Source: Frigidibacter albus
GTDB lineage: Bacteria > Pseudomonadota > Alphaproteobacteria > Rhodobacterales > Rhodobacteraceae
Length of the DNA: 64,000 nt
Direction of reading: 5' to 3'
Assembly (NCBI RefSeq): GCF_009908165.1
Contig: NZ_JAAAUC010000010.1
Span: 62,001-126,000, forward strand
Below are positions 1-64,000 of the stretch, in pieces. The translations under genes were made by a program, and so were the position numbers. The notes below the pieces were generated by a model, which was not told where the DNA came from, made no database searches, and worked only from the letters and a program-made list of their open reading frames with translations. How positions within the stretch are numbered: position 1 is the first letter of the stretch; each line of letters begins with the position of its first letter.

Positions 1-102
1 TTCCGCGGCGGGCCGCATATCTTCAACCTCGGCCACGGCATCACGCCCGATGCCAACCCCGACAACGTGGCGGCAATGATCGCGGCGGTGCGCAGCGCGT
101 AA
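1..102 (+). CDS. hemE: Uroporphyrinogen decarboxylase, C-terminal end (partial)
   Basis: The window opens inside an open frame whose last 33 residues include [18 protein letters not shown], the conserved C-terminal signature of uroporphyrinogen decarboxylase, followed by TAA. The enzyme decarboxylates uroporphyrinogen III to coproporphyrinogen III in the cytoplasm, which is the substrate of the hemF product encoded convergently next door and of HemN further on. The start and catalytic part lie outside the window, so nothing can be said about the start codon or regulation. The identification rests on the tail motif and the haem gene context. Confidence 0.85.
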
Positions 103-105
103 GGC

Positions 106-453
106 TCAGGCTGCAGGCAGCATCCTGCGCAGCAGCGCGACCGCCTCGGCCCAGCCTTCGACTTCAGCGGCGGGGGTAATCTCGACGCTGCGGATCATGC
201 CAAGCCGCGCCACCTGCGCCGGGCGGATCACGAAGGCGATGCGGGCGTCGTCCACGGTGATCGTCTCGATCGCGTCATGGGCGCCGAAGATGTCGTCGCT
301 GACCTCCAGCCACAGTTTCGCTCCGTCCTGCCGGAACAGGGCATAGCCCTCATCGGGATCGTCGCTGGTGGCGAAGGCGGCCAGCACTTCGCCGTCTTCG
401 TCCAGCGCCTCGCAATAGGCGGCCCTTATCTCGATATCTGCGGTCACAGTCAT
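106..453 (-). CDS. Small acidic protein overlapping hemF, possibly Imm10-like
   Basis: A 115-residue acidic protein with no signal peptide or membrane segment. I chose the ATG at 453 because it gives an ATGA overlap with the hemF stop codon, suggesting translational coupling; an ATG six bases upstream is the alternative. The residue pattern (a hydrophobic strand, DDPDEGYALF, LWLEVSDD, then IETITVDDARIAFVI) loosely resembles the Imm10-type immunity fold, but the match is weak and no toxin gene is visible nearby. It ends three bases from the convergent hemE stop codon. The function is unknown; coupling to hemF is inferred. Confidence 0.6.
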   Translation of the reverse strand: MTVTADIEIRAAYCEALDEDGEVLAAFATSDDPDEGYALFRQDGAKLWLEVSDDIFGAHDAIETITVDDARIAFVIRPAQVARLGMIRSVEITPAAEVEGWAEAVALLRRMLPAA

Positions 454-1349
454 ACCCATTTCGCCATCGGGGGCAGGCTCATCAGCACGGCATTGGCGTC
501 GTGCCCGGTTTCCAGCCCGAACTTGGTCCCGCGGTCATAGACGAGGTTGTACTCGGCATAAAGCCCGCGGTGGATCAGCTGCGCGTCCTTGTCGGCCTCG
601 GTCCAGGGCGTATCGCGCCGCCGTTCGGTGATCGGTACGAAGGACGGCAGGAACGCCTCGCCCACTGCACGGGTGAAGGCGAAATCCGCCTCCCAGTCGC
701 CGGTGTTCAGATCGTCGAAGAAGATGCCGCCCACGCCCCGCGCCCGGCCCCGGTGCGGCACGAAGAAATACTCGTCGGCCCAGGCCTTGTAGTGATCGTA
801 GTAGCCCGGGTCATGCGCGTCGCAGGCCGCGGCCAGCACGGCATGGAAATCCGAGGTGTCCTCGGGGTATTCGATGCAGGGGTTCAGGTCGGCGCCGCCC
901 CCGAACCACGAGGCATGGGGTGTCCAGAACATGCGGGTGTTCATGTGAACGGCGGGCGTGTGCGGGTTTTGCATATGCGCCACAAGGCTGATGCCACTGG
1001 CCCAGAAGCGCGGATCCTCGGCCATGCCGGGCACACCGCGCGCCGCCATCGCCTTTTGCGCCCGTTCCCCCAACTCGCCATGCACGGTCGAGATATTGAC
1101 GCCGACCTTCTCGAACACCCGCCCGCCGCGCATCACGCTCATCAGCCCGCCGCCGGCATCCGCGCCCTCGATCTGCGAGCGGCGGGTGGAGGTGACCTCG
1201 AACCGCCCCGCGGGCAGGCTGGCGAAGGGGCCGCCGGTCTGCGCATCCTCCAGCGCCTCGAACGCCGCGACGATGCGGTCGCGCAGCGTGCGGAACCAGG
1301 CCGCCGCCCGCTGCTTGCGCGCGCCGAAATCGTCTTGGATGCCGTCCAT
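450..1349 (-). CDS. hemF: Coproporphyrinogen III oxidase, aerobic
   Basis: This 299-residue protein oxidatively decarboxylates coproporphyrinogen III to protoporphyrinogen IX using O2. It has the HemF family signatures: FEKVGVNISTVHGEL, HMNTRMFW, WFGGGADLNPC, GGIFFDDL and a C-terminal YNLVYDRGTKFGL, and the length is normal. The frame stays open further upstream, but the ATG at 1349 is preceded by a GGGGGAGGAA ribosome binding site and matches family N-termini. It is paired functionally with the oxygen-independent HemN near 17.6-19 kb, so the organism can make haem with or without oxygen. Confidence 0.95.
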   Translation of the reverse strand: MDGIQDDFGARKQRAAAWFRTLRDRIVAAFEALEDAQTGGPFASLPAGRFEVTSTRRSQIEGADAGGGLMSVMRGGRVFEKVGVNISTVHGELGERAQKAMAARGVPGMAEDPRFWASGISLVAHMQNPHTPAVHMNTRMFWTPHASWFGGGADLNPCIEYPEDTSDFHAVLAAACDAHDPGYYDHYKAWADEYFFVPHRGRARGVGGIFFDDLNTGDWEADFAFTRAVGEAFLPSFVPITERRRDTPWTEADKDAQLIHRGLYAEYNLVYDRGTKFGLETGHDANAVLMSLPPMAKWV

Positions 1350-1429
1350 GTCGAAGTTCCTCCCCCGTCTTTGATCTTTCCTAGCATTTTCAGGCCCCGG
1401 GCGCCAAGGCCGCCTCACTTCAATGGCAT

Positions 1430-1457
1430 TTGAGTTCCGGGGCCCGGGTTCTATAAT
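1430..1457 (+). promoter_or_regulatory. Sigma70-type promoter for the lipoprotein pair
   Basis: TTGAGT at 1430-1435, a 16-base spacer and a perfect TATAAT at 1452-1457, which is striking in this GC-rich sequence. It lies about 50 bases upstream of the ATG at 1508 and points toward the two lipoprotein genes. Predicted from sequence only. Confidence 0.5.
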
Positions 1458-1507
1458 CGCCGCAGCGTCGGCCCGGCCCCCTGCCGACGGCGCCCGGAGC
1501 CAAGGCC

Positions 1508-1933
1508 ATGATGCAGCGCAGCCCAGTCGTTTCCACCCCTACCTTCGCCGCAGGCCGCATCGGCGCGCTGCTGGCTCTGCTGGCACTGGCGGGTTGCGCG
1601 GCCCAGCCGGCCCCCTGCAGCAGCACCGCCGCCCGCGATCTGCGCACGCTTGACACGCTGATCGCCGAAAGCCAGCAGAACCTCGCCCGCGGCTACGCCA
1701 TCGGCAGCAGCACCGGGCGCGGCAATACCAGCGTCAATTTCTGCATGGGCAATTCCACCGGCAATGTCGGGCTCAGCCTCTGCTCGGGCGGCAATGGCGC
1801 CCGCCGCTCTGGCCCCGTCGCCATAGACCTTGACGCCGAACGCGCAAAGCTGGAGTCCATGCTGCAGCAACGCCCGGTGCTGGCCAGCCGCGCCGCCGCC
1901 GATGCCGCTGCCTGCACATCCGCCCGGGGCTGA
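1508..1933 (+). CDS. Small lipoprotein, paralogue 1
   Basis: A 141-residue predicted lipoprotein: a hydrophobic N-terminal segment ends in the lipobox LALAGC, after which comes a short domain with RDLRTLDTLIAESQQNLARG, a glycine/serine-rich centre with two cysteines, and a tail PVAIDLDAERAKLESML. The next gene encodes a protein with the same core, so the pair arose by tandem duplication. A TATAAT promoter precedes it. The regular helical heptads suggest a short coiled coil. I do not recognise a named family; the location is probably the periplasmic face of a membrane. Confidence 0.75.
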   Translation: MMQRSPVVSTPTFAAGRIGALLALLALAGCAAQPAPCSSTAARDLRTLDTLIAESQQNLARGYAIGSSTGRGNTSVNFCMGNSTGNVGLSLCSGGNGARRSGPVAIDLDAERAKLESMLQQRPVLASRAAADAAACTSARG

Positions 1934-1956
1934 CCCGGCGCGAGAGGAACCCCGCC

Positions 1957-2370
1957 ATGACCCACCCGCTGTCCCGCCTTGTCCTGACCCTGCCGCTGCT
2001 GCTGATCGCCTGCGGCACCCCGCAGGAACGCTGCATCGGCACCGCAACGCGCGATCTGCGCACGCTCAACGGGTTGATCGAGGAGTCGCAGGCCAACCTC
2101 GCGCGCGGCTTCGCCTATGAGGAATACACCGTCACCCGCAGCCGCTGGGTGCGCTGCCAGTCAGCGCCGGTGCGGGATTCCAAGGGCAATCTGAAGTCGG
2201 GGGGCAGCTACATGTGCCTTGACGACTACACCGATACCGTACGCCGCCCAGTGTCCATCGACCTTGCCGCGGAACGCCGCAAGCTGGACGGGATGCTGGA
2301 GAAGAAGCGCGAGCTGAACCGGGTTGCCGCCGCGCAGATCGAAGGCTGCAAGGCGCAGTTTCCCGAGTAG
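1957..2370 (+). CDS. Small lipoprotein, paralogue 2
   Basis: A 137-residue predicted lipoprotein, 23 bases downstream of its paralogue and probably co-transcribed with it. The lipobox is LLIAC, followed by RDLRTLNGLIEESQANLARG and PVSIDLAAERRKLDGML, which align with the preceding protein. The middle part differs: YTVTRSRWVRCQ and SYMCLDDY replace the glycine-rich segment. The stop codon directly abuts the stop of the convergent dehydrogenase gene with no spacer. Function unknown. Conservation of both ends and divergence of the middle suggest a helical scaffold carrying a variable loop. Confidence 0.75.
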   Translation: MTHPLSRLVLTLPLLLIACGTPQERCIGTATRDLRTLNGLIEESQANLARGFAYEEYTVTRSRWVRCQSAPVRDSKGNLKSGGSYMCLDDYTDTVRRPVSIDLAAERRKLDGMLEKKRELNRVAAAQIEGCKAQFPE

Positions 2371-3192
2371 TCAGTGACCCGGCACCTGCACCGCATCCAG
2401 CAGGCTGCGCCCGCCATCCACCGTCAGGATCTGCCCGGTCACGAAGCCCGCTGCATCCGAGGCAAGGAACTGCACCGCCTCTGCCAGCTCGCTGGCCGGG
2501 GCGATCCGGCCCATCGGCGTGCCGGCGATGATCTGTGCGCGCCAGTCCGCGTGTTCGCGGCAGCCGTTCTGCAGGCTCATGCTCATCACCGACCCGAAGG
2601 CCACGGCATTCACCCGGATCTTGTGCGGCGCGTAGGCCACGGCGAGCGAGCGCGTGGTCTGGTCCAGCGCCGCCATTGCCACCGAATAGGCCAGAAGTTC
2701 AGGCTGCACCCGCTGCCCGGCGATGTTCGACAGGTTGACGATGGAGCCGATGCTGCCGGCGGTGCCGCTGCCTTCCGCCGTCTCGCGCGCGGCCTGGGCC
2801 ACCATGCGGCGGGCGACGGTCTGGCTCAGCTTCAGCCCGGCCATCACGTTCTGGCGCAGCATGTCCTCCATCGGGGTGTCGTCGGCACACAGCGGGTCCG
2901 ACAGCGCGATCTGGCGGCTGGCATTGACCAGGATGTCGATGCGGTCGAACGCGTCGACTGTGGCCGAGACAAGGTTGGCGATGGTCAGCTTCTGGCAGAG
3001 ATCGCCGGCGAAATAGCGCGCCGGGCCTTCCTCGCGGGTCAGGTCCCCCAGCTCGGATTCCAGCTTGCCCTCGTCGATATCGGCGAACATCACATTCGCC
3101 CCGCGCTCGATGAAATGCCGCGCGATGGCAAGCCCGATGCCATTGGCGGCGCCGGTGACAATCGCGGTCTTGCCGCTGATGGAGTAGGTCAT
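2371..3192 (-). CDS. SDR-family NAD(P)-dependent dehydrogenase
   Basis: A 273-residue classical short-chain dehydrogenase/reductase. The Rossmann nucleotide motif TGAANGIG is near residue 12, an NAS segment follows, and the catalytic serine, tyrosine and lysine lie in the SIVNLSN/YSVAMAAL region. In the catalytic motif the usual YxxxK lysine appears replaced (YSVAM), so activity or substrate may be atypical. The C-terminus FVTGQILTVDGG is standard for the family. The ATG at 3192 was chosen because the family motif then begins at residue 4; a GTG 24 bases upstream is possible. Substrate unknown. Confidence 0.85.
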   Translation of the reverse strand: MTYSISGKTAIVTGAANGIGLAIARHFIERGANVMFADIDEGKLESELGDLTREEGPARYFAGDLCQKLTIANLVSATVDAFDRIDILVNASRQIALSDPLCADDTPMEDMLRQNVMAGLKLSQTVARRMVAQAARETAEGSGTAGSIGSIVNLSNIAGQRVQPELLAYSVAMAALDQTTRSLAVAYAPHKIRVNAVAFGSVMSMSLQNGCREHADWRAQIIAGTPMGRIAPASELAEAVQFLASDAAGFVTGQILTVDGGRSLLDAVQVPGH

Positions 3193-3244
3193 GTAGCCCC
3201 GTTCTATAGCGCCCACTGGACGTTTGGCGCGATCTTAACCGATT

Positions 3245-4294
3245 TCAGCGGCGACGGCGAGCCGTGCCGCGATGCGGCGAAGCGACCGAGCCCGGCGCCG
3301 GTGCCCGGTGCGGATGGCTGGCGCGGAACAGCTTGAAGGCGCCATCGCCGGGCAATTCCTGAACCTCGCGGAACGCCGCCGTCAGCGCCGCCTCATAGGG
3401 CAGGTGCCGGTTCGCCACCATCCACAGCACGCCCGCGGGCGACAGCACCCGTGCGGCAGCCGCGATGAACGAGGCCCCGAGCGAGGGATCGGCGGCGCGG
3501 CCCTGATGGAAGGGCGGGTTCATCACCACCACGTCGCAGACCCGTTCGGGCTTGAACTGCGTTGCATCAAGCCAATGGAACGCCGCGCGCGGGTCGGTGA
3601 CATTGGCGCGGGCACAGGCCAGCGCCAGATGGTCCGCCTCGACCAGATCGACCGACTTCACCCCCGGCCGCGCCAGGACCTGCGCGGCCAGCCAGCCCCA
3701 GCCGGCGCCCAGATCGGCGGCGCGGCCCTTCAGGTCGGCCGGCAGCGCCGCCGCCAGCAACAGTGACCCGCGGTCCACCGCCTCGGCCGAGAACACGCCG
3801 GGCCAGGTGCGGAAGCCTTCCGTGGGGGTGAGCGGCTGCGCCTGCCAGTCGGCAAACGGCGCCGCATCGCCGCCTGCAAAGCTGAAGATCCGGCCATGCG
3901 CCTTGACCAAGGATCCCGGCACCTCGACCCGGCCGCGCAGATCGCGCAGCATGGTGTCGATCCCGTCGGTCTTTTGCCCGTCGATCCAGACCGGCGCGCC
4001 GGGGCGCACCCGCGCCGCCGCCTCGGCCACCATTGCCCGCCCCTCAGCGCGCGAGCGGGGCAGGAACACCAGCGCCGCGGCATGGTCATTACCCACCGGC
4101 TCGGCCGTCACCTTGTAGCCCTGCGCGGCCAGCGCGTCATGGTCTGGGCGGAAGCCCTGCACGGCGCGCACCCGGTCCACCGGCAGCGCCGACAGGTCGC
4201 TGCCCGCGCGCGGCCCCAGCACCAGAACCGTGCCCTCGGCCGGCAGCAGGTCGGGCGCGTCGTCCAGCAGCGTGCTCAGGCGAGAAGTTTTCAT
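3245..4294 (-). CDS. RsmC-like class I methyltransferase
   Basis: A 349-residue protein with a degenerate N-terminal methyltransferase-like half and a catalytic C-terminal half containing ADLGAGWGWLA (SAM binding) and NPPFHQG. NPPF is typical of N-methyltransferases of the RsmC/RlmG type that modify guanine in rRNA. RsmC methylates G1207 of 16S rRNA in E. coli; that exact role is inferred here. The ATG at 4294 has a GGAGG ribosome binding site. It lies downstream of clpS in the same direction, 82 bases away. Confidence 0.8.
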   Translation of the reverse strand: MKTSRLSTLLDDAPDLLPAEGTVLVLGPRAGSDLSALPVDRVRAVQGFRPDHDALAAQGYKVTAEPVGNDHAAALVFLPRSRAEGRAMVAEAAARVRPGAPVWIDGQKTDGIDTMLRDLRGRVEVPGSLVKAHGRIFSFAGGDAAPFADWQAQPLTPTEGFRTWPGVFSAEAVDRGSLLLAAALPADLKGRAADLGAGWGWLAAQVLARPGVKSVDLVEADHLALACARANVTDPRAAFHWLDATQFKPERVCDVVVMNPPFHQGRAADPSLGASFIAAAARVLSPAGVLWMVANRHLPYEAALTAAFREVQELPGDGAFKLFRASHPHRAPAPGSVASPHRGTARRRR

Positions 4295-4376
4295 GGGGCC
4301 TCCGGGGCAATGCAATCCAGCCCGATACACCGCGCCGCAGGGCGGGGTCCAGAGCGAGGAGCAGATCCGCCGCGGA

Positions 4377-4697
4377 TCAGTCCTTTTCCATCGTGCATTG
4401 CAGGGGATGCTGATGGCGGCGGGCGAAATCCATCACCTGCGCCACCTTGGTTTCCGCCACCTCGAAGCTGAACACGCCGACGACCGCCAGACCCTTCTTG
4501 TGGACGGTCAGCATGATCTCGAACGCCTGCGCATGGGTCAGGCCAAAGAACCGTTCGAGGATATGCACCACGAATTCCATCGGGGTGTAATCGTCGTTCA
4601 GCAGCAGCACCTTGTACATCGGCGGCCGCTGGGTCTTGGGGCGCGTCTTGGTGATGACCGTCTCGTCATTGCCGGGATTGCCGGTCCTGTCAGTCAT
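4377..4697 (-). CDS. clpS: ATP-dependent Clp protease adaptor ClpS
   Basis: A 106-residue protein with the ClpS core: [20 protein letters not shown], where the NDDYTPM segment helps bind N-degron residues, followed by ERFFGL and a conserved C-terminus. ClpS delivers N-end-rule substrates to ClpAP. The frame extends far upstream, but the ATG at 4697 fits family length and gives a short disordered N-terminal tail ([11 protein letters not shown]) as usual. clpA is not adjacent in this window. It is divergent from the HAD hydrolase gene, with about 170 bases between them. Confidence 0.95.
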
Positions 4698-4866
4698 GGT
4701 CCACGGCAGGTGATGCACCGCATGCTCCAGCAGATTCGAGGGTTGTGGGTTCAAGGTTCCAATATAGGGCAGATGCCGCCACGGGGAAGACCCGCGTTGC
4801 ATCTGTTGCCCGCGCAGCGCACAACAATCGCGTCCAAATGCCCTGAAAATCCTCGGTCCGCAGATC

Positions 4867-5580
4867 ATGTCCCCCGCGCCTCTCACCACCATCGGCTTCG
4901 ATGCCGACGACACGCTCTGGCATAACGAGCGATTCTTCCGGCTGACGCAGGACCGCTTCGCCGAGTTGCTGGCCGGTCACGCGCCCCGCGGCGATCTGGA
5001 CGCGGCATTGCTGGCGGCCGAGCGGCGCAACCTTGGGCAGTACGGGTTCGGCATCAAGGGCTTCGTGCTGTCGATGATCGAGACCGCGATCGAGGTGACG
5101 GATGACCGGGTTCCCGCCACCGTGATCCGCGAGCTTCTGGACGCAGGGCGCGAAATGCTGGCGCATCCGATCGAACTGCTGCCCCATGCGCGCGAGGCGG
5201 TAGAGGCGGCGGCGGGCCGGTTCCGGGTGGTGCTGATCACCAAGGGCGACCTGCTGGATCAGGAGCGCAAGCTGGCTCAGTCGGGCCTTGGCGATCTGTT
5301 CCACGCAGTCGAGATCGTGTCGGACAAGACGCCCGAGGTCTATACCCGGATCTTCGCCCGTCACGGCAGCGGGGCAGACCGGGCGGCGATGATCGGCAAT
5401 TCCCTGAAGTCCGACGTGATCCCGGTGCTGCAGGCTGGCGGCTGGGGGGTCCATGTCCCGCATGGGCTGATCTGGGAGATCGAACGGGCCGACGCGCCAG
5501 AGGGGCACCCGCGATTCCGCGCCCTGCCGGACCTGTCGGGGCTCGCCGATTGGCTCAACCGCGCGGAAGACCACATCTAG
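4867..5580 (+). CDS. HAD-family hydrolase
   Basis: A 237-residue haloacid-dehalogenase-type phosphatase. Motif I is GFDADDTLW near residues 9-17, motif II is LITKGD and motif IV surrounds [10 protein letters not shown]. The helical cap between motifs I and II is about 90 residues, typical of subfamily IA. The substrate cannot be read from sequence. No strong ribosome binding site precedes the ATG at 4867, but the start fits the family. It stands alone, with convergent or independent neighbours. Confidence 0.85.
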
Positions 5581-5758
5581 GCGTTGCGCGCAGGGTTGCC
5601 GCAACACTTGGCATAGGCGGAATCTGGCTTAACTTCGCCCTGAAAGTTCTTGAATTTGGGGTGTTTTCTCACCTCCGAAGTCATGCTAGGCTTTCCGCAG
5701 AACGACAATTCCCGGCGATAATGATCGGGAAACTCTGAGGCAGTGAAAGGCAGGAACC

Positions 5759-7492
5759 GTGAACAGGTTTCCGGGACGATGGCTCTTCCATCGGCTATTC
5801 GCGTTTGCATTCGCGGTAGCCATGTCGGTGGTGCCGGCGCTTGCAGCGCCGTTTGCCGCGATGGTGATCGATGCACGCACCGGCGAGGTGCTGTATTCCG
5901 AGAATGCTGACACGCGACTGCATCCTGCATCGCTGACCAAGATGATGACGCTGTACATCGCCTTCGAGGCCATCGAGCGCGGCGAGATCAGCCTGGATAC
6001 CAAGGTTACAGTTTCAAAGAACGCCGCGGCAGAGCCGCCCTCGAAGCTGGGCCTGAAGGCCGGGCAGAAGATTGCGCTGCGCTACCTGATCCGCGCCGCC
6101 GCGATCAAGTCGGCCAATGATTCCGCCACGGCCATCGGCGAAGCGATCAGCGGGTCCGAGGCCGAGTTCGCCCGCCGCATGACCCGGACCGCCGGGGCGC
6201 TCGGCATGAAGAACACCAGCTTTCGCAACGCCCATGGCCTGACGCAGGACGGCCACCTGTCCACCGCGCGCGACATGACCATTCTGGGGCGGCGGCTGTT
6301 CTACGATTTCCCGCAATATTACAACATCTTCTCGCGCCGCAGTGCCGATGCCGGGATGGCCCAGGTCGCCAGCACCAACCGCCGGTTCCTCGACGCCTAT
6401 GAGGGCGCCGACGGGATCAAGACCGGCTATACCAATGCCGCCGGCTTCAACCTGACCGCCTCGGCGCAGCGCGGCAACAAGCGCATCATCGCCACGGTGA
6501 TGGGGGGCAAGTCGACTGCCTGGCGCAACGAGAAGATGGCCGATCTGCTGGATGTCGGCTTTGGCCGCGCCCCGAACAAGGCGACGGTGCAAAAGCCCCC
6601 CGCGCCGGTCTATGCGCCGCTCGTGGCCGATGCGCTGCCCGAGTCGGCCGATGGCGCCGGCAAGACGATACGGGTCAGCGGCTCTGTCGCACGCAGCCTG
6701 CGGCCCAAGGGCCGGCCCGGCGCCGAGCCGGTGGCCCCGCCGGCCGAGGTGCTGGTGGCCATGCAGAGCAATATCGATGCGGTGCTCGCCGAGGTGCAGG
6801 GCGCAGCAGCAGTGCCGGAGGTTGCCGTGACCGCCGCCGCACCGGAGCTGACCCCAGCCGAGATCGCCGCCCTGCCGCCCGCGCTGCGCCCCGCCGCGCG
6901 CCCGGAAGAGCTGGCAGCACCCGCGCCGACACAATTGGCCGAAGCCGCGCCTCTGCCCGACGCCGTGCTTGCCGAGGCCGAGGCGCTGGCGATGGTCGCC
7001 GAAGCCGCCGAAACCGCGCCGCCGGCGAACCCGCAGGTTGCCAATGTCGTTCCCGCCGTCTCCACTGGCCCGGTGCTGATGCAATCGACCGAGCCGCAGC
7101 CCGAAACGCTGGAGCTTGCGGCGGTGCTGCAACCCCAGCCTGCCGTTGCCGCGCCGCCCTCGCGGCCGGGCACCATCATCCTCATGTCGGGGCAGACCGA
7201 TCCGGACAGTTCCGCGCCCGCAGAGCTGGAGGTGGTCAGCCGCGTGTCCACCTCGGGCGGGCGACACTGGGCGATCAGCATCGGCAGCTTCCACACGCGC
7301 TATAATGCCGAGCGGGCGCTGCTGCAGATGGCGCTGACGGAATCCTCGACGCTGGATGGCACCTTGCGCAAGGTCGTCGGCCGCGGCGGCAAGTTCGATG
7401 CGAACTTCGTGGGCATGTCGCAAGAGATGGCCGAGGCCGCCTGCCGCAGGCTTGACGCTCGCGGGCAGGATTGCCAGGTCGTCGGGCCCTGA
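5759..7492 (+). CDS. D-alanyl-D-alanine carboxypeptidase (PBP5/6 type) with C-terminal SPOR domain
   Basis: A 577-residue exported penicillin-binding protein. It starts at GTG with a signal peptide (residues 1-30). The peptidase S11 domain carries SLTK (58-61), SAN (118-120) and KTG (221-223), the three active-site motifs. After about residue 280 comes a long alanine/proline-rich linker of roughly 200 residues, then a SPOR domain starting near HWAISIGSFHTRYNAE that should bind denuded septal glycan. It probably trims peptidoglycan pentapeptides in the periplasm at division sites. A strong terminator follows. Confidence 0.92.
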   Translation: MNRFPGRWLFHRLFAFAFAVAMSVVPALAAPFAAMVIDARTGEVLYSENADTRLHPASLTKMMTLYIAFEAIERGEISLDTKVTVSKNAAAEPPSKLGLKAGQKIALRYLIRAAAIKSANDSATAIGEAISGSEAEFARRMTRTAGALGMKNTSFRNAHGLTQDGHLSTARDMTILGRRLFYDFPQYYNIFSRRSADAGMAQVASTNRRFLDAYEGADGIKTGYTNAAGFNLTASAQRGNKRIIATVMGGKSTAWRNEKMADLLDVGFGRAPNKATVQKPPAPVYAPLVADALPESADGAGKTIRVSGSVARSLRPKGRPGAEPVAPPAEVLVAMQSNIDAVLAEVQGAAAVPEVAVTAAAPELTPAEIAALPPALRPAARPEELAAPAPTQLAEAAPLPDAVLAEAEALAMVAEAAETAPPANPQVANVVPAVSTGPVLMQSTEPQPETLELAAVLQPQPAVAAPPSRPGTIILMSGQTDPDSSAPAELEVVSRVSTSGGRHWAISIGSFHTRYNAERALLQMALTESSTLDGTLRKVVGRGGKFDANFVGMSQEMAEAACRRLDARGQDCQVVGP

Positions 7493-7513
7493 ACTCTGAT
7501 CCCCGCAAACAGC

Positions 7514-7541
7514 AAGGCCGCGCCCCGGGGCGCGGCCTTTT
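7514..7541 (+). terminator. Rho-independent terminator after the carboxypeptidase
   Basis: A perfect 13-bp inverted repeat, AAGGCCGCGCCCC with its complement, followed by a short T run, 22 bases after the stop codon. It lies before the convergent ccoS stop codon and may also work for the ccoGHIS transcript from the other side. Confidence 0.8.
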
Positions 7542-7561
7542 GCGTTCTCGGGGGAGGGCCT

Positions 7562-7720
7562 TCAGGGCTTCGGCTGATCGTCCCATTCCGTGGACAGGAT
7601 GCGCTGCGCATCGCCCTTCGGGTCATCATATTGCCGGTCCTTGAGCGACCAGAAGAAGGCCGCAAGCCCCAGCCCGCCAAGACACAGCGAGATCGGGATC
7701 AGATAGGCGAGCATTTCCAT
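7562..7720 (-). CDS. ccoS: cbb3 oxidase maturation protein CcoS
   Basis: A 52-residue membrane protein. It begins MEMLAYLIPISLCLGGLGLA, a single transmembrane segment, followed by FFWSLKDRQYDDPKGDAQRI, the CcoS/FixS signature. CcoS is needed for assembly of active cbb3-type cytochrome oxidase, probably for cofactor insertion in CcoN. It starts 11 bases after the ccoI stop codon and is the last gene of the ccoGHIS operon. Length and motif are standard for the family. Confidence 0.93.
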   Translation of the reverse strand: MEMLAYLIPISLCLGGLGLAAFFWSLKDRQYDDPKGDAQRILSTEWDDQPKP

Positions 7721-7731
7721 GCGGGTCTTCC

Positions 7732-9912
7732 TTATTTCAGCCGCAGCGCGTTCACCGAGACGGTGATCGAGGACAGCGACATCGCCAGCGCGGCGGCCAG
7801 TGGGGTTGCCAGCCCGACAATCGCGATCGGCACCGCCACCACGTTATACAGCAGCGAGATGGCGAAGTTCTCCTTGATCCGCCGCCGCGCCTTCACGGCG
7901 ACGCGAACCGCCTCTGCCACGGGCGACAGGTCGGTCCCCAACAGCACGATGTCGGACGCGGCACGCGCCGCATCCAGCGCCGAGGCCGGCGAGATCGAGG
8001 CATGGGCCGCGGCCAGCGCGGCGGTGTCGTTCAGCCCGTCGCCGATCATCAGCACCTTGCGGCCCTGCGCGGCGAGTTCGGCAATCAGCGCCACCTTGTC
8101 AGCCGGCAAAGCTTCCGCCTGCCAATGCTCGATGCCCAGACGGCCCGCAAGGTCGCCCACCGCGCCAGCCACGTCGCCCGAAATCAGATGCACGGCCTTG
8201 CCCTGCTTCTGGAACGCCGCCACCGCCTCTGCCGCGCCGGGGCGCAGGCGGTCGGCGAAGGCCACCGACAGCGGCGCCGCGCTGCCGATCTTCAGGTGCG
8301 TCGCGGTGATGCTGCCTGCCTCGGCGCCAACCCAGATGGCCCGGCCAAGCCGCACCACTTGCCCGCGCCACTGGCCTTCGATGCCATAGCCGGGCACCTC
8401 GCGCAGGTCGGTCACGGTGGCGGGGCGGATGCCGGCAACGCGCGCCGCATCCGCCAGCGCCCGCGCCAGTGGGTGCGAGGAGGCACCGGCCAGTGCCGCC
8501 GCAACCTCCAGCGCCGCATCGGGCAGATCGGCGAGGTTCACCGGTTCCGGCGCACCCATGGTCAGAGTGCCGGTCTTGTCGAAGACGACAGTATCAATCT
8601 CGGCCAGACGCTCCAGCGCGGTGCTGTCCTTGATCAGCAGGCCCTTGCGGAACAGCTTGCCACTGGCGGCCGTCACCACCGCGGGCACGGCAAGGCCAAG
8701 CGCGCAGGGGCAGGTGATGATCAGCACCGCCGCAGCGATGTTCAACGAGATGCGCAGATCGCCGCCGGTGATCTGCATCCAGCCGAGGAACGAGCTGAAC
8801 GCGAGGATATGCACCCCCGGCGAGTAGAACCGCGCCATCCGGTCGGCCAGCGAGGTGTAACGGTTGCGGGCGCTTTCGGCCATCGCCACCAGGTCGGCCA
8901 TCCGGTGCAGGCTGGTATCGCGGCCCGCGGCCGTCACCCGCACCGTCAGCGGCCCGGTCAGGTTGACCTCGCCGGCCAGAACCACGCTGCCGATCCCGGC
9001 CCAGGCGGGCAGGCTCTCGCCGGTCAGGAAGGATCGGTCGACCTCGCTGCTGCCATGGGTCACGGTGCCGTCGACCGGCATCCGCGCGCCCGGGCGCACC
9101 AGCACCAGATCGTCCACCGCAATCTCGGCCACCGGCACCGTCACCTCGGCGCCCTCGCGCAGGACCACGGCCCGCGGCACTTCCAGCGCCGCCAATTCTT
9201 CGGCGGCGGACCGGGCCACGGCACGGGTGCGGTAATCCAGATAGCGGCCGACCAGGAGGAAGAAGGACAGCATCACCGCCGCATCGAAATAGGCGTGATG
9301 GCCCGAATGCATCGTCTCATAGACCGAGATCGCCGAGGCGAGGATCAGCGCCAGGCTGATCGGCACATCCATTCCCAGCCGGCCCGCCTTGAGCGAGGTC
9401 CAGGCGCTGGAGAAGAACGGCTGGCCCGCGAACACAACGGTCGGCAGGGCGATGGCGGCGGAAATCCAGTGGAACAGGTCGCGCGTCGCATCCTCGGCTC
9501 CCGACCAGACGGCGACAGACAGCAGCATCACGTTCATCATCGCAAAGCCCGACACGCCGATCCGCATCAAGAGATCGCGGCCACGCCGGTCGGTTTCCGT
9601 CACCATCAGCGTGCCGGGGTCCAGCTCATGCGCCTCGTACCCGATGCGGTCCAGCACCGCGACAAGCCTCTCTGCCGTCACCTCGGGGTCCGCCTCCACC
9701 GCCACGCGCTTCAGCGTCAGGTTCACCCGTGCTGTTCGCACCCCCGGCTCGGCCGCCAGCGCCCGTTCCACGTCAGAGATGCAGACGGCGCAATGGGCGG
9801 TGGGCAGCGACAGGAACAGCCGCGCATCGCGCGGCGCGGCGGCGGCGGCAATGCGCTCTGCCGAGGGGGCGGCAAGGCAGGCGGGGCAGGCAGAGGCGGC
9901 AGGGACGTCCAT
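7732..9912 (-). CDS. ccoI: Copper-transporting P1B-type ATPase CcoI/FixI
   Basis: A 726-residue copper ATPase needed for cbb3 oxidase biogenesis; it exports copper across the inner membrane for the CuB centre. Visible elements in order: an N-terminal CPAC cysteine pair (residues 9-12), a heavy-metal-associated domain with HCAVC (40-44), transmembrane helices, the TCPCALGLAVP metal-binding helix, DKTGTLT with the phosphorylated aspartate, and GDGLNDTAAL. It lies between ccoH and ccoS in the usual order. The length is normal for FixI. Confidence 0.95.
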   Translation of the reverse strand: MDVPAASACPACLAAPSAERIAAAAAPRDARLFLSLPTAHCAVCISDVERALAAEPGVRTARVNLTLKRVAVEADPEVTAERLVAVLDRIGYEAHELDPGTLMVTETDRRGRDLLMRIGVSGFAMMNVMLLSVAVWSGAEDATRDLFHWISAAIALPTVVFAGQPFFSSAWTSLKAGRLGMDVPISLALILASAISVYETMHSGHHAYFDAAVMLSFFLLVGRYLDYRTRAVARSAAEELAALEVPRAVVLREGAEVTVPVAEIAVDDLVLVRPGARMPVDGTVTHGSSEVDRSFLTGESLPAWAGIGSVVLAGEVNLTGPLTVRVTAAGRDTSLHRMADLVAMAESARNRYTSLADRMARFYSPGVHILAFSSFLGWMQITGGDLRISLNIAAAVLIITCPCALGLAVPAVVTAASGKLFRKGLLIKDSTALERLAEIDTVVFDKTGTLTMGAPEPVNLADLPDAALEVAAALAGASSHPLARALADAARVAGIRPATVTDLREVPGYGIEGQWRGQVVRLGRAIWVGAEAGSITATHLKIGSAAPLSVAFADRLRPGAAEAVAAFQKQGKAVHLISGDVAGAVGDLAGRLGIEHWQAEALPADKVALIAELAAQGRKVLMIGDGLNDTAALAAAHASISPASALDAARAASDIVLLGTDLSPVAEAVRVAVKARRRIKENFAISLLYNVVAVPIAIVGLATPLAAALAMSLSSITVSVNALRLK

Positions 9913-9918
9913 CGGGGC

Positions 9919-10407
9919 TTATCCGTTCACGAACATGTCGTAGCGCTGGCGGAAGGCGACGCCATCCGCGGATTCCGCATTCAGGTGCAGCAGCCAGTTG
10001 CCAGGCTCCAGATCCAGCTTGGTGGTGTAGATCCCGCCGGTATAGGCCAGATCCAGCGGCCGGTCGTCGCGGGTATGGGTGGTGCGCCCGATCGTGACCG
10101 ACAGCGCCTTGATCGGCGCCGGCATTCCCTGGGCATCGCGCATCACCAGGCTCAGCACGCCATCCGCGCCATACTCATGCGTGACCTGCCAGCCAAGAGC
10201 TTCCTGCGAGGCCCGTTCGGCATCGAAGGTCTGGCTGGCGACGTAGGAGTTCTTGACCTCCAGCCCCGGGAAGGTGCTGACCGCCTGAAACGCCATGGTC
10301 AGGTTGACACCGATGATCACCGCGAAGAAGCCGACCACGATCAGCAGCACCTTGCGCCCGGTCAGCGGGCGGCCTCCGTCCGGCGCGCGCCCTTGTACAT
10401 TGCCCAT
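9919..10407 (-). CDS. ccoH: cbb3 oxidase assembly protein CcoH/FixH
   Basis: A 162-residue FixH-family protein with one N-terminal transmembrane helix (LLIVVGFFAVIIGVNLTMAF) and a periplasmic domain ending NGxWLLHLNAESADGVAFRQRYDMFVNG in pattern. FixH/CcoH assists assembly of the cbb3 oxidase. The ATG at 10407 was chosen because it begins one base after the ccoG stop codon; the frame is open slightly further upstream, inside ccoG. It is followed six bases later by ccoI. Confidence 0.92.
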   Translation of the reverse strand: MGNVQGRAPDGGRPLTGRKVLLIVVGFFAVIIGVNLTMAFQAVSTFPGLEVKNSYVASQTFDAERASQEALGWQVTHEYGADGVLSLVMRDAQGMPAPIKALSVTIGRTTHTRDDRPLDLAYTGGIYTTKLDLEPGNWLLHLNAESADGVAFRQRYDMFVNG

Positions 10408-10408
10408 G

Positions 10409-11839
10409 TCACTGTCCTTTTCCGTTGAAGATCGTGTCGATGCCGACACGGTTCCGGCTTTCTGTATCTTCGATCCAGATCGTCAGCGGCGTGCGCTCTG
10501 CCAGCGCCGGGGCCGATCCTGCGGGCGCCACCACATAGAGCCGTGTTCCGCCCAGTTCGTCTGCAGCGACCGACACCACCGTGCCCGCATTGCCCTCGAC
10601 CGTGGTGATCAGCGCCGGATCGCCCTCGACCGTGATCAGGAAGTCCCGCACGCCATGCTGCTTGTTGCGCAGGCGCACCTCGTAGGTATTGCGGATCGAA
10701 CCGTCGGACAGCGTCACGTAGACCGGGTTCCGCTCTGGCGTCACGTTCACGTCGAAGGGGGATCGCATGAACAGTGCCACCACCAGCCCGATGCCGATGC
10801 CTGCCCAGAGCACGGTATAGACAAGGGTGCGCACACGGAAGATATGTTTCCAGATATGCTTGGGATGGGCGCCGGCCCGTTCGGCCGCCTCGTCCTTCAG
10901 CGCCAGATAGTCGATCAGCCCGCGCGGCTTGCCGATCTTGTCCATCACCTCGTCGCAGGCGTCGATGCACAGCGCGCAGGTGATGCATTCCAGCTGCTGG
11001 CCGTTGCGGATGTCGATGCCCATCGGGCAGACGTTGACGCAGGCCATGCAATCGATGCAATCGCCCACCGGCTCATCGGTGCCCACCGCCTTCTTCAGCT
11101 TGCCGCGCGGCTCTCCGCGCCATTCGCGGTAGGCGACGGTGATGGTGTCTTCGTCCATCATCGCGGCCTGGATCCGCGGCCAGGGGCAGGCATAGATGCA
11201 GATCTGTTCCCGTGCAAAGCCGCCGAAGGCAAAGGTGGTCAGCGTCAGCACGAGGATGGTGATATAGGCCGCCGGATGCGCCTGCCCGATCAGCAGGTTG
11301 CCCAGAAGCGTCGGCGCGTCGGTGAAGTAGAACACCCAGGCGCCGCCGGTAGCGAGGCCGATCAGCAGCCACAGCGTCCATTTGGTCAGCCGGAGCCGGG
11401 CCTTGTGGGCGCTCCATTTCTGGTTGAACAGGCGGACCCGGGCGTTGCGGTCGCCTTCGATCCATCGCTCCACCAGGATGTAAAGGTCGGTCCAGACCGT
11501 CTGCGGGCAGGCATAGCCGCACCACACCCGGCCAAGCGCCGAGGTGAACAGGAACAGGCCAAGCCCCGCCATGATCAGAAGGCCGGCGACGAAATAGAAT
11601 TCGTGCGGCCAGATCTCGATCATGAAGAAGAAGAACCGCCGGTTCGCCATGTCGATCAGCACCGCCTGGTCGGGCATCCCTGGCCCGCGATCCCAGCGGA
11701 TCCACGGGGTCACGTAGTAAATACCCAGCATCACCGCGAGCAGCACCCATTTCAGGTTACGGAATCGGCCCTTCACGCGGCGCGGAAAGATCGGTTCGCG
11801 CGCGGCATAAAGGCTGGCGGGTTGGTCGGAAGAGCTCAC
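10409..11839 (-). CDS. ccoG: Membrane-bound iron-sulfur protein CcoG (RdxA/FixG)
   Basis: A 476-residue polytopic membrane protein with two 4Fe-4S clusters: CIDCMACVNVCP and CITCALCIDAC. An Ig-like FixG C-terminal domain follows. CcoG reduces Cu(II) for cbb3 oxidase assembly. I chose a GTG start at 11839, preceded by GGAG. An ATG at 11914 in frame is excluded because it lies inside an FNR box and upstream of the predicted transcription start. First gene of ccoGHIS; regulation by FnrL is inferred from the box at 11901. Confidence 0.93.
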   Translation of the reverse strand: MSSSDQPASLYAAREPIFPRRVKGRFRNLKWVLLAVMLGIYYVTPWIRWDRGPGMPDQAVLIDMANRRFFFFMIEIWPHEFYFVAGLLIMAGLGLFLFTSALGRVWCGYACPQTVWTDLYILVERWIEGDRNARVRLFNQKWSAHKARLRLTKWTLWLLIGLATGGAWVFYFTDAPTLLGNLLIGQAHPAAYITILVLTLTTFAFGGFAREQICIYACPWPRIQAAMMDEDTITVAYREWRGEPRGKLKKAVGTDEPVGDCIDCMACVNVCPMGIDIRNGQQLECITCALCIDACDEVMDKIGKPRGLIDYLALKDEAAERAGAHPKHIWKHIFRVRTLVYTVLWAGIGIGLVVALFMRSPFDVNVTPERNPVYVTLSDGSIRNTYEVRLRNKQHGVRDFLITVEGDPALITTVEGNAGTVVSVAADELGGTRLYVVAPAGSAPALAERTPLTIWIEDTESRNRVGIDTIFNGKGQ

Positions 11840-11900
11840 GGCAGGTCTCCGTTGGCGGACTGGTTGGTGTTGCTTGTAGGATAGCTGTTCGCGCCGGGCA

Positions 11901-11914
11901 TTGACCTGCGTCAA
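11901..11914 (-). promoter_or_regulatory. FNR-type box for ccoG
   Basis: TTGACCTGCGTCAA matches the FNR palindrome TTGAT-N4-ATCAA with one change in each half. Its centre lies 41.5 bases upstream of a predicted start at about 11866, and TACAAG at 11878-11873 (minus strand) sits at the -10 position. This is class II activator geometry for ccoGHIS. It overlaps a run of six T on the minus strand. Confidence 0.65.
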
Positions 11915-11965
11915 AAAAGGCAGACGGGTGATACATGAAAGCCGGTCGATCCCGCCGGGAAAGGA

Positions 11966-12018
11966 ATGGCACCGGCACCCCCAGGAAACGCGCGAACAGG
12001 ACGGGGAGCCGGTGCCAT
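11966..12018. other. Large inverted repeat in the ccoP-ccoG gap
   Basis: Arms 11966-11981 and 12003-12018 pair in 15 of 16 positions around a 21-base loop, starting with ATGGCACCGGC and its complement. It is too long and lacks a T run directly next to the stem, so it is not a standard terminator. It lies between two FNR-like boxes; on the minus strand a T6 run occurs about 50 bases further at 11918-11913. Role unknown. Confidence 0.6.
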
Positions 12019-12076
12019 GACACGGACGTTTCCGCCACGGTCATGAGTTGCGTAATCCTCGCCGGACACCTCCGCC

Positions 12077-12090
12077 TTGACGTGGATCAA
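12077..12090. promoter_or_regulatory. Second FNR-type box in the ccoP-ccoG gap
   Basis: TTGACGTGGATCAA differs from the FNR consensus at one position. It is 176 bases upstream of the ccoG-proximal box, too far for direct class II activation of ccoG. A transcript from it on the minus strand would begin near 12042 and run through the large inverted repeat. The -10 region is poor. Confidence 0.5.
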
Positions 12091-12179
12091 CCTTTGCCGC
12101 CCGGCGAGTTGGCCAGGGGGCTTCGGGGTGCGGCACGATGCAGCAGGCACGGCAGAGTGCCCGGGCCGACAGCCTGCCC

Positions 12180-12210
12180 CAAAATGCGAACGGGGGGCCG
12201 AGGCCCCCCG
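12180..12210 (-). terminator. Terminator of ccoNOQP
   Basis: The inverted repeat CGGGGGGCC/GGCCCCCCG at 12191-12210, followed on the minus strand by GTTCGCATTTT. It lies 27 bases beyond the ccoP stop codon and separates ccoNOQP from ccoGHIS. Confidence 0.65.
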
Positions 12211-12237
12211 CTGCGTCGTTTCTTCTGGTCGGCGGGG

Positions 12238-13107
12238 TTATTCGCCGCCACCCAGCCCGTGGACATAAGAGGCCACGGCCCGGATCTCGGCTTCCGAAAG
12301 CCGGGTGCTCCAGTTCGGCATCACGCCGAAGCGGGAGTTGTTCACCGTCTCGGTCAGGCTGGCGACATCGCCGCCATAGAGCCAGATCGCGTCGGTCAGG
12401 TTCGGTGCGCCCTGGGCACGGTCGCCGGTGCCGTCTTCCATGTGGCAGGACGCGCAGTTGTCGATGAACACCGTCTCACCCTCGGCCGACAGCGCCGCAT
12501 CATGCTCTTGCCCCGAGATGGCCATCACATACTGCACCACCGCGTCGATCTGCGCCGGTTCCAGCAACTCGTCGGCGCCGAACCGCGGCATCTCGGAGTA
12601 GCGGGCATCGTCATCCTCGATGTTGCGGATGCCGTGGGTGATGGTCAGGTGGATGTCTTCCACCGACCCGCCCCAGAGCCAGTCGTTGTCCAGCAGGTTC
12701 GGATACCCCTCCGCCCCCGCCGCGCCCGAGCCGTGGCACTGCGCACACCAGGTGCGGAAGATCGCGCCCCCGGCGTTCTGGGTGAAGTTCGCCAGTTCGG
12801 GATCGGCACTGATCGCGTTCAGGTCGGCCGCGACCAGCTTGGCCTCGATCGGCGCATTGGCATCCTCGAAGCGCTGGATCTCGGCCGCGACATCGGCGCG
12901 GGTCGAGTGGCCCAGCAGGCCCGGCGTCGCCTTGGTCAGCCCCGGCCAGGCCGGATAGGCGATGGTGTAGAGGATCGCCCAGACGATGCAGGCATAGAAG
13001 GTCCAGAGCCACCAGCGCGGAAGCGGGTTGTTCAGTTCTTCGATGCCATCCCAGCTATGGCCGGTGGTGCCGACCTCTTCCTTGGCTTTCACAGGTCTCT
13101 TGGTCAT
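12238..13107 (-). CDS. ccoP: cbb3-type cytochrome c oxidase, dihaem subunit CcoP
   Basis: A 289-residue membrane-anchored dihaem cytochrome c. The N-terminal CcoP domain contains [13 protein letters not shown] and one transmembrane helix (about residues 33-53). Two haem c sites follow: CAQCH (121-125) and CASCH (218-222), each with a downstream methionine ligand ([11 protein letters not shown]). It passes electrons from soluble or anchored cytochrome c to CcoO and CcoN. The ATG at 13107 has an AAGGAGG site and overlaps the ccoQ stop codon (ATGA). Confidence 0.96.
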
Positions 13108-13343
13108 TTCCACGCCTCCTTGAACGTGGCACCGCTGGCCTTGTCGGTGCCGTCGCCACCGCAGTCGGCGCAGGTGCCGGCACAGGCGGGTCGGTCTTCA
13201 TTGCGGAACGGGATGTTGGCGGTGTCCTTGTAGACTTTCGAGCTGCCGGGCCGGAAGGCCCAGAACACGACACCCACGAAGAACAGCGTCAGCGCGAGAA
13301 GCGCCCAGCTGTCGGCGAACTCCCGAAGGATATGATAGTTCAT
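13104..13343 (-). CDS. ccoQ: cbb3 oxidase small subunit CcoQ with cysteine-containing tail
   Basis: A 79-residue protein. Residues 1-35 form the usual CcoQ membrane segment ([20 protein letters not shown], then WAFRPGS). CcoQ stabilises the oxidase complex. After the conserved [10 protein letters not shown] the protein has a tail, [13 protein letters not shown], with three cysteines in CxxxCxxC spacing, followed by a short basic end. This makes it longer than most CcoQ, by my recollection. It overlaps ccoP by four bases and starts nine bases after the ccoO stop codon. Confidence 0.9.
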
Positions 13344-13352
13344 GACGCCCCC

Positions 13353-14078
13353 CTACCGGCTTGCGTCAGGCGTGAAGGTCGAGAAATCGACCATCGTGCC
13401 CAACACCTGAAGATAGGCCACCAGCGCATCCATCTCGGTCACGCCGGGCTGCCCGTCATAGTTGGACACCTTGGCGCCGGGATAGCGTTCCTGCAGCCCG
13501 TCATAGTCGCTGTTCGGGTCGGCCTGGGCCACGAAGTCGGCCTTCGCCGCCTCGATCATCTCGGAACTGTAGGGGACACCCACCATGCGGTGCGTGCTCA
13601 GCAGGTCTTCGATATAGGTCGGCTCGATCAGACGGTTCGACAGGAAGCCGTATTTCGGCATCACCGATTCCGGCACCACCGATTGCGGGTCCGTCAGGTG
13701 ATCGACATGCCATTCGTCGGAATAGCGGCCACCGACACGGGCGAGGTCGGGCCCCGTCCGCTTCGATCCCCACTGGAACGGATGGTCGTACATCGATTCC
13801 GCCGCAAGGCTGTAATGGCCATAGCGTTCGACCTCGTCGCGCATCGGACGGATCATCTGGCTGTGGCACACGTAGCAGCCTTCGCGGATGTAGATGTCGC
13901 GCCCGGTCAGCTCCAGCGGGGTGTAGGGGCGAACCCCTTCCACCTTCTCGATGGTGTTCTCGAGGTAGAACAGCGGTGCGATCTCGACGATGCCGCCGAT
14001 AGACACCACCAGAAGCGAGCCAACCATGAGCAGGGAGGCGTTCTTCTCGAGGATGGCGTGTTTGTCTAGAAAAGCCAT
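13353..14078 (-). CDS. ccoO: cbb3-type cytochrome c oxidase, monohaem subunit CcoO
   Basis: A 241-residue membrane-anchored monohaem cytochrome c. One transmembrane helix (about residues 16-32) is followed by the haem c site CYVCHS (68-73) and [10 protein letters not shown]. The C-terminal part contains the expected methionine-ligand region around VMPKYGFL. It receives electrons for the binuclear centre in CcoN. Standard length; the gene lies between ccoN and ccoQ with a 15-base gap to ccoN. Confidence 0.96.
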
Positions 14079-14093
14079 GGTTCTGTGCCTCCC

Positions 14094-15695
14094 TTATTCA
14101 GCGGGAACCGCGGCCGAGACATTGGCCGAGCGGGCCGGCTGTCTGGCAACGGTGGCCCAGAGGTTGTAGACCATGATGACACCGCCCGCGAGGTAGAGGA
14201 CCCCGCCCAGACCGCGCACCACATACATCGGGAACTTGGCGGAAACCGTGTCGGCAAAGGCGTTCACGAGGAAGCCCTGGCTGTCCACTTCGCGCCACAT
14301 CAGGCCTTCCATGATCCCGGTGACCCACATCGACGAGGCGTAGAGAACGATGCCGATGGTCGCCAGCCAGAAGTGCCAGGACACCAGCGACAGGCTATAC
14401 AGCCGTTCGCGGTTCCACAGGCGCGGCACCAGGAAGTAGAGCGTGCCGAAGGTGATCATGCCGTTCCAGCCAAGCGCGCCGGAGTGGACGTGGCCGATGG
14501 TCCAGTCGGTGTAGTGGGACAGGCTGTTGACTGCCTTGATCGACATCATCGGGCCTTCGAAGGTCGACATGCCGTAGAAGCCGATGGAGACGACCATCAT
14601 CCGGATGATCGGGTCGGTGCGCAGCTTGTCCCAGGCACCCGACAGCGTCATCAGGCCGTTGATCATGCCGCCCCAGGAGGGCATCCACAGCATGATCGAG
14701 AACACCATCCCCAGCGTCGCCGCCCAGTCGGGCAGGGCGGTATAGTGCAGGTGGTGCGGGCCGGCCCAGATATACATGAAGATCAGGGCCCAGAAGTGGA
14801 TGATCGACAGCTTGTAGCTGAACACCGGGCGCTCGGCCTGCTTGGGCACGAAGTAGTACATCATGCCAAGGAAGCCGGCAGTCAGGAAGAAGCCCACCGC
14901 GTTATGGCCATACCACCACTGCGTCATCGCATCTTGCACGCCGGCGAACAACTGCACCGATTTCGACCCGAAGATCGAGACCGGGATGGCGAGGTTGTTC
15001 ACGATATGCAGCATCGCGATGGTCACGATGAAAGACAGGTAGAACCAGTTGGCGACGTAAATGTGCTTTTCCTTGCGCTTGAGCAACGTGCCCATGAACA
15101 CGGCAAGGTAGGCCACCCAGACGATGGTCAGCCAGATATCCACATACCATTCAGGCTCGGCGTATTCCTTGGACTGCGTGGCGCCAAGGATGTAGCCGGT
15201 CGCGGCCAGCACGATGAAGAGGTTGTAGCCCCAGAACACGAACCATGCGAGGTTGCCGCCCCACAGCCGCGCCGCCGAGGTGCGCTGCACCACGTAGAAT
15301 GAGGACATCAGCAGCGCGTTGCCGCCGAAGGCGAAGATCACCGCCGAGGTGTGCAGTGGCCGCAGCTTGCCGAAGTTCGCGTAGCCTTCGGCGAAGCTGA
15401 GGTTGAGGCTGGGGAAGGCAAGCTGGAAGGCGATATACGTCCCCGCCAGAAACCCGACGACGCCCCAGAGCGATGTCGCGATCACGCCGGCGCGAATCAC
15501 GCCATCGTTATATTCGTTGGCCGGCACCGGCCGTGCGTCGCCCATGCTCCGCAGCACCCACAGAAACGTCACCGAAGCCGCCAGCATGACAGTCAGTGCG
15601 TTAACCATGTAGGCCAGATCACGCGCATAATTGGCGGCAATCGCGGCCAGCACCGCGACAGCACCAAGCGCGATCAGCTTGATGTAATCCCACAT
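14094..15695 (-). CDS. ccoN: cbb3-type cytochrome c oxidase, catalytic subunit CcoN
   Basis: The 533-residue haem-copper oxidase subunit I of the cbb3 family, which reduces O2 at a haem b3-CuB site and pumps protons. About twelve transmembrane helices are visible. Conserved histidine segments include [29 protein letters not shown] and [16 protein letters not shown]. The ATG at 15695 follows a GGGAC site at suitable spacing; the frame is open 13 codons more. First gene of ccoNOQP, behind FNR boxes at 15791 and 15823. Confidence 0.97.
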
Positions 15696-15790
15696 TCCTT
15701 GCGTCCCTTCGTCTCTTCCCGGCGGCCGACTCATGCCGACAGCTGTCTTTTAGACTGTTGTGCTTCTGGGCTGACGGCCCATAAGATGCC

Positions 15791-15804
15791 TTGATCTGTG
15801 TCAA
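15791..15804. promoter_or_regulatory. FNR box, ccoN-proximal
   Basis: TTGATCTGTGTCAA, one mismatch to the FNR consensus. Centred 102 bases upstream of the ccoN start codon. Class II geometry would place the ccoN transcript start near 15756, leaving a leader of about 60 bases. Confidence 0.7.
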
Positions 15805-15822
15805 ATCTTCGCAGCTGCCGCC

Positions 15823-15836
15823 TTGATCCGCATCAA
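15823..15836. promoter_or_regulatory. FNR box, uspA-proximal (perfect palindrome)
   Basis: TTGATCCGCATCAA, an exact match to TTGAT-N4-ATCAA. Centred 74 bases upstream of the universal stress protein start; +41.5 gives a start near 15871 with TAAGAA at the -10 position (15859-15864). Confidence 0.75.
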
Positions 15837-15903
15837 TGCGCGGCGAGGAAGAGAGGCGTAAGAATGCCCCGCGACATGCACTTAGCATCACGGGAGACGC
15901 AGC

Positions 15904-16743
15904 ATGGCCTACAAATCAGTCCTGACCATTGTTACCGACGCCAAGGCCGCAGCGGCCCAGCTGAACGCGGCAGTGGATATCGCCCGGCGCGAGGATGCCC
16001 ATCTGGACATCTTCTGCCTCGGGATCGACCGCACCCAGACCGGCTATTACTATGCCGGCGCCACCGCCTTCATCCATCAGGAGACCATCGAGCGGGCGCA
16101 GCGCGACGCCGAAGCCGCCGAGCTTGCCGTGCGCGAGCGCATGGCGGCCGAAGACATCCGCTGGTCGACCGAGGCTGCCGTGGCACAGCTTGGCGGCCTT
16201 GCCGGGCTGGTCGCGCTGCGGGCGCGCTTTGCCGACCTCTGCGTGCAGAAGAAGCCCTATGGCGACGGCCAGACCCAGGATGCCGAGGCCATCGTCGAGG
16301 CGGCCCTGTTCGAGGGCGGGGTGCCAGTTCTGGTTCTGCCCGAAACCGGGCTGGGGGCCCGCGTCGGCACCCGCGTGATCCTGGCCTGGAACCAGAGCAC
16401 AGAGGCGCTGAATGCCGCGCGCGCGGCGATGCCGCTGCTGAAGGCCGCCGATCTGGTGAACATCGTAGTCATAGACCCGCCGGCGCATGGCGCCGAACGG
16501 TCGGACCCCGGGGGCCCGCTGTCGCAATGGCTGGCGCGCCACGGCGTCAAGGCCGAGGTGTCGGTGCTGGCCAAGACCATGCCGCGGGTGTCGGACGTCC
16601 TGTGCCGCCATGCCCGCGATGTGGATGCCGACCTGCTGGTGATGGGCGCCTATGGCCATAGCCGCTTCCGCGAGGCCATTCTGGGCGGCGCCACCCGCAA
16701 CATGCTGGAACGCACCGACGTTCCGGTGTTCATGGCCCACTGA
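15904..16743 (+). CDS. Tandem-domain universal stress protein
   Basis: A 279-residue cytoplasmic protein with two UspA domains. The N-terminal one begins YKSVLTIVTDA and is degenerate. The C-terminal one ends GAYGHSRFREAILGGATRNM, the G-2x-G-9x-G ATP-binding signature. Such proteins help survival under oxygen or energy limitation; the specific partner is unknown. It is divergent from ccoN and has its own perfect FNR box, so low-oxygen induction is likely. A GGGAGACG ribosome binding site precedes the ATG. Confidence 0.92.
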   Translation: MAYKSVLTIVTDAKAAAAQLNAAVDIARREDAHLDIFCLGIDRTQTGYYYAGATAFIHQETIERAQRDAEAAELAVRERMAAEDIRWSTEAAVAQLGGLAGLVALRARFADLCVQKKPYGDGQTQDAEAIVEAALFEGGVPVLVLPETGLGARVGTRVILAWNQSTEALNAARAAMPLLKAADLVNIVVIDPPAHGAERSDPGGPLSQWLARHGVKAEVSVLAKTMPRVSDVLCRHARDVDADLLVMGAYGHSRFREAILGGATRNMLERTDVPVFMAH

Positions 16744-16752
16744 TCGAAACGC

Positions 16753-16779
16753 AAGGGGCGGCCCAGGGGCCGCCCTTTT
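16753..16779 (+). terminator. Terminator between usp and fnrL
   Basis: A GGGCGGCCC stem, a two-base loop region and GGGCCGCCC followed by TTTT, ten bases after the usp stop codon. The AA before the stem means it may also end fnrL transcription from the other side. Confidence 0.75.
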
Positions 16780-16801
16780 GCCATGCCAAGGCAGGCGGCA
16801 C

Positions 16802-17548
16802 CTAGATCAGGTAGCCGCCGTCATTGTCGTCGCCCGCTTCCGTCAGCAGCAGGTCGAAATCGGGGATCGTCACATGGCGCTTGCCCTGCAGCTCGATCAC
16901 CCCGTCCCGCTTCAGCGCCGAGATCTGGCGGCTGACGGTTTCCAGCGTCAGGCCCAGATAGTCTGCCATCGCCTCGCGGGTCAGCGGCAGGTCGAACACC
17001 ATCCGCCCCTGCGGCGAGCGGAGTTTCAGCGAGGCATCGCGCCGGGCGATGATCGCCACAAGGCTCGCGATCTTCTCGCGCGCGGTCTTGCGGCCCAGCA
17101 GCAGCATCCATTCGCGCGCCGCATCCAGCTCGTCCAGCGTCATTTCCAGCAGGCGCTGCGCGACATGCGGGGTGCGCACCATCATCTCCTCGAACGGGCG
17201 CTTGCGGAAGCAGCACATCAACAGGTCGGTGGTGGCAATCACGTTATAGGCCGCCGTCTCGCGCCCCGGGCGCCCCACGAAGTCCGACGGCAGCAGCAGC
17301 CCGACCATCTGGGTGCGCCCGTCTTCCATCGTCTGGGTCAGCGTGGCGATGCCCGACACGACCGAGGCGACGAAATCCATCTTGTCGCCGGCCCAGGTCA
17401 CCGTCTGCCCGGCCTCGAAACTGCGGTAATACTTGATCTCCTCCAGCAGCGCCAATTCGTCCGTCTCGCACCGCGCACAGACGGCGCGGTGACGGATCGG
17501 ACAGGCCCCGCATTGAAGGGAAATGTTGTGCGCGTCCTGTAGGGACAT
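16802..17548 (-). CDS. fnrL: Oxygen-sensing Crp/Fnr-family regulator FnrL
   Basis: A 248-residue Crp/Fnr regulator. Cysteines at 13, 16, 24 and 27 in an N-terminal CGACPIRHRAVCARC motif, plus C112/C113, fit an oxygen-labile 4Fe-4S cluster. A cyclic-nucleotide-like beta-roll, a dimer helix, and a helix-turn-helix with LTLETVSRQISALK follow; the E..SR pattern is that of FNR and fits the TTGAT boxes found here. The ATG at 17548 is preferred because the upstream extension would start inside an FNR box. Located beside its probable targets ccoN, usp and hemN. Confidence 0.93.
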   Translation of the reverse strand: MSLQDAHNISLQCGACPIRHRAVCARCETDELALLEEIKYYRSFEAGQTVTWAGDKMDFVASVVSGIATLTQTMEDGRTQMVGLLLPSDFVGRPGRETAAYNVIATTDLLMCCFRKRPFEEMMVRTPHVAQRLLEMTLDELDAAREWMLLLGRKTAREKIASLVAIIARRDASLKLRSPQGRMVFDLPLTREAMADYLGLTLETVSRQISALKRDGVIELQGKRHVTIPDFDLLLTEAGDDNDGGYLI

Positions 17549-17558
17549 TTGCCTGCTT

Positions 17559-17572
17559 TTGATTTGGGTCAA
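17559..17572. promoter_or_regulatory. FNR box between fnrL and hemN
   Basis: TTGATTTGGGTCAA, one mismatch to consensus. It ends 11 bases before the fnrL ATG, so it probably lies in the fnrL leader and could allow self-repression. Toward hemN it is centred about 42 bases upstream of the ATG at 17608, implying a near-leaderless hemN transcript. Confidence 0.7.
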
Positions 17573-17601
17573 GGTTCTGTCGCGCGTGTGTCCGTAACCC
17601 T

Positions 17602-18963
17602 ATGCCTATGGAAACAGAATCGCAACTCATGCGGCTCGGTCTTTTTGACGCGCGCGTCCCGCGGTATACCAGCTATCCTACCGCACCGCACTTCTCGGCG
17701 TCAGTCGGACCGGACCAGTTCACCGCCTGGATCGAGGCAATCCCTGCCGGATCCTCGATCTCGCTTTACATGCATGTGCCGTTTTGTCGGCGCCTGTGCT
17801 GGTTCTGCGCCTGTCGGACCCAAGGCACCCAATCCGACGATCCGGTGCGCGCCTATGCCGATGTGCTGCTGGCCGAGCTGGCCTTGCTGAAGGCCAAGCT
17901 GGCGCCGGGCGTGACGCTGTCGCGCCTGCATTGGGGCGGTGGCACGCCGACGCTGATGCCGGCCGACATGATGACCCGCGTGGCCGGCGCGGTGTTCGAC
18001 GCGGTGCCAATGGGCCCCGGCGCCGAGTTCTCGGTCGAGATCGACCCGAACGAGATCGACGAGGCCCGCCTTGATGCGCTCGCCGCCGCCGGCATGAACC
18101 GCGCCTCGATCGGGGTGCAGGATTTCGACCCCGCGATCCAGAAGGTCATTGGCCGCGAGCAGAGCTATGAGGAAACCAAGCGCGCCGTGGACATGATCCG
18201 CGACCGCGGCGTCGGCTCGCTGAACGCCGACATCCTCTATGGCCTGCCGCACCAGACCCCCGCCAAGATCGCGCAATCGGTGCAGATGCTGCTGTCGCTG
18301 GTCCCCGACCGGGTGGCGCTTTACGGCTATGCGCATGTGCCCTGGATGGCGCGGCGCCAGCAGATGATCCCGTCGGACACGCTTCCCACCCCCGAAGAAC
18401 GGCTGGCGCTGTTCGAAACCGCCCGCAAGCTGTTCGTCTGGGACGGCTATGACGAGATCGGCATCGACCATTTCGCGCGGCCCACGGACGGGCTGGCGCA
18501 GGCTGCCAAGGCCGGAACCCTGCGCCGCAACTTCCAGGGCTATACCGACGATCTGGCGCCGGTGCTGGTGGGGATGGGCGCCTCGTCGATCTCGCGCTTC
18601 CCGCAGGGTTTCGCTCAGAACGCCTCCTCGACGTCGGAACATACCCGCGCGATCCGGGCGGGCAAGTTCTCGACCCATCGCGGCCATGTCTTCCAGGGCG
18701 AAGACCTGCTGCGCTCGCGCATGATCGAGGCGGTGATGTGCGACTTCCGCATCGACGCGGCCGAGATGATCCGCGACTGGAACGCGAGCCCCGCACAGCT
18801 GAAAGCGATGTTCGGTGCGGCGAAGGCGGCCTTCGGCGACATGGTGGAAATCACGCCCGCGGGCCTCTTCATCCCCGAACGGGCGCGGCCGCTGACACGC
18901 ATGGTGGCGCGGGTGTTCGACGCCTACGACCTGTCGAAGTCGCAACACAGTTCGGCGATCTGA
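17602..18963 (+). CDS. hemN: Oxygen-independent coproporphyrinogen III oxidase
   Basis: A 453-residue radical SAM enzyme that makes protoporphyrinogen IX without O2. The cluster motif is CRRLCWFCAC (C62, C66, C69, with C71), preceded by VPRYTSYPTAPHF. GGGTPTLM and the HemN C-terminal domain are present. Start codons at 17602 and 17608 are both possible; 17608 matches family N-terminal length better. No clear ribosome binding site exists. The FNR box upstream suggests induction without oxygen, complementing hemF. Confidence 0.96.
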   Translation: MPMETESQLMRLGLFDARVPRYTSYPTAPHFSASVGPDQFTAWIEAIPAGSSISLYMHVPFCRRLCWFCACRTQGTQSDDPVRAYADVLLAELALLKAKLAPGVTLSRLHWGGGTPTLMPADMMTRVAGAVFDAVPMGPGAEFSVEIDPNEIDEARLDALAAAGMNRASIGVQDFDPAIQKVIGREQSYEETKRAVDMIRDRGVGSLNADILYGLPHQTPAKIAQSVQMLLSLVPDRVALYGYAHVPWMARRQQMIPSDTLPTPEERLALFETARKLFVWDGYDEIGIDHFARPTDGLAQAAKAGTLRRNFQGYTDDLAPVLVGMGASSISRFPQGFAQNASSTSEHTRAIRAGKFSTHRGHVFQGEDLLRSRMIEAVMCDFRIDAAEMIRDWNASPAQLKAMFGAAKAAFGDMVEITPAGLFIPERARPLTRMVARVFDAYDLSKSQHSSAI

Positions 18964-18987
18964 CCGGCGGGGCGCCTGCGCCCCGCC

Positions 18988-20592
18988 TTACGCCTCCACC
19001 GGGGCCGCATGGCCGAAGGCCGCGGCGAACAGCTCGCGGGTGTAGGGATGCTGCGGCGCGCGGAACAGGTCCGCCGCCGGCCCCGCCTCGACCACATCGC
19101 CGCGCTTCATCACCATCACCTGATGGCTGACGGCGCGCACCACGCGCAGATCGTGGCTGATGAACAGATAGGCCAGCCCGTGCCGCCGTTGCAGATCCCG
19201 CAGCAGATCCACGATCTGCACCTGCACCGTCATGTCCAGCGCGCTTGTCGGCTCGTCCAGCACCACCAGTTTCGGGCGCAGGATCATGGCGCGGGCGATG
19301 GCGATGCGCTGACGCTGGCCGCCGGAAAACTCGTGCGGATAGCGGGGCATCGCCGCGGGGTCGAGGCCCACCTCGGCCATGATCTCGGCCACCATCTCGC
19401 GCCGGTTGCGGCCCGGATCGACGCCGTGGACCCCAAGCCCCTCGGCGATGATCTGCTCGGCTGTCATCCGCGGCGACAGGCTGCCGAACGGGTCCTGGAA
19501 CACGATCTGCATGTCGCGGCGCAGGGCGCGCAGCTGGCGCGACTGCCAGCGCGAGATGTCCTGCCCGGCATAGACGATGGGCCCTTCCGACGCGATCAGC
19601 CGCATCACCGCCAGCGCCAGCGTGGTCTTGCCCGACCCGCTCTCCCCGACGATCCCCAGCGTCTCCCCCGCCCGCACCGACAGGCTGGCATCGTTGACCG
19701 CCTTCACATGGCCCACCACCCGGCGCATGAGGCCCCGCTGGACCGGAAACCACACCTTCAGATGCTCGGTCCGCACCATTTCCGCCGCGCCATCCGGCAC
19801 CGGATCGGGGCGCCCCTGCGGCTCTGCCGCCAGCAGCTTGCGGGTATAGGGGTGCTGCGGGTTGGCAAAAATCTCCGCCACCGGCCCCTGTTCGACGATC
19901 TCGCCGCCCTGCATCACGCAGACGCGGTCGGCGATGCGGCGCACGATGCCAAGGTCGTGGCTGATGAACAGCAGGCTCATCCCCTCCGCCCGCTTCAGAT
20001 CGGCCAAGAGGTCGAGGATCTGCGCCTGAATGGTCACGTCCAGCGCCGTTGTCGGCTCATCCGCGATCAGCAGTTCCGGCCCGTTCGCCAGCGCCATCGC
20101 GATCATCACCCGCTGCCGCTGCCCGCCCGACAGCTGGTGCGGATAGTCGGCCAGCCGGCTTTCCGGCGCGTCGATGCCGACCTTGGTCAGCAGCTCGATG
20201 ATCCGCGCACGCGCTGGCTTGCCGTGCAACCCCTGGTGCAGCGCCAGGCTTTCCGCCAGCTGCTTTTCCAGCGTGTGCAGCGGGTTGAGGCTGGTCATCG
20301 GCTCCTGAAAGATGAAGCTGATATCGTTGCCGCGCACCTTGCGCAGCAGGGGCTCCGCCGCCCCGACCATCTGCTGGCCAAGGTAGTTGATGCTGCCCGA
20401 CACCTCGGCATTGCCACCAAGCAGCGACACGGTCGACAGCGCCGTCACCGACTTCCCCGACCCGCTTTCCCCGACCAGCGCCACCGTCTCGCCCTTCGAC
20501 ACGGTGAAGGACACGCCCTTCACCGCCTCGATCAGCCGCCCATCCTGCCGGAAGGCCACGCGCAGATCCTGCACATCCAGAACAACGGTCAT
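18988..20592 (-). CDS. yejF: Peptide ABC transporter, double ATPase YejF-type
   Basis: A 534-residue protein with two complete ABC ATPase domains. Each has Walker A (GESGSGKS), the signature LSGGQRQR or FSGGQRQR, and Walker B followed by DEPTTALD or DEPTSALD. Oligopeptide-type C-terminal extensions ([21 protein letters not shown]) follow each. It powers the peptide/microcin C-type importer encoded upstream. Its ATG overlaps the yejE stop codon (ATGA). It is convergent with hemN, 24 bases apart. Confidence 0.92.
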
Positions 20593-21692
20593 GCAAAGGT
20601 CTTTCGCGGGTCAAAGGCGTCGCGCACGCCCTCGAAGATGAACACCAGCAGCGACAGCATGATGGCGAAGGTGAAGAAGGCCGAGAATCCCAGCCAGGGC
20701 GCGTGCAGGTTCGACTTGCCCTGCAAGGACAGCTCGCCGAGCGACGGCAGCGAGGCCGGCAGCCCGTAGCCCAGGAAGTCCAGCGCCGCCAGCCCGCCGA
20801 TATTCGCTGTCACGAGGAAGGGCAGCATGGTCAGCGTCGCGACCATCGCATTGGGCAGGATGTGGCGGAACATGATGGTGCGGTCGCGCACCCCAAGCGC
20901 CCGGGCGGCGCGCACATATTCGAAGTTCCGCGCCCGCAGGAATTCGGCCCGCACCACGCCGACCAGCGCCGGCCAGCCGAACAGGATCGACACGAAGACC
21001 AAGAGCCCGAAGCTGCGCCCCACAATCGCGAAGAGGATGATGATCACGTACAGCGAGGGGGTGGAGCTCCAGATCTCCAGGATCCGCTGGAAGATCAGGT
21101 CCACCCAGCCGCCGAAATACCCCTGCACCGCCCCCGCCGCGATACCGATCACCGCAGAGGCGCCGGTGACGATCAGCGTGAACAGGATCGACAGCCGGAA
21201 CCCGTAGATCACCCGCGCCAGCACGTCGCGCGCGGTGTCATCCGTGCCCAGCCAGTGGTTGGCATCTGGGGCAGAGGGCGCGTTGCCGACATTGTTGATG
21301 GTGTTGTAGCTGTAGGGGACAATCGGCCACAGCATCCACCCCGCCTCCACTGCCTGCCCCGCGACATCGCCATCGGCGGCATCTTCCACCGTCGCCACCG
21401 GATCGTCCCAGCACTCCAGCAGGCCGCCAGTTTCGATCAGGCATTGCACGGCGGGGTCGGAATAGATCGCCTCGGTGCGGAAATCGCCGCCAAAGGTGGT
21501 TTCGGGGTAGAAGCGGTAGATGGGGAAGAAGGTCTCGCCCCGGTAGCGCACCACGATGGGTTTGTCGTTGGCGATGAACTCGGCCACCAGCGACAGGCCG
21601 AACAGCACCAGGAAGATCCAGAGCGACCAGAAGGACCGGCGGTTGGCCTTGAAGTTGCGCCAGCGCCGGGCATTGAGCGGCGAGAGGGCCAT
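20589..21692 (-). CDS. yejE: Peptide ABC transporter permease YejE-type
   Basis: A 367-residue inner-membrane permease. The N-terminus LSPLNARRWRNFKANRR is typical of YejE, followed by one helix, a periplasmic loop of about 120 residues, and five helices with the binding-protein-dependent permease loop EFLRARNFEYVRAARALGV. It contacts the ATPase YejF through that EAA-like loop. Start and stop overlap the neighbours yejB and yejF, so the three are translationally coupled. Confidence 0.92.
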   Translation of the reverse strand: MALSPLNARRWRNFKANRRSFWSLWIFLVLFGLSLVAEFIANDKPIVVRYRGETFFPIYRFYPETTFGGDFRTEAIYSDPAVQCLIETGGLLECWDDPVATVEDAADGDVAGQAVEAGWMLWPIVPYSYNTINNVGNAPSAPDANHWLGTDDTARDVLARVIYGFRLSILFTLIVTGASAVIGIAAGAVQGYFGGWVDLIFQRILEIWSSTPSLYVIIILFAIVGRSFGLLVFVSILFGWPALVGVVRAEFLRARNFEYVRAARALGVRDRTIMFRHILPNAMVATLTMLPFLVTANIGGLAALDFLGYGLPASLPSLGELSLQGKSNLHAPWLGFSAFFTFAIMLSLLVFIFEGVRDAFDPRKTFA

Positions 21693-22774
21693 CAGCCAGC
21701 CCTCCGTTCAAAGTCGATCCGCGGATCGACGAAGACATACATCAGGTCCGACAGGATCCCGACCAGCAGCCCCACCAGACCGAAGACGTAGAGCGTGCCG
21801 AACACCACCGGATAATCGCGCGCAACCGCCGCCTCGTATCCCAGCCGGCCAAGCCCATCGAGCGAGAAGATGGTCTCGATCAGCAGCGAGGAGCCGAAGA
21901 ACACCCCCAGGAACAGCCCCGGGAACCCGGCAATCACGATCAGCATCGCATTGCGGAACACGTGGCCATAGAGCACCCGGCCCTCGGTCAGGCCCTTGGC
22001 ACGGGCGGTCATCACATACTGCTTGTTGATCTCATCCAGGAAGCTGTTCTTGGTCAGCAGCGTCAGCGTGGCAAAGCTGGCGATGGTCGTGGACAGCACC
22101 GGCAGCGCGATGTGCCACAGATAGTCCAGTGCCTTGCCGATCAGCGTCAGATCCTCGAAATTGTCCGAGGTGAGCCCCCGCAGCGGGAAGATCCGCCAAT
22201 AGCTGCCGCCCGCGAACAGCACGATCAGCAGCACCGCGAACAGGAATCCCGGGATCGCATAGGCCACGATGATCGCGCCAGAGGTCCAGGTATCGAAGGC
22301 CGTGCCGTCCTTCACCGCCTTGCGGATGCCGAGCGGGATGGAAATCATGTAGGCGATCAGCGTGGACCACAGGCCCAGCGTGATCGACACCGGCATCTTC
22401 TCGATCACCAGATCCACCACCGAAATCGACCGGAAATAGCTCTCGCCGAAATCGAACCGCAGATAGCCACCCATCATCGTCAGGAACCGTTCCAGCGGCG
22501 GCTTGTCGAACCCGAACTGCTTTTCCAGCTCGGCGATGAACTCGGGCGGCAGGCCGCGGGCACCCGAATAGCGCTCGTCGCCGACCGCCTGCATCTGGCC
22601 AGCGTCCCCGCCGCCCGAGATGTTGCGGAACACATCGCCCTCGCCCTCGATCCGGGCCAGAACCTGTTCGATCGGCCCGCCGGGCACGAATTGGGTCAGC
22701 GCAAAGTTGATGATCATGATCCCGATCAGCGTCGGGATCATCAGCAGCAACCGCCGCAGGATATAGGCGCCCAT
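21692..22774 (-). CDS. yejB: Peptide ABC transporter permease YejB-type
   Basis: A 360-residue inner-membrane permease beginning [20 protein letters not shown], the DppB/YejB signature. The cytoplasmic EAA-like loop is [21 protein letters not shown] periplasmic insertion after the first helix is typical of the Yej type. It forms the channel with YejE. It is 27 bases downstream of the binding-protein gene. Confidence 0.92.
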
Positions 22775-22801
22775 GTGGTGAACCTGCCTCTCAGTAGGCC
22801 A

Positions 22802-24715
22802 TCAGAAGGCGCCCGCCGCCCTCAGGCTTTCGCCCTTTTCGGCGTTGTACCACCAGAAGTCCATCTCGCCCAGCGCGTAGGGCGGCAACGGATCGGGATG
22901 CTCGTACATGTCGAAATAGGCGACGGTATGGGCAGCCTTGTACCATTGCGGCACCCAGAACCTCTCCGCCCGCAGCACCCGGTCCAGCGCGCGCACGGCC
23001 ACGGTCATCTCCTCGCGGGTCTCCGCGCCCTCGATGGTGGCGATCAGGCTGTCTACCGCCGGCGATTGCAAGCCCATCGCGTTGAACACGTCATCGGTGG
23101 AGGCTGATCCGAAATACTGCTGCAGCCCGGCGCCGGGGATATAGTCCTGCCCCAGATGCTTGGTGATCATGTCGAAGTCGTGGCTGCGCTCTCGGTTGGT
23201 CATCTGCGCATCATCCACCCGGGTCAGCATCGCGTCGATGCCAAGCCGGCGCAGGTTCTCGACATAGGGGTTCATCACCCGGTCAAAAGTCTGGCTGTCG
23301 TTCAGCAGCTCCACCCGCAGCACCTCGCCCGCGGCGTTGCGCCGAATCCCGTCATTGCCCGCCGGCCAGCCTGCCTCGTCCAGCAGCGCCGCCGCCTTGC
23401 GCAGGTTGGCCCGGTCCAGCTGCGTCGCGCCAGAGGTCGGCGCCATCACCGCCTCGTCGGTCAGCACGCCGGGGGGCAGGTCCGCCGCCAGCGGCTCCAG
23501 CAGCGCCAGCTCCTCGGGCGAGGGCGTACCGGTCGCCTCCAGCTCGCTGTTCTCCCAGAAGCTCTCGACCCGCTCGTAAAGCCCGTAGAACAGCGACTCG
23601 TTCGACCATTCGAAGTTGAACATCAGCCCGATCGCCTCGCGCACCCGCGGATCGGCAAATTTCTCGCGCCGCAGGTTCAGCACGAAGGCCTGGCCATTGG
23701 CGATGCTGCCATCTTCCAGCTCGCGCTTGACGATCCAGCCCTTTTCCAGCGAGGGGAAATTGTAGCCCGTCGCCCAGATCAGCGATGACGCCTCGTTGCG
23801 GAAGGTATAGGCGCCGGCCTTGAACCCCTCGAACGCCGCCTGATAGTCGCCGAAATACTCGATGCGGATCCGGTCGAAATTGTGCCGGCCGATGTTGATC
23901 GGCAGATCCTTGCCCCAATAATCGGGGTTGCGCTTCCAGACCACGCGGCGCCCGACATCCATGCTGTCGAACACATAGGGCCCCGACCCCACGAACGGGT
24001 CCATGCTGCTTTCGGCCAGATTGCGGCCCTTCGCCTCGAAATCCGCCTTTGACAGCACCGGCAGCCCGCCCGCCGCCTGCAGCAGGTCGCGCTTGGGATA
24101 GTCGGGCTTGAAGGTGAAGCGGATGCGCCGGTCATCCAGCACCTCGACGCTTTCGATCATCTGGCTGATGACCGCGCGGAAACTGGTCAGCCCCTGCGTC
24201 AGCATGATGTCATGCGAGAAGCGCACATCTTCTGCCGTGACCGGCGTGCCATCCGAGAATTTCGCCTCGGGGCGCAGCGTGAAGATCACCCAGCTGCGGT
24301 CCTCGGGGTATTCCAGCGTCTCGCAGAGCAGGCAATAGGCGGCACCGATCTCATCCGAGGTGCCGGCCAGCAGGGATTCGTGCATGGCCGAGGACAGCGC
24401 CGCCGCCCGGCCCTTGATGGTATAGGGATTGAAGCTGTCAAAGCCCCCCATCGTCCATTGCGATATCTCGCCGCCCTTCGGGGCCTCGGGGTTCACATAA
24501 TCCAGATGCAGAAAATCGGCCGGGTATTTCAGGTCGCCGAAGGTGGACACCCCATGCGCAACGATGGTGGCGGGTGCGGCCTCCTGCGCCCGGACCAGCG
24601 TCGCCATCCCGGCCCAGCCGACCAGCGCCCCCAGCAACAGCATCCCGCCCAGACGGGCCCCGCCCATGGCCTGCGTCACCGCCGCGCCGTTTGTGCCCGT
24701 CCAAGCTGCGATCAT
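22802..24715 (-). CDS. yejA: Extracellular peptide-binding protein YejA-type
   Basis: A 637-residue SBP family 5 binding protein. The signal peptide lies around residues 18-45 (GGMLLLGALVGWAGMATLV, then RAQEAAP). Mature-protein motifs include YPADFLHLDYVNPEAPKGG and SFNPYTIKGRAAA, characteristic of YejA proteins that bind microcin C-like or other peptides. The ATG at 24715 has an AGGGG site; the frame is open upstream into the intergenic region. First gene of a four-gene operon. Confidence 0.92.
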   Translation of the reverse strand: MIAAWTGTNGAAVTQAMGGARLGGMLLLGALVGWAGMATLVRAQEAAPATIVAHGVSTFGDLKYPADFLHLDYVNPEAPKGGEISQWTMGGFDSFNPYTIKGRAAALSSAMHESLLAGTSDEIGAAYCLLCETLEYPEDRSWVIFTLRPEAKFSDGTPVTAEDVRFSHDIMLTQGLTSFRAVISQMIESVEVLDDRRIRFTFKPDYPKRDLLQAAGGLPVLSKADFEAKGRNLAESSMDPFVGSGPYVFDSMDVGRRVVWKRNPDYWGKDLPINIGRHNFDRIRIEYFGDYQAAFEGFKAGAYTFRNEASSLIWATGYNFPSLEKGWIVKRELEDGSIANGQAFVLNLRREKFADPRVREAIGLMFNFEWSNESLFYGLYERVESFWENSELEATGTPSPEELALLEPLAADLPPGVLTDEAVMAPTSGATQLDRANLRKAAALLDEAGWPAGNDGIRRNAAGEVLRVELLNDSQTFDRVMNPYVENLRRLGIDAMLTRVDDAQMTNRERSHDFDMITKHLGQDYIPGAGLQQYFGSASTDDVFNAMGLQSPAVDSLIATIEGAETREEMTVAVRALDRVLRAERFWVPQWYKAAHTVAYFDMYEHPDPLPPYALGEMDFWWYNAEKGESLRAAGAF

Positions 24716-24830
24716 CCGTTTACCCCTGCTGTGCCGCCTTGGGCGGTCTGCCTTCTTCGATTGCCAAAGGTAAAGCGCGCGCCGTCCGCGCTTCAAGTTG
24801 CGATTGCGTGAGGCGGGCGCAATGGCCATG

Positions 24831-24861
24831 AAAAAGGCCGCCTCCGTGCCGGGGCGGCCTT
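24831..24861 (-). terminator. Terminator of the cytochrome c gene
   Basis: AAGGCCGCC and its complement GGCGGCCTT, ten bases apart, followed on the minus strand by a run of five T. It lies 22 bases after the cytochrome c stop codon and before the yej operon. Confidence 0.8.
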
Positions 24862-24883
24862 CAAACGCAGTCTGCAGGGCGGA

Positions 24884-25414
24884 TCAGCCGCCGATGGTCG
24901 CCAGATAGGCAATCACGTTGGCGCGCTCTTCGACCTTGGGCAGACCGGCAAAGCTCATCTTGGTGCCCGGCGCATAACCCTTGGGGCTGGCCAGGAAGGC
25001 TTCCATCTCCTCGGGGGTCCAGGTGCCCTCGATGCCTGCAAGCGCGTCGGAATAGGCGAAGCCCGCAACCCCGGCGATCTCACGGTCCACCGAGCCGTTC
25101 AGGTGCGGGCCAACGCCATCGGCGCCGTCCAGCTTGTGGCAGGCGCGGCATTTGCCGAACACCCGCTCGCCCGCGGCAGGATCGGCAGCGGCGTACACCT
25201 CGGCAAAAGCCGGGCCCGCGTCGGCCACTTCCTCGCCGGCTGCATCGTCGGCGCCGGTGTCGATGGCATAGGCTTGCGCCAGCTCACCTTCGCCGCCATG
25301 CCCGGAGGGGCCGGTGTGATACAGGCCTTCGGCGGCCCAGTTGCCCAGAAGCAGGATCAGCAGAGAGCCGCACAGCGCGCCGCCGGCCTTGGTCAGAGTC
25401 ATCGTGTCGAACAT
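24884..25414 (-). CDS. Membrane-anchored c-type cytochrome (c552/CycM type)
   Basis: A 176-residue cytochrome c. An uncleaved N-terminal helix ([20 protein letters not shown]) anchors it to the inner membrane. An alanine/acidic linker follows, then a class I domain with CRACH (residues about 88-92), GVGPHLNGS and the methionine ligand in GTKMSFAGL. Such anchored cytochromes carry electrons from the bc1 complex to aa3 or cbb3 oxidases, which fits the cco genes in this window. It is divergent from pheA. Confidence 0.9.
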
Positions 25415-25549
25415 GTCGGGCCTCGGTGCTGGCTATTCGCTCGGGGTATGTATCCGCTTCCCTTGCCGGTTTTCAAGGTTTACTTGTCGCGGCAATACGC
25501 CCCTCCCGGCCCTGTGATGCCGCGGGACGACGGAAGAAGGAGCCGCCCG

Positions 25550-26407
25550 ATGCCCACAGCCCATCCCTCGCAGATCCAGGGCCGCATCGCCTTCCAGGGC
25601 GAACCGGGCGCCTATTCGCACCAGGCCTGCCGCGAATCCCGCCCCAATATGGAGGCGCTGCCCTGCCGCACTTTCGAGGATGCGATCGAGGCCGTCCGCA
25701 AGGGCGAGGCCGATCTGGCGATGCTGCCGGTCGAGAACTCCACCTATGGCCGGGTCGCCGACATCCACCACCTCCTGCCCGAAAGCGGCCTGCATATCAT
25801 CGAGGAAGCCTTCGTCCGGGTGCACATCAACCTTCTGGCGATTCCCGGCACGCCGCTCTCGCAGATCGAACGCGCGATGAGCCATACCGTGCTGCTTGGC
25901 CAGTGCCGCGGCTTCCTGCGCGAACACAACCTGCACGCCATCGCCGGCGCCGATACTGCGGGCTCTGCCCGGCAGGTCGCCGATGCGGGGGACCCGAAGA
26001 CTGCCGCCCTCGCCTCGGAGCTGGCCGGCGAGATCTACGGGCTCGACGTGCTGGCCCGCCATATCGAGGACAGGCAGAACAACACCACCCGCTTTCTGGT
26101 CATGTCGCGCGAACCCGACCTCAAGCGCCGCGGCACCGGCCAGATGATGACCACCTTCGTCTTCCGCGTCCGCAACATCCCCGCCGCGCTCTACAAGGCG
26201 ATGGGCGGCTTCGCCACCAATGGCGTGAACATGACCAAGCTGGAAAGCTACATGGTCGACGGCAATTTCACCGCCACCCAGTTCTATGCCGATATCGAAG
26301 GCCACCCCGACGACCGCAACGTGCAGCTTGCGCTCGAAGAGTTGCGCTACTTCACCTCGTCCATGGCTCTGCTCGGCGTCTACCCGGCAGACCCGCGCCG
26401 CCGGTAG
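25550..26407 (+). CDS. pheA: Prephenate dehydratase
   Basis: A 285-residue cytoplasmic enzyme converting prephenate to phenylpyruvate in phenylalanine synthesis. It begins RIAFQGEPGAYSHQAC; further motifs are LPVENSTYGRV and NNTTRFLV (the catalytic TRF), followed by an ACT regulatory domain with KLESYMVDG. The ESY motif of the ACT domain suggests feedback inhibition by phenylalanine. The ATG at 25550 follows AAGGAG; the open frame upstream overlaps the divergent cytochrome gene and is not used. Confidence 0.95.
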   Translation: MPTAHPSQIQGRIAFQGEPGAYSHQACRESRPNMEALPCRTFEDAIEAVRKGEADLAMLPVENSTYGRVADIHHLLPESGLHIIEEAFVRVHINLLAIPGTPLSQIERAMSHTVLLGQCRGFLREHNLHAIAGADTAGSARQVADAGDPKTAALASELAGEIYGLDVLARHIEDRQNNTTRFLVMSREPDLKRRGTGQMMTTFVFRVRNIPAALYKAMGGFATNGVNMTKLESYMVDGNFTATQFYADIEGHPDDRNVQLALEELRYFTSSMALLGVYPADPRRR

Positions 26408-26432
26408 ACAGGCGCCGCGCCCCTTTCCATTC

Positions 26433-26475
26433 GTTCTGGTGAAAATATCCTCGGGGGGCGCGGGGTGCAGAAGGC
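26433..26475. repeat. Copy of a dispersed intergenic repeat
   Basis: GTTCTGGTGAAAATATCCTCGGGGGG and a following G-rich part resemble the sequence at 34,470-34,518 (TTCTTGCTGGCCCAAATATCC then CGGGGG). Both lie directly downstream of genes. This copy lacks the GC hairpin arm, and the IS element begins 14 bases after it. Confidence 0.45.
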
Positions 26476-26484
26476 CGCTTCTTT

Positions 26485-27254
26485 CTACGCCGTGGACTCA
26501 TAAGCCTTGATCCAGATGCGTGCTGCGAAGATCTTGACGCCGGCGAGGAAGTTGTCGGCGCGTTTGTCGTAGCGGGTGGCGAGGCCCCTTGCGTGCTTGA
26601 GCTTGCCAAAGAAGCGCTCGATGAGGTTGCGGGCGCGGTAGAGTTCACGGCTGAAGGCGAAGGTCTTCTTGCGGTTGCGCTTGGCGGGGATGTTGGCGGT
26701 GGCGCCTTGCGCGGTGATCTGGCTGCGGAGGATGTCGCTGTCATAGGCCTTGTCGGCGAGGAAGGTGCTGCCCGCCGGCACGGCCTGCAGCAGCGGCTCG
26801 GCCTGCCGCACGTCGCTCGCCTGGCCCTCGGAGAGGCGCAGCCCGATCGGCAGCCCCCGGCCATCGACCAGCGCGTGGATCTTGGTCGTCAGACCGCCCC
26901 TGGAACGTCCCATGCAGCGATCTGGATCCCCTTTTTTAGGGTCGCACCGTGCTGGTGGACCCGGATCGAGGAGCTGTCGATCATCACGATCTGGCTGCCC
27001 AGGGCCTGCGAGACCGCCTCCAGAAGCCGGTCCCAGACCCCCGCCTTGCGCCAGCGCACGAAGCGGTTGTAGCAGGTGGTGTGGGGCCCATAACGCTCGG
27101 GGATGTCCGCCCATGGGCTGCCGGTGCGAAAGCGCCAGAGGATCCCGTTGATCACCCGCCGGTCATCCACCCGAGGAACCCCCCGCGGCTTGTTGGGCAA
27201 GAGCGGCTGGATCACCGACCACTCGAAATCTGTCAGTTCGAAACGGCGACGCAT
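26485..27254 (-). CDS. IS5-family (IS427-like) transposase, two frames joined by -1 frameshift
   Basis: The upstream frame starts at the ATG at 27254 (AAGGAG site) with RRRFELTDFEWSVIQPLLP and carries the first catalytic aspartate (VMIDSSSI). The second frame continues with RSRGGLTTKIHALVDGRGLP, the second aspartate (LADKAYDSD) and the glutamate (NLIERFFGKLKH). They are joined at the slippery heptamer A AAA AAG at about 26932-26938. The DDE set is complete, so the element may be active. The stop TAG lies at the left terminus of the element. Confidence 0.9.
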
Positions 27255-27326
27255 GGCAAAGGCTCCTTTCAGGAACCTTGAATCAAGCAGAGATGCGTCG
27301 CGCAAGCCGGTTTATGAGTGCACAGC
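26489..27326 (-). mobile_element. IS5-family insertion sequence
   Basis: About 838 bp. The 18-bp terminal inverted repeats GCCGTGGACTCATAAGCC (left) and GCTGTGCACTCATAAACC (right, complemented) agree at 15 positions. The flanks read TTCTAC on the left and CTAGAA on the right, consistent with a CTA or TA target duplication and a CTAG-type target. Inserted between pheA and the SRPBCC gene without breaking a gene. Confidence 0.85.
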
Positions 27327-27345
27327 CTAGAAAATAGGCGCGGCG

Positions 27346-27816
27346 TCACCCCTGCTGCTTCAGATGCCGGGCCTCGATCTCTTCCGCCGCCATCTTCACC
27401 CGCGCCACGAACTTGCGCGTCAGCTTGGCTTTCCCCAGCTTCAGCGATTGCAGCATGATCCGCGAGGCCAGCGTGCGCGGCTTGACCTCCAGCTCGATCG
27501 CCAGCCGCGTGCGCTTGCGCGACATTTCCAGAAAGCTCAGCCCCAGCACCATCTCGAACCCAGCCGATTCCGCCAGAAACGCCATCGTGTGCGGCGGGTC
27601 ATACGTCGTCATGTCGGTGACCATCTTGCGGTCGCGCCCGCGCCAGCGGAATTCCAGCGCCCAGGACATGCCCGTTCCGGGCTCGGTGCGGCGGTCCAGC
27701 CGCTTGACCGTGGCACCCCGGCGCATCGCGCCCCGTTCGAACCCATCAAAATCGGACAGTTCGGCAAAAACGAAAGCCACCGGCGCCTCGATGTCTTCCT
27801 TGGTCGAGAATTTCAT
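27346..27816 (-). CDS. SRPBCC-family protein
   Basis: A 156-residue START/Bet v 1-like protein beginning MKFSTKEDIEAPVAFVFAEL, the usual first strand and helix of a polyketide-cyclase/SRPBCC fold. Conserved features are the mid-protein WRGRDRKM and a long C-terminal helix. No ligand can be deduced. The ATG at 27816 has an AAGG-like site. It lies 22 bases downstream of nudC in the same direction and next to the IS element. Confidence 0.8.
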   Translation of the reverse strand: MKFSTKEDIEAPVAFVFAELSDFDGFERGAMRRGATVKRLDRRTEPGTGMSWALEFRWRGRDRKMVTDMTTYDPPHTMAFLAESAGFEMVLGLSFLEMSRKRTRLAIELEVKPRTLASRIMLQSLKLGKAKLTRKFVARVKMAAEEIEARHLKQQG

Positions 27817-27838
27817 GCCTGCCCTTTCGAATTTCGGG

Positions 27839-28813
27839 TCATTTCTGGCGGCAATCCAGACGGTCCGCAAGCCACATGCGCAGAAGATGCGCCGCAATCG
27901 CCCCCCGCCGCGGCGGCCGCACCACAGGATGCGCCCCGGCGAAGACATCCGCCATCTCCTCGCGCGTCAGCCAGACCGCATCCTCGATCTCGACAGGGTC
28001 CAGCACCAAGTCCTCGGTCAGCGCCGCGCCATGGCAGCCCAGCATCAGCGAGGACGGGAAGGGCCAGGGCTGGCTGGCGACAAAGCGCACCGGCCCCACC
28101 TGCACACCCGTCTCCTCGGCCACCTCACGCCGCACCGCGGCCTCCATCGTCTCGCCCGGCTCCATGAATCCGGCAAGGCATGAATACATCCCCTCGGGCC
28201 AGCCCGGGCTGCGGCCGATCAGCGTGCGGTTGCCGCGGGTGATCAGCATGATCACCACCGGGTCGGTGCGCGGGAAATGCTGCGCGCCGCAGGCAGGGCA
28301 GCTGCGCTGCCAGCCGGCCTTCGCCACCTCGGATGCGGCCCCGCAGGCGGAACAGAACCCGTGCGTGCCATGCCAGGCCAGCAAGGACCGGCCCGTCGCC
28401 GCCAGTTCCGCCTCCAGCGGGTCCAGCGCCAGCATCACCCCGCGCAGCTCGGCAAAGCGGTGATCGCCGGGCAGGTCCGGGTGGCTCTGCTCGGTCGGGT
28501 CGAAAAAGCTGCCCGGCATCGCGACTTCGCCCACCGGCTCCCAGCCCGAGATGTCCACGGCCAGCCGCGCCTTGCCCTCGGCCAGCCCCAGCAGCAGCGG
28601 CGCCCCGCCGCCCGCCAGCGCCGGATGGCCCGGCGCGAGCAACCCCAGCCGCCGGCCGCCCTCCGCAGCATCCGCCAGCAGTGGCTTGCCGCGCCAGAAC
28701 GGCAGCACCCGCGCGCCCGGATCCGCCATCAGCGCCGCCAGATCGCCGCGCAGATGCGCCGCGCGGTCCAGCCCGCCGCCCGCAAAGGCCAGATCCCGCT
28801 CGTCCCGTTGCAT
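27839..28813 (-). CDS. nudC: NAD(+) diphosphatase NudC
   Basis: A 324-residue Nudix hydrolase that cleaves NAD(H), and in known homologues decaps NAD-capped RNA. The zinc ribbon is CSACG...CPAC; QHFPRTDPVVIML follows. The Nudix box is GFMEPGETMEAAVRREVAEE, and the downstream SQPWPFPSSLM motif is diagnostic of NudC. The ATG at 28813 (GGAGA site) gives the family N-terminus with FAGGGLDRAAHLR. Normal length. Divergent from the CpdB-like gene. Confidence 0.94.
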   Translation of the reverse strand: MQRDERDLAFAGGGLDRAAHLRGDLAALMADPGARVLPFWRGKPLLADAAEGGRRLGLLAPGHPALAGGGAPLLLGLAEGKARLAVDISGWEPVGEVAMPGSFFDPTEQSHPDLPGDHRFAELRGVMLALDPLEAELAATGRSLLAWHGTHGFCSACGAASEVAKAGWQRSCPACGAQHFPRTDPVVIMLITRGNRTLIGRSPGWPEGMYSCLAGFMEPGETMEAAVRREVAEETGVQVGPVRFVASQPWPFPSSLMLGCHGAALTEDLVLDPVEIEDAVWLTREEMADVFAGAHPVVRPPRRGAIAAHLLRMWLADRLDCRQK

Positions 28814-29081
28814 CCTGCTCTCCGCTCTTGCCGCCGCAAGCTCTGCCACGGTGGCCCCGGCCGCGCAATCCGGGCCGCCAGCCGTGGCCGGAATACAACC
28901 ACCGCGCGAAAATGTCCTGCGACATAGCGATAGGCTTTTCGTCGAATCATCCGCGGGATACGGTTCGGGCAGCTCGCGGGCCACAATGCTGGCGCGGGGG
29001 ACGGGCAGAGGTTACAGACGCGACAGAATATCGACATGTGCCGCGGCCGGGATCGGCCGGGGCCGCGGCCGGGGCGCATAA

Positions 29082-30986
29082 TTGACGAAGCTGCATCCAT
29101 TCTCTGCGCGCGCAGCGCGGAACCAGGCGCATCTGCGGCTGATGGAAACGACTGACCTGCATGTCCATGTCTTCCCCTACGACTATTATGGCGACCATGC
29201 GTCCGAGGCCGTAGGCCTTGCCCGCGCCGCCGGCGTGATCGACCTGTGCCGGGCCGAGGCGGCGAATGCGCTGCTGTTCGACAATGGCGACTTCCTGCAG
29301 GGCAATCCGATGGGCGATTACATCGCCTATGAACGCGGGATGCAGCCGGGCGACGCCCATCCGATCATCTCGGCGATGAATGCCGTGGGCTATGATGCCG
29401 GAACCGTCGGCAATCATGAGTTCAACTACGGGCTCGACTTCCTGGCCAATGCGCTGGCAGGGGCGGAATTTCCCCTGGTATCGGCCAATGTGGCGACCCG
29501 GCTGGGCGACAGACCGACCGAGGACGACACCCTGCTGCCGCCCTATGTGATCCTTGACCGCACCCTGACCGACGGCACCGGTACCTCGCATCCGATCCGC
29601 ATCGGGGTGATCGGTTTCGCCCCGCCGCAGATCCTGATCTGGGACCAGCATGTGCTGAACGGGCGGCTGGTGATGCGTGACATCGTCACCGCGGCAGAGG
29701 CCTGGGTGCCGCAGATGCGGGCGGATGGCTGCGATCTGGTGCTGGCGCTGAACCATTCCGGCATCGGCGCCTCGGACTGGGCGCCGGGCATGGAACATGC
29801 CTCGGTGCCGCTGGCCCGGGTGCCGGGCATCGACGCGGTGATGACCGGGCACAGCCATCTCGTCTTTCCCTCGGCGGCCTTTGCCGGGCTGCCCGATGTC
29901 GACGTGGCGCGCGGCACCCTGGCGGGCAAGCCAGCGGTGATGGCCGGGTTCTGGGGCTCGCATCTGGGGCTGATCGACCTGCTGCTGGAACGCGGCGAAG
30001 CGGGCTGGCGCGTGCTCGACTTCACCACCGAGGCGCGGCAGGTCTCCACCCCGCCGCAGGCCGCAGCCTCCCCTGCACAAGACAGCGCCCCGGTGCTGAA
30101 GGCGGCGCAGGCCGAACACACCGCGACGCTGGCCTATGTGCGGCGCCCGGTGGGGCACAGCTCGCGGCCCCTGAACAGCTACTTCGCGCTGGTGGCCGAT
30201 GATCCGGCCCTGCAGCTCGTCTGCGCCGCGCAACGCTGGCATGTCGCGCAGGCGCTGCAAGATACCGAATGGCAGGACGTGCCGCTGCTCTCTGCCGCGG
30301 CCCCGTTCCGCGCCGGGGGCCGATCAGGCCCCGCGCATTTCACCGAGGTTCCGGCGGGCGGCATCGCGCTGCGCAACGTGGCGGACCTTTACGTCTTCCC
30401 CAACACCATCCGCGCCGTCCGCGTCACCGGCGCCGACCTGGCCGACTGGCTGGAACGTGCGGCAGGCCTATACCGGCAGTTGCAGCCCGGCCAGCCCGAC
30501 CAGCCGCTGCTGGACCCCGAGTTCCCCAGCTACAATTTCGACGTGATCGCCGGCCTCAGCTATGAGATCGACCCGACCCAGCCCGCGCGCTTCGATGATC
30601 GCGGCCATCTCCTCGACCCCGCTGCGCGCCGCATCCGCAACCTCTGCCATATGGGCCTGCCGGTGCGCCCCGATCAGGCCTTCGTCGTTGCCACCAACAG
30701 CTATCGCGCTGGCGGCGGCGGCGGCTTTCGCGGCACCGGGCCGGACAGCATCGTCTATGAAGGCCGCAACACCAACCGAGACGTGCTGCTGCGCTACATC
30801 TCATGGCAAGGCACGATCTGCCCCTGTGCGGGGGACACCTGGCGACTGACAGCGCCCGAAGGCACCAGCGCGGTGTTCGACAGCAGCCCCCACGCCCCGG
30901 ACCATCTGGCCGAGGTCAGCGACCGGCGCATCGAACTGGCGGGCCCGGGCGAGAACGGCTTTGCCCGCTTCCGCATCCGCTTCTGA
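29082..30986 (+). CDS. cpdB: 2',3'-cyclic-nucleotide phosphodiesterase/3'-nucleotidase (CpdB-like)
   Basis: A 634-residue metallophosphoesterase. The N-terminal calcineurin-like domain has METTDLHVHVFPYDYY, GDFLQGNPMGDY, GNHEFNYG and TGHSHLVFP metal-binding motifs. The C-terminal 5'-nucleotidase domain includes NSYRAGGGGGF. It hydrolyses 2',3'-cyclic nucleotides and 3'-nucleotides. The start is TTG at 29082 with a weak site; ATG at 29142 would cut just before the metal motif. No signal peptide is visible with either start, whereas enterobacterial CpdB is periplasmic. Confidence 0.88.
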   Translation: MTKLHPFSARAARNQAHLRLMETTDLHVHVFPYDYYGDHASEAVGLARAAGVIDLCRAEAANALLFDNGDFLQGNPMGDYIAYERGMQPGDAHPIISAMNAVGYDAGTVGNHEFNYGLDFLANALAGAEFPLVSANVATRLGDRPTEDDTLLPPYVILDRTLTDGTGTSHPIRIGVIGFAPPQILIWDQHVLNGRLVMRDIVTAAEAWVPQMRADGCDLVLALNHSGIGASDWAPGMEHASVPLARVPGIDAVMTGHSHLVFPSAAFAGLPDVDVARGTLAGKPAVMAGFWGSHLGLIDLLLERGEAGWRVLDFTTEARQVSTPPQAAASPAQDSAPVLKAAQAEHTATLAYVRRPVGHSSRPLNSYFALVADDPALQLVCAAQRWHVAQALQDTEWQDVPLLSAAAPFRAGGRSGPAHFTEVPAGGIALRNVADLYVFPNTIRAVRVTGADLADWLERAAGLYRQLQPGQPDQPLLDPEFPSYNFDVIAGLSYEIDPTQPARFDDRGHLLDPAARRIRNLCHMGLPVRPDQAFVVATNSYRAGGGGGFRGTGPDSIVYEGRNTNRDVLLRYISWQGTICPCAGDTWRLTAPEGTSAVFDSSPHAPDHLAEVSDRRIELAGPGENGFARFRIRF

Positions 30987-31004
30987 CCGGCCTGAGGAGC
31001 CCCC

Positions 31005-31643
31005 ATGACCTTCGACGCCGTGATCTTCGACCTTGATGGCCTGCTGCTGGATACCGAGCGGCTGGCGCTGCTGGCCGGAACCGAGGCGCTGGCCAGCCTC
31101 GGCCACGCCGTGCCCGAAGAGGTGTTCATCTCCTTGATCGGCATAGACGCGGTGGAAGGGCACCGGATGCTCTGCGACCACCTCGGCTGCGTACTCGATG
31201 CCGCTGCGCTGGATGCCGCCTGGCTGCAGGCGATGGATGCGCGAATGCTGGAGGGCGTGCCCCTCCGCCCCGGAGTTCACGCCACGCTCGCCGCGCTTGA
31301 CACCCGGGCGATGCCCCGCGCCGTGGCCACCAACAGCGGCACCGCCCGCGCCACCGAAAAACTCGCCGCCGCCGGCCTTGGCGGGCGCTTTGCCACCATC
31401 GTCGGCTTCGATGCCGTGCCCCGCGGCAAACCCGCCCCCGATGTGTATCTCGAAGCCGCGCGCCGCCTTGGCGCCGACCCTGCCCGTTGCCTCGCGCTGG
31501 AGGACAGCGACACCGGCGTGCGCGCCGCCCATGCCGCCGGAATGACCGTGGTGCAGATCCCCGACATGCATCCCAGCCGTGAGCGCCTTGCCCATCATCA
31601 GGCCGCCAGCCTGACCGAGGCGCTGGCGCTGTTCGGCCTTTAA
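31005..31643 (+). CDS. HAD-IA phosphatase (phosphoglycolate phosphatase/beta-phosphoglucomutase type)
   Basis: A 212-residue HAD hydrolase. Motif I is VIFDLDGLLLDTE, motif II ATNSG, and the lysine and motif III are PRGKPAPDVYLEAA followed by LEDSDTGVRAAHAAGM. The helical cap lies between motifs I and II. The motifs resemble the sugar-phosphate mutase/phosphatase group; the substrate is undetermined. It starts 18 bases after the nucleotidase gene and may act on its products, which is inference only. Confidence 0.88.
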   Translation: MTFDAVIFDLDGLLLDTERLALLAGTEALASLGHAVPEEVFISLIGIDAVEGHRMLCDHLGCVLDAAALDAAWLQAMDARMLEGVPLRPGVHATLAALDTRAMPRAVATNSGTARATEKLAAAGLGGRFATIVGFDAVPRGKPAPDVYLEAARRLGADPARCLALEDSDTGVRAAHAAGMTVVQIPDMHPSRERLAHHQAASLTEALALFGL

Positions 31644-31804
31644 GCTCCGCCCCTCGCGCAACGCCTGGTTATTGCGCAACGCAGGAAGATCCGCCTACAA
31701 TTCAGGCGCCAAACTGCGCCGCCGATTTGCCGCAGGGCCCGCCCCCTCCCGTCGGGGCGGCGCAAGCGACAGTGTCATCCAGTCATCAATCGGGAGAGTC
31801 ATCC

Positions 31805-32821
31805 GTGTTCCACCGCAGCTCCGCCATTCTCGCCGCCGGCGCCCTTGTCGCCACGCTGGCCGCGCCCGCCTTTGCCGAAACAGCGATGCCTTTCGCGCTC
31901 GACTGGAAGTTCGAGGGCCCCGCCGCCCCCTACTTCGCCGCCGTGGACAACGGCCATTTCGCCGCTGCCGGGCTGAGCGTGGAAATCTCCGAAGGCGCCG
32001 GCTCGCTCGACGCGATCCCGAAGGTCGCCACCGGCGCCTATCCGGTGGGCTTTGCCGATATCAACAGCCTGATGAAGTTCCTCGACCAGAACCCCGGCGC
32101 GCCCGTCATCGCGGTGATGATGATCTATGACAAGCCGCCCTTCGCCGTTGTCGGCCGCAAGTCGCTTGGCGTGACCGCCCCCGCCGACCTGCCCGGCAAG
32201 GTGCTTGGCGCGCCGCCGCCCGATGGTGCCTGGGCGCAATTCCCGATCTTCGCCGCCGAAAACGGCCTCGACATGGCCTCGATCACCGTAGAGCCGCTCG
32301 GCTTCCCGGTGCGCGAACCGATGCTGGCCGAGGGCAAGGTCGCGTCCGTCACCGGCTTCAGCTTCTCCTCGACGCTGAACCTCAAGCGGCTTGGCGTTCC
32401 GGCCGACGATATCTCGGTTATCCTGATGGCCGACCACGGCGTCGCGCTTTACGGCAACGCCGTCATCGTCAACACCGACTTTGCCGAGGCGAACCCCGAG
32501 CTTGTCACCGGCTTCCTGAAAGCCATCGCCCTTGGCTGGAAAGACGCCATCGCCGACCCCGACACCGCCATCGCCAGCCTGATCGAGCGCAACCCCGCCG
32601 CCGATCCCGCGCTGGAAACCGAGCGCCTGCAGATGTCGATCGACGACAACGTGCTGACCGACTGGGTGAAAACCAACGGCCTCGGCGGCATCGACGCGGA
32701 CCGCATGGCCACGGCCATAGAGCAGACGGGGACCGTCTACAGCTTCGTGAACGCCCCCGATGCCGCAATGTATTTCGACAGCAGCTACCTGCCCACCGAT
32801 GGCAGCCTGATGCTGGAATAA
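31805..32821 (+). CDS. ABC transporter substrate-binding protein, NMT1/ThiY-like
   Basis: A 338-residue exported binding protein. The GTG start at 31805 is preceded by GGGAGAG; the signal peptide is residues 1-23 (ending APAFAETA). The mature part opens FALDWKFEGPAAPYFAA, the NMT1/ThiY motif, then YPVGFADINS. Family members bind pyrimidine precursors of thiamine, riboflavin, taurine or nitrate-like compounds; the ligand cannot be told. First gene of a three-gene importer. Confidence 0.88.
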   Translation: MFHRSSAILAAGALVATLAAPAFAETAMPFALDWKFEGPAAPYFAAVDNGHFAAAGLSVEISEGAGSLDAIPKVATGAYPVGFADINSLMKFLDQNPGAPVIAVMMIYDKPPFAVVGRKSLGVTAPADLPGKVLGAPPPDGAWAQFPIFAAENGLDMASITVEPLGFPVREPMLAEGKVASVTGFSFSSTLNLKRLGVPADDISVILMADHGVALYGNAVIVNTDFAEANPELVTGFLKAIALGWKDAIADPDTAIASLIERNPAADPALETERLQMSIDDNVLTDWVKTNGLGGIDADRMATAIEQTGTVYSFVNAPDAAMYFDSSYLPTDGSLMLE

Positions 32822-32904
32822 CCGGCAGACACCATCCGCACCGGGCGCCCGTCGCCCGGTGCACGCGCGAGGCGGGGACGGACCAAGGGACTGGGGCAAA
32901 TCGG

Positions 32905-33693
32905 GTGGTAAACCTCATCGACATCAAGGGCGTCACGCACGCCTATCGCACCAAGGCGGGCCCGCTTCCGGTGCTGCGCGACCTCAACATCGCGGTGCCC
33001 GAAGGCGAGTTCTGCGCCGTCGTCGGCCCCTCGGGCTGCGGCAAGTCCACCCTCACCCGCCTCGTCGCCGGGCTGATGAAACCCGATACCGGCGAGGTCT
33101 GGCTGCATGGCGAGCTGGTGAGGTCCCCGCGCAAGACCGTCGGCATGGCCTTCCAGAACCCGGTGCTGCTGGAATGGCGCACGATCCTGCAGAACGTCAT
33201 CCTGCCGCTGGAAATCGTCGCCCCCGGGATGCCCAAGGCCAAGAAGGAAGCCCGCGCGATGGAGCTGCTGGAGATGGTCGGCCTCGCGGGGTTCGAGAAC
33301 AAGACCCCCAGCCAGCTCTCGGGCGGGATGCGCCAGCGCGCCAGCCTCTGCCGCGCCATCGTCCACAAGCCCGATGTGCTGATCATGGACGAACCCTTCG
33401 GCGCGCTCGACAATTTCACGCGCGAGGATCTGTGGCAGACCATGCGCGACCTGCGCGCGAAAGAGCCCTTCACCTGCGTGCTGATCACCCATGACCTGCG
33501 CGAAAGCGTCTTCCTCGGCGATCAGGTCATCGTGCTCTCGGGCCGCCCCGCCACCACGCAATACGTGATGGACGTGGCCCTGCCCGCGGACCGCACCCTC
33601 GACATCCTCTACACGCCCGAGGTGGCCGACATGCTGCATATCCTGCGCGACCAGATCCGCATCGCGCAAGGGCGCGACGGGGCGGTGCATTGA
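32905..33693 (+). CDS. ABC transporter ATP-binding protein (SsuB/TauB/ThiZ-like)
   Basis: A 262-residue ATPase with Walker A GPSGCGKST, the Q-loop MAFQNPVLLEWRT, the signature LSGGMRQR and Walker B LIMDEPFGALD, then an H-loop in ITHDLRES. QNPVLLEWRT is typical of the nitrate/sulfonate/pyrimidine import group. It starts at GTG. The stop codon overlaps the permease ATG by one base. Confidence 0.93.
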   Translation: MVNLIDIKGVTHAYRTKAGPLPVLRDLNIAVPEGEFCAVVGPSGCGKSTLTRLVAGLMKPDTGEVWLHGELVRSPRKTVGMAFQNPVLLEWRTILQNVILPLEIVAPGMPKAKKEARAMELLEMVGLAGFENKTPSQLSGGMRQRASLCRAIVHKPDVLIMDEPFGALDNFTREDLWQTMRDLRAKEPFTCVLITHDLRESVFLGDQVIVLSGRPATTQYVMDVALPADRTLDILYTPEVADMLHILRDQIRIAQGRDGAVH

Positions 33694-34457
33694 TGGACAA
33701 CCTGCAGAAATTCGCCGTCCCCCTCGGCGCCATCCTCGGCTTCCTGCTGCTGTGGGAGGGGATCGTCTGGGCCAACAACTGGCCCAATTACGTCATGGCC
33801 TCACCGTCGGACCTGCCCGCCGCCTATATCCGCTTCTGGCCGCTGTTCCTGGAGATGGGATGGCAGACGCTGTGGCGCACCATCGCCGGCCTTGCCCTCG
33901 CCGTGGTCTTCGGCACCTTCCTTGGCATGATGATGGGCTTTTCCCGCATCGCCCGCGACGCGCTCTACCCGCTGCTGGTCGGCTTCAACGCCATCCCCAA
34001 GGCGACGCTGGTGCCGGTGCTGGCGCTGCTGTTCATCGGCCAGCATGATTTCAACACCGTGCTGATGGCCTTCCTGATCAGCTTCTTCCCCATCGCCGTC
34101 TCCGTCGGCATCGGCCTCTCGACGCTGGAGCCCGAATACCGCGACATCCTGCGCTCGCTCGGCGCCTCCAAGATCACCATCTTCCGCAAGATCGCGCTAC
34201 CCAAGACCCTGCCCGAGTTCTTCGGCGCCCTGAAGGTCTCGGTCACGCTGGCCTTCATCGGCACCAACCTGGTGGAGATCGTCTCCCCCCACGGCCGCGG
34301 CCTCGGTGCCCTGTTCAAATCGGGCGAGACCAATGGCGACTACCCGCTGATGTTCGCCGTCCTCATCGCCCTCGCCTTCCTCGGCATCGTTCTCTACTAC
34401 GGGGTGGTCGCGCTGGAAAAAACCTTCGCAGGCTGGGCCGAACGCCCCGCACACTGA
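33693..34457 (+). CDS. ABC transporter permease (SsuC/ThiX-like)
   Basis: A 254-residue permease with about six transmembrane helices. It has the cytoplasmic loop STLEPEYRDILRSLGASK ahead of the conserved IFRKIALPKTLPEFF, the EAA loop that docks on the ATPase. The ATG at 33693 overlaps the ATPase stop as TGATG. With the two preceding genes it forms a complete importer. Confidence 0.93.
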   Translation: MDNLQKFAVPLGAILGFLLLWEGIVWANNWPNYVMASPSDLPAAYIRFWPLFLEMGWQTLWRTIAGLALAVVFGTFLGMMMGFSRIARDALYPLLVGFNAIPKATLVPVLALLFIGQHDFNTVLMAFLISFFPIAVSVGIGLSTLEPEYRDILRSLGASKITIFRKIALPKTLPEFFGALKVSVTLAFIGTNLVEIVSPHGRGLGALFKSGETNGDYPLMFAVLIALAFLGIVLYYGVVALEKTFAGWAERPAH

Positions 34458-34469
34458 CGCGCTCTTCCC

Positions 34470-34530
34470 GCTTCTTGCTGGCCCAAATATCCCGGGGGTC
34501 CGGGGGCAGCGCCCCCGGCCTCGGGCTAGT
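34470..34530. repeat. Dispersed intergenic repeat with GC hairpin
   Basis: TTCTTGCTGGCCCAAATATCC is followed by a hairpin CCGGGGGC-AGC-GCCCCCGG at 34500-34518 without a T run. The AAATATCC/CGGGGG part recurs at 26,433. It resembles, by recollection, elements common after genes in Rhodobacterales genomes. Confidence 0.5.
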
Positions 34531-34606
34531 CCAGGCGCAGCGCTCGACAATCCGCCCGGCCCCGGGCATACCGCAGGCCAGATCCCGCGCCCCCCGGAGG
34601 TTCCCC

Positions 34607-34954
34607 ATGCGCCTGCTCACCCTGCTTGCCCTGCTTCTCGCCGTGATCGCCGCCGCCGCCTTCGCCACCCGCCCCGGCCCCGCCGAGTTCGACGCGACGC
34701 TCGAAGCCGCGATTCGCGACCGCGTCGCCAATACCGATGTCGGAGAGGGCAGCGGCGATCCCTTCGCGCAGATCGCCCTGGTCGGCTGCAAGCTCCGCCC
34801 CTCCGACTGCATCCACCTCGTCCGCGACAGCCTCGACGTCACCTTCGAGGACCGCCCCTTCACCACCCGCGTCACCGTCGAGGGCCTGAACCGCACCGCC
34901 ACCTGCACCGGCGCCTTCGGCCGGTTCTTCTGCAAGGAATTGCTGGAGGGCTGA
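34607..34954 (+). CDS. Small secreted DUF4359-like protein
   Basis: A 115-residue protein with an N-terminal signal anchor (RLLTLLALLLAVIAAAAFA) and a compact domain holding four cysteines (VGCKLRPSDC and TATCTGAFGRFFC), likely two disulfides outside the cytoplasm. The pattern fits the DUF4359-type family of small exported proteins, but I am not certain. A CCGGAGG site precedes the ATG. It is directly upstream of the SRP RNA gene. Confidence 0.7.
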   Translation: MRLLTLLALLLAVIAAAAFATRPGPAEFDATLEAAIRDRVANTDVGEGSGDPFAQIALVGCKLRPSDCIHLVRDSLDVTFEDRPFTTRVTVEGLNRTATCTGAFGRFFCKELLEG

Positions 34955-35028
34955 GCCCTCCCTCCTGCATCTCGGGCTGGCCCTCGCCCCACTTGCATCG
35001 CACCTTGCCCCGGCCTATATCCCTCCCC

Positions 35029-35122
35029 GAGAGGTTGGCGCGGGCGAGCGCCTCGCCAACCCGGTCAGGTCCGGAAGGAAGCAGCCGTAACGAGCCCCGC
35101 TTGGGTCGTTGTCCAGCCTCTC
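35029..35122 (+). ncRNA. ffs: Signal recognition particle RNA, small bacterial type
   Basis: About 94 nt. It contains the universally conserved SRP domain IV: GGTCAGGTCCGGAAGGAAGC followed by AGCCGTAACGAG, with the GGAA tetraloop and the AGC asymmetric loop. The ends GAGAGGTTGG and CCAGCCTCTC pair to close the stem. The RNA binds Ffh and targets nascent membrane proteins. The exact ends are estimated from pairing. Its 3' end is part of a 16-bp repeat found again at 43,536. Confidence 0.95.
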
Positions 35123-35130
35123 ACCCCTCC
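35115..35130 (+). repeat. attL: direct repeat at the ffs 3' end
   Basis: AGCCTCTCACCCCTCC begins with the last eight bases of the SRP RNA and is repeated exactly at 43,536-43,551. A truncated tyrosine integrase starts within ten bases of it. This is the expected layout for a site-specific element integrated into the 3' end of an RNA gene. Confidence 0.75.
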
Positions 35131-35137
35131 CCTTTCT

Positions 35138-35968
35138 AGACTTACCAAGAAAGACATCCTGCTTTGGCAGGAGGACCTGCTGACCAAGATATCGCCGCGA
35201 ACCATCGCCAAGGTCTATCTGCCGACGATCCGGTCGCTATTCATCTGGGCGGTCAAGCGCGACAGGATGGCGGTCAACCCGGCTGAGGACGCGAGCCAGG
35301 CAGCTCCGAAGGCAATCAGGAACCGGGAATCTGGCTACACGGATCCTGAGGCGCTTCATCAGCTGAGCGCGGCGGTGAACTACCGGCCGAAGCTGAACAA
35401 CAAGCGCAAGGCGCTTGAGAACAGCAAGGTGACTGCCGCGAAGCGGTGGGTTCCTCTCCTGTGCGCCTTTACCGGTGCAAGGATCGGCGAAATGACGCAG
35501 CTGCGTCGAGAGGATCTTCGACTGGAAGATGGCTACTGGATCGCGCGGATCACACCGGAGGCGGGGACGGTGAAGACGAAGCAATACCGCGACGTGCCGC
35601 TGCACCCACAGCTGATCGCGCTCGGCTTTCCCAACCATTTCGAGAACCTGGCAAACGGCCCGCTGTTCCACATGTCGCCCGAGCCGCCGCTCAACAGGAT
35701 CCATGCGCAGAAGATGGCGAACAGGCTTCGAGACTGGCTGCATGAGGAAAAGTTGGTCCCGAAGGACGTTCAGCCATGTCACGGCTGGCGCCACCGGCTC
35801 AAGACCATCGGAATCGAGTTGGGCCTGTCTGAACGCGTTGTCGACGCGATCCAGGGACATGCCGGTCGCCGGTCTGCTGACAACTACGGCGATGTGACGA
35901 TCAAGGCCAGCAGCGAAGCCATCGGCCGTTTCCCGTCCTTCAAGCTTTCGCAAACGATATCCGGGTGA
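35138..35968 (+). pseudogene. Tyrosine recombinase/integrase, 5'-truncated
   Basis: The frame is open from the ffs end without any start codon until an internal ATG at 35267. The protein retains part of the core-binding domain (KVYLPTIRSLFIWAVKRDRM) and the complete catalytic domain: Arg in GARIGEM, Lys in VKTKQYRDVPL, HGWR, GHAG and the nucleophile in SADNYGD. About the first 100 residues expected for the family are missing, so the element is probably immobilised unless helped in trans. Confidence 0.85.
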
Positions 35969-36457
35969 AATTTACGTCGTGGGAGTTGGTTCGTCCCCTG
36001 CCAGACCGGTTGGTCGCATCGGGGCTGGCACTGGGCGGCGTTATGGGCTGTGTATCCGCAGGTACCAACCCCATGAATGGGCGTGCGGCAAAGGAAACAC
36101 GCGTCGCAGCTGCGCCGCAGTTGAAGTCGACAGCCGCTTTGATCCACTCCGGCAACACGCGCAGAGCGTCGGCACGCGGACGGTCGCACCTTTCACGTCT
36201 TCAACCAGTGCCTAAACTGTCTTGCGCGTCCAGGCGGGGGCGCGAGGCCTCGGGTGCCGCCACACTCCATCGTCCCGCGATCATGCGCCGCGCTTCGCCT
36301 GCACGATAAAGCCGGTCAGAGAGGCCCGCAGGGGATTGACAGGGCTGCTGTCGCACCACACTTGAGAGGCATTCGCAACAAAAGAGGCGCCCTCCCCTGT
36401 GGACCACATGCCAAGCTCGGTTAGCCAAGAATTGCCTTCTTTGCCGTCTGTGCCCCG
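35969..36457. other. Non-coding island segment
   Basis: Almost 490 bases without a convincing gene. Short frames on both strands lack ribosome binding sites and family motifs. A TTGACA at 36336-36341 could be a -35 element for the gene at 36458, but no good -10 follows. Probably degraded island DNA. Confidence 0.5.
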
Positions 36458-37834
36458 ATGATTGAAGCAACCCTGTTCCTGCTCATCGGAATCCTCGTCA
36501 TCCTCGCCATCATCGCGGCGAACGGATATTTCGTTGCACAAGAATTCGCCTACATGTCGGTCGACCGCACCCGGCTTGCCGCACGGGCTGCCGAAGGCGA
36601 TGTTTCGGCCAAGCGGGCCCTGCAGGTAACGCGGCGCACCAGCTTCATGCTGTCGGGCGCGCAGCTTGGCATCACGGTCACCGGCCTTCTGGTGGGCTTC
36701 GTGGCCCAACCGATGGTCGGCAACTCCCTGGGCACGCTGCTTGGCGTTGCGGGGATTCCGACCGAGGTGGGGATCGCCGTCGGCACGATTGGTGCGCTGG
36801 TGGCAGCCACGATCATCCAGATGATCTTTGGCGAGCTCTATCCCAAGAACCTTGCCATCGCGAACCCCGAGCCGCTGTCGCGCGGGCTGGCCCGTTCGAC
36901 GCTGATCTACCTCACGGTGTTCGGCTGGCTGATCGGCTTCTTCGACAAGTCGGCGAACCTGCTGCTGCGGGCGCTGCGGATCGAGCCTGTGCATGACCTC
37001 GACATCAGCGCCTCGGCCGCCGACCTGCCGCGCATCATCGCGGATTCGCGCGACAGTGGCGATCTGCCGCTGGAGCTGTCGCTGATGATGGACCGCATCC
37101 TCGACTTCCCCAAACAGGATGTCGAGCATGCCATGGTCCCCCGCTCGCAGGTCGATTGGGTCAGCCCCGACACCACGCTGGACGAGCTGCGCGGGCTGAT
37201 GGCGCGCGCCCATACCCGCTATCCGGTGATCGACGATGATGACACCCCCGTGGGGGTCGTGCATCTGACCGACGTGCTGGAACGGCTTGTCTCGGGCCGC
37301 GCGGATGAGCCCGTCGCCTCGGTGATGCGCCCCGCGACGGTGATCCCGACGCTGATGCTGCTGACCGATGCCCTCGCCCAGCTGACCAAATCCGACAATC
37401 AGCTGGCCTGCGTGATCGACGAGTATGGCGGGTTTGCCGGGGTGCTGACGATCGAGGATCTGGCGATGGAAATCGTCGGCGAGATCACCGACGAGCATGA
37501 CGCGGACACCGGCTTCTCCCTTACGCCCGATGGCGACGGCATCTGGCTGATGGACGGCGATGTCCACCTGGACGAGGTGCAGCGGGCCATCGGCTATGAC
37601 CTGCCCCGCGGCGATGTCGAAACGATTGCCGGCCTGCTGATCGCCGAGCTTGGCGCCTTGCCGGTGGAGGGTGATACCGTGACGGTGGACCTGCCCATCG
37701 ACCCGGCAGAGCTGGTCTCGGACCTCCCCATGCGCCGCCGGCTTGAGGTGGATGTCCTGCGCGTCGAGCGCCATGTTCCGACCGAGCTGCGCGTGCGGCT
37801 GGTCGAAGTTGCCATGACCGAGGATGAGCTATGA
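36458..37834 (+). CDS. CNNM/CorC-type membrane protein (DUF21-CBS-CorC_HlyC)
   Basis: A 458-residue 'hemolysin family' protein: a DUF21 membrane domain with about four helices (FLLIGILVILAIIAANGYFV at the start; GAQLGITVTGLLVGF), two CBS domains (residues ~215-340, HLTDVLERL and VIDEYGGFAGVLTIEDL), and a C-terminal CorC_HlyC domain. Homologues act in Mg2+/Co2+ transport or resistance; haemolysis is a historical name. The ATG has only a weak site. The next gene overlaps by four bases. Confidence 0.88.
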   Translation: MIEATLFLLIGILVILAIIAANGYFVAQEFAYMSVDRTRLAARAAEGDVSAKRALQVTRRTSFMLSGAQLGITVTGLLVGFVAQPMVGNSLGTLLGVAGIPTEVGIAVGTIGALVAATIIQMIFGELYPKNLAIANPEPLSRGLARSTLIYLTVFGWLIGFFDKSANLLLRALRIEPVHDLDISASAADLPRIIADSRDSGDLPLELSLMMDRILDFPKQDVEHAMVPRSQVDWVSPDTTLDELRGLMARAHTRYPVIDDDDTPVGVVHLTDVLERLVSGRADEPVASVMRPATVIPTLMLLTDALAQLTKSDNQLACVIDEYGGFAGVLTIEDLAMEIVGEITDEHDADTGFSLTPDGDGIWLMDGDVHLDEVQRAIGYDLPRGDVETIAGLLIAELGALPVEGDTVTVDLPIDPAELVSDLPMRRRLEVDVLRVERHVPTELRVRLVEVAMTEDEL

Positions 37835-38871
37835 GCGACGCGTTGAGTGTAACCCTGATCACCACCGCGCTGATCGCCCTGAGCGCCCTGTTCGTCATCA
37901 TCGAATTCGCGCTTCTTGGCGCCCGCCGCCACCGGCTTGAGGAACTCGCCCCAACCAGCGGTTCGGCCCGCGCGGCCCTGCGCGGCATGAACGACCTGAC
38001 CCTGATGCTTGCGGGGGCTCAACTGGGCATCACCGTCTGCACCTTCGCGCTTGGCGCGGTGACCAAGCCTGCGGTGGATGCCTGGCTTGGCCCGGTGTTC
38101 ATCACCTGGGGCCTGCCGATCTGGGCGGCCGGCGGCACGGCGTTTGCCCTGTCGCTGTTCGTGGTGACCTTCCTGCATCTGGTTGTCGGCGAAATGGCCC
38201 CCAAGTCCTGGGCTATCGCGCATCCCGAAAAGTCTGCCCTCGCCATCGGCGTGATCGCGCGCGCCTATATCTGGCCGCTGAAGCCGCTGCTGCGGTGGGT
38301 GAACAGCCTTGCAAACCGTCTGGTGCGAGCCTCGGGCGTCGAGCCTGTCGAGAGCGCCGCCGTCGGCGGCCAGGACATCGCCACCATCCGCCAGCTGGTG
38401 GAGCATTCGGCCAAGGTCGGCACGCTGGAGCCGGAGATGCACGCGCAGCTCTCGGGCTTCATCGACCTGGGAACCATGCCCGTACTCGCGCTGGTGGCGA
38501 CGGAGGTGGCGCCGACGCAGGTTCCGGCGCAGGCAACGGCCGCCGATGTGCGCGCTGCGGGGCTCGGGTCGGGGCACATGCGCATCCTGATGTCGGCCGT
38601 CGATGGCGGTCCGCCCTCCGTGGTGCATGTGCGCGATACCCTGCTTCTGCCGGATGCGCAGCCCGCGGCCGATATCGCGCGGCCGGCCTTCATCCTGGAT
38701 GCACAGACGCCCGTTTACGAGGCGCTTGCCCGGATGCGCGAGTCGAGCGTGCAGATCGCCATCGTGATGCACGAGGACGCGCTGTGCGGGATCATCACCC
38801 TCGCCGACATCCTCAAGCGCGTGCTTCCTGCGGGGATCGCGGTGCAGAGGGTGGCGGCGCAGGCCGCCTGA
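37831..38871 (+). CDS. Second CNNM-type membrane protein (DUF21-CBS)
   Basis: A 346-residue protein with the DUF21 membrane domain (LITTALIALSALFVIIEFAL; AGAQLGITVCTFALG) and CBS domains (residues ~210-335, ending GIITLADILKRVLP). It lacks the C-terminal CorC_HlyC domain of its partner. Overlap with the preceding gene (ATGA) and the shared fold suggest the two work as a heteromeric pair, perhaps in divalent cation handling. It is followed by a terminator and convergent with secDF. Confidence 0.88.
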   Translation: MSDALSVTLITTALIALSALFVIIEFALLGARRHRLEELAPTSGSARAALRGMNDLTLMLAGAQLGITVCTFALGAVTKPAVDAWLGPVFITWGLPIWAAGGTAFALSLFVVTFLHLVVGEMAPKSWAIAHPEKSALAIGVIARAYIWPLKPLLRWVNSLANRLVRASGVEPVESAAVGGQDIATIRQLVEHSAKVGTLEPEMHAQLSGFIDLGTMPVLALVATEVAPTQVPAQATAADVRAAGLGSGHMRILMSAVDGGPPSVVHVRDTLLLPDAQPAADIARPAFILDAQTPVYEALARMRESSVQIAIVMHEDALCGIITLADILKRVLPAGIAVQRVAAQAA

Positions 38872-38899
38872 CGCTACGGGGAACAGGTGCTCCCGAACG

Positions 38900-38929
38900 A
38901 TGGCCCCGGCGGATCGCCGGGGCCATTTT
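38900..38929 (+). terminator. Terminator after the CNNM pair
   Basis: The ATGGCCCCGGC arm and its complement GCCGGGGCCAT around a short centre, followed by TTTT, 28 bases after the stop codon. It lies six bases before the convergent secDF stop. Confidence 0.75.
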
Positions 38930-38934
38930 GTTGA

Positions 38935-41562
38935 TCATGCGTCGATATGCGCGAAGGCGTGGTCCGGCCCCGCCTTCGGCTTGTCGGTCCTGTCGATCCC
39001 GAGGAACAGCACGATGTTCTTGGCCACATAGAGCGTCGACCAGGTGCCGATGATCACCCCGAACAGCATGGCGAAGACGAAGCCGCGGATCACGTCGCCG
39101 CCGAAGACCAGCAGCACCAGCAGGGCGATCAGCGTTGTCATCGCCGTCATCAGGGTTCGGCTCAGCGTCTCATTGGCCGACAGGTTCATCAGCTCGCGCA
39201 GCGGGGTCGTCTTGAACTTCTCCAGGTTCTCGCGCAGCCGGTCGAAGATCACCACCGTGTCGTTGACCGAATAGCCAAGGATGGTCAGCAGCGCCGCCAC
39301 GATGGTCAGGTCGAACTTCAGCCCGAACAGCGCGAACACCCCGACCGTGACGATGACATCATGGATCAGCGCCGCGACGGTGCCGACCGCGAACTGCCAC
39401 TCAAAGCGCATCCACACATAGACGAGGATGCCCGCCGCCGCCGCCCCGACCGAGGCAAGCGCCAGCCAGATCAGCTCGGCCGATACCTTCGGCCCGACCG
39501 ATTCCACCGCCGTGAAGCTGACCGCCGGATCGACGGCCTTCAGCGCCGCCTCCACGTTCGCCACCACCTCGGGCGCCAGCGCCTCGGTGCCCTGCTGCGC
39601 CTCGATGCGGATGGTGGCCACATGCTGATCGGCGCGGAAGGACGGGTCGAAAACCTCGGTGATCGAGACATCGCCAAGCTCCATGTCCGACAGCGCCGCA
39701 CGATAGCCGCCGATATCGAGGGCTTGCGTCGTCTCGGCCCGGATCGTGGTGCCGCCCTTGAAGTCGATGCCGAAGTTCAGCCCCAGCGTCGCCACCAGCA
39801 GCAGCGAGGCAACCACGGCCACCACGGAGGCCCCGAAGGTCAGCCACTGGGCACGGAAGAAGTCGATGGTCGTCTTCTCAGGCGCCAGCCGGATCCAGCC
39901 CTTGAGCGCCAGCGACTTCGGGCGTTTCCAGCGCAACCAGGTCTCGATGATCAGGCGCGTCACATAGACGGCGGTGAACATCGAGGTCAGGATGCCAAGC
40001 CCCAGCGTCACCGCAAAGCCGCGCACCGCGCCCGAGCCGATGGCGAACATGATCAGCGCGGTCAGCAGGCCGGTGATGTTGCTGTCCATGATCGCCGACA
40101 GCGCCTTGTCGAACCCGATCTGGACGGCGCGGCCGGGGGTGCGGCCGCCCCGCAGCTCCTCGCGGATCCGCTCGAAGATCAGCACGTTGGCATCGACCGC
40201 CATGCCCATCGTCAGCACGATCCCGGCGATGCCCGGCAGGGTCAGCGTCGCCCCCAGCACCGACAGGAAGGCCAGCAGCAGCCCCATGTTCAAGGCGAGC
40301 GCCAGGTTCGCCATCAGGCCGAAGCCGCCATAGCAGGCCACCATGAAGCCGACGACGGCGACCATGCCGATCACCGCGGCGCGCTGCCCCGCCTCGATGC
40401 TGTCCTGCCCCAGTTCGGGGCCGATGGTGCGCTCTTCGAGGAAGGTCATCTTGGCCGGCAGGGCGCCGGCGCGCAGCAGCACGGCCAGTTCGGTGCTTTC
40501 CTCGACCGTGAAGCTGCCGGTGATGATGCCCGACCCGCCCGGAATATGGCTCTGGATCACCGGGGCCGAGAGCACCTCGCCGTCGAGAACGATGGCGAAG
40601 GGGCTGCCGATATTTTCGCCGGTGAAGTTGCCAAAGACCCGCGCCCCGGCGGCATCGAAGCGGAAGCTGACCGCGGGGCGGCCATTCTGGTCGAAGGCGG
40701 GCTGCGCATCATCAAGGCTCTCGCCCCGCACCACCGGGATGCGGTCCAGCTCGTAGAACAGCCCCGGCTGATGCGCGGCCGGCAGGATCATCTCGCCCGG
40801 ACCCGCCGCCTGACCTTCGGCCGCCTGCCCCAGCACCGCGTTGAAGGTCAATTCCGCCGTGGTGCCGATCAGCGATTTCAGTTCCGCCGCCGAGCCGATG
40901 CCCGGCACCTGAATGAGGATGCGGTCCGTGCCTTGCCGCATGATAGTCGGCTCGCGCGTGCCGACTTCATCCACCCGCCGCCGGACGATCTCCAGCGATT
41001 GCTGGATGGTGCGCTGGTCCATCGCCTGCCGCTCTGCCTCGGACAGGGTCACCACCAGCGTGGCGCCGTCGCCCCGGACCTCGATGTCCGTTTGGCCAGC
41101 CCCCGTCAGCGACACCACCGGCGTCGCCATTGCGCGGGCCGCAGCCAGCGCGGCCGGCATCCCGTCCGGATTGCCGATCCGCACCCGCAGCTCGCCGGGC
41201 ACCCCCTCTTGCCGTTGCACGGTGCCGACCTGGCTCCGCAGCCCGCGCAGCGCATCGCGAAGCTCGGGCCACAGGCTCTCCATCCGCGCCGCGTGGACGT
41301 CTTCGACATGGACCTCGGCCAGCAGATGCGCGCCGCCGCGCAGATCGAGGCCAAGGTTGACCAGGCTCGAGGGCATCCACGAGGGCCAGCCGCCCAGATC
41401 CGCCTCGACGCCCGGCGGCAGTGTGCCGGTGTCGGCGATGATTCCCGCGGCGTCGTTATGGCGTTCCACCTGCGGGTAGAAGGCGTTGGGAAGGGCAAAG
41501 AGGATGCCCCAGAGACAGACGCCCCAGATGAGGAGGCGCTTCCACAGAACTGTATTTGTCAT
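38935..41562 (-). CDS. secDF: Fused protein-export membrane protein SecDF
   Basis: An 875-residue protein joining SecD and SecF. The SecD half starts with one helix, LVNLGLDLRGGAHLL, a large periplasmic domain, and five more helices with GMAVDANVLIFERIREEL. The SecF half starts near residue 545, with GLNFGIDFKGGT and GYSVNDTVVIFDRLREN. SecDF uses the proton gradient to pull proteins through SecYEG. No yajC is adjacent. It lies within the ffs-bounded island, so it may be an additional copy; the rest of the genome is not visible. Confidence 0.92.
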   Translation of the reverse strand: MTNTVLWKRLLIWGVCLWGILFALPNAFYPQVERHNDAAGIIADTGTLPPGVEADLGGWPSWMPSSLVNLGLDLRGGAHLLAEVHVEDVHAARMESLWPELRDALRGLRSQVGTVQRQEGVPGELRVRIGNPDGMPAALAAARAMATPVVSLTGAGQTDIEVRGDGATLVVTLSEAERQAMDQRTIQQSLEIVRRRVDEVGTREPTIMRQGTDRILIQVPGIGSAAELKSLIGTTAELTFNAVLGQAAEGQAAGPGEMILPAAHQPGLFYELDRIPVVRGESLDDAQPAFDQNGRPAVSFRFDAAGARVFGNFTGENIGSPFAIVLDGEVLSAPVIQSHIPGGSGIITGSFTVEESTELAVLLRAGALPAKMTFLEERTIGPELGQDSIEAGQRAAVIGMVAVVGFMVACYGGFGLMANLALALNMGLLLAFLSVLGATLTLPGIAGIVLTMGMAVDANVLIFERIREELRGGRTPGRAVQIGFDKALSAIMDSNITGLLTALIMFAIGSGAVRGFAVTLGLGILTSMFTAVYVTRLIIETWLRWKRPKSLALKGWIRLAPEKTTIDFFRAQWLTFGASVVAVVASLLLVATLGLNFGIDFKGGTTIRAETTQALDIGGYRAALSDMELGDVSITEVFDPSFRADQHVATIRIEAQQGTEALAPEVVANVEAALKAVDPAVSFTAVESVGPKVSAELIWLALASVGAAAAGILVYVWMRFEWQFAVGTVAALIHDVIVTVGVFALFGLKFDLTIVAALLTILGYSVNDTVVIFDRLRENLEKFKTTPLRELMNLSANETLSRTLMTAMTTLIALLVLLVFGGDVIRGFVFAMLFGVIIGTWSTLYVAKNIVLFLGIDRTDKPKAGPDHAFAHIDA

Positions 41563-41729
41563 GACCTGTCCTAAACCCGGCGGCTCGCCACACGGGGCGC
41601 AGCACAGACCGGGGAGGTTGAGACCGAGAGACCCTTCACAGCGTGCAGGCCCGCCGCAAAGGGCGGTCGGCTTGGCTGGGGCGGGAATGGGATCGCGGCG
41701 CAGGGCTGCGCACGCGGTTCGGGCATCGA

Positions 41730-42098
41730 TCAGGTCAACGGGGGCGCCCGGGGCTCGTGGCGGTGCCGGGGCTGCAGGCAGCGCAAGGCCGCCTGCGGGC
41801 AGGACGGCTCATCTGCCTTGGGGCCGTTCGCCAGAACCGGCGCCTCGGCGAGCAGGGCAAGAAGGTCGGGCTCCGGCCCGCTTCGGACATCCGCAGGGCG
41901 ATGCGCCTTCCCGATGGCGACGGGCGTCGCGACGTGGTCCTGGCCCCGGGCTTCGGCCAGGCTGGCCACCGCCGACCGCACCGGAATGTCGGCCGCACGC
42001 TGCCCCGACGCCGCCCAGACGAGCAGCAGCGACACCATCACTGTCCAGGCGAGTGCCGCCTGACGTAGCTTTCCGGGGGGCGTGGCGCGCGTGGTCAT
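41730..42098 (-). CDS. Hypothetical exported protein upstream of secDF
   Basis: A 122-residue protein with a basic N-terminus and one hydrophobic helix (LAWTVMVSLLLVWAA), then a proline-rich tail containing CPQAALRC and RHRHEP. A GGGAG ribosome binding site precedes the ATG. It lies 167 bases upstream of secDF in the same direction and may share its transcript. I do not recognise the family. The cysteine pair and histidines could bind metal, which is speculation. Confidence 0.5.
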   Translation of the reverse strand: MTTRATPPGKLRQAALAWTVMVSLLLVWAASGQRAADIPVRSAVASLAEARGQDHVATPVAIGKAHRPADVRSGPEPDLLALLAEAPVLANGPKADEPSCPQAALRCLQPRHRHEPRAPPLT

Positions 42099-42173
42099 GG
42101 CTCCCTTCTCTCATTTATCATCGGGCGAAACAATATGGGCCGACGTCAGGGTTCGGGGCACACGGCCGATCCC

Positions 42174-42299
42174 GGGTTCATCGCATTCCTCGCGTCGGAC
42201 TTGGTCGCGAGCATTCCCGGCACGGAGTATTTGATCGACGGCGAGACGGTGCCGACGGCGGGAAACGGGGCGCCGGGCGGCAGGGTTCTGCGGTCATGA
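42174..42299 (+). pseudogene. Fragment of an SDR dehydrogenase C-terminus
   Basis: A short open stretch encoding GFIAFLASD...ITGTEY-like residues (here SIPGTEYLIDGETVPTA), the typical end of a short-chain dehydrogenase. The Rossmann part and a start are missing. A leftover from rearrangement, overlapping a transposase fragment on the other strand. Confidence 0.5.
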
Positions 42300-42381
42300 A
42301 GAACCGGATCGGTCGACCATCGGCATCGGTGACGGCGTGCAGTCTGGTGTTCATGCCCCCTTTCGTTCGCCCGATCAGACG
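42289..42381 (-). pseudogene. IS5-type transposase fragment
   Basis: RLIGRTKGGMNTRLHAVTDA followed by DGRPIRFFMTA corresponds to the centre of an IS5/IS427-group transposase (compare GRSRGGLTTKIHALVDGRG in the complete element at 26.5 kb). Nothing on either side continues the gene. A remnant of an older insertion. Confidence 0.6.
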
Positions 42382-42405
42382 GCCCCGTTGTCGGGAGCTT
42401 GAATC

Positions 42406-43062
42406 ATGCAGCCGCAGCGACCTCAAGCAGGTCAATGGGTCCTGATCCTCGACTGGTTCGACCGGCTCGTGCCGGAAGTCGGAAATGGCGCCGCCGCCGA
42501 AGATCTGGAGCGGCTGCGCATGATGGCAGGGGGATCGCAAGGCGCCCGGCCCAAGTTCGTTGCGCAGCTCTCGGAGGACGGTGCGCTCCTGCGTGGGGAC
42601 CGCCTGCCCTGGCAACTCGGATGGCGGCATGTGCTGGTGAAGCGACGGGCTCTGTCGGACCCGGCCGGTGCGGTCGAGGCCGAAGCTGCCTACTCCTCCA
42701 TGTCGCGCGCTGCCGGCATCACGATGGCACCGGTCCAGGTGATGCGCGCGAATTCCGAAGAGCCCTTCTTCGTCGCCGACCGCTTTGATCGCGCCGGTGC
42801 GGCCCGCCTGCACATGCAGACGGTGGCCGCGCTCCTGGACGTAGATTTCCGAACCGCGACCCTCGACTACATCGAACTTCTGAAGGTGGTGCGCCTGATG
42901 ACCCGCGACTACCGCGCGGTCGAGGAGATGTTCCGGCGGATGATCTTCAATGCCCGCTCCCTGAACCGCGACGACCACCTGAAGAACCACGCCTTCCTGA
43001 TGGACCGCACCGGTCGATGGCCGAGATCCGAGATGCGTCGGACAGCAGTGATCCACGACTGA
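42406..43062 (+). pseudogene. HipA-type toxin kinase fragment
   Basis: A 218-codon open frame. It contains the HipA glycine-rich segment MAGGSQGARPKFVAQL, VEAEAAYSSMSRAAGITMAP and the catalytic loop RSLNRDDHLKNHAFL, all diagnostic of the HipA kinase. The N-terminal third and the C-terminus after DRTGRW are missing, and no HipB antitoxin gene is visible. HipA phosphorylates glutamyl-tRNA synthetase in E. coli. Almost certainly inactive here. Confidence 0.7.
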
Positions 43063-43102
43063 CGGCGCGGTCGCGCACGGCGCTTTGGGGGATCTTCGGC
43101 AA

Positions 43103-43342
43103 ATGATTGCACCCGATAATCTCGACAGGGACCACGGGACCAACGGGACCGGCCCAAGTTTGGAGCATGAAATGGACGACTCGGTCTTCACCCTCCCCAC
43201 GGCCCCAGAGGGACCGTGGGGCCAGCTGACGATGAACGAGCAGGCTTGGATCGAGTTTGTCAGGGCGATTTCGTGCGGCAGCGACCCCAGGATCACCCCG
43301 ACGCGCGTGCGTGCATTGAGTCCGCTGCTCGACGCGGGATGA
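43103..43342 (+). CDS. Short hypothetical protein in island
   Basis: A 79-codon frame beginning MIAPDNLDRDHG, with a second possible ATG at 43172. The C-terminal half NEQAWIEFVRAISCGSDPRI looks protein-like. A GGGGG stretch lies ahead of the first ATG but at long spacing. No family recognised. It sits among degraded fragments near the right end of the island. Confidence 0.3.
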   Translation: MIAPDNLDRDHGTNGTGPSLEHEMDDSVFTLPTAPEGPWGQLTMNEQAWIEFVRAISCGSDPRITPTRVRALSPLLDAG

Positions 43343-43535
43343 GGCATCGGGCAAGACAAGCTCAGCCGGTTCCCATGTTTGGACGCGGGGATCTGACGTA
43401 GAACTCGATCTTGATGTCGCGGTAGCGGTCGATACTGTCGTCCTGCACAGAATTCTTTCGTGCCAGAAATCCTGCGCTCTTGGGTGCCAGAGCGTCAGCT
43501 GACCCATTGAATATTTATGTTTGCATGAGTTATTG
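43343..43535. other. Segment left of attR
   Basis: No start-bearing gene. On the minus strand an open stretch of about 45 codons (43515 to 43365) encodes SADALAPKSAGFLARKNSV followed by QDDSIDRYRDIKIEFYVR and ends TGA, but it has no start codon and may be a gene fragment. The last 40 bases are notably AT-rich (AATATTTATGTTTGC). Confidence 0.4.
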
Positions 43536-43551
43536 AGCCTCTCACCCCTCC
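43536..43551 (+). repeat. attR: second copy of the ffs-end repeat
   Basis: AGCCTCTCACCCCTCC, identical to 35115-35130. Upstream sequence is unrelated to ffs. It marks the probable right end of an 8.4-kb integrated element. Confidence 0.75.
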
Positions 43552-43732
43552 GCCAACGGTCATGCAGATATCCCGGCCCAGAGCATGGGGGCTGCGTCGT
43601 GATGACGGCTTGAAGGCTCACTGAGCCAACGGCGCCCAGAAAGCCCCGGGCGGCCAGTGTCGCAAGGAGAACCTGCTGTCGCCGCTTCCTCACTCCCGCT
43701 ACGATGGCCCGCGAACAGGCTGGAGGACGGAC

Positions 43733-45022
43733 ATGGATCTTATCGCAAAGGCGGCCGCGGCGGTGGGCGGCACAGTGGCGCTTCTGCGCCGCATGGGCTC
43801 GCCCACAACTCAGGCCATGGGGCCGGCCCCGCAGATCCCGGAGGCCCGCAAGCAGGGCATCATGACCCTGAAGATGCCGGTCGCCCAAGGCTGGAGCGAT
43901 AGCCACGTCCCTACCTGCGCGCCGGGCCTCAAGGTCAACGCCTTTGCGACCGGGCTCGAGCATCCGCGCTGGATCGAGGTTCTGCCCAACGGCGACGTGC
44001 TGGTGGCGGAATCCAAGGAGCAGGCCGGGCCACCCAGGAAGCTGATGGACCATGCGGCCCAGGCGGTGATGCGGCGGGCCAAGGCCATCGGCGACAGCGC
44101 CAACCGTGTGACGCTGTTTCGCGATACCAATGGCGACGGCGTGGCAGAAATCCGCGAGGTCTTCGTCCAGAACCAGAACCAGCCCTTCGGCATGGCGCTG
44201 ATCGGCGAGAGGTTCTACCTCGGCAATACCGACGGGATCGTGGTCTTCGACTATACCCCGGGGGCCACGGCCCTGACGGGCAGCGGGGAAAAGCTGGTCA
44301 GCTTCAAGCCCCACGGACACTGGACGCGCAGCCTGATCGTCTCGCCGGACGGGACCAAGGTCTATGCCGGCGTCGGCTCGCTGTCGAACATCGCCGATCA
44401 GGGGATGGAGGTCGAAGAGGGCCGCGCCGCGATCTGGGAGCTGGATGTGGCAACCGGCACCGCCCGCATCTTCGCCTCGGGCCTGCGCAATGCCGTGGGC
44501 ATGGCGTGGGAGCCGGTGACGGGCGCGCTGTGGACGGTGGTGAACGAACGCGACGGGCTGGGGGATGAAACGCCGCCCGACTACCTGACCTCGGTGCGGG
44601 ACGGGGGCTTCTATGGCTGGCCCTATTGCTATTGGGGCCGCACGGTGGATGACCGGGTGCCGCAGGACGCGGCCCTCGTCGCCCGCGCGATCACGCCCGA
44701 CTATGCGCTTGGCGGGCACACCGCCTCGCTCGGGCTGTGCTGGATGCCGGCCGGAACCCTGCCGGGCTTCGGGGATGGCATGGTGATCGGGCAGCACGGC
44801 TCGTGGAACCGCTCCAAGCTCAGCGGCTACAAGCTGATCTTCGTGCCCTTCGCGGACGGCAAGCCCAGTGGCCCGCCCCGTGACATCCTCAGCGGGTTCC
44901 TGTCGGAAGACGAGAAGATAGCCTATGGCCGCCCGGTCGGCGTGACCATCGGGCCCGACAAGGCATCGCTGCTGATGGCCGATGACGTGGGCGACGTCAT
45001 CTGGCGCGTCACCGGCGCCTGA
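43733..45022 (+). CDS. Sorbosone dehydrogenase family protein (PQQ-type beta-propeller)
   Basis: A 429-residue protein of the glucose/sorbosone dehydrogenase fold. Motifs include GLEHPRWIEVLPNGDVLVAE, FRDTNGDGVAE, SLIVSPDGTKVYAGVGS, GLRNAVGMAWEP and GFGDGMVIGQHGSWNRSKLS. Relatives oxidise sugars in the periplasm with PQQ. The N-terminus (residues 5-20) is only weakly hydrophobic, so export is uncertain. Located just right of attR. Confidence 0.85.
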   Translation: MDLIAKAAAAVGGTVALLRRMGSPTTQAMGPAPQIPEARKQGIMTLKMPVAQGWSDSHVPTCAPGLKVNAFATGLEHPRWIEVLPNGDVLVAESKEQAGPPRKLMDHAAQAVMRRAKAIGDSANRVTLFRDTNGDGVAEIREVFVQNQNQPFGMALIGERFYLGNTDGIVVFDYTPGATALTGSGEKLVSFKPHGHWTRSLIVSPDGTKVYAGVGSLSNIADQGMEVEEGRAAIWELDVATGTARIFASGLRNAVGMAWEPVTGALWTVVNERDGLGDETPPDYLTSVRDGGFYGWPYCYWGRTVDDRVPQDAALVARAITPDYALGGHTASLGLCWMPAGTLPGFGDGMVIGQHGSWNRSKLSGYKLIFVPFADGKPSGPPRDILSGFLSEDEKIAYGRPVGVTIGPDKASLLMADDVGDVIWRVTGA

Positions 45023-45137
45023 CCCTGCGACAGAGCCCGGAGCGGCCCTTGCCCGCTCCGGCACAGCCCCTGCGCCCGCCGACGGAACCGCTGCGCTGCC
45101 GCGTATCACCCCCGGCCTTATCCGCAGGAGCCCCGCA

Positions 45138-46313
45138 ATGAAGAAACCCCTCGTGATCGCACTGATCGCCGTGCTTGCCCTGGGCGGCTGGTGGGGGTGG
45201 CAGGCCTATTCCGGCGACACCGTCGCGCCTCCGGTCACGGCCACCGTCACCCGCGGCACGGTGGAGCGCAGCGTGCTGGCCACCGGCGCCATCGAGGCCT
45301 CGCAGCTGGTCTCGGTCGGCGCCCGCGTCTCGGGGCAGGTGGAAACGCTGGCGGTGGAACTTGGGCAGCTGGTGCAGAAGGGCGACCTGATCGCCCAGAT
45401 CGATTCCGACGACCAGAAGAACGCCGTCCTGCAGGCCGAGGCCACGCTCAAGCAGATCGAGGCGCAGATCGCCGCCAAGCGCGCCTCGATCCTGCAGGCC
45501 GACCTGCTGCTCGACCGTCGCCGCACCCTCAACGAGCGCAACCTCACCTCCAGCGAAGACCTGCAGGCCGCCGAGGCCGGTCTGACCGTCGCCGAGGCCG
45601 AGCTTGACCAGATCGAGGCGCAGAAGGCGCAGGCCGAGGTGTCGCTGTCCTCGGCGCGGACCGAGCTGGACCGCACCCAGATCACCGCACCCATCACCGG
45701 CACCGTCGTCGCAATCGTCACCGACGCGGGCGTGACGGTGAATGCCAACACCTCGTCCCCGACCCTGGTCAAGCTCGCCGCGCTCGACAAGATGGTGATC
45801 AAGGCCGAGATTTCCGAGGCGGACGTGGTGCAGGTCGCCCCCGGCCAGCCGGTCAGCTTTACCCTGTCAGGTGCGCCCGACCTGCAATTCGATGCGGTGC
45901 TCCGCGCCATCGAACCCGCCCCCGCCACCATCGAGGAAAGCGACACCGTCGCCACCGACAGCGCGGTCTATTACAACGCGCTGCTGGATGTGGACAATCC
46001 GGACGGCATCCTGCGCATCGGCATGACCGCCGAGGTCCGCATCCTGCTGGCCGAGGCCAGGGACGTGCTGACCATCCCCGCCACCGCCCTGGGCCCCCGC
46101 GCCGAGGATGGCACCCGATCGGTCAGCGTCTATGACCCCGCCACCGGCGCGGTCGCGGTGCGGGCGGTGAAGGTCGGGCTCAACACCAATGTCACCGCCG
46201 AAATCCTCTCGGGGCTGGAAGAGGGCGAGCGTGTCGTCGCCTCCGCCGGCACCGCAGCCGCGACCACCGGCAGCTCCTCTGGGGGAATGCGCCGCCCGAT
46301 GATGGGCTTCTGA
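45138..46313 (+). CDS. macA: MacA-like periplasmic adaptor (HlyD family)
   Basis: A 391-residue membrane-fusion protein: an N-terminal anchor helix (MKKPLVIALIAVLALGGWWG), a lipoyl-like half motif SVGARVSGQVETLAVELGQ, a long coiled-coil hairpin (residues ~100-180), and beta-barrel segments with TGTVVAIVTDAGVTVNANTS. It links the ABC exporter MacB to an outer-membrane channel. The ATG at 45138 follows CAGGAG. One base separates its stop codon from macB. Confidence 0.9.
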   Translation: MKKPLVIALIAVLALGGWWGWQAYSGDTVAPPVTATVTRGTVERSVLATGAIEASQLVSVGARVSGQVETLAVELGQLVQKGDLIAQIDSDDQKNAVLQAEATLKQIEAQIAAKRASILQADLLLDRRRTLNERNLTSSEDLQAAEAGLTVAEAELDQIEAQKAQAEVSLSSARTELDRTQITAPITGTVVAIVTDAGVTVNANTSSPTLVKLAALDKMVIKAEISEADVVQVAPGQPVSFTLSGAPDLQFDAVLRAIEPAPATIEESDTVATDSAVYYNALLDVDNPDGILRIGMTAEVRILLAEARDVLTIPATALGPRAEDGTRSVSVYDPATGAVAVRAVKVGLNTNVTAEILSGLEEGERVVASAGTAAATTGSSSGGMRRPMMGF

Positions 46314-46314
46314 C

Positions 46315-48282
46315 ATGGCCAACCCCGATCCAACTGCCCCGCTGATCTCGCTGCGCGACATCCGCCGCGAGTTTGCCGCCGGCGACCAGCGCATCACCGT
46401 GCTGGCCGATATCGACCTCGATATCTGGCCTGGCGAGATGGTGGCGATCATGGGCGCCTCCGGGTCCGGCAAATCCACGCTGATGAACCTCATCGGCTGC
46501 CTCGACCGCCCCACTGCCGGCCAGTATCGCTATGCCGGGCAGGACGTGGCGCAGATGCCCGAGGAAGACCGCGCCCGCCTCCGCCGCGCGCATTTCGGCT
46601 TCATCTTCCAGCGCTACCAGCTGCTGCCCGATCTCGATGCCGTCTCGAATGTCGAGGTGCCGGCGATCTATGCCGGCGCCGCGCGTGCCGAACGCCGCCT
46701 CCGTGCCACGGCGCTTCTGGACCGGCTGGGCCTCGGCGACCGCAAGGGCCACCGCCCCGGCGCGCTGTCGGGCGGCCAGCAGCAGCGGGTTTCGGTCGCG
46801 CGGGCGCTGATGAATGGCGGCGAGGTGATCCTGGCCGATGAACCCACCGGCGCCCTCGATTCGAAATCGGGCGCCGAACTCCTCGCCCTGCTCGACGATC
46901 TGCACGCCCGTGGCCATACCATCGTCATCATCACCCATGACGCCGCCGTCGCCGCCCGCGCGCAGCGCGTGGTGGAACTGCGCGACGGCCGCATCACCTC
47001 CGACAGCCGCAGCGGCCCGCCGGAGGCCCCCTCGACCACGACGCCAGACCCGGCGCCGCCCGAAAAATCCGGCCTCGCCGCGCTTGCCGGCCGCATGTCC
47101 GAAGCGTTCATCATGGCGGTGCGCGCCCTCAATGCCCACCGGATGCGCAGTTTCCTGACCATGCTCGGCATCATCATCGGCATCGCCTCGGTAGTGTCGG
47201 TCGTGGCGCTTGGCACCGGCAGCCAGGAAAAGGTGCTGGAAAACATCGCCTCGCTTGGCACCAGCACCATCACCGTCCGCCCCGGCACCGGCTTTGGCGA
47301 CCGCAGGTCCGGCGCCATCGACACGCTGATCGCCGCCGATGCCGAGGCGCTGGCCAGCCAGCCCTATGCCGCCTCTGTCTCGCCCGAGGTGACCAGCACC
47401 GCCAGTGTCACCCGCGGCTCTGTGTCCGCCTCGGTCTCGGTCAACGGCGTCGGCACCGCCTATTTCGACGTCGGCGCCTACTCTGTCACCCAGGGCCAGC
47501 TTTTCACGGACGCCTCCTTGCAGACCCGCGACCAGGTGGCGGTGCTGGATACAGATTCCGCCAGCACCTTCTTTCCGAATGGCGAAAATCCCCTCGGCAA
47601 GACCGTGCAGGTCGGCCGGGTGCCGCTGACGGTCATCGGCGTTGTCGAGGCCTCGGGCGCCAGCTTCGGGCGGCAATCCATCCGCATCTTCCTGCCCTAT
47701 ACCACCGCCATGCTGCGCATCACCGGCGGCACCACCGTCGATGCCATCACCGTCCGCGTCGGCGACAACTATGACATCGACGCCGCCGAGACGCAGATCG
47801 ACGCGCTGCTGCTCTCACGCCATGGCGGCACCAAGGACTTCTTCCTGACGAACTCCGACACCATCCGCGACAGCATCACCTCCACCGCCGAAACCCTCAC
47901 CCTGCTGGTTTCGGCCATCGCCGTGATCTCGTTGCTGGTCGGCGGCATCGGGGTGATGAACATCATGCTGGTGTCCGTCACCGAGCGCACCAAGGAGATC
48001 GGCGTGCGCATCGCCGTCGGCGCCCGCCGGTCAGACATCATCGCGCAATTCCTGACCGAGGCGATTCTGGTCTGCCTTCTGGGCGGCATCATCGGCGTCT
48101 TGCTCGCCCTCGGTTCCGGCTGGCTGATCGGCAGCCTGCAAGACACCATGCGCCTGACCTATTCGGCCTCGACCGTGGTGCTGGCCTTCGCCTCTTCCAC
48201 AGCGATCGGCATCACCTTCGGCTATCTTCCCGCAAGGTCCGCCGCCCGGCTGGACCCGGTGGTGGCGCTGACGCGGGAGTGA
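46315..48282 (+). CDS. macB: MacB-like ABC exporter (ATPase-permease fusion)
   Basis: A 655-residue protein. The N-terminal ATPase has [17 protein letters not shown] and [11 protein letters not shown]; the C-terminal part has four transmembrane helices ([20 protein letters not shown]; then three near the end with [13 protein letters not shown]) around a large periplasmic domain. MacAB with TolC exports macrolides, toxins or siderophore-like molecules by a mechanotransmission mechanism. No TolC gene is nearby. Confidence 0.92.
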
Positions 48283-48408
48283 GGGGCCCGGAAAATCGTA
48301 TGGCTGAAAACCATACGGTTTCCACATGGGTTCCATATTCGGAGGGGGCTGGTTTACGCCGCCCCCGCGAGCGCCTAGATTGGGGCGGTGAATGACCCCG
48401 AGGCGCCC

Positions 48409-50163
48409 ATGTCCGAAACCCAAGCCACCGGCTATCAGGTTCTTGCGCGCAAGTATCGGCCGGCCACCTTTGCCGACCTGATCGGGCAAGAGGCGATGGT
48501 GCGCACCCTGCGCAATGCCTTCGCAGCCGACCGCATCGCCCATGCCTTCGTGATGACCGGCGTGCGCGGGGTCGGCAAGACCACGACGGCACGGATCATC
48601 GCCAAGGGCTTGAATTGCATCGGAAAAGACGGCGCCGGCGGGCCGACGACAGAGCCGTGCGGCGTGTGCGAGAACTGCCGCGCCATTGCCGACAGCCGCC
48701 ATGTCGACGTGATGGAGATGGATGCCGCCAGCCGCACCGGCGTCGGCGACATCCGCGAGATCATCGAAAGCGTCCACTACCGGGCCGCCTCGGCGCGCTA
48801 CAAGGTCTACATCATCGACGAAGTCCACATGCTGTCGACCAACGCCTTCAACGCGCTGCTGAAAACGCTTGAGGAACCCCCCGCCCACGTCAAGTTCATC
48901 TTCGCCACAACCGAGATCCGCAAGGTGCCCGTCACCGTGCTGTCCCGCTGCCAACGCTTTGATCTTAAACGGATTGAACCAGAGGTGATGATCGCCCACC
49001 TCTCGCGCATCGCCGGTCTGGAAGGCGCCAGCCTCGCCCCCGATGCCCTCGCCCTGATCACCCGCGCCGCCGAAGGATCGGCCCGCGATGCCATGTCGCT
49101 GATGGACCAGGCCATCGCCCACGGCGCAGGTGAGACCACCGCCGAACAGGTCCGCGCCATGCTCGGGTTGGCCGACCGGGGCCGGGTGCTGGACCTGTTC
49201 GATCTGATCATGCGCGGCGACGCCGCCGCCGCCCTGTCGGAACTCTCCAGCCAATATGCCGACGGTGCCGATCCGATGGCGGTGCTGCGCGATCTGGCCG
49301 AGGTGACGCACTGGATTTCCGTGGTCAAGATCACCCCCGACGCCGCCGAAGACCCGACCGTGAGCCCGGATGAACGCAGCCGCGGCCAGCAGATGGCCGC
49401 CGCCCTGCCGATGCGCGCGCTGACACGGATGTGGCAGATGCTGCTGAAATCGCTGGAAGAGGTGGCGCAGGCCCCCAATGCGATGATGGCCGCGGAAATG
49501 GCGATCATCCGCCTGACCCATGTCGCCGAACTCCCCGATCCCGAAACCCTGCTGCGCCGCCTGCAGGACGCGCCGCCCGCGCCCGCGCTGCCGCAGGGCC
49601 GCGGCCCTGCCCCCGGCGGCGGCCCCGTCCACGCCGCGCCGCGCGCCCTGTCGGCCCCGATCAACACCGTCGCCATCTCCGGCTCTGGCGCGGCCACCGC
49701 CCTCGCCACCGCGCCCGATATCGGCCTCGCCCGCTATGCCAGCTTCGACGATGTGGTCGACCTGATCCGCGAGCGCCGCGACGTCAAGCTGCTGGTCGAG
49801 GTGGAAACCAACCTGCGCCTCGCCCGCTACAGCCCCGGCCGCGTCGAGTTCGAACCCGGCCCCGCCGCCCCGCGCGACCTCGCCTCGATGCTGGCGCAAC
49901 GCCTGCAACTGTGGACCGGCGCCAGATGGGCCGTGTCGGTCGTCGGCCAGGGCGGCGCGGCCACCATCGCCGAGCGCCGCGACGAAGGCCGCCTGGCCGC
50001 CGAGGCCGAGGCGCAGAAGAACCCGCTGGTGCAGGCGGTCTTCGCCGCCTTCCCGGGGGCCAGGATCACCGACATCAGAACGCCCGATGCAAAATCGGCC
50101 GAGGCTGCCGTGGAAGCGCTGCCCGAGGTCGAGGATGAATGGGATCCGTTCGAGGATAACTGA
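48409..50163 (+). CDS. dnaX: DNA polymerase III subunits gamma/tau
   Basis: A 584-residue clamp-loader ATPase. Early YQVLARKYRPATFADLIGQE is diagnostic; Walker A is GVRGVGKTT, the zinc module is CGVCENC with an upstream Cys, and the sensor region IDEVHMLSTNAFNALLKTLE follows. A long alanine/proline-rich tau-type tail is present. The ATG at 48409 has GAGG upstream; GTG at 48388 is an alternative. No slippery frameshift signal for a short gamma form was seen. First gene of dnaX-ybaB-recR. Confidence 0.95.
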   Translation: MSETQATGYQVLARKYRPATFADLIGQEAMVRTLRNAFAADRIAHAFVMTGVRGVGKTTTARIIAKGLNCIGKDGAGGPTTEPCGVCENCRAIADSRHVDVMEMDAASRTGVGDIREIIESVHYRAASARYKVYIIDEVHMLSTNAFNALLKTLEEPPAHVKFIFATTEIRKVPVTVLSRCQRFDLKRIEPEVMIAHLSRIAGLEGASLAPDALALITRAAEGSARDAMSLMDQAIAHGAGETTAEQVRAMLGLADRGRVLDLFDLIMRGDAAAALSELSSQYADGADPMAVLRDLAEVTHWISVVKITPDAAEDPTVSPDERSRGQQMAAALPMRALTRMWQMLLKSLEEVAQAPNAMMAAEMAIIRLTHVAELPDPETLLRRLQDAPPAPALPQGRGPAPGGGPVHAAPRALSAPINTVAISGSGAATALATAPDIGLARYASFDDVVDLIRERRDVKLLVEVETNLRLARYSPGRVEFEPGPAAPRDLASMLAQRLQLWTGARWAVSVVGQGGAATIAERRDEGRLAAEAEAQKNPLVQAVFAAFPGARITDIRTPDAKSAEAAVEALPEVEDEWDPFEDN

Positions 50164-50176
50164 GGAGAAAAGACGC

Positions 50177-50521
50177 ATGTTCAAAGGTTTGGGCGGAATG
50201 GGCGACATGGCCAAGATGGTCAAGGCCGCGCAGCAGATGCATACCCGCATGGGCGAGATGCAAGAGCAGCTCGCCAGCACCATCGTCACCGGTGAGGCCG
50301 GCGGCGGCCTCGTGAAGGTCGAGGCGACGGCCAAGGGCGATCTCACCGCGCTCAGCATCGATGCGTCGATCTTCCGGCCCGAAGACAAGGAAGTGGTCGA
50401 GGATCTGATCCTGGCGGCCGTGAAGGATGCGCAAAAACGCGCCACCGACCGCGCGCAGGAAGAGATGCAGAAGCTGTCTTCCGAGCTTGGCCTGCCCGCC
50501 GACATCAAGCTGCCGTTCTGA
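50177..50521 (+). CDS. ybaB: YbaB/EbfC nucleoid-associated protein
   Basis: A 114-residue dimeric DNA-binding protein. It begins [20 protein letters not shown] and has the strand [20 protein letters not shown] and a C-terminal helix with AQEEMQKL. It helps organise the nucleoid and is almost always encoded between dnaX and recR, as here. GAGGAGAAA precedes the ATG. Confidence 0.95.
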
Positions 50522-50528
50522 TGCAGGC

Positions 50529-51128
50529 ATGAGCCAGGGCACCCGCGACATCGAGGCATTGATCGAAACGATGGCGCGGCTGCCCGGCCTCGGCCCGCGC
50601 TCCGCCCGGCGCGCGGTGCTGCACCTGATCAAGAAGCGCACCGCCCTGATGGCACCGCTGGCCACGATCATGGCCCACGTCGCCGCCAGCGCCCGCGAAT
50701 GCAGCCGCTGCGGCAATATCGGCACTGAAGAGATCTGCGCCATCTGCGCCAACCCCGCCCGCCAGACCGGCGAGATTTGCGTGGTCGAGGATGTCGCCGA
50801 CCTCTGGGCGATGGAGCGCGGGCAGGCCTTCCGCGGCCGCTATCACGTTCTGGGTGGCACCCTCTCGGCGCTGGATGCCGTGGGGCCAGAGGAACTGCAC
50901 ATCCCCCGCCTGCTGGACCGGATTGCGGATGAGGGCGTGACGGAAGTGATCCTGGCGCTGAACGCCACCGTCGACGGCCAGACCACCGCCCATTACATCG
51001 CCGAGGCGCTGGAAGCCTCCGGCGTGCAGGTCACCAGCCTCGCCCAGGGCGTGCCGATCGGCGGCGAGCTGGACTATCTGGACGACGGCACGATTCAGGC
51101 GGCGTTGCGGGCGCGCAAGCGGTTCTGA
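50529..51128 (+). CDS. recR: Recombination protein RecR
   Basis: A 199-residue repair protein that acts with RecF and RecO to load RecA at gaps. Helix-hairpin-helix [16 protein letters not shown], the zinc motif [16 protein letters not shown] and a Toprim domain (VCVVED-type: [29 protein letters not shown]) are in the standard order. Starts seven bases after ybaB. Confidence 0.96.
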
Positions 51129-51209
51129 GGGGCGCGCTCCCCGCCTCACAACGACGCCCTCTCTCTCTGACCCCATGCCCGGAATCAAGGCGCCTTGGCG
51201 CCGCCGGGC

Positions 51210-51239
51210 AGCGCCCGTCCGCCCCCTCGGGCGGGCGCT
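51210..51239. repeat. Intergenic GC hairpin after recR
   Basis: AGCGCCCGTCCG and CGGGCGGGCGCT around a six-base loop, eleven of twelve pairs plus one G-T. No T run follows. It lies in the roughly 290-base gap between recR and the DUF1013 gene, which otherwise holds only the latter's terminator. Confidence 0.5.
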
Positions 51240-51366
51240 CCTCAACGTTGGTGCATAGAACCACGGTGGAGGGGGCCGCACCATAAAGGGCCTAGAACTA
51301 CCGTTCCTCGCCCACCCGGCGGACAGGCGCCGCCCTCCGACCTGACCTGAACAGCTCCACCTCAAT

Positions 51367-51397
51367 GAAAAAGGCCCCGGTCTTCCGACCGGAGCCC
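51367..51397 (-). terminator. Terminator of the DUF1013 gene
   Basis: On the minus strand GGCTCCGGTC-GGAA-GACCGGGGCC followed by TTTTT, about 20 bases after the stop codon. Confidence 0.8.
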
Positions 51398-51419
51398 TCT
51401 CATCCGCCTCGCGCCGCGA

Positions 51420-52184
51420 TCAGCGCTTGTGGTCGTCTTCGTCCTCGTCGTCTTCGTCATCCGCGTCGGGCAGGTTGAAGAAGCTCTCGGCATCCGAGAA
51501 ATCCTTGGCCGGCCGCTCATCCGCATCGCTCTGCGACAGCGAGAAGTTCTCGAGGCCCGCAATCGAGGACGGCATCCGCGGCTCGGTGCCCATGCCCAGC
51601 GACTGCTCGGTCGAGACCAGCTTGCGCCGCTCGTCATCGGTCATCAGCCCGCCTTCGGCCGATTTCTTCTTGGCGGCCTTCTGCACGGCCGCGTCCAGTT
51701 CGGTCTGCCGGCACAGGCCAAGCGCCACCGGGTCGATGGGCTGGATGTTCTGGATGTTCCAATGCGTGCGCTCGCGGATCGTGGCGATGGTCGGCTTGGT
51801 GGTGCCGACCAGCTTGGCGATCTGCGCATCGGCCAGTTCCGGGTGGAAGCGCACCAGCCACAGGATCGCGGCGGGCCGGTCCTGGCGCTTGGACAGCGGG
51901 GTATAGCGCGGGCCGCGGCGTTTTTCCTCGCCAGTGGCGGCGGCGTTGAACTTCAGCTTCAGCTTGTAGCCCGGATCCTTCTGGCCCTTCTCGATCTCGC
52001 CCTGATCAAGCTGGCTAGACGCGACCGGGTCGAAGCCCTTCACGCCGGTGGCCACATCGCCATCCGCGATCCCCTGCACCTCAAGCTCGTGCATCCCGCA
52101 GAAATCGGCGATCTGCTTGAAGCTGAGCGTGGTGTTGTCGACGAGCCAGACGGCGGTTGCCTTGGCCATCAGAGGTTTCGTCAT
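51420..52184 (-). CDS. DUF1013 (TrcR-like) transcriptional regulator
   Basis: A 254-residue protein of an alphaproteobacteria-specific family. It begins AKATAVWLVDNTTLSFKQIA, a helix-turn-helix-like part with FCGMHELEVQGIADG, and has a second such region (DAQIAKLVGTTKPTIATIRE). The C-terminus is very acidic (DADDEDDEDEDDHKR). The family has been linked to cell-cycle transcription under the name TrcR; I recall this rather than see it. Divergent from the RNase T2 gene. Confidence 0.82.
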   Translation of the reverse strand: MTKPLMAKATAVWLVDNTTLSFKQIADFCGMHELEVQGIADGDVATGVKGFDPVASSQLDQGEIEKGQKDPGYKLKLKFNAAATGEEKRRGPRYTPLSKRQDRPAAILWLVRFHPELADAQIAKLVGTTKPTIATIRERTHWNIQNIQPIDPVALGLCRQTELDAAVQKAAKKKSAEGGLMTDDERRKLVSTEQSLGMGTEPRMPSSIAGLENFSLSQSDADERPAKDFSDAESFFNLPDADDEDDEDEDDHKR

Positions 52185-52310
52185 CGGATCACTCCTTTAC
52201 AAATCTCTCCCGCGCCGGGAAAACGGCTGCGGCCCGGAGGTCCGCCTTTCCACGTTTTCGGGGAAGTCATCGGCCGATATAGTGCCGATACCGGCCGGAG
52301 GAAAGAGAAA

Positions 52311-52958
52311 ATGCGCCAATTGTCCCTATCTGCCGCGCTGCTGGCGCTGGTTCTTGCCGCCGCCCCCGCCGCTGCCGAGGGCGAGCGCGCGGGCGCGTTC
52401 GACTATTACGTCCTCGCGCTCAGCTGGTCGCCCAGCTTCTGCACGCTGGAAGGGGATGCGCGCGGCGAGGATCAGTGCGATCCGCGCCACGACCATTCCT
52501 TCACCCTGCACGGGCTCTGGCCGCAGAATGAACGCGGCTGGCCAAGCTATTGCCCCAGCACCGCCCGCGATCCCTCGCGCCGCGAGACGGCGGCGATGGC
52601 CGATATCATGGGCTCGGGCGGGCTGGCCTGGCATCAGTGGAAGAAGCATGGCCGCTGTTCGGGCCTGCCTGCGGCGGAGTATCTCGAGGCCTCGCGCGAC
52701 GCCTACGGGGCCGTGACGATCCCGCCGGTGCTCGCCGACCTGAACCGCGACGTGACCCTGCCGGCCAAGGTGGTGGAGGATGCGTTCCTTGACGCGAATC
52801 CGGGCCTGACGGCGCAGGGCATCACCATCACCTGTCAGGCCGGCATGATCCGCGAGGCGCGGATCTGCCTGACCAGGGATCTGGAGTTCCGCGCCTGCGG
52901 GGCAGACGTGTCCCGCGACTGCACCCTGCCGAATGCGCTTATGGAAGCGGTGCGCTGA
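52311..52958 (+). CDS. Ribonuclease T2-family protein
   Basis: A 215-residue secreted ribonuclease. The signal peptide is residues 1-22 (LALVLAAAPAAAEG). The two catalytic segments are FTLHGLWPQ (CAS I) and WHQWKKHGRC (CAS II) with both active histidines; several cysteines fit disulfides. It cleaves RNA to 2',3'-cyclic products in the periplasm. GGAGGAAA precedes the ATG. The ATG is 126 bases from the divergent DUF1013 gene. Confidence 0.93.
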   Translation: MRQLSLSAALLALVLAAAPAAAEGERAGAFDYYVLALSWSPSFCTLEGDARGEDQCDPRHDHSFTLHGLWPQNERGWPSYCPSTARDPSRRETAAMADIMGSGGLAWHQWKKHGRCSGLPAAEYLEASRDAYGAVTIPPVLADLNRDVTLPAKVVEDAFLDANPGLTAQGITITCQAGMIREARICLTRDLEFRACGADVSRDCTLPNALMEAVR

Positions 52959-52967
52959 AGAAAGGCG

Positions 52968-53963
52968 CTAGCCCGCCACCCGCAGCACGATCTTGCCGAC
53001 ATGGGTGGAGCCTTCCATCCGCGCATGGGCAGCGGCAGCCTCCTCCAGCGCGAACTCGCTATCCATCACCGGCGCCACCGTGCCCGCCGTCAGCAGCGGC
53101 CACACCTTCTCGCGCAGCTCGCCCGCAATGCGCGCCTTCGCCAGATCGGACTGGGGCCGCAGCGTCGAGCCCGTCACCACCAGCCGCCGCGCCATGATCT
53201 GGGCAAAGTTCAGCTCAGCCTTCGGGCCCTCCAGAAAGGCGATCATCACCAGCCGGCCGTCATCGGCCAGCGCACGGATGTTGCGCGGGATATAGCTGCC
53301 GCCGACCATGTCGAGAATCAGGTTCGCCCCGCCCTCCGCCGCCAGCACCTTGACGAAATCCGCCTCGCGGTAGTTGATCGCGGTGGCCCCCAGCCCTTCG
53401 CAGGCCGCGCATTTCTCCGCCGACCCGGCGGTGGCAAACACCCGCGCCCCGAACGCCCGGGCCAGCTGAATCGCCGTGGTGCCGATCCCCGACGATCCGC
53501 CCTGCACCAAGAACCGCTCCCCAGCCTTCAGCCCGCCGCGCATGAAGACATTGGACCAGACGGTGAAGAACGTCTCGGGCAGGCAGGCCGCCTCGCGCAG
53601 CGCCATGCCGTCGGGCACCGGCAGCGCATGGGCGGCAGGGGTGACCACGTATTCGGCATAGCCCCCGCCCGGCAGCAGCGCGCAGACCGCATCGCCGACC
53701 CGCCAGCCGGTCACGCCCGGCCCGACAGCGGCGATGTGCCCCGAAGCCTCCAGCCCCGGCAAAGGCGAGGCGCCCGGCGGCGGCGCATAGCTTCCGGCGC
53801 GTTGCAGCGCATCGGGGCGGTTCACCCCGGCATAGGCCACGCGGATCAGGATCTGGCCGTGCCCGGGAACCGGCACCGGCCGCTCGCAGGGCAGCAGCAC
53901 CTCGGGCCCGCCCGGCGCCGAAATCTCGACCGCGCGCATCATCGCGGGGACAGCTACGCTCAT
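52968..53963 (-). CDS. NAD(P)H quinone oxidoreductase, zinc-less MDR (PIG3/TP53I3-like)
   Basis: A 331-residue medium-chain dehydrogenase/reductase. It has the GroES-like N-terminal domain (RAVEISAPGGPEVL; YAGVNRPDALQRAGSY), LLPGGGYAEYV and the nucleotide motif VQGGSSGIGTTAIQLA. No zinc-ligand cysteines are seen, as in quinone reductases of the PIG3 group. The ATG at 53963 overlaps the COQ9 stop codon (ATGA), so the genes are coupled. Confidence 0.88.
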   Translation of the reverse strand: MSVAVPAMMRAVEISAPGGPEVLLPCERPVPVPGHGQILIRVAYAGVNRPDALQRAGSYAPPPGASPLPGLEASGHIAAVGPGVTGWRVGDAVCALLPGGGYAEYVVTPAAHALPVPDGMALREAACLPETFFTVWSNVFMRGGLKAGERFLVQGGSSGIGTTAIQLARAFGARVFATAGSAEKCAACEGLGATAINYREADFVKVLAAEGGANLILDMVGGSYIPRNIRALADDGRLVMIAFLEGPKAELNFAQIMARRLVVTGSTLRPQSDLAKARIAGELREKVWPLLTAGTVAPVMDSEFALEEAAAAHARMEGSTHVGKIVLRVAG

Positions 53964-54667
53964 GCCGCCGGCTCTTCGGCCTTGGTCTGCCCCGGCAGAT
54001 CCTCGGCCCGCGCCCCCGGCGCCTTGACCTTGCCCGCCAGCCACATCGGCCCGGCAAACACCGTCCGCAGCACCTTGTTCTCGCGCACCTGCGCCTTCAG
54101 CTTCTCGACCTGCATCACATTGTCGATGCGCCGGTCCAGGAACTCCCAGGTCGCGGCATCGCCCTCGCTGGTATCCCCAAGCCAGTAGAGTACCGTCGCG
54201 GAATAGACCGCCGCCAGTGTCGTGCGCTTGGAATACCAGTTGAGGTCATCGGAGGTATCGCCAAGCGCATTCCAGATCGCATCCGCCGTGCCCCAGATCA
54301 GCTTCGACCCCGTGCCGGCGTTCTGCGGCAGCGCCGACAGCGCCGCCCCGCGCCGCACCAGCTCGCGGTCCGCCACCTCCAGCCGCAGCCGCACCGCCAG
54401 CGCCACGCGGTCGCGAAAGCGCAGCGCCGACAGATCCTGCTGCGCCAGCCGCAACCGCATCTCGGCATCGCCGCGCCGGTGATAGGCCGCCGCCAGATCG
54501 ACCGCCCCGCGCGGGCAGATCACCCGCGCCAGCGGCAGGTCCACCCCCGCGTCCTGCGCCGCTGCCTGAAAGGTCGCCTCCGACCAGCCATCGAACGGCA
54601 CATGCGCCAAAGCCGCCTCCAGCAACGATTCTTGTACTGCCGCCGGGTTCAAGCCGTTGTTTTCCAT
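53960..54667 (-). CDS. COQ9-family protein
   Basis: A 235-residue protein. ALAHVPFDGWSEATFQAAAQ at the start and YSATVLYWLGDTSEGDAATW toward the end are characteristic of COQ9, a lipid-binding protein that presents ubiquinone precursors to the COQ7 hydroxylase in eukaryotes. In alphaproteobacteria a role in ubiquinone synthesis is inferred. Divergent from rpsU. Confidence 0.9.
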   Translation of the reverse strand: MENNGLNPAAVQESLLEAALAHVPFDGWSEATFQAAAQDAGVDLPLARVICPRGAVDLAAAYHRRGDAEMRLRLAQQDLSALRFRDRVALAVRLRLEVADRELVRRGAALSALPQNAGTGSKLIWGTADAIWNALGDTSDDLNWYSKRTTLAAVYSATVLYWLGDTSEGDAATWEFLDRRIDNVMQVEKLKAQVRENKVLRTVFAGPMWLAGKVKAPGARAEDLPGQTKAEEPAA

Positions 54668-54776
54668 CGCGCTCTCAGCCTCCGTTCCGAATGGTGGACA
54701 AGAAGTCCCGCCCCTGATATAGGACCGGCTCCTGCAAATACTTGCAACTCTAACTTAGGAAGGTGGTGACAACCAC

Positions 54777-54983
54777 ATGCAGGTCAGCGTTCGCGACAAC
54801 AATGTCGAACAGGCGCTTCGTGCTCTGAAGAAAAAACTTCAGCGCGAGGGTGTGTTTCGTGAAATGAAGCTCAAGCAACATTTCGAGAAGCCGTCCGTGA
54901 AGAAAGCCCGCGAGAAAGCCGAAGCCGTCCGGCGTGCCCGTAAACTGGCGCGCAAGAAGGCCCAACGCGAAGGCGCGCTCTAA
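54777..54983 (+). CDS. rpsU: 30S ribosomal protein S21
   Basis: A 68-residue basic protein, [20 protein letters not shown], with the usual helix and arginine/lysine-rich tail. It binds the 30S platform near the anti-Shine-Dalgarno sequence. The upstream AAGGTGGTGA is an unusually long match to the 16S tail. A terminator follows at 55,067. Confidence 0.97.
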
Positions 54984-55066
54984 GCGCCCGACGCGAAGGC
55001 GCTCTCTGAGCAGCTTCAAGGTCTTTCGGGCCCTGTTTCGCTGGCGGGGAAACCCGCGTCACGATC

Positions 55067-55096
55067 AACCCCCAGGGCGCAAGTCCGGGGGTTTTT
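55067..55096 (+). terminator. Terminator after rpsU
   Basis: AACCCCC and GGGGGTT around a 13-base loop, followed by further T (GGGGGTTTTT). Confidence 0.75.
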
Positions 55097-55113
55097 CGTT
55101 GCTTTGGTGAGGG

Positions 55114-55476
55114 TTAGGGCCGCTCCACCCTGCGTAGCCTGTCCTTGAACCAAGACTGCAGCGCATCGTAGCCGATCTGGCCACTTGCCGCGTCAACGAC
55201 AAGATCGTCGATGGGCTCGTCATCGGGGATCGCCAGCCGATAGCCACTGCGCTCGATCAGGATTTCGACACAGATCCAGGCCGTCCGCTTGTTGCCGTCG
55301 ATGAACCCATGATTGCCAACCAGGCTCTGCAGCAGGGCCGCACATTTGCTCGAGAGCGGACGGTGATAGCCGGAAGACGGCCGTGCAAGCGCCGATTGGA
55401 TCAGGTGAAGGCTGGAGATACCTGGGCGCCCGCCTAATTCCATCGCAGCATCGTGGGCGAGGATGGCGTCCGCCAA
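55114..55476 (-). CDS. doc: Doc-like death-on-curing toxin (Fic fold)
   Basis: A 120-residue protein with the Fic/Doc motif HGFIDGNKRTA (residues 56-66), which has the core HxFxDGNxxR. Doc toxins phosphorylate EF-Tu and stop translation. The only possible start in the conserved region is TTG at 55476; the frame is open a few codons upstream (HYRLTLADA) to a TGA but has no ATG or GTG, and no ribosome binding site. Reading would follow the small gene 19 bases upstream, the probable antitoxin. Confidence 0.8.
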   Translation of the reverse strand: MADAILAHDAAMELGGRPGISSLHLIQSALARPSSGYHRPLSSKCAALLQSLVGNHGFIDGNKRTAWICVEILIERSGYRLAIPDDEPIDDLVVDAASGQIGYDALQSWFKDRLRRVERP

Positions 55477-55495
55477 AGTCAGTCTGTAATGCGCC

Positions 55496-55699
55496 CTACC
55501 GATTGACGAGCCTCTTCAATGCAGCGCTGCGTTTGCTGGAGGTCGCGGCAACGGACGATGCCGACTGTTTGCTTGCCCTGATGCGTGACTTGGCGGTCAT
55601 CACTTCTACCAGCCGACCGGACTCCGCCTCGCGCGTGATAGTGCCTCCCTTGACTTGGGAAGAAACCCGGTCTTCGGGAGATGAAATCTTGCGCGCCAT
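55496..55699 (-). CDS. Probable antitoxin of the Doc-like toxin, unusual type
   Basis: A 67-residue serine/arginine-rich protein, MARKISSPEDRVSSQVKGGT at the start, ending AALKRLVNR. It lacks the Phd fold signature and any obvious DNA-binding motif, and appears mostly disordered. An AGGAG site precedes the ATG at 55699. Position directly ahead of the toxin gene is the basis for the call. Confidence 0.6.
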   Translation of the reverse strand: MARKISSPEDRVSSQVKGGTITREAESGRLVEVMTAKSRIRASKQSASSVAATSSKRSAALKRLVNR

Positions 55700-55769
55700 C
55701 GCTGCTCCTGAACTCACACCCGCAATGTGGATCCGACGATCGTATTTGGCAAGACAGGGTGGAACAACC

Positions 55770-56591
55770 TCACCAGGTCGGATGAAACCGCCCCGCCGGG
55801 CTCAGCGTGAAGATCTCGCAGCCATCGGCCGTCACCCCCACCGAATGCTCGAACTGCGCCGACAGCGACTTGTCGCGGGTCACGGCGGTCCAGTCATCGG
55901 CCAGCACCTTCGTCTCGGGCCGCCCCAGATTCACCATCGGCTCGATGGTGAAGAACATGCCCTCCTCCAGCACCGCGCCCTTCCCCTGCCGCCCGTAATG
56001 CAGCACGTTCGGCGGCGCATGGAACACCCGGCCAAGCCCGTGGCCGCAGAAATCGCGCACCACGCTCATCCGCTGCGCCTCGACATAGCTTTGAATCGCA
56101 AAGCCGATATCGCCGAAGGTATTGCCCGGCCGCACCGCCTCGATCCCCAGCATCAGCGCGTCATGCGTCACCTGGATCAGCCGCTCGGCCTTGCGGCCCA
56201 GATTGCCGGCCACGTACATGCGGCTGCTGTCGCCGAACCAGCCATCCAGGATCACCGTCACGTCGATGTTCAGGATGTCGCCGTCCTTCAGCGTCTTCGG
56301 TCCCGGAATCCCGTGGCACACCACATGGTTGACGCTGATGCAGCTGGCATGGCGATAGCCGCGATAGCCGATGGTGGCCGACACGGTGCCAAGTTCCGTC
56401 ACCCGCCGGGTGATGAAATCGTCCAGCGCCTCGGTCGTGACCCCGGGTTCGACCAGCGCCGCCACCTCGTCCAGGATCCGTGCCGCGACCTGCCCGGCCG
56501 CCTGCATTCCGGCGAAATCGCCCGGCTCGTGAATCCGGATGCCGTCCTTGGTCAGCCTGCCGCGCGGATCGTCCACACCGCTACCTCTCAT
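55770..56591 (-). CDS. map: Methionine aminopeptidase, type I
   Basis: A 273-residue metallopeptidase that removes the initiator methionine. Conserved segments carry the metal ligands: ILNIDVTVILDGWFGDSS (two Asp), FCGHGLGRVFH (His), FFTIEPMVN (Glu) and QFEHSVGVT (Glu). HASCISVNHVVCHGIP precedes them. The ATG at 56591 follows GAGGTGG; a longer frame upstream is not supported. Divergent from the CinA-type gene. Confidence 0.95.
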   Translation of the reverse strand: MRGSGVDDPRGRLTKDGIRIHEPGDFAGMQAAGQVAARILDEVAALVEPGVTTEALDDFITRRVTELGTVSATIGYRGYRHASCISVNHVVCHGIPGPKTLKDGDILNIDVTVILDGWFGDSSRMYVAGNLGRKAERLIQVTHDALMLGIEAVRPGNTFGDIGFAIQSYVEAQRMSVVRDFCGHGLGRVFHAPPNVLHYGRQGKGAVLEEGMFFTIEPMVNLGRPETKVLADDWTAVTRDKSLSAQFEHSVGVTADGCEIFTLSPAGRFHPTW

Positions 56592-56715
56592 GCCGTGCCA
56601 CCTCATTCGTGAATGCCCCTTAGATAGTAACAAATTCCCGCCTTGGCCAGACCTGCGGCCTTTCCGGCCCCCGGGCGCGGGCCTATACCTGTTGCAACCC
56701 GTGAAGGAGCCCGCA

Positions 56716-57447
56716 ATGCCCAACCCCACCGCCGCAATTCTGGTCATCGGAGACGAGATCCTGTCGGGCCGCACCCGCGAGGGGAATGCCCATTATCTGG
56801 CGGGTGAGCTGACCCGCGCCGGCATCGACCTGCGTGAGATCCGGGTGGTGCCGGACGATCACGAAGGCATCGCCGACGCGGTGAATGCCCTGCGCGCCGC
56901 CCATGACCACCTCTTCACCTCGGGCGGCATCGGCCCCACCCATGACGACATCACCGCCGATGCCGTCGCCGCCGCCTTTGGCGTGGCCATCGACGTGCGC
57001 GAGGATGCCCGCGCCCTGATGGCCGCGCATTACGAGGCACGGGGAGTGGAATTCAACGCCGCTCGGATGCGGATGGCGCGGATCCCGGATGGCGCCACGC
57101 TGATCGAGAACCCGGTGTCGATTGCCCCGGGTTTCACCATCGGCAATGTGCATGTGATGGCCGGGGTGCCGAACGTGTTTCAGGCGATGGTCGCCTCGGT
57201 GCTGCCAAACCTGACCGGCGGGCAGCCACTGCTGTCGCAATCGCTGCGGGTGATGCGCCCCGAAGGCGCCGTGGCCGAAACGCTTGGCGCGCTGGCGGCG
57301 GCGCATCCGGGCGTCAGCATCGGCTCCTATCCGTTCTCGCAGGACGGCACCTATGGCACCAGCCTTGTCGTGCGCGGTCCGGTGGCGGCCGAGGTGGATG
57401 CCGCCATGGCCGCGATGAGCGCCGCCTTCGCGGGCGCACCGGAATGA
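56716..57447 (+). CDS. CinA N-terminal (molybdopterin-binding) family protein
   Basis: A 243-residue protein with the MoCF/CinA-N fold: AILVIGDEILSGRTREGN at the start, then TSGGIGPTHDDITADAVAAA, and AGVPNVFQAM. It lacks the C-terminal nicotinamide-nucleotide amidase domain of full CinA. Stand-alone forms are thought to act as pyrophosphatases on damaged nucleotides, which is not proven here. An AAGGAG site precedes the ATG; ATGA overlap with the next gene. Confidence 0.9.
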   Translation: MPNPTAAILVIGDEILSGRTREGNAHYLAGELTRAGIDLREIRVVPDDHEGIADAVNALRAAHDHLFTSGGIGPTHDDITADAVAAAFGVAIDVREDARALMAAHYEARGVEFNAARMRMARIPDGATLIENPVSIAPGFTIGNVHVMAGVPNVFQAMVASVLPNLTGGQPLLSQSLRVMRPEGAVAETLGALAAAHPGVSIGSYPFSQDGTYGTSLVVRGPVAAEVDAAMAAMSAAFAGAPE

Positions 57448-58148
57448 TCGACCTGCCGGGCGTGATGGACGCGACATGGCCAGCGGCCGCGCTCCACCGC
57501 GCCGGCCCCTGGCTGGTGCGCGAGGGGCAAGGCGGCGGCAAGCGCGTGTCAGCCGCCAGCGCCGAGGCGCCGTGGCAGCCCGCCGACATTGCGCTGGCCG
57601 AAGAGGCGCAAGCCGCCCTCGGCCAGCCGCCCCTGTTCCTGTTGCGCGAAGGCGAGGAGGCGCTGGATGCGGAACTGGGCGCACGGGGCTACCGCGTTGT
57701 CGACCCCGTCGTCGCCTATGCCGCGCCGGTCGCGCAGCTGACAGCGGTTCCCGTGCCGCCCATCCGGGTGTTCTCCATCTGGCCGCCGCTGGCGATCCAG
57801 ACCGACATCTGGGCCGAGGGCGGCATCGGCCCCGAACGGCTGGCGGTGATGGCGCGCACCACCTCCGATCACACCGCGCTGCTCGGGCGCATCAATGACC
57901 GGGCCGCGGGCAGCGCCTTCGTCGCCCTGCACGGGGATACCGCAATGCTGCACGCCCTGCACGTCCTGCCAGAGCAGCAGCGCAGCGGCCTTGGCGCCCA
58001 TATGATGCGCGCAGCGGCCTTCTGGGCGCAGGACCGCGGGGCGATTAACCTTTCCTTGGTGGTCACGCGCGAGAATGCGCCTGCCTGCGCGCTCTACGCT
58101 TCCTTGGGGATGCAAATCGTGGGACAATATCACTACCGAATGAAATGA
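57444..58148 (+). CDS. GNAT-family N-acetyltransferase
   Basis: A 234-residue protein with a C-terminal GNAT domain: LHALHVLPEQQRSGLGAHMM is the acetyl-CoA pyrophosphate loop (Q/RxxGxG/A), followed by NLSLVVTRENAPACALYASL and GMQIVGQYHYR. The N-terminal half is a degenerate second GNAT-like domain. The acceptor is unknown. Coupled to the CinA-type gene by a four-base overlap. Confidence 0.88.
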   Translation: MIDLPGVMDATWPAAALHRAGPWLVREGQGGGKRVSAASAEAPWQPADIALAEEAQAALGQPPLFLLREGEEALDAELGARGYRVVDPVVAYAAPVAQLTAVPVPPIRVFSIWPPLAIQTDIWAEGGIGPERLAVMARTTSDHTALLGRINDRAAGSAFVALHGDTAMLHALHVLPEQQRSGLGAHMMRAAAFWAQDRGAINLSLVVTRENAPACALYASLGMQIVGQYHYRMK

Positions 58149-58166
58149 GCCGCAAAGGCCAGAGCA

Positions 58167-58310
58167 GTGGACCAAACGCCAAGCCCCACCGCGCGTGACC
58201 TGCAGATGGTCGGGCCTATTCCCGATGCGACGCGGGCGTGTTGTGCCCTCTGCGGCAGGCCCGACAGCGTTTTGGCCACCAACCCCGAAGACCACGGCGC
58301 CGCCCGATGA
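58167..58310 (+). CDS. Small CxxC protein between GNAT and OmpA-type genes
   Basis: A 47-codon frame starting GTG, MDQTPSPTARDLQMVGPIPD then RACCALCGRPDSVL, ending TGA. The CCALCGRP resembles half of a zinc ribbon. It overlaps the next gene's ATG (ATGATGA). Upstream AAAGG is a weak ribosome binding site. Either a real mini-gene or the remnant of a longer HNH/zinc-ribbon gene. Confidence 0.4.
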   Translation: MDQTPSPTARDLQMVGPIPDATRACCALCGRPDSVLATNPEDHGAAR

Positions 58311-59278
58311 TGCGCGCCGCAGCCCTGCTCTCGCTGGCGTTGGCAGTTCCGTCGGCGGCCGGTGCTCAGGCGCTTGCCGCGCAGGGCGCGCCGCTGGCCC
58401 TGCCCGCGGCGGCAGAACGCAGCGGCGAGCGGATCGAGGCGCTTGGCAGCCATTCGCTGCCGCTTGGTCCCTATATGGACAGCGAAGTGCAAATGCTGCC
58501 CGTCGAGGGCGCAATCAGCCAGAGCGCCTGGCGCCTGCACGCGCCGGGCGCCACCACGCTGCAACTGCTGGCCCCGCTGCGCGAGCAGCTGGAGGAGGCG
58601 GGCTTCACCCTGCTGTATGACTGCGAGGATGACATCTGCGGCGGCTTCGACTTCCGCTACGCCGCCGCGCTGCTGCCCGAGCCTGACATGCATGTCGATC
58701 TGGGCGATTACCGCTTCCTCTCGGCGCAGAAAGGCGAGGGCGCAACGGCCGAGTATCTTGAGCTGTGGGTCAGCCGGTCCAGCGAGCACGGCTTCGTGCA
58801 GATCACCCATATCCGCCCCGCGGATGGCGCACCGCTGGCGGTGACCGGCTCTGCCAAGGCCCCGGCCCCCGCGAGCCCCTTCACCGATGCGGCCCCCCGC
58901 ACCGGGATCGCCAGCGCGTTGCAAGCCGCGGGTGTGGTGGCGCTGGATGATCTGGACTTTGCCACCGCCTCCTCGAACCTCGGCGAAGGCAGCTACGCCT
59001 CGCTCGCCGAGCTTGCCGACTATCTGGCGGCGAACCCCGACCAACGCATCACCCTCGTCGGCCATACCGACGCCGTGGGCAGCATCGACGCGAACATCAC
59101 CCTGTCGCGCAGCCGGGCGGCCTCGGTCATGGACCGGCTGGTGCGCCTGCATGGGGTGCCCCCCGCGCAGCTGGCGGCAGAAGGGGCGGGCTATCTTGCG
59201 CCCCGTGCGTCGAACCTGACGGATGAGGGCCGCGCCAGAAACAGAAGGGTCGAGGCCATGTTGACCCCGACCCAGTAA
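58307..59278 (+). CDS. OmpA-domain periplasmic protein
   Basis: A 323-residue exported protein. The signal peptide is residues 1-21 (RAAALLSLALAVPSAAGAQA). An N-terminal domain of about 190 residues includes a cysteine pair (YDCEDDICGGFDF). The C-terminal OmpA-like peptidoglycan-binding domain has LVGHTDAVGSIDANITLSRS with the conserved Asp and DEGRARNRRVEAML with Arg. It probably tethers a membrane or envelope complex to peptidoglycan. ATGs at 58307 and 58310 are both possible. Confidence 0.88.
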   Translation: MMRAAALLSLALAVPSAAGAQALAAQGAPLALPAAAERSGERIEALGSHSLPLGPYMDSEVQMLPVEGAISQSAWRLHAPGATTLQLLAPLREQLEEAGFTLLYDCEDDICGGFDFRYAAALLPEPDMHVDLGDYRFLSAQKGEGATAEYLELWVSRSSEHGFVQITHIRPADGAPLAVTGSAKAPAPASPFTDAAPRTGIASALQAAGVVALDDLDFATASSNLGEGSYASLAELADYLAANPDQRITLVGHTDAVGSIDANITLSRSRAASVMDRLVRLHGVPPAQLAAEGAGYLAPRASNLTDEGRARNRRVEAMLTPTQ

Positions 59279-59363
59279 CGCCCTTCTGGCGCACGGGCGC
59301 ACGGCGCCCAATTTGTTGCGCGGCACGCGTGGCGCGCCGCCCTTGTTGAGTATCAGGTGAATG

Positions 59364-60269
59364 TTACCAGTTCTCGGGGCCCTTGTCGGCAAAGGTCCGG
59401 GTCAGGAAATCGATGAAAGCGCGCACCTTGGGCTGTGTGAAGCGCCCCGGCGGATAGACCGCGTAGATCCCCAGCGTTTCTTGCGGCAGTTCAGGGATCG
59501 CATCCTCGACCAGCCCCTTGCGCATCGCCTCGGCATAGAGGAACGACGGCAGATAGGCGATCCCCAGCCCCGACACCGCGGCGTTCAGCAGCGATTGCCC
59601 GTCATTCACCGTCAGCCAGCCGGCCGTGCGCACCTGCCGCTTCTCGCCCGAGGGGGCCGAGATGCGCCAGACGTTCGCGCTGGACTGGTTGGAGTAATGC
59701 AGCAGCTTGTGGTCGTTCAGATCGTCGATCTTCTGCGGGTGACCATATTTCTGGAAATACTCCGGCGCGCCGATCATCCGCTTGGCGGTATCGGTCAGCT
59801 TGCGGGCGCGCAGCGTGCTGTCCTCCAGCTCGCCGATGCGGATCGCCATGTCGAAGCCTTCGGAAATCAGCTCCACATAGCGGTTGTTCAGCACCATGTT
59901 GACGGTAATATCCGGATATTCCTGCAGGAAATCGCCCAGAACCGGCGAGAGCAGGTTGACCCCGAAATCGGTCGCCACCGAGATCCGCAGCAGGCCCGAG
60001 GGCGCCGATTGCATCGAGGTGACCAGCGCATCCGCCTCTCCGGCATCGTTCAGCACGCGCCTTGCACGGTCGTAATAGGCCAGCCCGATCTCTGTCGGGC
60101 TGACGCGGCGGGTGGTGCGGTTCAGCAGCCGGGCGCCAAGGCGCGCCTCCAAGGCAGACACATGCTTGGACACGGCGGATTTGGAGATCCCCATCTTCTT
60201 GGCCGCGTCGGTAAACCCCCCTTGGTCCACCACCGTGGCGAAGGCCTCCATTTCGGTCAATCGGTCCAT
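59364..60269 (-). CDS. LysR-family transcriptional regulator
   Basis: A 301-residue regulator. The winged helix-turn-helix is at the N-terminus (MEAFATVVDQGGFTDAAKKM, then SKSAVSKHVSALEARLG), followed by a LysR substrate-binding domain (GLLRISVATDFG; DMAIRIGELEDSTL). The ATG at 60269 follows AGAGG. LysR targets are often divergent, but none is divergent here; the flavoenzyme gene 189 bases upstream runs in the same direction. Inducer unknown. Confidence 0.92.
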   Translation of the reverse strand: MDRLTEMEAFATVVDQGGFTDAAKKMGISKSAVSKHVSALEARLGARLLNRTTRRVSPTEIGLAYYDRARRVLNDAGEADALVTSMQSAPSGLLRISVATDFGVNLLSPVLGDFLQEYPDITVNMVLNNRYVELISEGFDMAIRIGELEDSTLRARKLTDTAKRMIGAPEYFQKYGHPQKIDDLNDHKLLHYSNQSSANVWRISAPSGEKRQVRTAGWLTVNDGQSLLNAAVSGLGIAYLPSFLYAEAMRKGLVEDAIPELPQETLGIYAVYPPGRFTQPKVRAFIDFLTRTFADKGPENW

Positions 60270-60457
60270 TGTGCACCTCTGCAAGACACTCGCTTGTGTC
60301 AGCATCTATCGGTGCCAAATCGGGCAGGAATGCGGAGAGGGTCCGGCAAATGTCGGGTATTGTGACAGATCGTTAATGGGGTGGAAACGATGCGGGGTAG
60401 CGACGCAAAGTGCCGTTTGTGTTATGTTACAACAGCTTGCGGGACAAAGCTAACAAA

Positions 60458-62545
<2,088 letters not shown>

Positions 62546-62554
62546 TCACGGGCT

Positions 62555-62935
62555 TTAGCCCGCGGTCTGCACCACATGGCGGCGGAAGGCCTTCTTCAGC
62601 AGGTCCAGCTCTGCCCGCAGCAGGTCGACCTCGGCGCGGATGTCATCTTCCAGCGGCACGCCGGTGACGATGGTGAAATGCCCCAGCGTGTCGCCGCTGC
62701 CCTCGTCGCGGATCACGAAGCTCTGCACCCCGTCCGACAGCAGGTCCGCCGGAATCGGTACGCTGACACGCCAGCGGCCAGGCCGGTCGGGGATCGAGGA
62801 CAGTTCGACCCCCGTCAGCGCGGCGTCCAGATGCCAGACCGCCAGCCGCGGTTGCTCATCCGCCGCGGGGGCCTTGAGCACGCCCTCCCACTTGCCGCCG
62901 TGGATGCGCGTCTTGGTCAGGATCATCTCGCCCAT
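62555..62935 (-). CDS. Conserved hypothetical protein with C-terminal coiled coil
   Basis: A 126-residue protein. A beta-rich N-terminal part (KTRIHGGKWEGVLKAP; GRWRVSVPIPADLLSDG; FTIVTGVPLEDD) is followed by a helix with leucine heptads (AEVDLLRAELDLLKKAF). No signal peptide. It is nine bases downstream of the DUF6478 gene and probably part of the same operon. Function unknown. Confidence 0.75.
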   Translation of the reverse strand: MGEMILTKTRIHGGKWEGVLKAPAADEQPRLAVWHLDAALTGVELSSIPDRPGRWRVSVPIPADLLSDGVQSFVIRDEGSGDTLGHFTIVTGVPLEDDIRAEVDLLRAELDLLKKAFRRHVVQTAG

Positions 62936-62944
62936 TGCGCCCTC

Positions 62945-63718
62945 TTAAAGCTCGGCCCGCGGCCGGCGGCTGAAGGTGATGTCGCGTAGCACGATCTGGT
63001 TCTGCTGCGGGCCTTCGAAGATCAGGTCCACCCAGGCGCGCTCCACCCGTTTTTCGTTCAGCTTGGTATAGGCGAGGTCGAATTCCGCCAGCACCTGCGG
63101 CTCGCGCAGGTCCAACTCGCGCACCACCTGTTCGGTATTCGGGCCGTGCTTGACGTTGAGCCGCGCGAAGATTTCCACCGGCTTTTCGGTCTCGATCACC
63201 GCTTCGAGCCGCACCAGATGCCGCAGCTTCAGCCCCTGCGCCGCCTCTTCCGGCAGGTCGATCACCAGGCTGAGGAACGAGCCGTCGAAATGGAACACAT
63301 CCATGCGCAGCCCGAAGGGGGCCAGGTCCGCCTCGCGCGTGTTGCGGATCTGGCGCAGGGTCAGTTCGCTTTCGCGGCAGTCATGGAAGACGGTCAGCCC
63401 GCCGCCCAGCTGGGTGCGGGTTTCGACCGCCGCATGGCCCGCGGGATTGACCGGGCCGGACCACAGGTCGGGCCGCCAGGACCAGTCGGTGCCAAGCGGG
63501 GTGCGGATGGCGTTCGACCCGATCAGCGGCAGGGTCAGCCGGCCTTCCGCCACGTGCAGAAGCCGGTCCAGCTCGCGCCGGATCTGGCGGGCGCGGCCGC
63601 GCAGGGCGCGCAGGCTGTCGAGGTCGATCTCTTCCGCCTCGGATGCGGCCCTGCCCCAGCGGCGCAGCACGCGCCGATGCATGAGACGGTCGAAGAGGGA
63701 TTCGATCTGGTCACTCAT
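62945..63718 (-). CDS. DUF6478-family protein
   Basis: A 257-residue protein. An N-terminal helical segment (SLFDRLMHRRVLRRWGRAAS) precedes a beta-rich domain (LGTDWSWRPDLWSGPVNPAG; FHFDGSFLSLVIDLPE). The pattern matches a Rhodobacterales family I recall as DUF6478. Function unknown. The adjacent short gene shares the beta-rich style and operon. Confidence 0.78.
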   Translation of the reverse strand: MSDQIESLFDRLMHRRVLRRWGRAASEAEEIDLDSLRALRGRARQIRRELDRLLHVAEGRLTLPLIGSNAIRTPLGTDWSWRPDLWSGPVNPAGHAAVETRTQLGGGLTVFHDCRESELTLRQIRNTREADLAPFGLRMDVFHFDGSFLSLVIDLPEEAAQGLKLRHLVRLEAVIETEKPVEIFARLNVKHGPNTEQVVRELDLREPQVLAEFDLAYTKLNEKRVERAWVDLIFEGPQQNQIVLRDITFSRRPRAEL

Positions 63719-63856
63719 TTTTCAATCCAGCCAGCGGCTTGGCGGCAGGGAATCGCACTCTGACGTGCGCAACGCTTAACATGGAAACGATTAACGCGGA
63801 TGGTTTCACGTTCATCCACAAAGGAAAAGCCCCAACGCGCTGCAATGCGGCACAAG

Positions 63857-64000
63857 TTACGGATCTGACGGGCGGGACGGGTTGGCGGCCTGCATCCGTG
63901 CCACGAATGTGTCCAGCACCGCGCGCGCGCGGCCGGCCGGAAGCGGGCTGCCCGCCTCGGACAGGACCGAGAGCGTGACCATGCGCCCGCGCAGGGACAG
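63857..64000 (-). CDS. C-terminal end of an unidentified protein (partial)
   Basis: An open frame enters from the right window edge and ends TAA at 63857. The visible 47 residues include LSLRGRMVTLSVLSEAGSPL and end NPSRPSDP. Codon use matches neighbouring genes. Too little is visible to name a family. Confidence 0.55.
   Translation of the reverse strand: MSLRGRMVTLSVLSEAGSPLPAGRARAVLDTFVARMQAANPSRPSDP

Follow-up and report, generated by a model that had tools for sequence, protein, structure and literature searches.

Our analysis suggests that the gap between ccoP and ccoG of Frigidibacter albus encodes a member of the motif HRC-8-4, which would be made as a separate, FnrL-driven small RNA of about 85 nt with a loop acting in trans; we assign this reading a probability of roughly 0.75. 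The analysed stretch of DNA (64,000 nucleotides, in the following the window) would carry the predicted RNA on the minus strand from 12042 (start ±2) to a deduced 3' end at 11957. That the RNA is probably autonomous in the window is new. The first-pass annotation had already proposed an FNR-controlled small RNA at this site. Comparative support for it came from the covariation of the stem, from a class II FNR promoter pattern and from the box that is found when the hairpin is uncoupled from ccoP, and the transcript itself remains a prediction.

The order of elements on the minus strand is ccoP (12238-13113, NCBIfam TIGR00782, 426 bits, stop at 12238), a GC-rich hairpin (12209-12192), an FNR box, the main hairpin, a T6 run, a second FNR box and ccoG (10409-11839, NCBIfam TIGR02745, 540 bits), which has a probable GTG start at 11839 with GGAG ahead. 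The GC-rich hairpin is probably the terminator of ccoNOQP and divides ccoP from the small-RNA promoter. The two FNR boxes are, as described earlier, 176 bp apart and both match TTGAN6TCAA exactly. One belongs to the predicted small-RNA promoter (minus strand, TTGATCCACGTCAA; TTGACGTGGATCAA at 12077-12090), the other one to ccoG (minus strand, TTGACGCAGGTCAA; TTGACCTGCGTCAA at 11901-11914). The 4.19-Mb genome contains 32 exact matches and nine matches to the reversed pattern; five of the 32 are found in the window. The three further boxes (15791-15804, 15823-15836 and 17559-17572) are located in the gap between ccoN and a stress-protein gene and in the divergence between fnrL and hemN. The gene of the presumed regulator, fnrL (16802-17572, minus strand, NCBIfam NF045989, 461.8 bits), is part of the same cluster. 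A bacterial small SRP RNA was detected at 35029-35125 of the window (56.6 bits).

The 15-of-16-bp hairpin between the boxes, with 12018-12003 pairing with 11981-11966, was recovered as annotated. Its predicted fold comprises 11 and 4 pairs flanking one U.U mismatch and a loop of 21 nt (-31.8 kcal/mol). Among inverted repeats with 16-bp arms, at least 15 Watson-Crick pairs and a loop of 3-60 it is the only one in the window; the Markov control gave 0.1 per window, so that the structure by itself is only mildly unusual and its significance comes from conservation. A blastn comparison of the gap with 148 relatives, for which the loop was not preselected, had most of its hits in the hairpin, especially in the loop. 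The 21-nt loop as a whole hardly varies, and its core CUGUUCGCGCGUUUCC (11984-11999, minus strand) is near-invariant. Covariation of the stem, which the first-pass annotation had named as a check, supports an RNA structure: all 13 model pairs changed on both sides (79 copies, single stem), and 94.6% of the cells paired versus 81.5% in shuffles and 40-50% with slid partners. The covariance model for the main hairpin (11966-12018, minus strand) scored 73.8 bits on the minus strand of the window and 25.3 bits on the plus strand. It detected the hairpin in 210 of 393 sampled Rhodobacterales genomes, mostly as one copy and at times as two to four. For the counts following this step copies were picked by the exact loop core, and the loop invariance in these counts is therefore partly given by construction.

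Several variants of the structure were observed. Three loci of one genus (L145, L146 and L151) carry two or three copies in tandem behind ccoP, at a spacing of about 90 nt; their stems differ yet are complementary, and their loop cores are identical. Degenerate copies with an altered loop follow ccoP in the Rhodobacter sphaeroides relatives L010 (2797-2868) and L012 (2796-2867), in which the hairpin RNA may be decaying or changing. The fold predicted for the window includes a small 5' hairpin, GACCGUGGCGGAAACGUCCGUGUC (12019-12042, minus strand), which is largely retained in the genus. GGAAACG at its tip (12027-12033) and CGUUUCC of the main loop (11984-11990) are complementary; across the family, the loop showed no excess of pairing with the 5' leader of the same RNA (mean 4.60 versus 4.52 in shuffled sequences).

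Judged by location, taxon and architecture, the window hairpin is a member of HRC-8-4. According to the sections of PMC8632094 used here, this motif has 160 representatives, exclusively from Rhodobacterales and situated between ccoNOQP and ccoGHIS, and is an orphan with a strong stem and a conserved tip for which a riboswitch or binding of HvrB was considered as a speculation. Features shared with the family of the window are the restriction to Rhodobacterales, the ccoNOQP/ccoG gap, an occasional position ahead of hvrB, a strong covarying stem and conserved loop nucleotides. A U-rich tail belongs to the motif in these sections as well; boxed copies in our set are T-rich (0.50 at the first position) and ccoP-adjoining copies weakly so. 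The same sections offer the riboswitch and HvrB speculation without FNR control, a promoter or a small-RNA reading. Rfam yielded no family at gathering score near the site, and the match to CrcZ was discarded as chance with only 13 bits.

The 185 copies occur in two genomic arrangements. One comprises 113 copies located 20-94 nt past the ccoP stop, which places them in the 3' UTR of ccoNOQP, itself FNR-driven; none of them has its own upstream FNR box. In Paracoccus denitrificans (L040), for example, the hairpin core lies 56 nt past this stop. Copies with their own promoter occur, for instance, in Shimia. Among the remaining copies 64 of 72 have an exact box 80-205 nt upstream (0/113 versus 64/72, Fisher 3e-41, with relatedness ignored). 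Because a copy too near to ccoP leaves no room for a box, the informative half is 64/72; by chance, an exact box is expected in about 0.2% of such stretches, given the genome density of TTGAN6TCAA. The eight boxless exceptions consist of five tandem copies (L145, L146, L151), one extra copy in L152, the copy in L009 (136 nt after ccoP) and the copy in L048, which has a box with one mismatch. Both forms are present in L021, L046 and L137: one copy belongs to the ccoP 3' UTR, and the other is served by a separate FNR box. Mapped on a ccoG tree, the arrangement switches at least 14 times, with just four independent pairs on well-supported branches; box and arrangement are concordant in all four, as they are in nearly all random pairings. 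These observations are evidence, at the level of genome comparison, that FNR governs HRC-8-4 RNA in either arrangement, which is a new aspect of the motif.

Alignment of the 64 boxed copies on their box revealed a -10 pattern T-A-n-A-n-T with A at -11 in 80% of them (1.11 bits, while the mirror position has 0.07 bits); 58% have an A at +1, and both features occur solely on the hairpin side. The pattern fits a class II FNR promoter with the box centred near -41.5 and supports its direction towards the hairpin. In the window, the probable -10 element TACGCA (12049-12054, minus strand) lies 22 nt past the box and matches the family pattern weakly; the spacing of the small-RNA FNR box is conserved in same-genus genomes. 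The FNR -41.5 rule, the conserved -10 and the A at +1 agree with the minus-strand start near 12042 that had been predicted initially. The initial length of 130 nt, ending at the T6 run (11918-11913), is probably wrong. The run is present in the sequence; it was rejected as a terminator because it shares two T's with the ccoG FNR box and is not preceded by a terminator-like hairpin. A length of about 85 nt fits better. Termination is probable in the pyrimidine-rich tail UCCUUUCCC (11957-11965, minus strand), which is T-rich in boxed relatives; in the window itself this U-tract and the -10 are both weak. A second terminator after the hairpin was present in none of the 64 boxed copies and in 24 of 121 unboxed copies (0 in shuffled sequences). 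Since boxed copies turn T-rich directly behind the hairpin and lack a second terminator, they probably end there, and the likely 3' end in the window is just after the main hairpin. The main texts on Ruegeria, Paracoccus, Dinoroseobacter and R. sphaeroides contained no expression evidence for an HRC-8-4 RNA.

In the mechanism that we propose, FnrL would bind at 12077-12090 at low oxygen and bring RNA polymerase to the minus-strand start near 12042, and transcription would terminate past the strong hairpin near 11957, which would yield about 85 nt of RNA. Other species would instead produce the hairpin as a portion of the FNR-driven ccoNOQP transcript, in its 3' UTR, and both forms or tandem copies are found in some. 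Neither cis role suits both arrangements, since action as a leader fails in one and action as a ccoP 3' UTR in the other; action in trans would fit both, and we infer that the single-stranded conserved loop is the working part. The loop would most likely pair, through 5'-UCCUGUUCGCG-3', with 5'-CGCGAACAGGA-3' at ribosome binding sites (RBS) of target mRNAs.

Possible targets were found at the level of the genus. GCGAACAGGA, the complement of UCCUGUUCGC, occurs as a perfect 10-nt match at the RBS of five genes of this genome, where an 864-kb background predicts about 0.5 (P about 2e-4, uncorrected for the use of two seeds). For gloA, 11 perfect nt including the CGCGAACAGGA seed are kept in four of five same-genus genomes while the flanks diverged. 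Further genus-level sites with diverged flanks belong to a 79-aa membrane protein (three) and a DMT-type transporter (two species), and the site of an aldehyde dehydrogenase recurs in two other genomes of the genus; target gene names were taken from reading translations. The gloA site is absent in G004 and other carriers, and the counts of GCGAACAGGA-ATG per genome gave no clear separation between carriers and non-carriers of the RNA. The seed AGGAAACGCG at start codons was dropped as not general, with petB and lon in three genera each and an SDR gene in two genomes. Its cause aside, a common CGCGAACAGGA(G) block at the RBS of unrelated genes was noticed within one genus, in L393, L396, L397 and L398 as well as in the same-genus loci L399-L410. 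Being confined to the genus and absent from more distant relatives, the RBS complements are suggestive and represent a lead rather than a result. An FNR-controlled RNA whose loop binds a protein, as a sponge or scaffold, instead of mRNAs would account for the extreme conservation of the loop and for predicted mRNA targets that are not widely common, and the self-complementary CGCGCG in the loop would also permit kissing dimers; the excess of perfect complements at the RBS within the genus speaks against it, and we regard it as unlikely.

Of 170 loci, 167 show a separate exact FNR box for ccoG, placed 3' of the hairpin and 66-124 nt ahead of the gene. For the window this places the predicted ccoG transcription start near 11866, and the ccoG leader thus excludes the hairpin. 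Elsewhere the next gene is often not ccoG, but hvrB, an AraC-type gene or, as in L014, L015, L041 and L204, an oppositely oriented gene. The comparison thereby separates the RNA, which would be FNR-controlled all the same, from ccoG, and the long ccoG leader offered as the second option of the first-pass annotation found no support. It also makes it improbable that the leader of ccoG or hvrB contains the hairpin as a terminator-embedded riboswitch or attenuator. This idea goes back to the speculation of the discoverers of HRC-8-4 and agrees with the strong stem, the conserved loop, some U-rich tails and the frequent vicinity of hvrB (PMC8632094, sections used here), but the downstream genes vary and the unboxed copies, which mostly adjoin ccoP, are often followed by another terminator. 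The terminator-like elements with which these sections of PMC8632094 compare HRC-8-4 also have a stem with a conserved tip; they are genetic switches ahead of the genes they control, whereas the window hairpin lies outside the ccoG leader.

A mere terminator of ccoNOQP or a 3' mRNA-stability element would suit the 113 copies close behind ccoP, but it leaves the near-invariant 16-nt loop unexplained. All 33 boxed copies that adjoin ccoP are preceded by a strong separate hairpin, which follows the ccoP stop and comes ahead of the FNR box, and the ccoNOQP transcript consequently probably stops before the box. Other copies with their own promoter are situated away from ccoP, between a GGDEF gene and hvrB in L107 and between a stress-protein gene and ccoI in L099 (names of neighbours by reading translations). 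We therefore give this explanation little chance. A conserved small protein encoded through the hairpin in frame L-F-A-R-F is scarcely credible and was rejected: a 95-codon frame crosses the hairpin in the window, but the loop bases are nearly unchanging at any codon position, stem lengths vary by single bases and, of the copies in that frame, fewer than half have an in-frame start.

FnrS of E. coli is a short RNA with an FNR-activated promoter which regulates genes at low oxygen. The window RNA is predicted to be similarly short and FNR-activated, and regulation at low oxygen would be expected; it differs in that Rfam searches revealed no relation in sequence, in its lineage and in the additional occurrence of HRC-8-4 in a 3' UTR. 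FnrS is listed as FNR-controlled in PMC8139620. PcrZ of Rhodobacter sphaeroides is a low-oxygen sRNA of 136 nt with PrrA as likely direct activator (PMC6238624, PMC8139620), and the RNA predicted here would share with it the low-oxygen sRNA character in a related bacterium. Identity with PcrZ was dismissed by genomic position, as its 5' end at 2,565,820 beside RSP_0820 (PMC6238624) is another locus than ccoP-rdxB at about 2,436,600 (PMC4263372).

In the sections of PMC8632094 used here, HRC-8-4 has until now been an orphan motif with just a speculative riboswitch reading. With its tie to FNR across all genomic arrangements, the motif acquires a regulator, a condition in which it can be sought and a probable start site. 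With somewhat less than even confidence, HRC-8-4 may represent an order-wide FNR riboregulator and functional counterpart of FnrS, which pairs through its invariant loop with RBS and repeatedly switched between 3' UTR and own promoter while FNR control was kept. With it, a large order with marine, soil and phototrophic members, several of which serve as laboratory models, would have a low-oxygen small RNA.

Follow-up and report, generated by a model that had tools for sequence, protein, structure and literature searches.

The oxygen-sensing regulator gene fnrL and the anaerobic heme synthesis gene hemN of Frigidibacter albus are read away from each other with one FNR-type box between them, which raises the question of how a single site is wired to two genes of opposite direction. 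The window analyzed here is a stretch of 64,000 nucleotides (contig NZ_JAAAUC010000010.1, positions 62,001 to 126,000), to which all coordinates refer. Both genes were assigned by NCBIfam profiles, hemN by TIGR00538 (368.7 bits against a cutoff of 324.95) and fnrL by NF045989 (461.9 bits against a cutoff of 300). The features from which the question starts are as follows:

17608..18963, plus strand: hemN, oxygen-independent coproporphyrinogen III oxidase (start set to 17608; NCBIfam profile and comparison)
16802..17548, minus strand: fnrL, oxygen-sensing CRP/FNR regulator (NCBIfam profile)
17559..17572, no strand assigned: FNR/FnrL box TTGATTTGGGTCAA, centre 17565.5, which is -42.5 if A17608 is taken as hemN +1 (consensus match and conserved spacing)

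The box is located where the original prediction had put it and matches the consensus TTGAYNNNNRTCAA exactly. It had also been described as lying 11 bases from the fnrL start codon (ATG at 17548-17546 of the minus strand), and the coordinate difference is indeed 11, with 10 bases (17549-17558) in between; likewise, the hemN +1 near 17607 that had been derived from class II spacing is reproduced when the box centre is set at -41.5. Exact consensus sites number five in the 64-kb window against 0.06 expected, and all five fall inside about 6 kb that holds ccoN-ccoP, ccoG, uspA, fnrL, and hemN, the cco genes being presumably such, as named from their open reading frames. Two of the other exact boxes (12077-12090 and 11901-11914) lie between the presumed ccoP and ccoG, and two boxes whose starts are 32 bp apart (15791-15804 and 15823-15836) lie between ccoN and uspA. 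Read as class II toward the minus strand, the box at 12077-12090 gives a +1 near 12042, adjoining the ATG (12044) of a 95-aa open reading frame that overlaps the ccoG start; this fit to class II geometry is probably due to chance.

To follow the arrangement beyond this genome, 285 hemN loci were compared: a named set of 81 (the F. albus locus and 80 named relatives), 119 other distinct same-family loci, and 85 loci from a class-wide draw. Since the named relatives are Rhodobacteraceae, this is taken as the family and Alphaproteobacteria as the class. The further same-family loci and the class draw were picked by rank order and are thus a nonrandom sample; one class-draw locus (L208) belongs to the same family, and the other 84 belong to other families, these 84 hemN places coming from 83 genomes after some places at contig ends and weaker matches were omitted. 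A partial-length homologue (L002) and six duplicates were excluded before the total of 285 was reached. The loci share kinship, and tests that treat them as independent overstate their results. One named record, L037 (CP059262.1), is titled Exiguobacterium profundum; its hemN is 74% identical to that of F. albus and its divergent fnrL 80%, so that both genes are of the Rhodobacteraceae type and the record looks mislabelled.

The hemN start codon has to be settled before any distance to it can be used. An ATG stands in the 17608 column in 192 of 200 same-family loci. Two other candidates were rejected: position 17602, which has an ATG in 10/200 of these loci and lies inside the predicted promoter -10, and position 17629 with 9/200. 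The choice between 17602 and 17608, which had been left undecided, therefore goes to 17608.

Measured from this codon, the box is held at a nearly fixed distance. From box start to ATG, the 81 named loci have spacings of 49 nt (44 loci), 48 nt (29), 50 nt (6), 47 nt (1), and 78 nt (1), which places 80 of them at 47-50 nt. Counting in-frame ATGs at 46-51 nt from a box gives 80/81 named loci, 106/119 further same-family loci, and 34/85 class-draw loci. Within the 84 loci of other families, 33 have this 46-51 nt spacing, and other non-overlapping 6-nt windows hold at most 11. These 33 loci come from 32 genomes and 22 families, and their ATG is found anywhere from 33 to 108 nt ahead of the RYTSYP motif of the protein, never at the family-usual 54 nt; the box thus moves together with the ATG, independently of the protein. 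The intervening DNA up to the -10 shows 26.6% identity among same-family loci, against 26.5% expected from composition, and the spacers of the 178 loci with a linked fnrL fall into 161 clusters. On a quick HemN tree of the 81 named loci, built with the first 18 codons excluded, there are at least 15 changes in spacing and one departure from the 47-50 nt range.

Several loci deserve mention in their own right. The box stands 76-78 nt from the ATG in L037 and L092, where A-11, T-7, A-6, and the ATG are kept; this could be a shift from class II to class I activation, with a centre near -70. The hemN of Sphingobium TomTYG42 (L324), which belongs to the order of Sphingopyxis granuli, has a box with two mismatches at a spacing of 50 nt. 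The pSymA hemN of Sinorhizobium meliloti (L325) has the sequence AGAAGGA ahead of its ATG, and a search with up to two mismatches found no box there. In Bradyrhizobium, FixK2-type boxes of hemN1 and hemN2 are reported at -138/-140 from the annotated starts (PMC6710368), unlike the box-to-ATG lock of F. albus and its relatives. A general leaderless class of FnrL targets was also considered and rejected: in 41 genomes, box-to-ATG gaps of 33-36 nt gave 174 matches against 155 at 73-76 nt, and many of the listed matches were hemN itself.

Between the box and the ATG, the base frequencies show A-11, T-7, and A-6 to be conserved relative to the hemN start, which defines two further features:

17596..17601, plus strand: hemN -10 AACCCT (NAnnnT, at -12 to -7 of hemN; NAnnnT in 75% of 178 fnrL-linked loci)
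17608, plus strand: predicted hemN transcription start, the A of the start codon, with an uncertainty of about 2 nt (class II and -10 geometry)

No second NAnnnT peak above 30% occurs between -30 and the hemN ATG, and reading the element at -12 to -7 as the -10 would put +1 at the A of the ATG. The element is weaker in the class draw (A-11 in 19/34 loci, T-7 in 16/34), and a consensus scan of the window for sigma-70 promoters returned none at the fnrL-hemN region. The base at -1 was discounted as evidence, since a C is common before the ATG also in loci that lack the spacing.

A transcript that starts at the A of its own AUG would have no leader and no Shine-Dalgarno (SD) sequence. The original prediction that hemN has none holds, as no SD core precedes the ATG at the F. 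albus locus; hemN thus has both the AUG start and the absence of an SD expected of a leaderless mRNA, although the 220 loci with box spacing were selected for an ATG, so that the AUG start is no independent test of leaderlessness. In these 220 loci, an SD 4-mer core lies ahead of the hemN ATG in 27, and anti-SD duplexes at -4 or below occur in 28 against 30 in shuffled sequence. The named loci offer a leadered contrast in uspA and ccoN, with SD cores and a variable box spacing: uspA has a core in 45/45 scored loci (45 of 49, those whose alignment reaches residue 1) at box spacings of 69-140 nt, and ccoN in 44/44 at 101-140 nt. Within hemN itself, an SD core is found in 25/186 same-family loci with the box spacing and in 9/14 without it, and in 2/34 and 18/47 class-draw loci, respectively, all of these counts being uncorrected for kinship; hemN therefore tends to have an SD where the box lock is absent and none where it is present. 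Nine same-family loci with a divergent fnrL have no box within 350 nt, even when up to two mismatches are allowed. Eight of the nine (L174, L175, L176, L178-L181, and L183, but not L184) carry an SD core, and the control of hemN in these eight must differ from that in boxed loci.

Alternatively, hemN may have a leader of a few nucleotides, or an additional start farther upstream, and be translated independently of an SD from an AUG that is not at the 5' end. Class II centres do vary, from 39.5 to 43.5 in Dinoroseobacter shibae (PMC5398030) and mostly from 40.5 to 43.5 in S. granuli (PMC7713065), so that +1 could fall 1-3 nt to either side of A17608. Moreover, only 34/164 loci have an SD core ahead of fnrL, a gene predicted to be leadered, which is thus also mostly without a strong SD; a missing SD alone is no proof of a leaderless message. 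However, an ATG that keeps its distance to the box and not to the protein speaks against a short leader, as do the SD cores in eight of the nine boxless loci with a linked fnrL, and this alternative is considered rather unlikely. A leaderless, class II FnrL-activated hemN mRNA with its predicted 5' end at the A of the AUG, as had been proposed from the F. albus letters, is instead supported across the 285 loci by the locked spacing, the missing SD, the SD where the box has been lost, and the position of the -10.

The opposite strand of the same DNA carries what appears to be a second promoter, consisting of the following features:

17597..17602, minus strand: fnrL -10 TAGGGT, the hemN -10 on the opposite strand shifted by one base (TAnnnT in 125/178 fnrL-linked loci)
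17620..17625, minus strand: fnrL -35 TTGCGA, in hemN codons 5-6 and 17 bp from the fnrL -10 (TTG in 153/178)
17589..17591, minus strand: predicted fnrL transcription start, placed 7 nt from the fnrL -10

The predicted fnrL leader would be about 42 nt long, with the box at about +19 to +32. Among the 178 loci, the minus-strand TAnnnT (-6 to -11 of hemN) and the TTG at a fixed 17-bp spacer stand alone: between -30 and +45, no other peak of either kind exceeds 30%. The -10 can be read on both strands, as NAnnnT on the plus strand and TAnnnT on the minus strand with an offset of one base, as is characteristic of bidirectional promoters, and the predicted hemN and fnrL starts are 18 bp apart.

If the minus-strand elements belong to fnrL, they should depend on its presence, and the base A-6 does so. 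It is found in 153/178 fnrL-linked loci, 1/8 same-family loci without a divergent fnrL, and 5/34 class-draw loci, with the box spacing kept in all; A-6 and CAA at codon 6 together are found in 144/178, 0/8, and 1/34, respectively. Because A-6 becomes rare without a divergent fnrL while the spacing stays, the spacing can be assigned to hemN and A-6 to fnrL. The proposed -35 would leave a strong silent-site signal inside the coding sequence of fnrL-linked loci. At codon 6, glutamine is encoded there by CAA against CAG at 153:1, whereas the remaining codons of the named hemN genes give 306:1094. The CAA is missing in 25/178 fnrL-linked loci, of which 14 keep two or three of the three -10 bases.

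An unrelated fnrL promoter would leave the leaderless class II hemN in place and would require that A-6 and CAA be conserved for other needs of the hemN 5' end. Early hemN codons favour A, and codon 4 glutamine is CAA in 11/11; codon 6 is glutamine in only 3/42 loci without a divergent fnrL, and all three of these are likewise CAA. Leaderless 5' ends, moreover, may require little structure. Since codon 6 is so rarely glutamine there, the loss of CAA without fnrL is mostly an amino-acid change, and A-6 provides the cleaner test. Upstream of the ATG, A-6 drops from 153/178 to 6/42 without a divergent fnrL even as the box spacing stays; codon 3 glutamine is mostly CAG (29 of 35, or CAA:CAG 6:29), against 153:1 at codon 6; and a 17-bp spacer separates the two hexamers. 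L149 has its ATG 6 nt farther from the equivalent of codon 6, and TAnnnT is again 17 bp from CAA there as read by eye. An fnrL promoter unrelated to that of hemN is accordingly thought improbable.

The preferred reading is that one FnrL box and one symmetric -10 serve two opposite promoters, and that FnrL, in activating a leaderless hemN, would thereby repress fnrL. This is judged probable, though a little less firmly in view of two cautions, namely the few codon-6 glutamines in loci without a divergent fnrL and the 11/11 CAA at codon 4. Sequence conservation backs the box, its spacing, both readings of the -10, the fnrL -35, and the weak or absent SD. Toward hemN there is no -35, and FnrL at -42.5 would take its place in class II activation; polymerase would open the -10 at 17596-17601 and start at A17608, so that the hemN mRNA would begin with its own AUG and no leader. 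Toward fnrL, TTGCGA, the 17-bp spacer, and the same -10 reversed would direct a start near 17590. In the presence of oxygen, FnrL would be inactive, hemN low, and fnrL at its basal level. Without oxygen, FnrL would draw polymerase toward hemN and shut the overlapping fnrL promoter, raising hemN and lowering fnrL in a negative feedback. Inference enters with the precise 5' ends, the sign of the self-control, and its attribution to competition between polymerases.

The self-control of fnrL that had been suggested earlier is supported in itself; its likely mechanism, an overlapping promoter with a shared -10 and a -35 in hemN codons 5-6, is new to the present analysis. A box within the fnrL leader has no activating position for fnrL, which points to repression, and FnrL should lower its own transcription. 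The opposite sign has also been reported: a table that compares Rhodobacter capsulatus with Rhodobacter sphaeroides gives FnrL a '+' on fnrL (PMC4634722), and the passage on D. shibae speaks of 'autoregulation' with no sign given (PMC5398030). The R. capsulatus data set the wild type against an fnrL deletion strain; with no fnrL left in the latter, the '+' may be trivial, and such a mutant cannot reveal the sign. Moreover, the box ends 10 nt from the fnrL ATG, which means that a class II start would fall inside the gene, and the box-to-fnrL-ATG spacing is scattered over 14-72 nt, with 5/164 loci at 47-50 nt. These spacings come from the 178 fnrL-linked loci, of which 4 had no recognisable motif and 10 no ATG; one spacing of 700 was an error of start picking. 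Positive self-control through this box is thus regarded as very improbable. As a separate observation, four Paracoccus loci (L021, L031, L043, and L060) have no fnrL ATG between the upstream stop and the CPIR motif, and the box there can be read in the fnrL frame starting at a TTG.

Repression could alternatively be a roadblock, with FnrL bound downstream of the fnrL start and no polymerase competition. Such a block would suit the position of the box, which spans about +19 to +32 in the fnrL RNA as predicted. However, in examples from Escherichia coli, bound activators left the passage of polymerase unhindered when activation was uncoupled (PMC12825309), and a roadblock appears unlikely. Promoter competition, by comparison, has a studied counterpart in that work. 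Warman and co-workers found 18 bp to be the commonest distance between the starts of E. coli bidirectional promoters (PMC12825309); CRP at -40.5 or -60.5 activated one direction, and the other was blocked (PMC12825309). Repression of the opposite direction was ascribed there mostly to polymerase competition, for which basal activity was too low (PMC12825309). Like the symmetric -10 promoters of that work, the fnrL-hemN region has one -10 readable on both strands, starts 18 bp apart (predicted here), and a CRP-family site near -41.5 of one direction. It differs in four respects: the gene that it would disfavour encodes the activator itself, the transcript that it would favour is predicted to lack a leader, the arrangement is conserved across a bacterial family, and it is known from sequence.

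The hemN side has its own precedents among class II promoters of the FNR type. The Fnr box of S. granuli hemN2, which offers the nearest external test, is centred at -42.5 from a mapped start, although a lack of oxygen induced this gene poorly (PMC7713065). In D. shibae, nirS and nosR2 share a single box, with their starts 39.5 and 41.5 bp downstream of it, and FnrL activates hemN (Dshi_0659, whose number adjoins that of fnrL, Dshi_0660) (PMC5398030). Common to these promoters and F. albus is a box that overlaps the place of the -35 ahead of a low-oxygen gene. The nirS/nosR2 box resembles that of F. albus in serving two directions and differs from it in class, since in F. albus only hemN would be under class II control, the predicted fnrL start being placed upstream of the box.

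Leaderless messages are similarly documented in the class. The acuR mRNA of R. sphaeroides is leaderless and is translated at about 7.5% of acuI (PMC3017554), and 171 leaderless mRNAs, all with AUG, are reported for S. meliloti (PMC3616915). The predicted hemN transcript shares with them a start at the A of the AUG and the lack of an SD; it differs in being predicted from comparison only and in being the message of an anaerobic enzyme gene that is fixed to an FNR box. The main texts of the transcription start papers on S. meliloti (PMC3616915) and Bradyrhizobium japonicum make no mention of hemN, and those of PMC5643017 and PMC9603517 make none of hemN or fnrL expression.

Maps of the FnrL regulon agree in part with the present assignment. 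ChIP located FnrL sites at fnrL, hemN, and hemZ in R. sphaeroides (PMC4263372) and at fnrL in R. capsulatus, where the site is printed as TTGTCCCAAATCAA (PMC4634722). This printed site is one letter off that of R. capsulatus DSM 1710 (L025), whose box lies 49 nt from the hemN ATG. The two maps have in common with F. albus a site at fnrL, located in their case by ChIP; the difference is that the R. capsulatus table lists its site under fnrL, and the text states that R. capsulatus heme genes are not directly FnrL-controlled, apart possibly from hemH (PMC4634722). Each of the three ingredients, class II FNR promoters, leaderless mRNAs, and symmetric bidirectional promoters, has been described before; a search of open-licence literature (titles, abstract openings, and passages) turned up neither a leaderless hemN nor a promoter core shared by fnrL and hemN.

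Taken over the compared loci, a conserved switch with one box and one -10 would couple the sensor gene and its anaerobic target, hemN, in most of the family, here taken as Rhodobacteraceae, such that activating a leaderless hemN would at the same time repress fnrL. Beyond the family, a leaderless class II hemN would occur in 22 other families of the class draw, with an SD present more often where the box is absent. This joint reading is favoured, if narrowly. The hemN start codon is corrected to 17608, and the comparison suggests that the R. capsulatus ChIP site listed under fnrL belongs to hemN as well. The gene also offers a ready test of how a leaderless message is translated without oxygen. 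If true, the shared promoter would explain why a synonymous codon is nearly frozen across a bacterial family, and it would provide a concrete wiring by which an oxygen sensor limits itself while switching on anaerobic heme synthesis.
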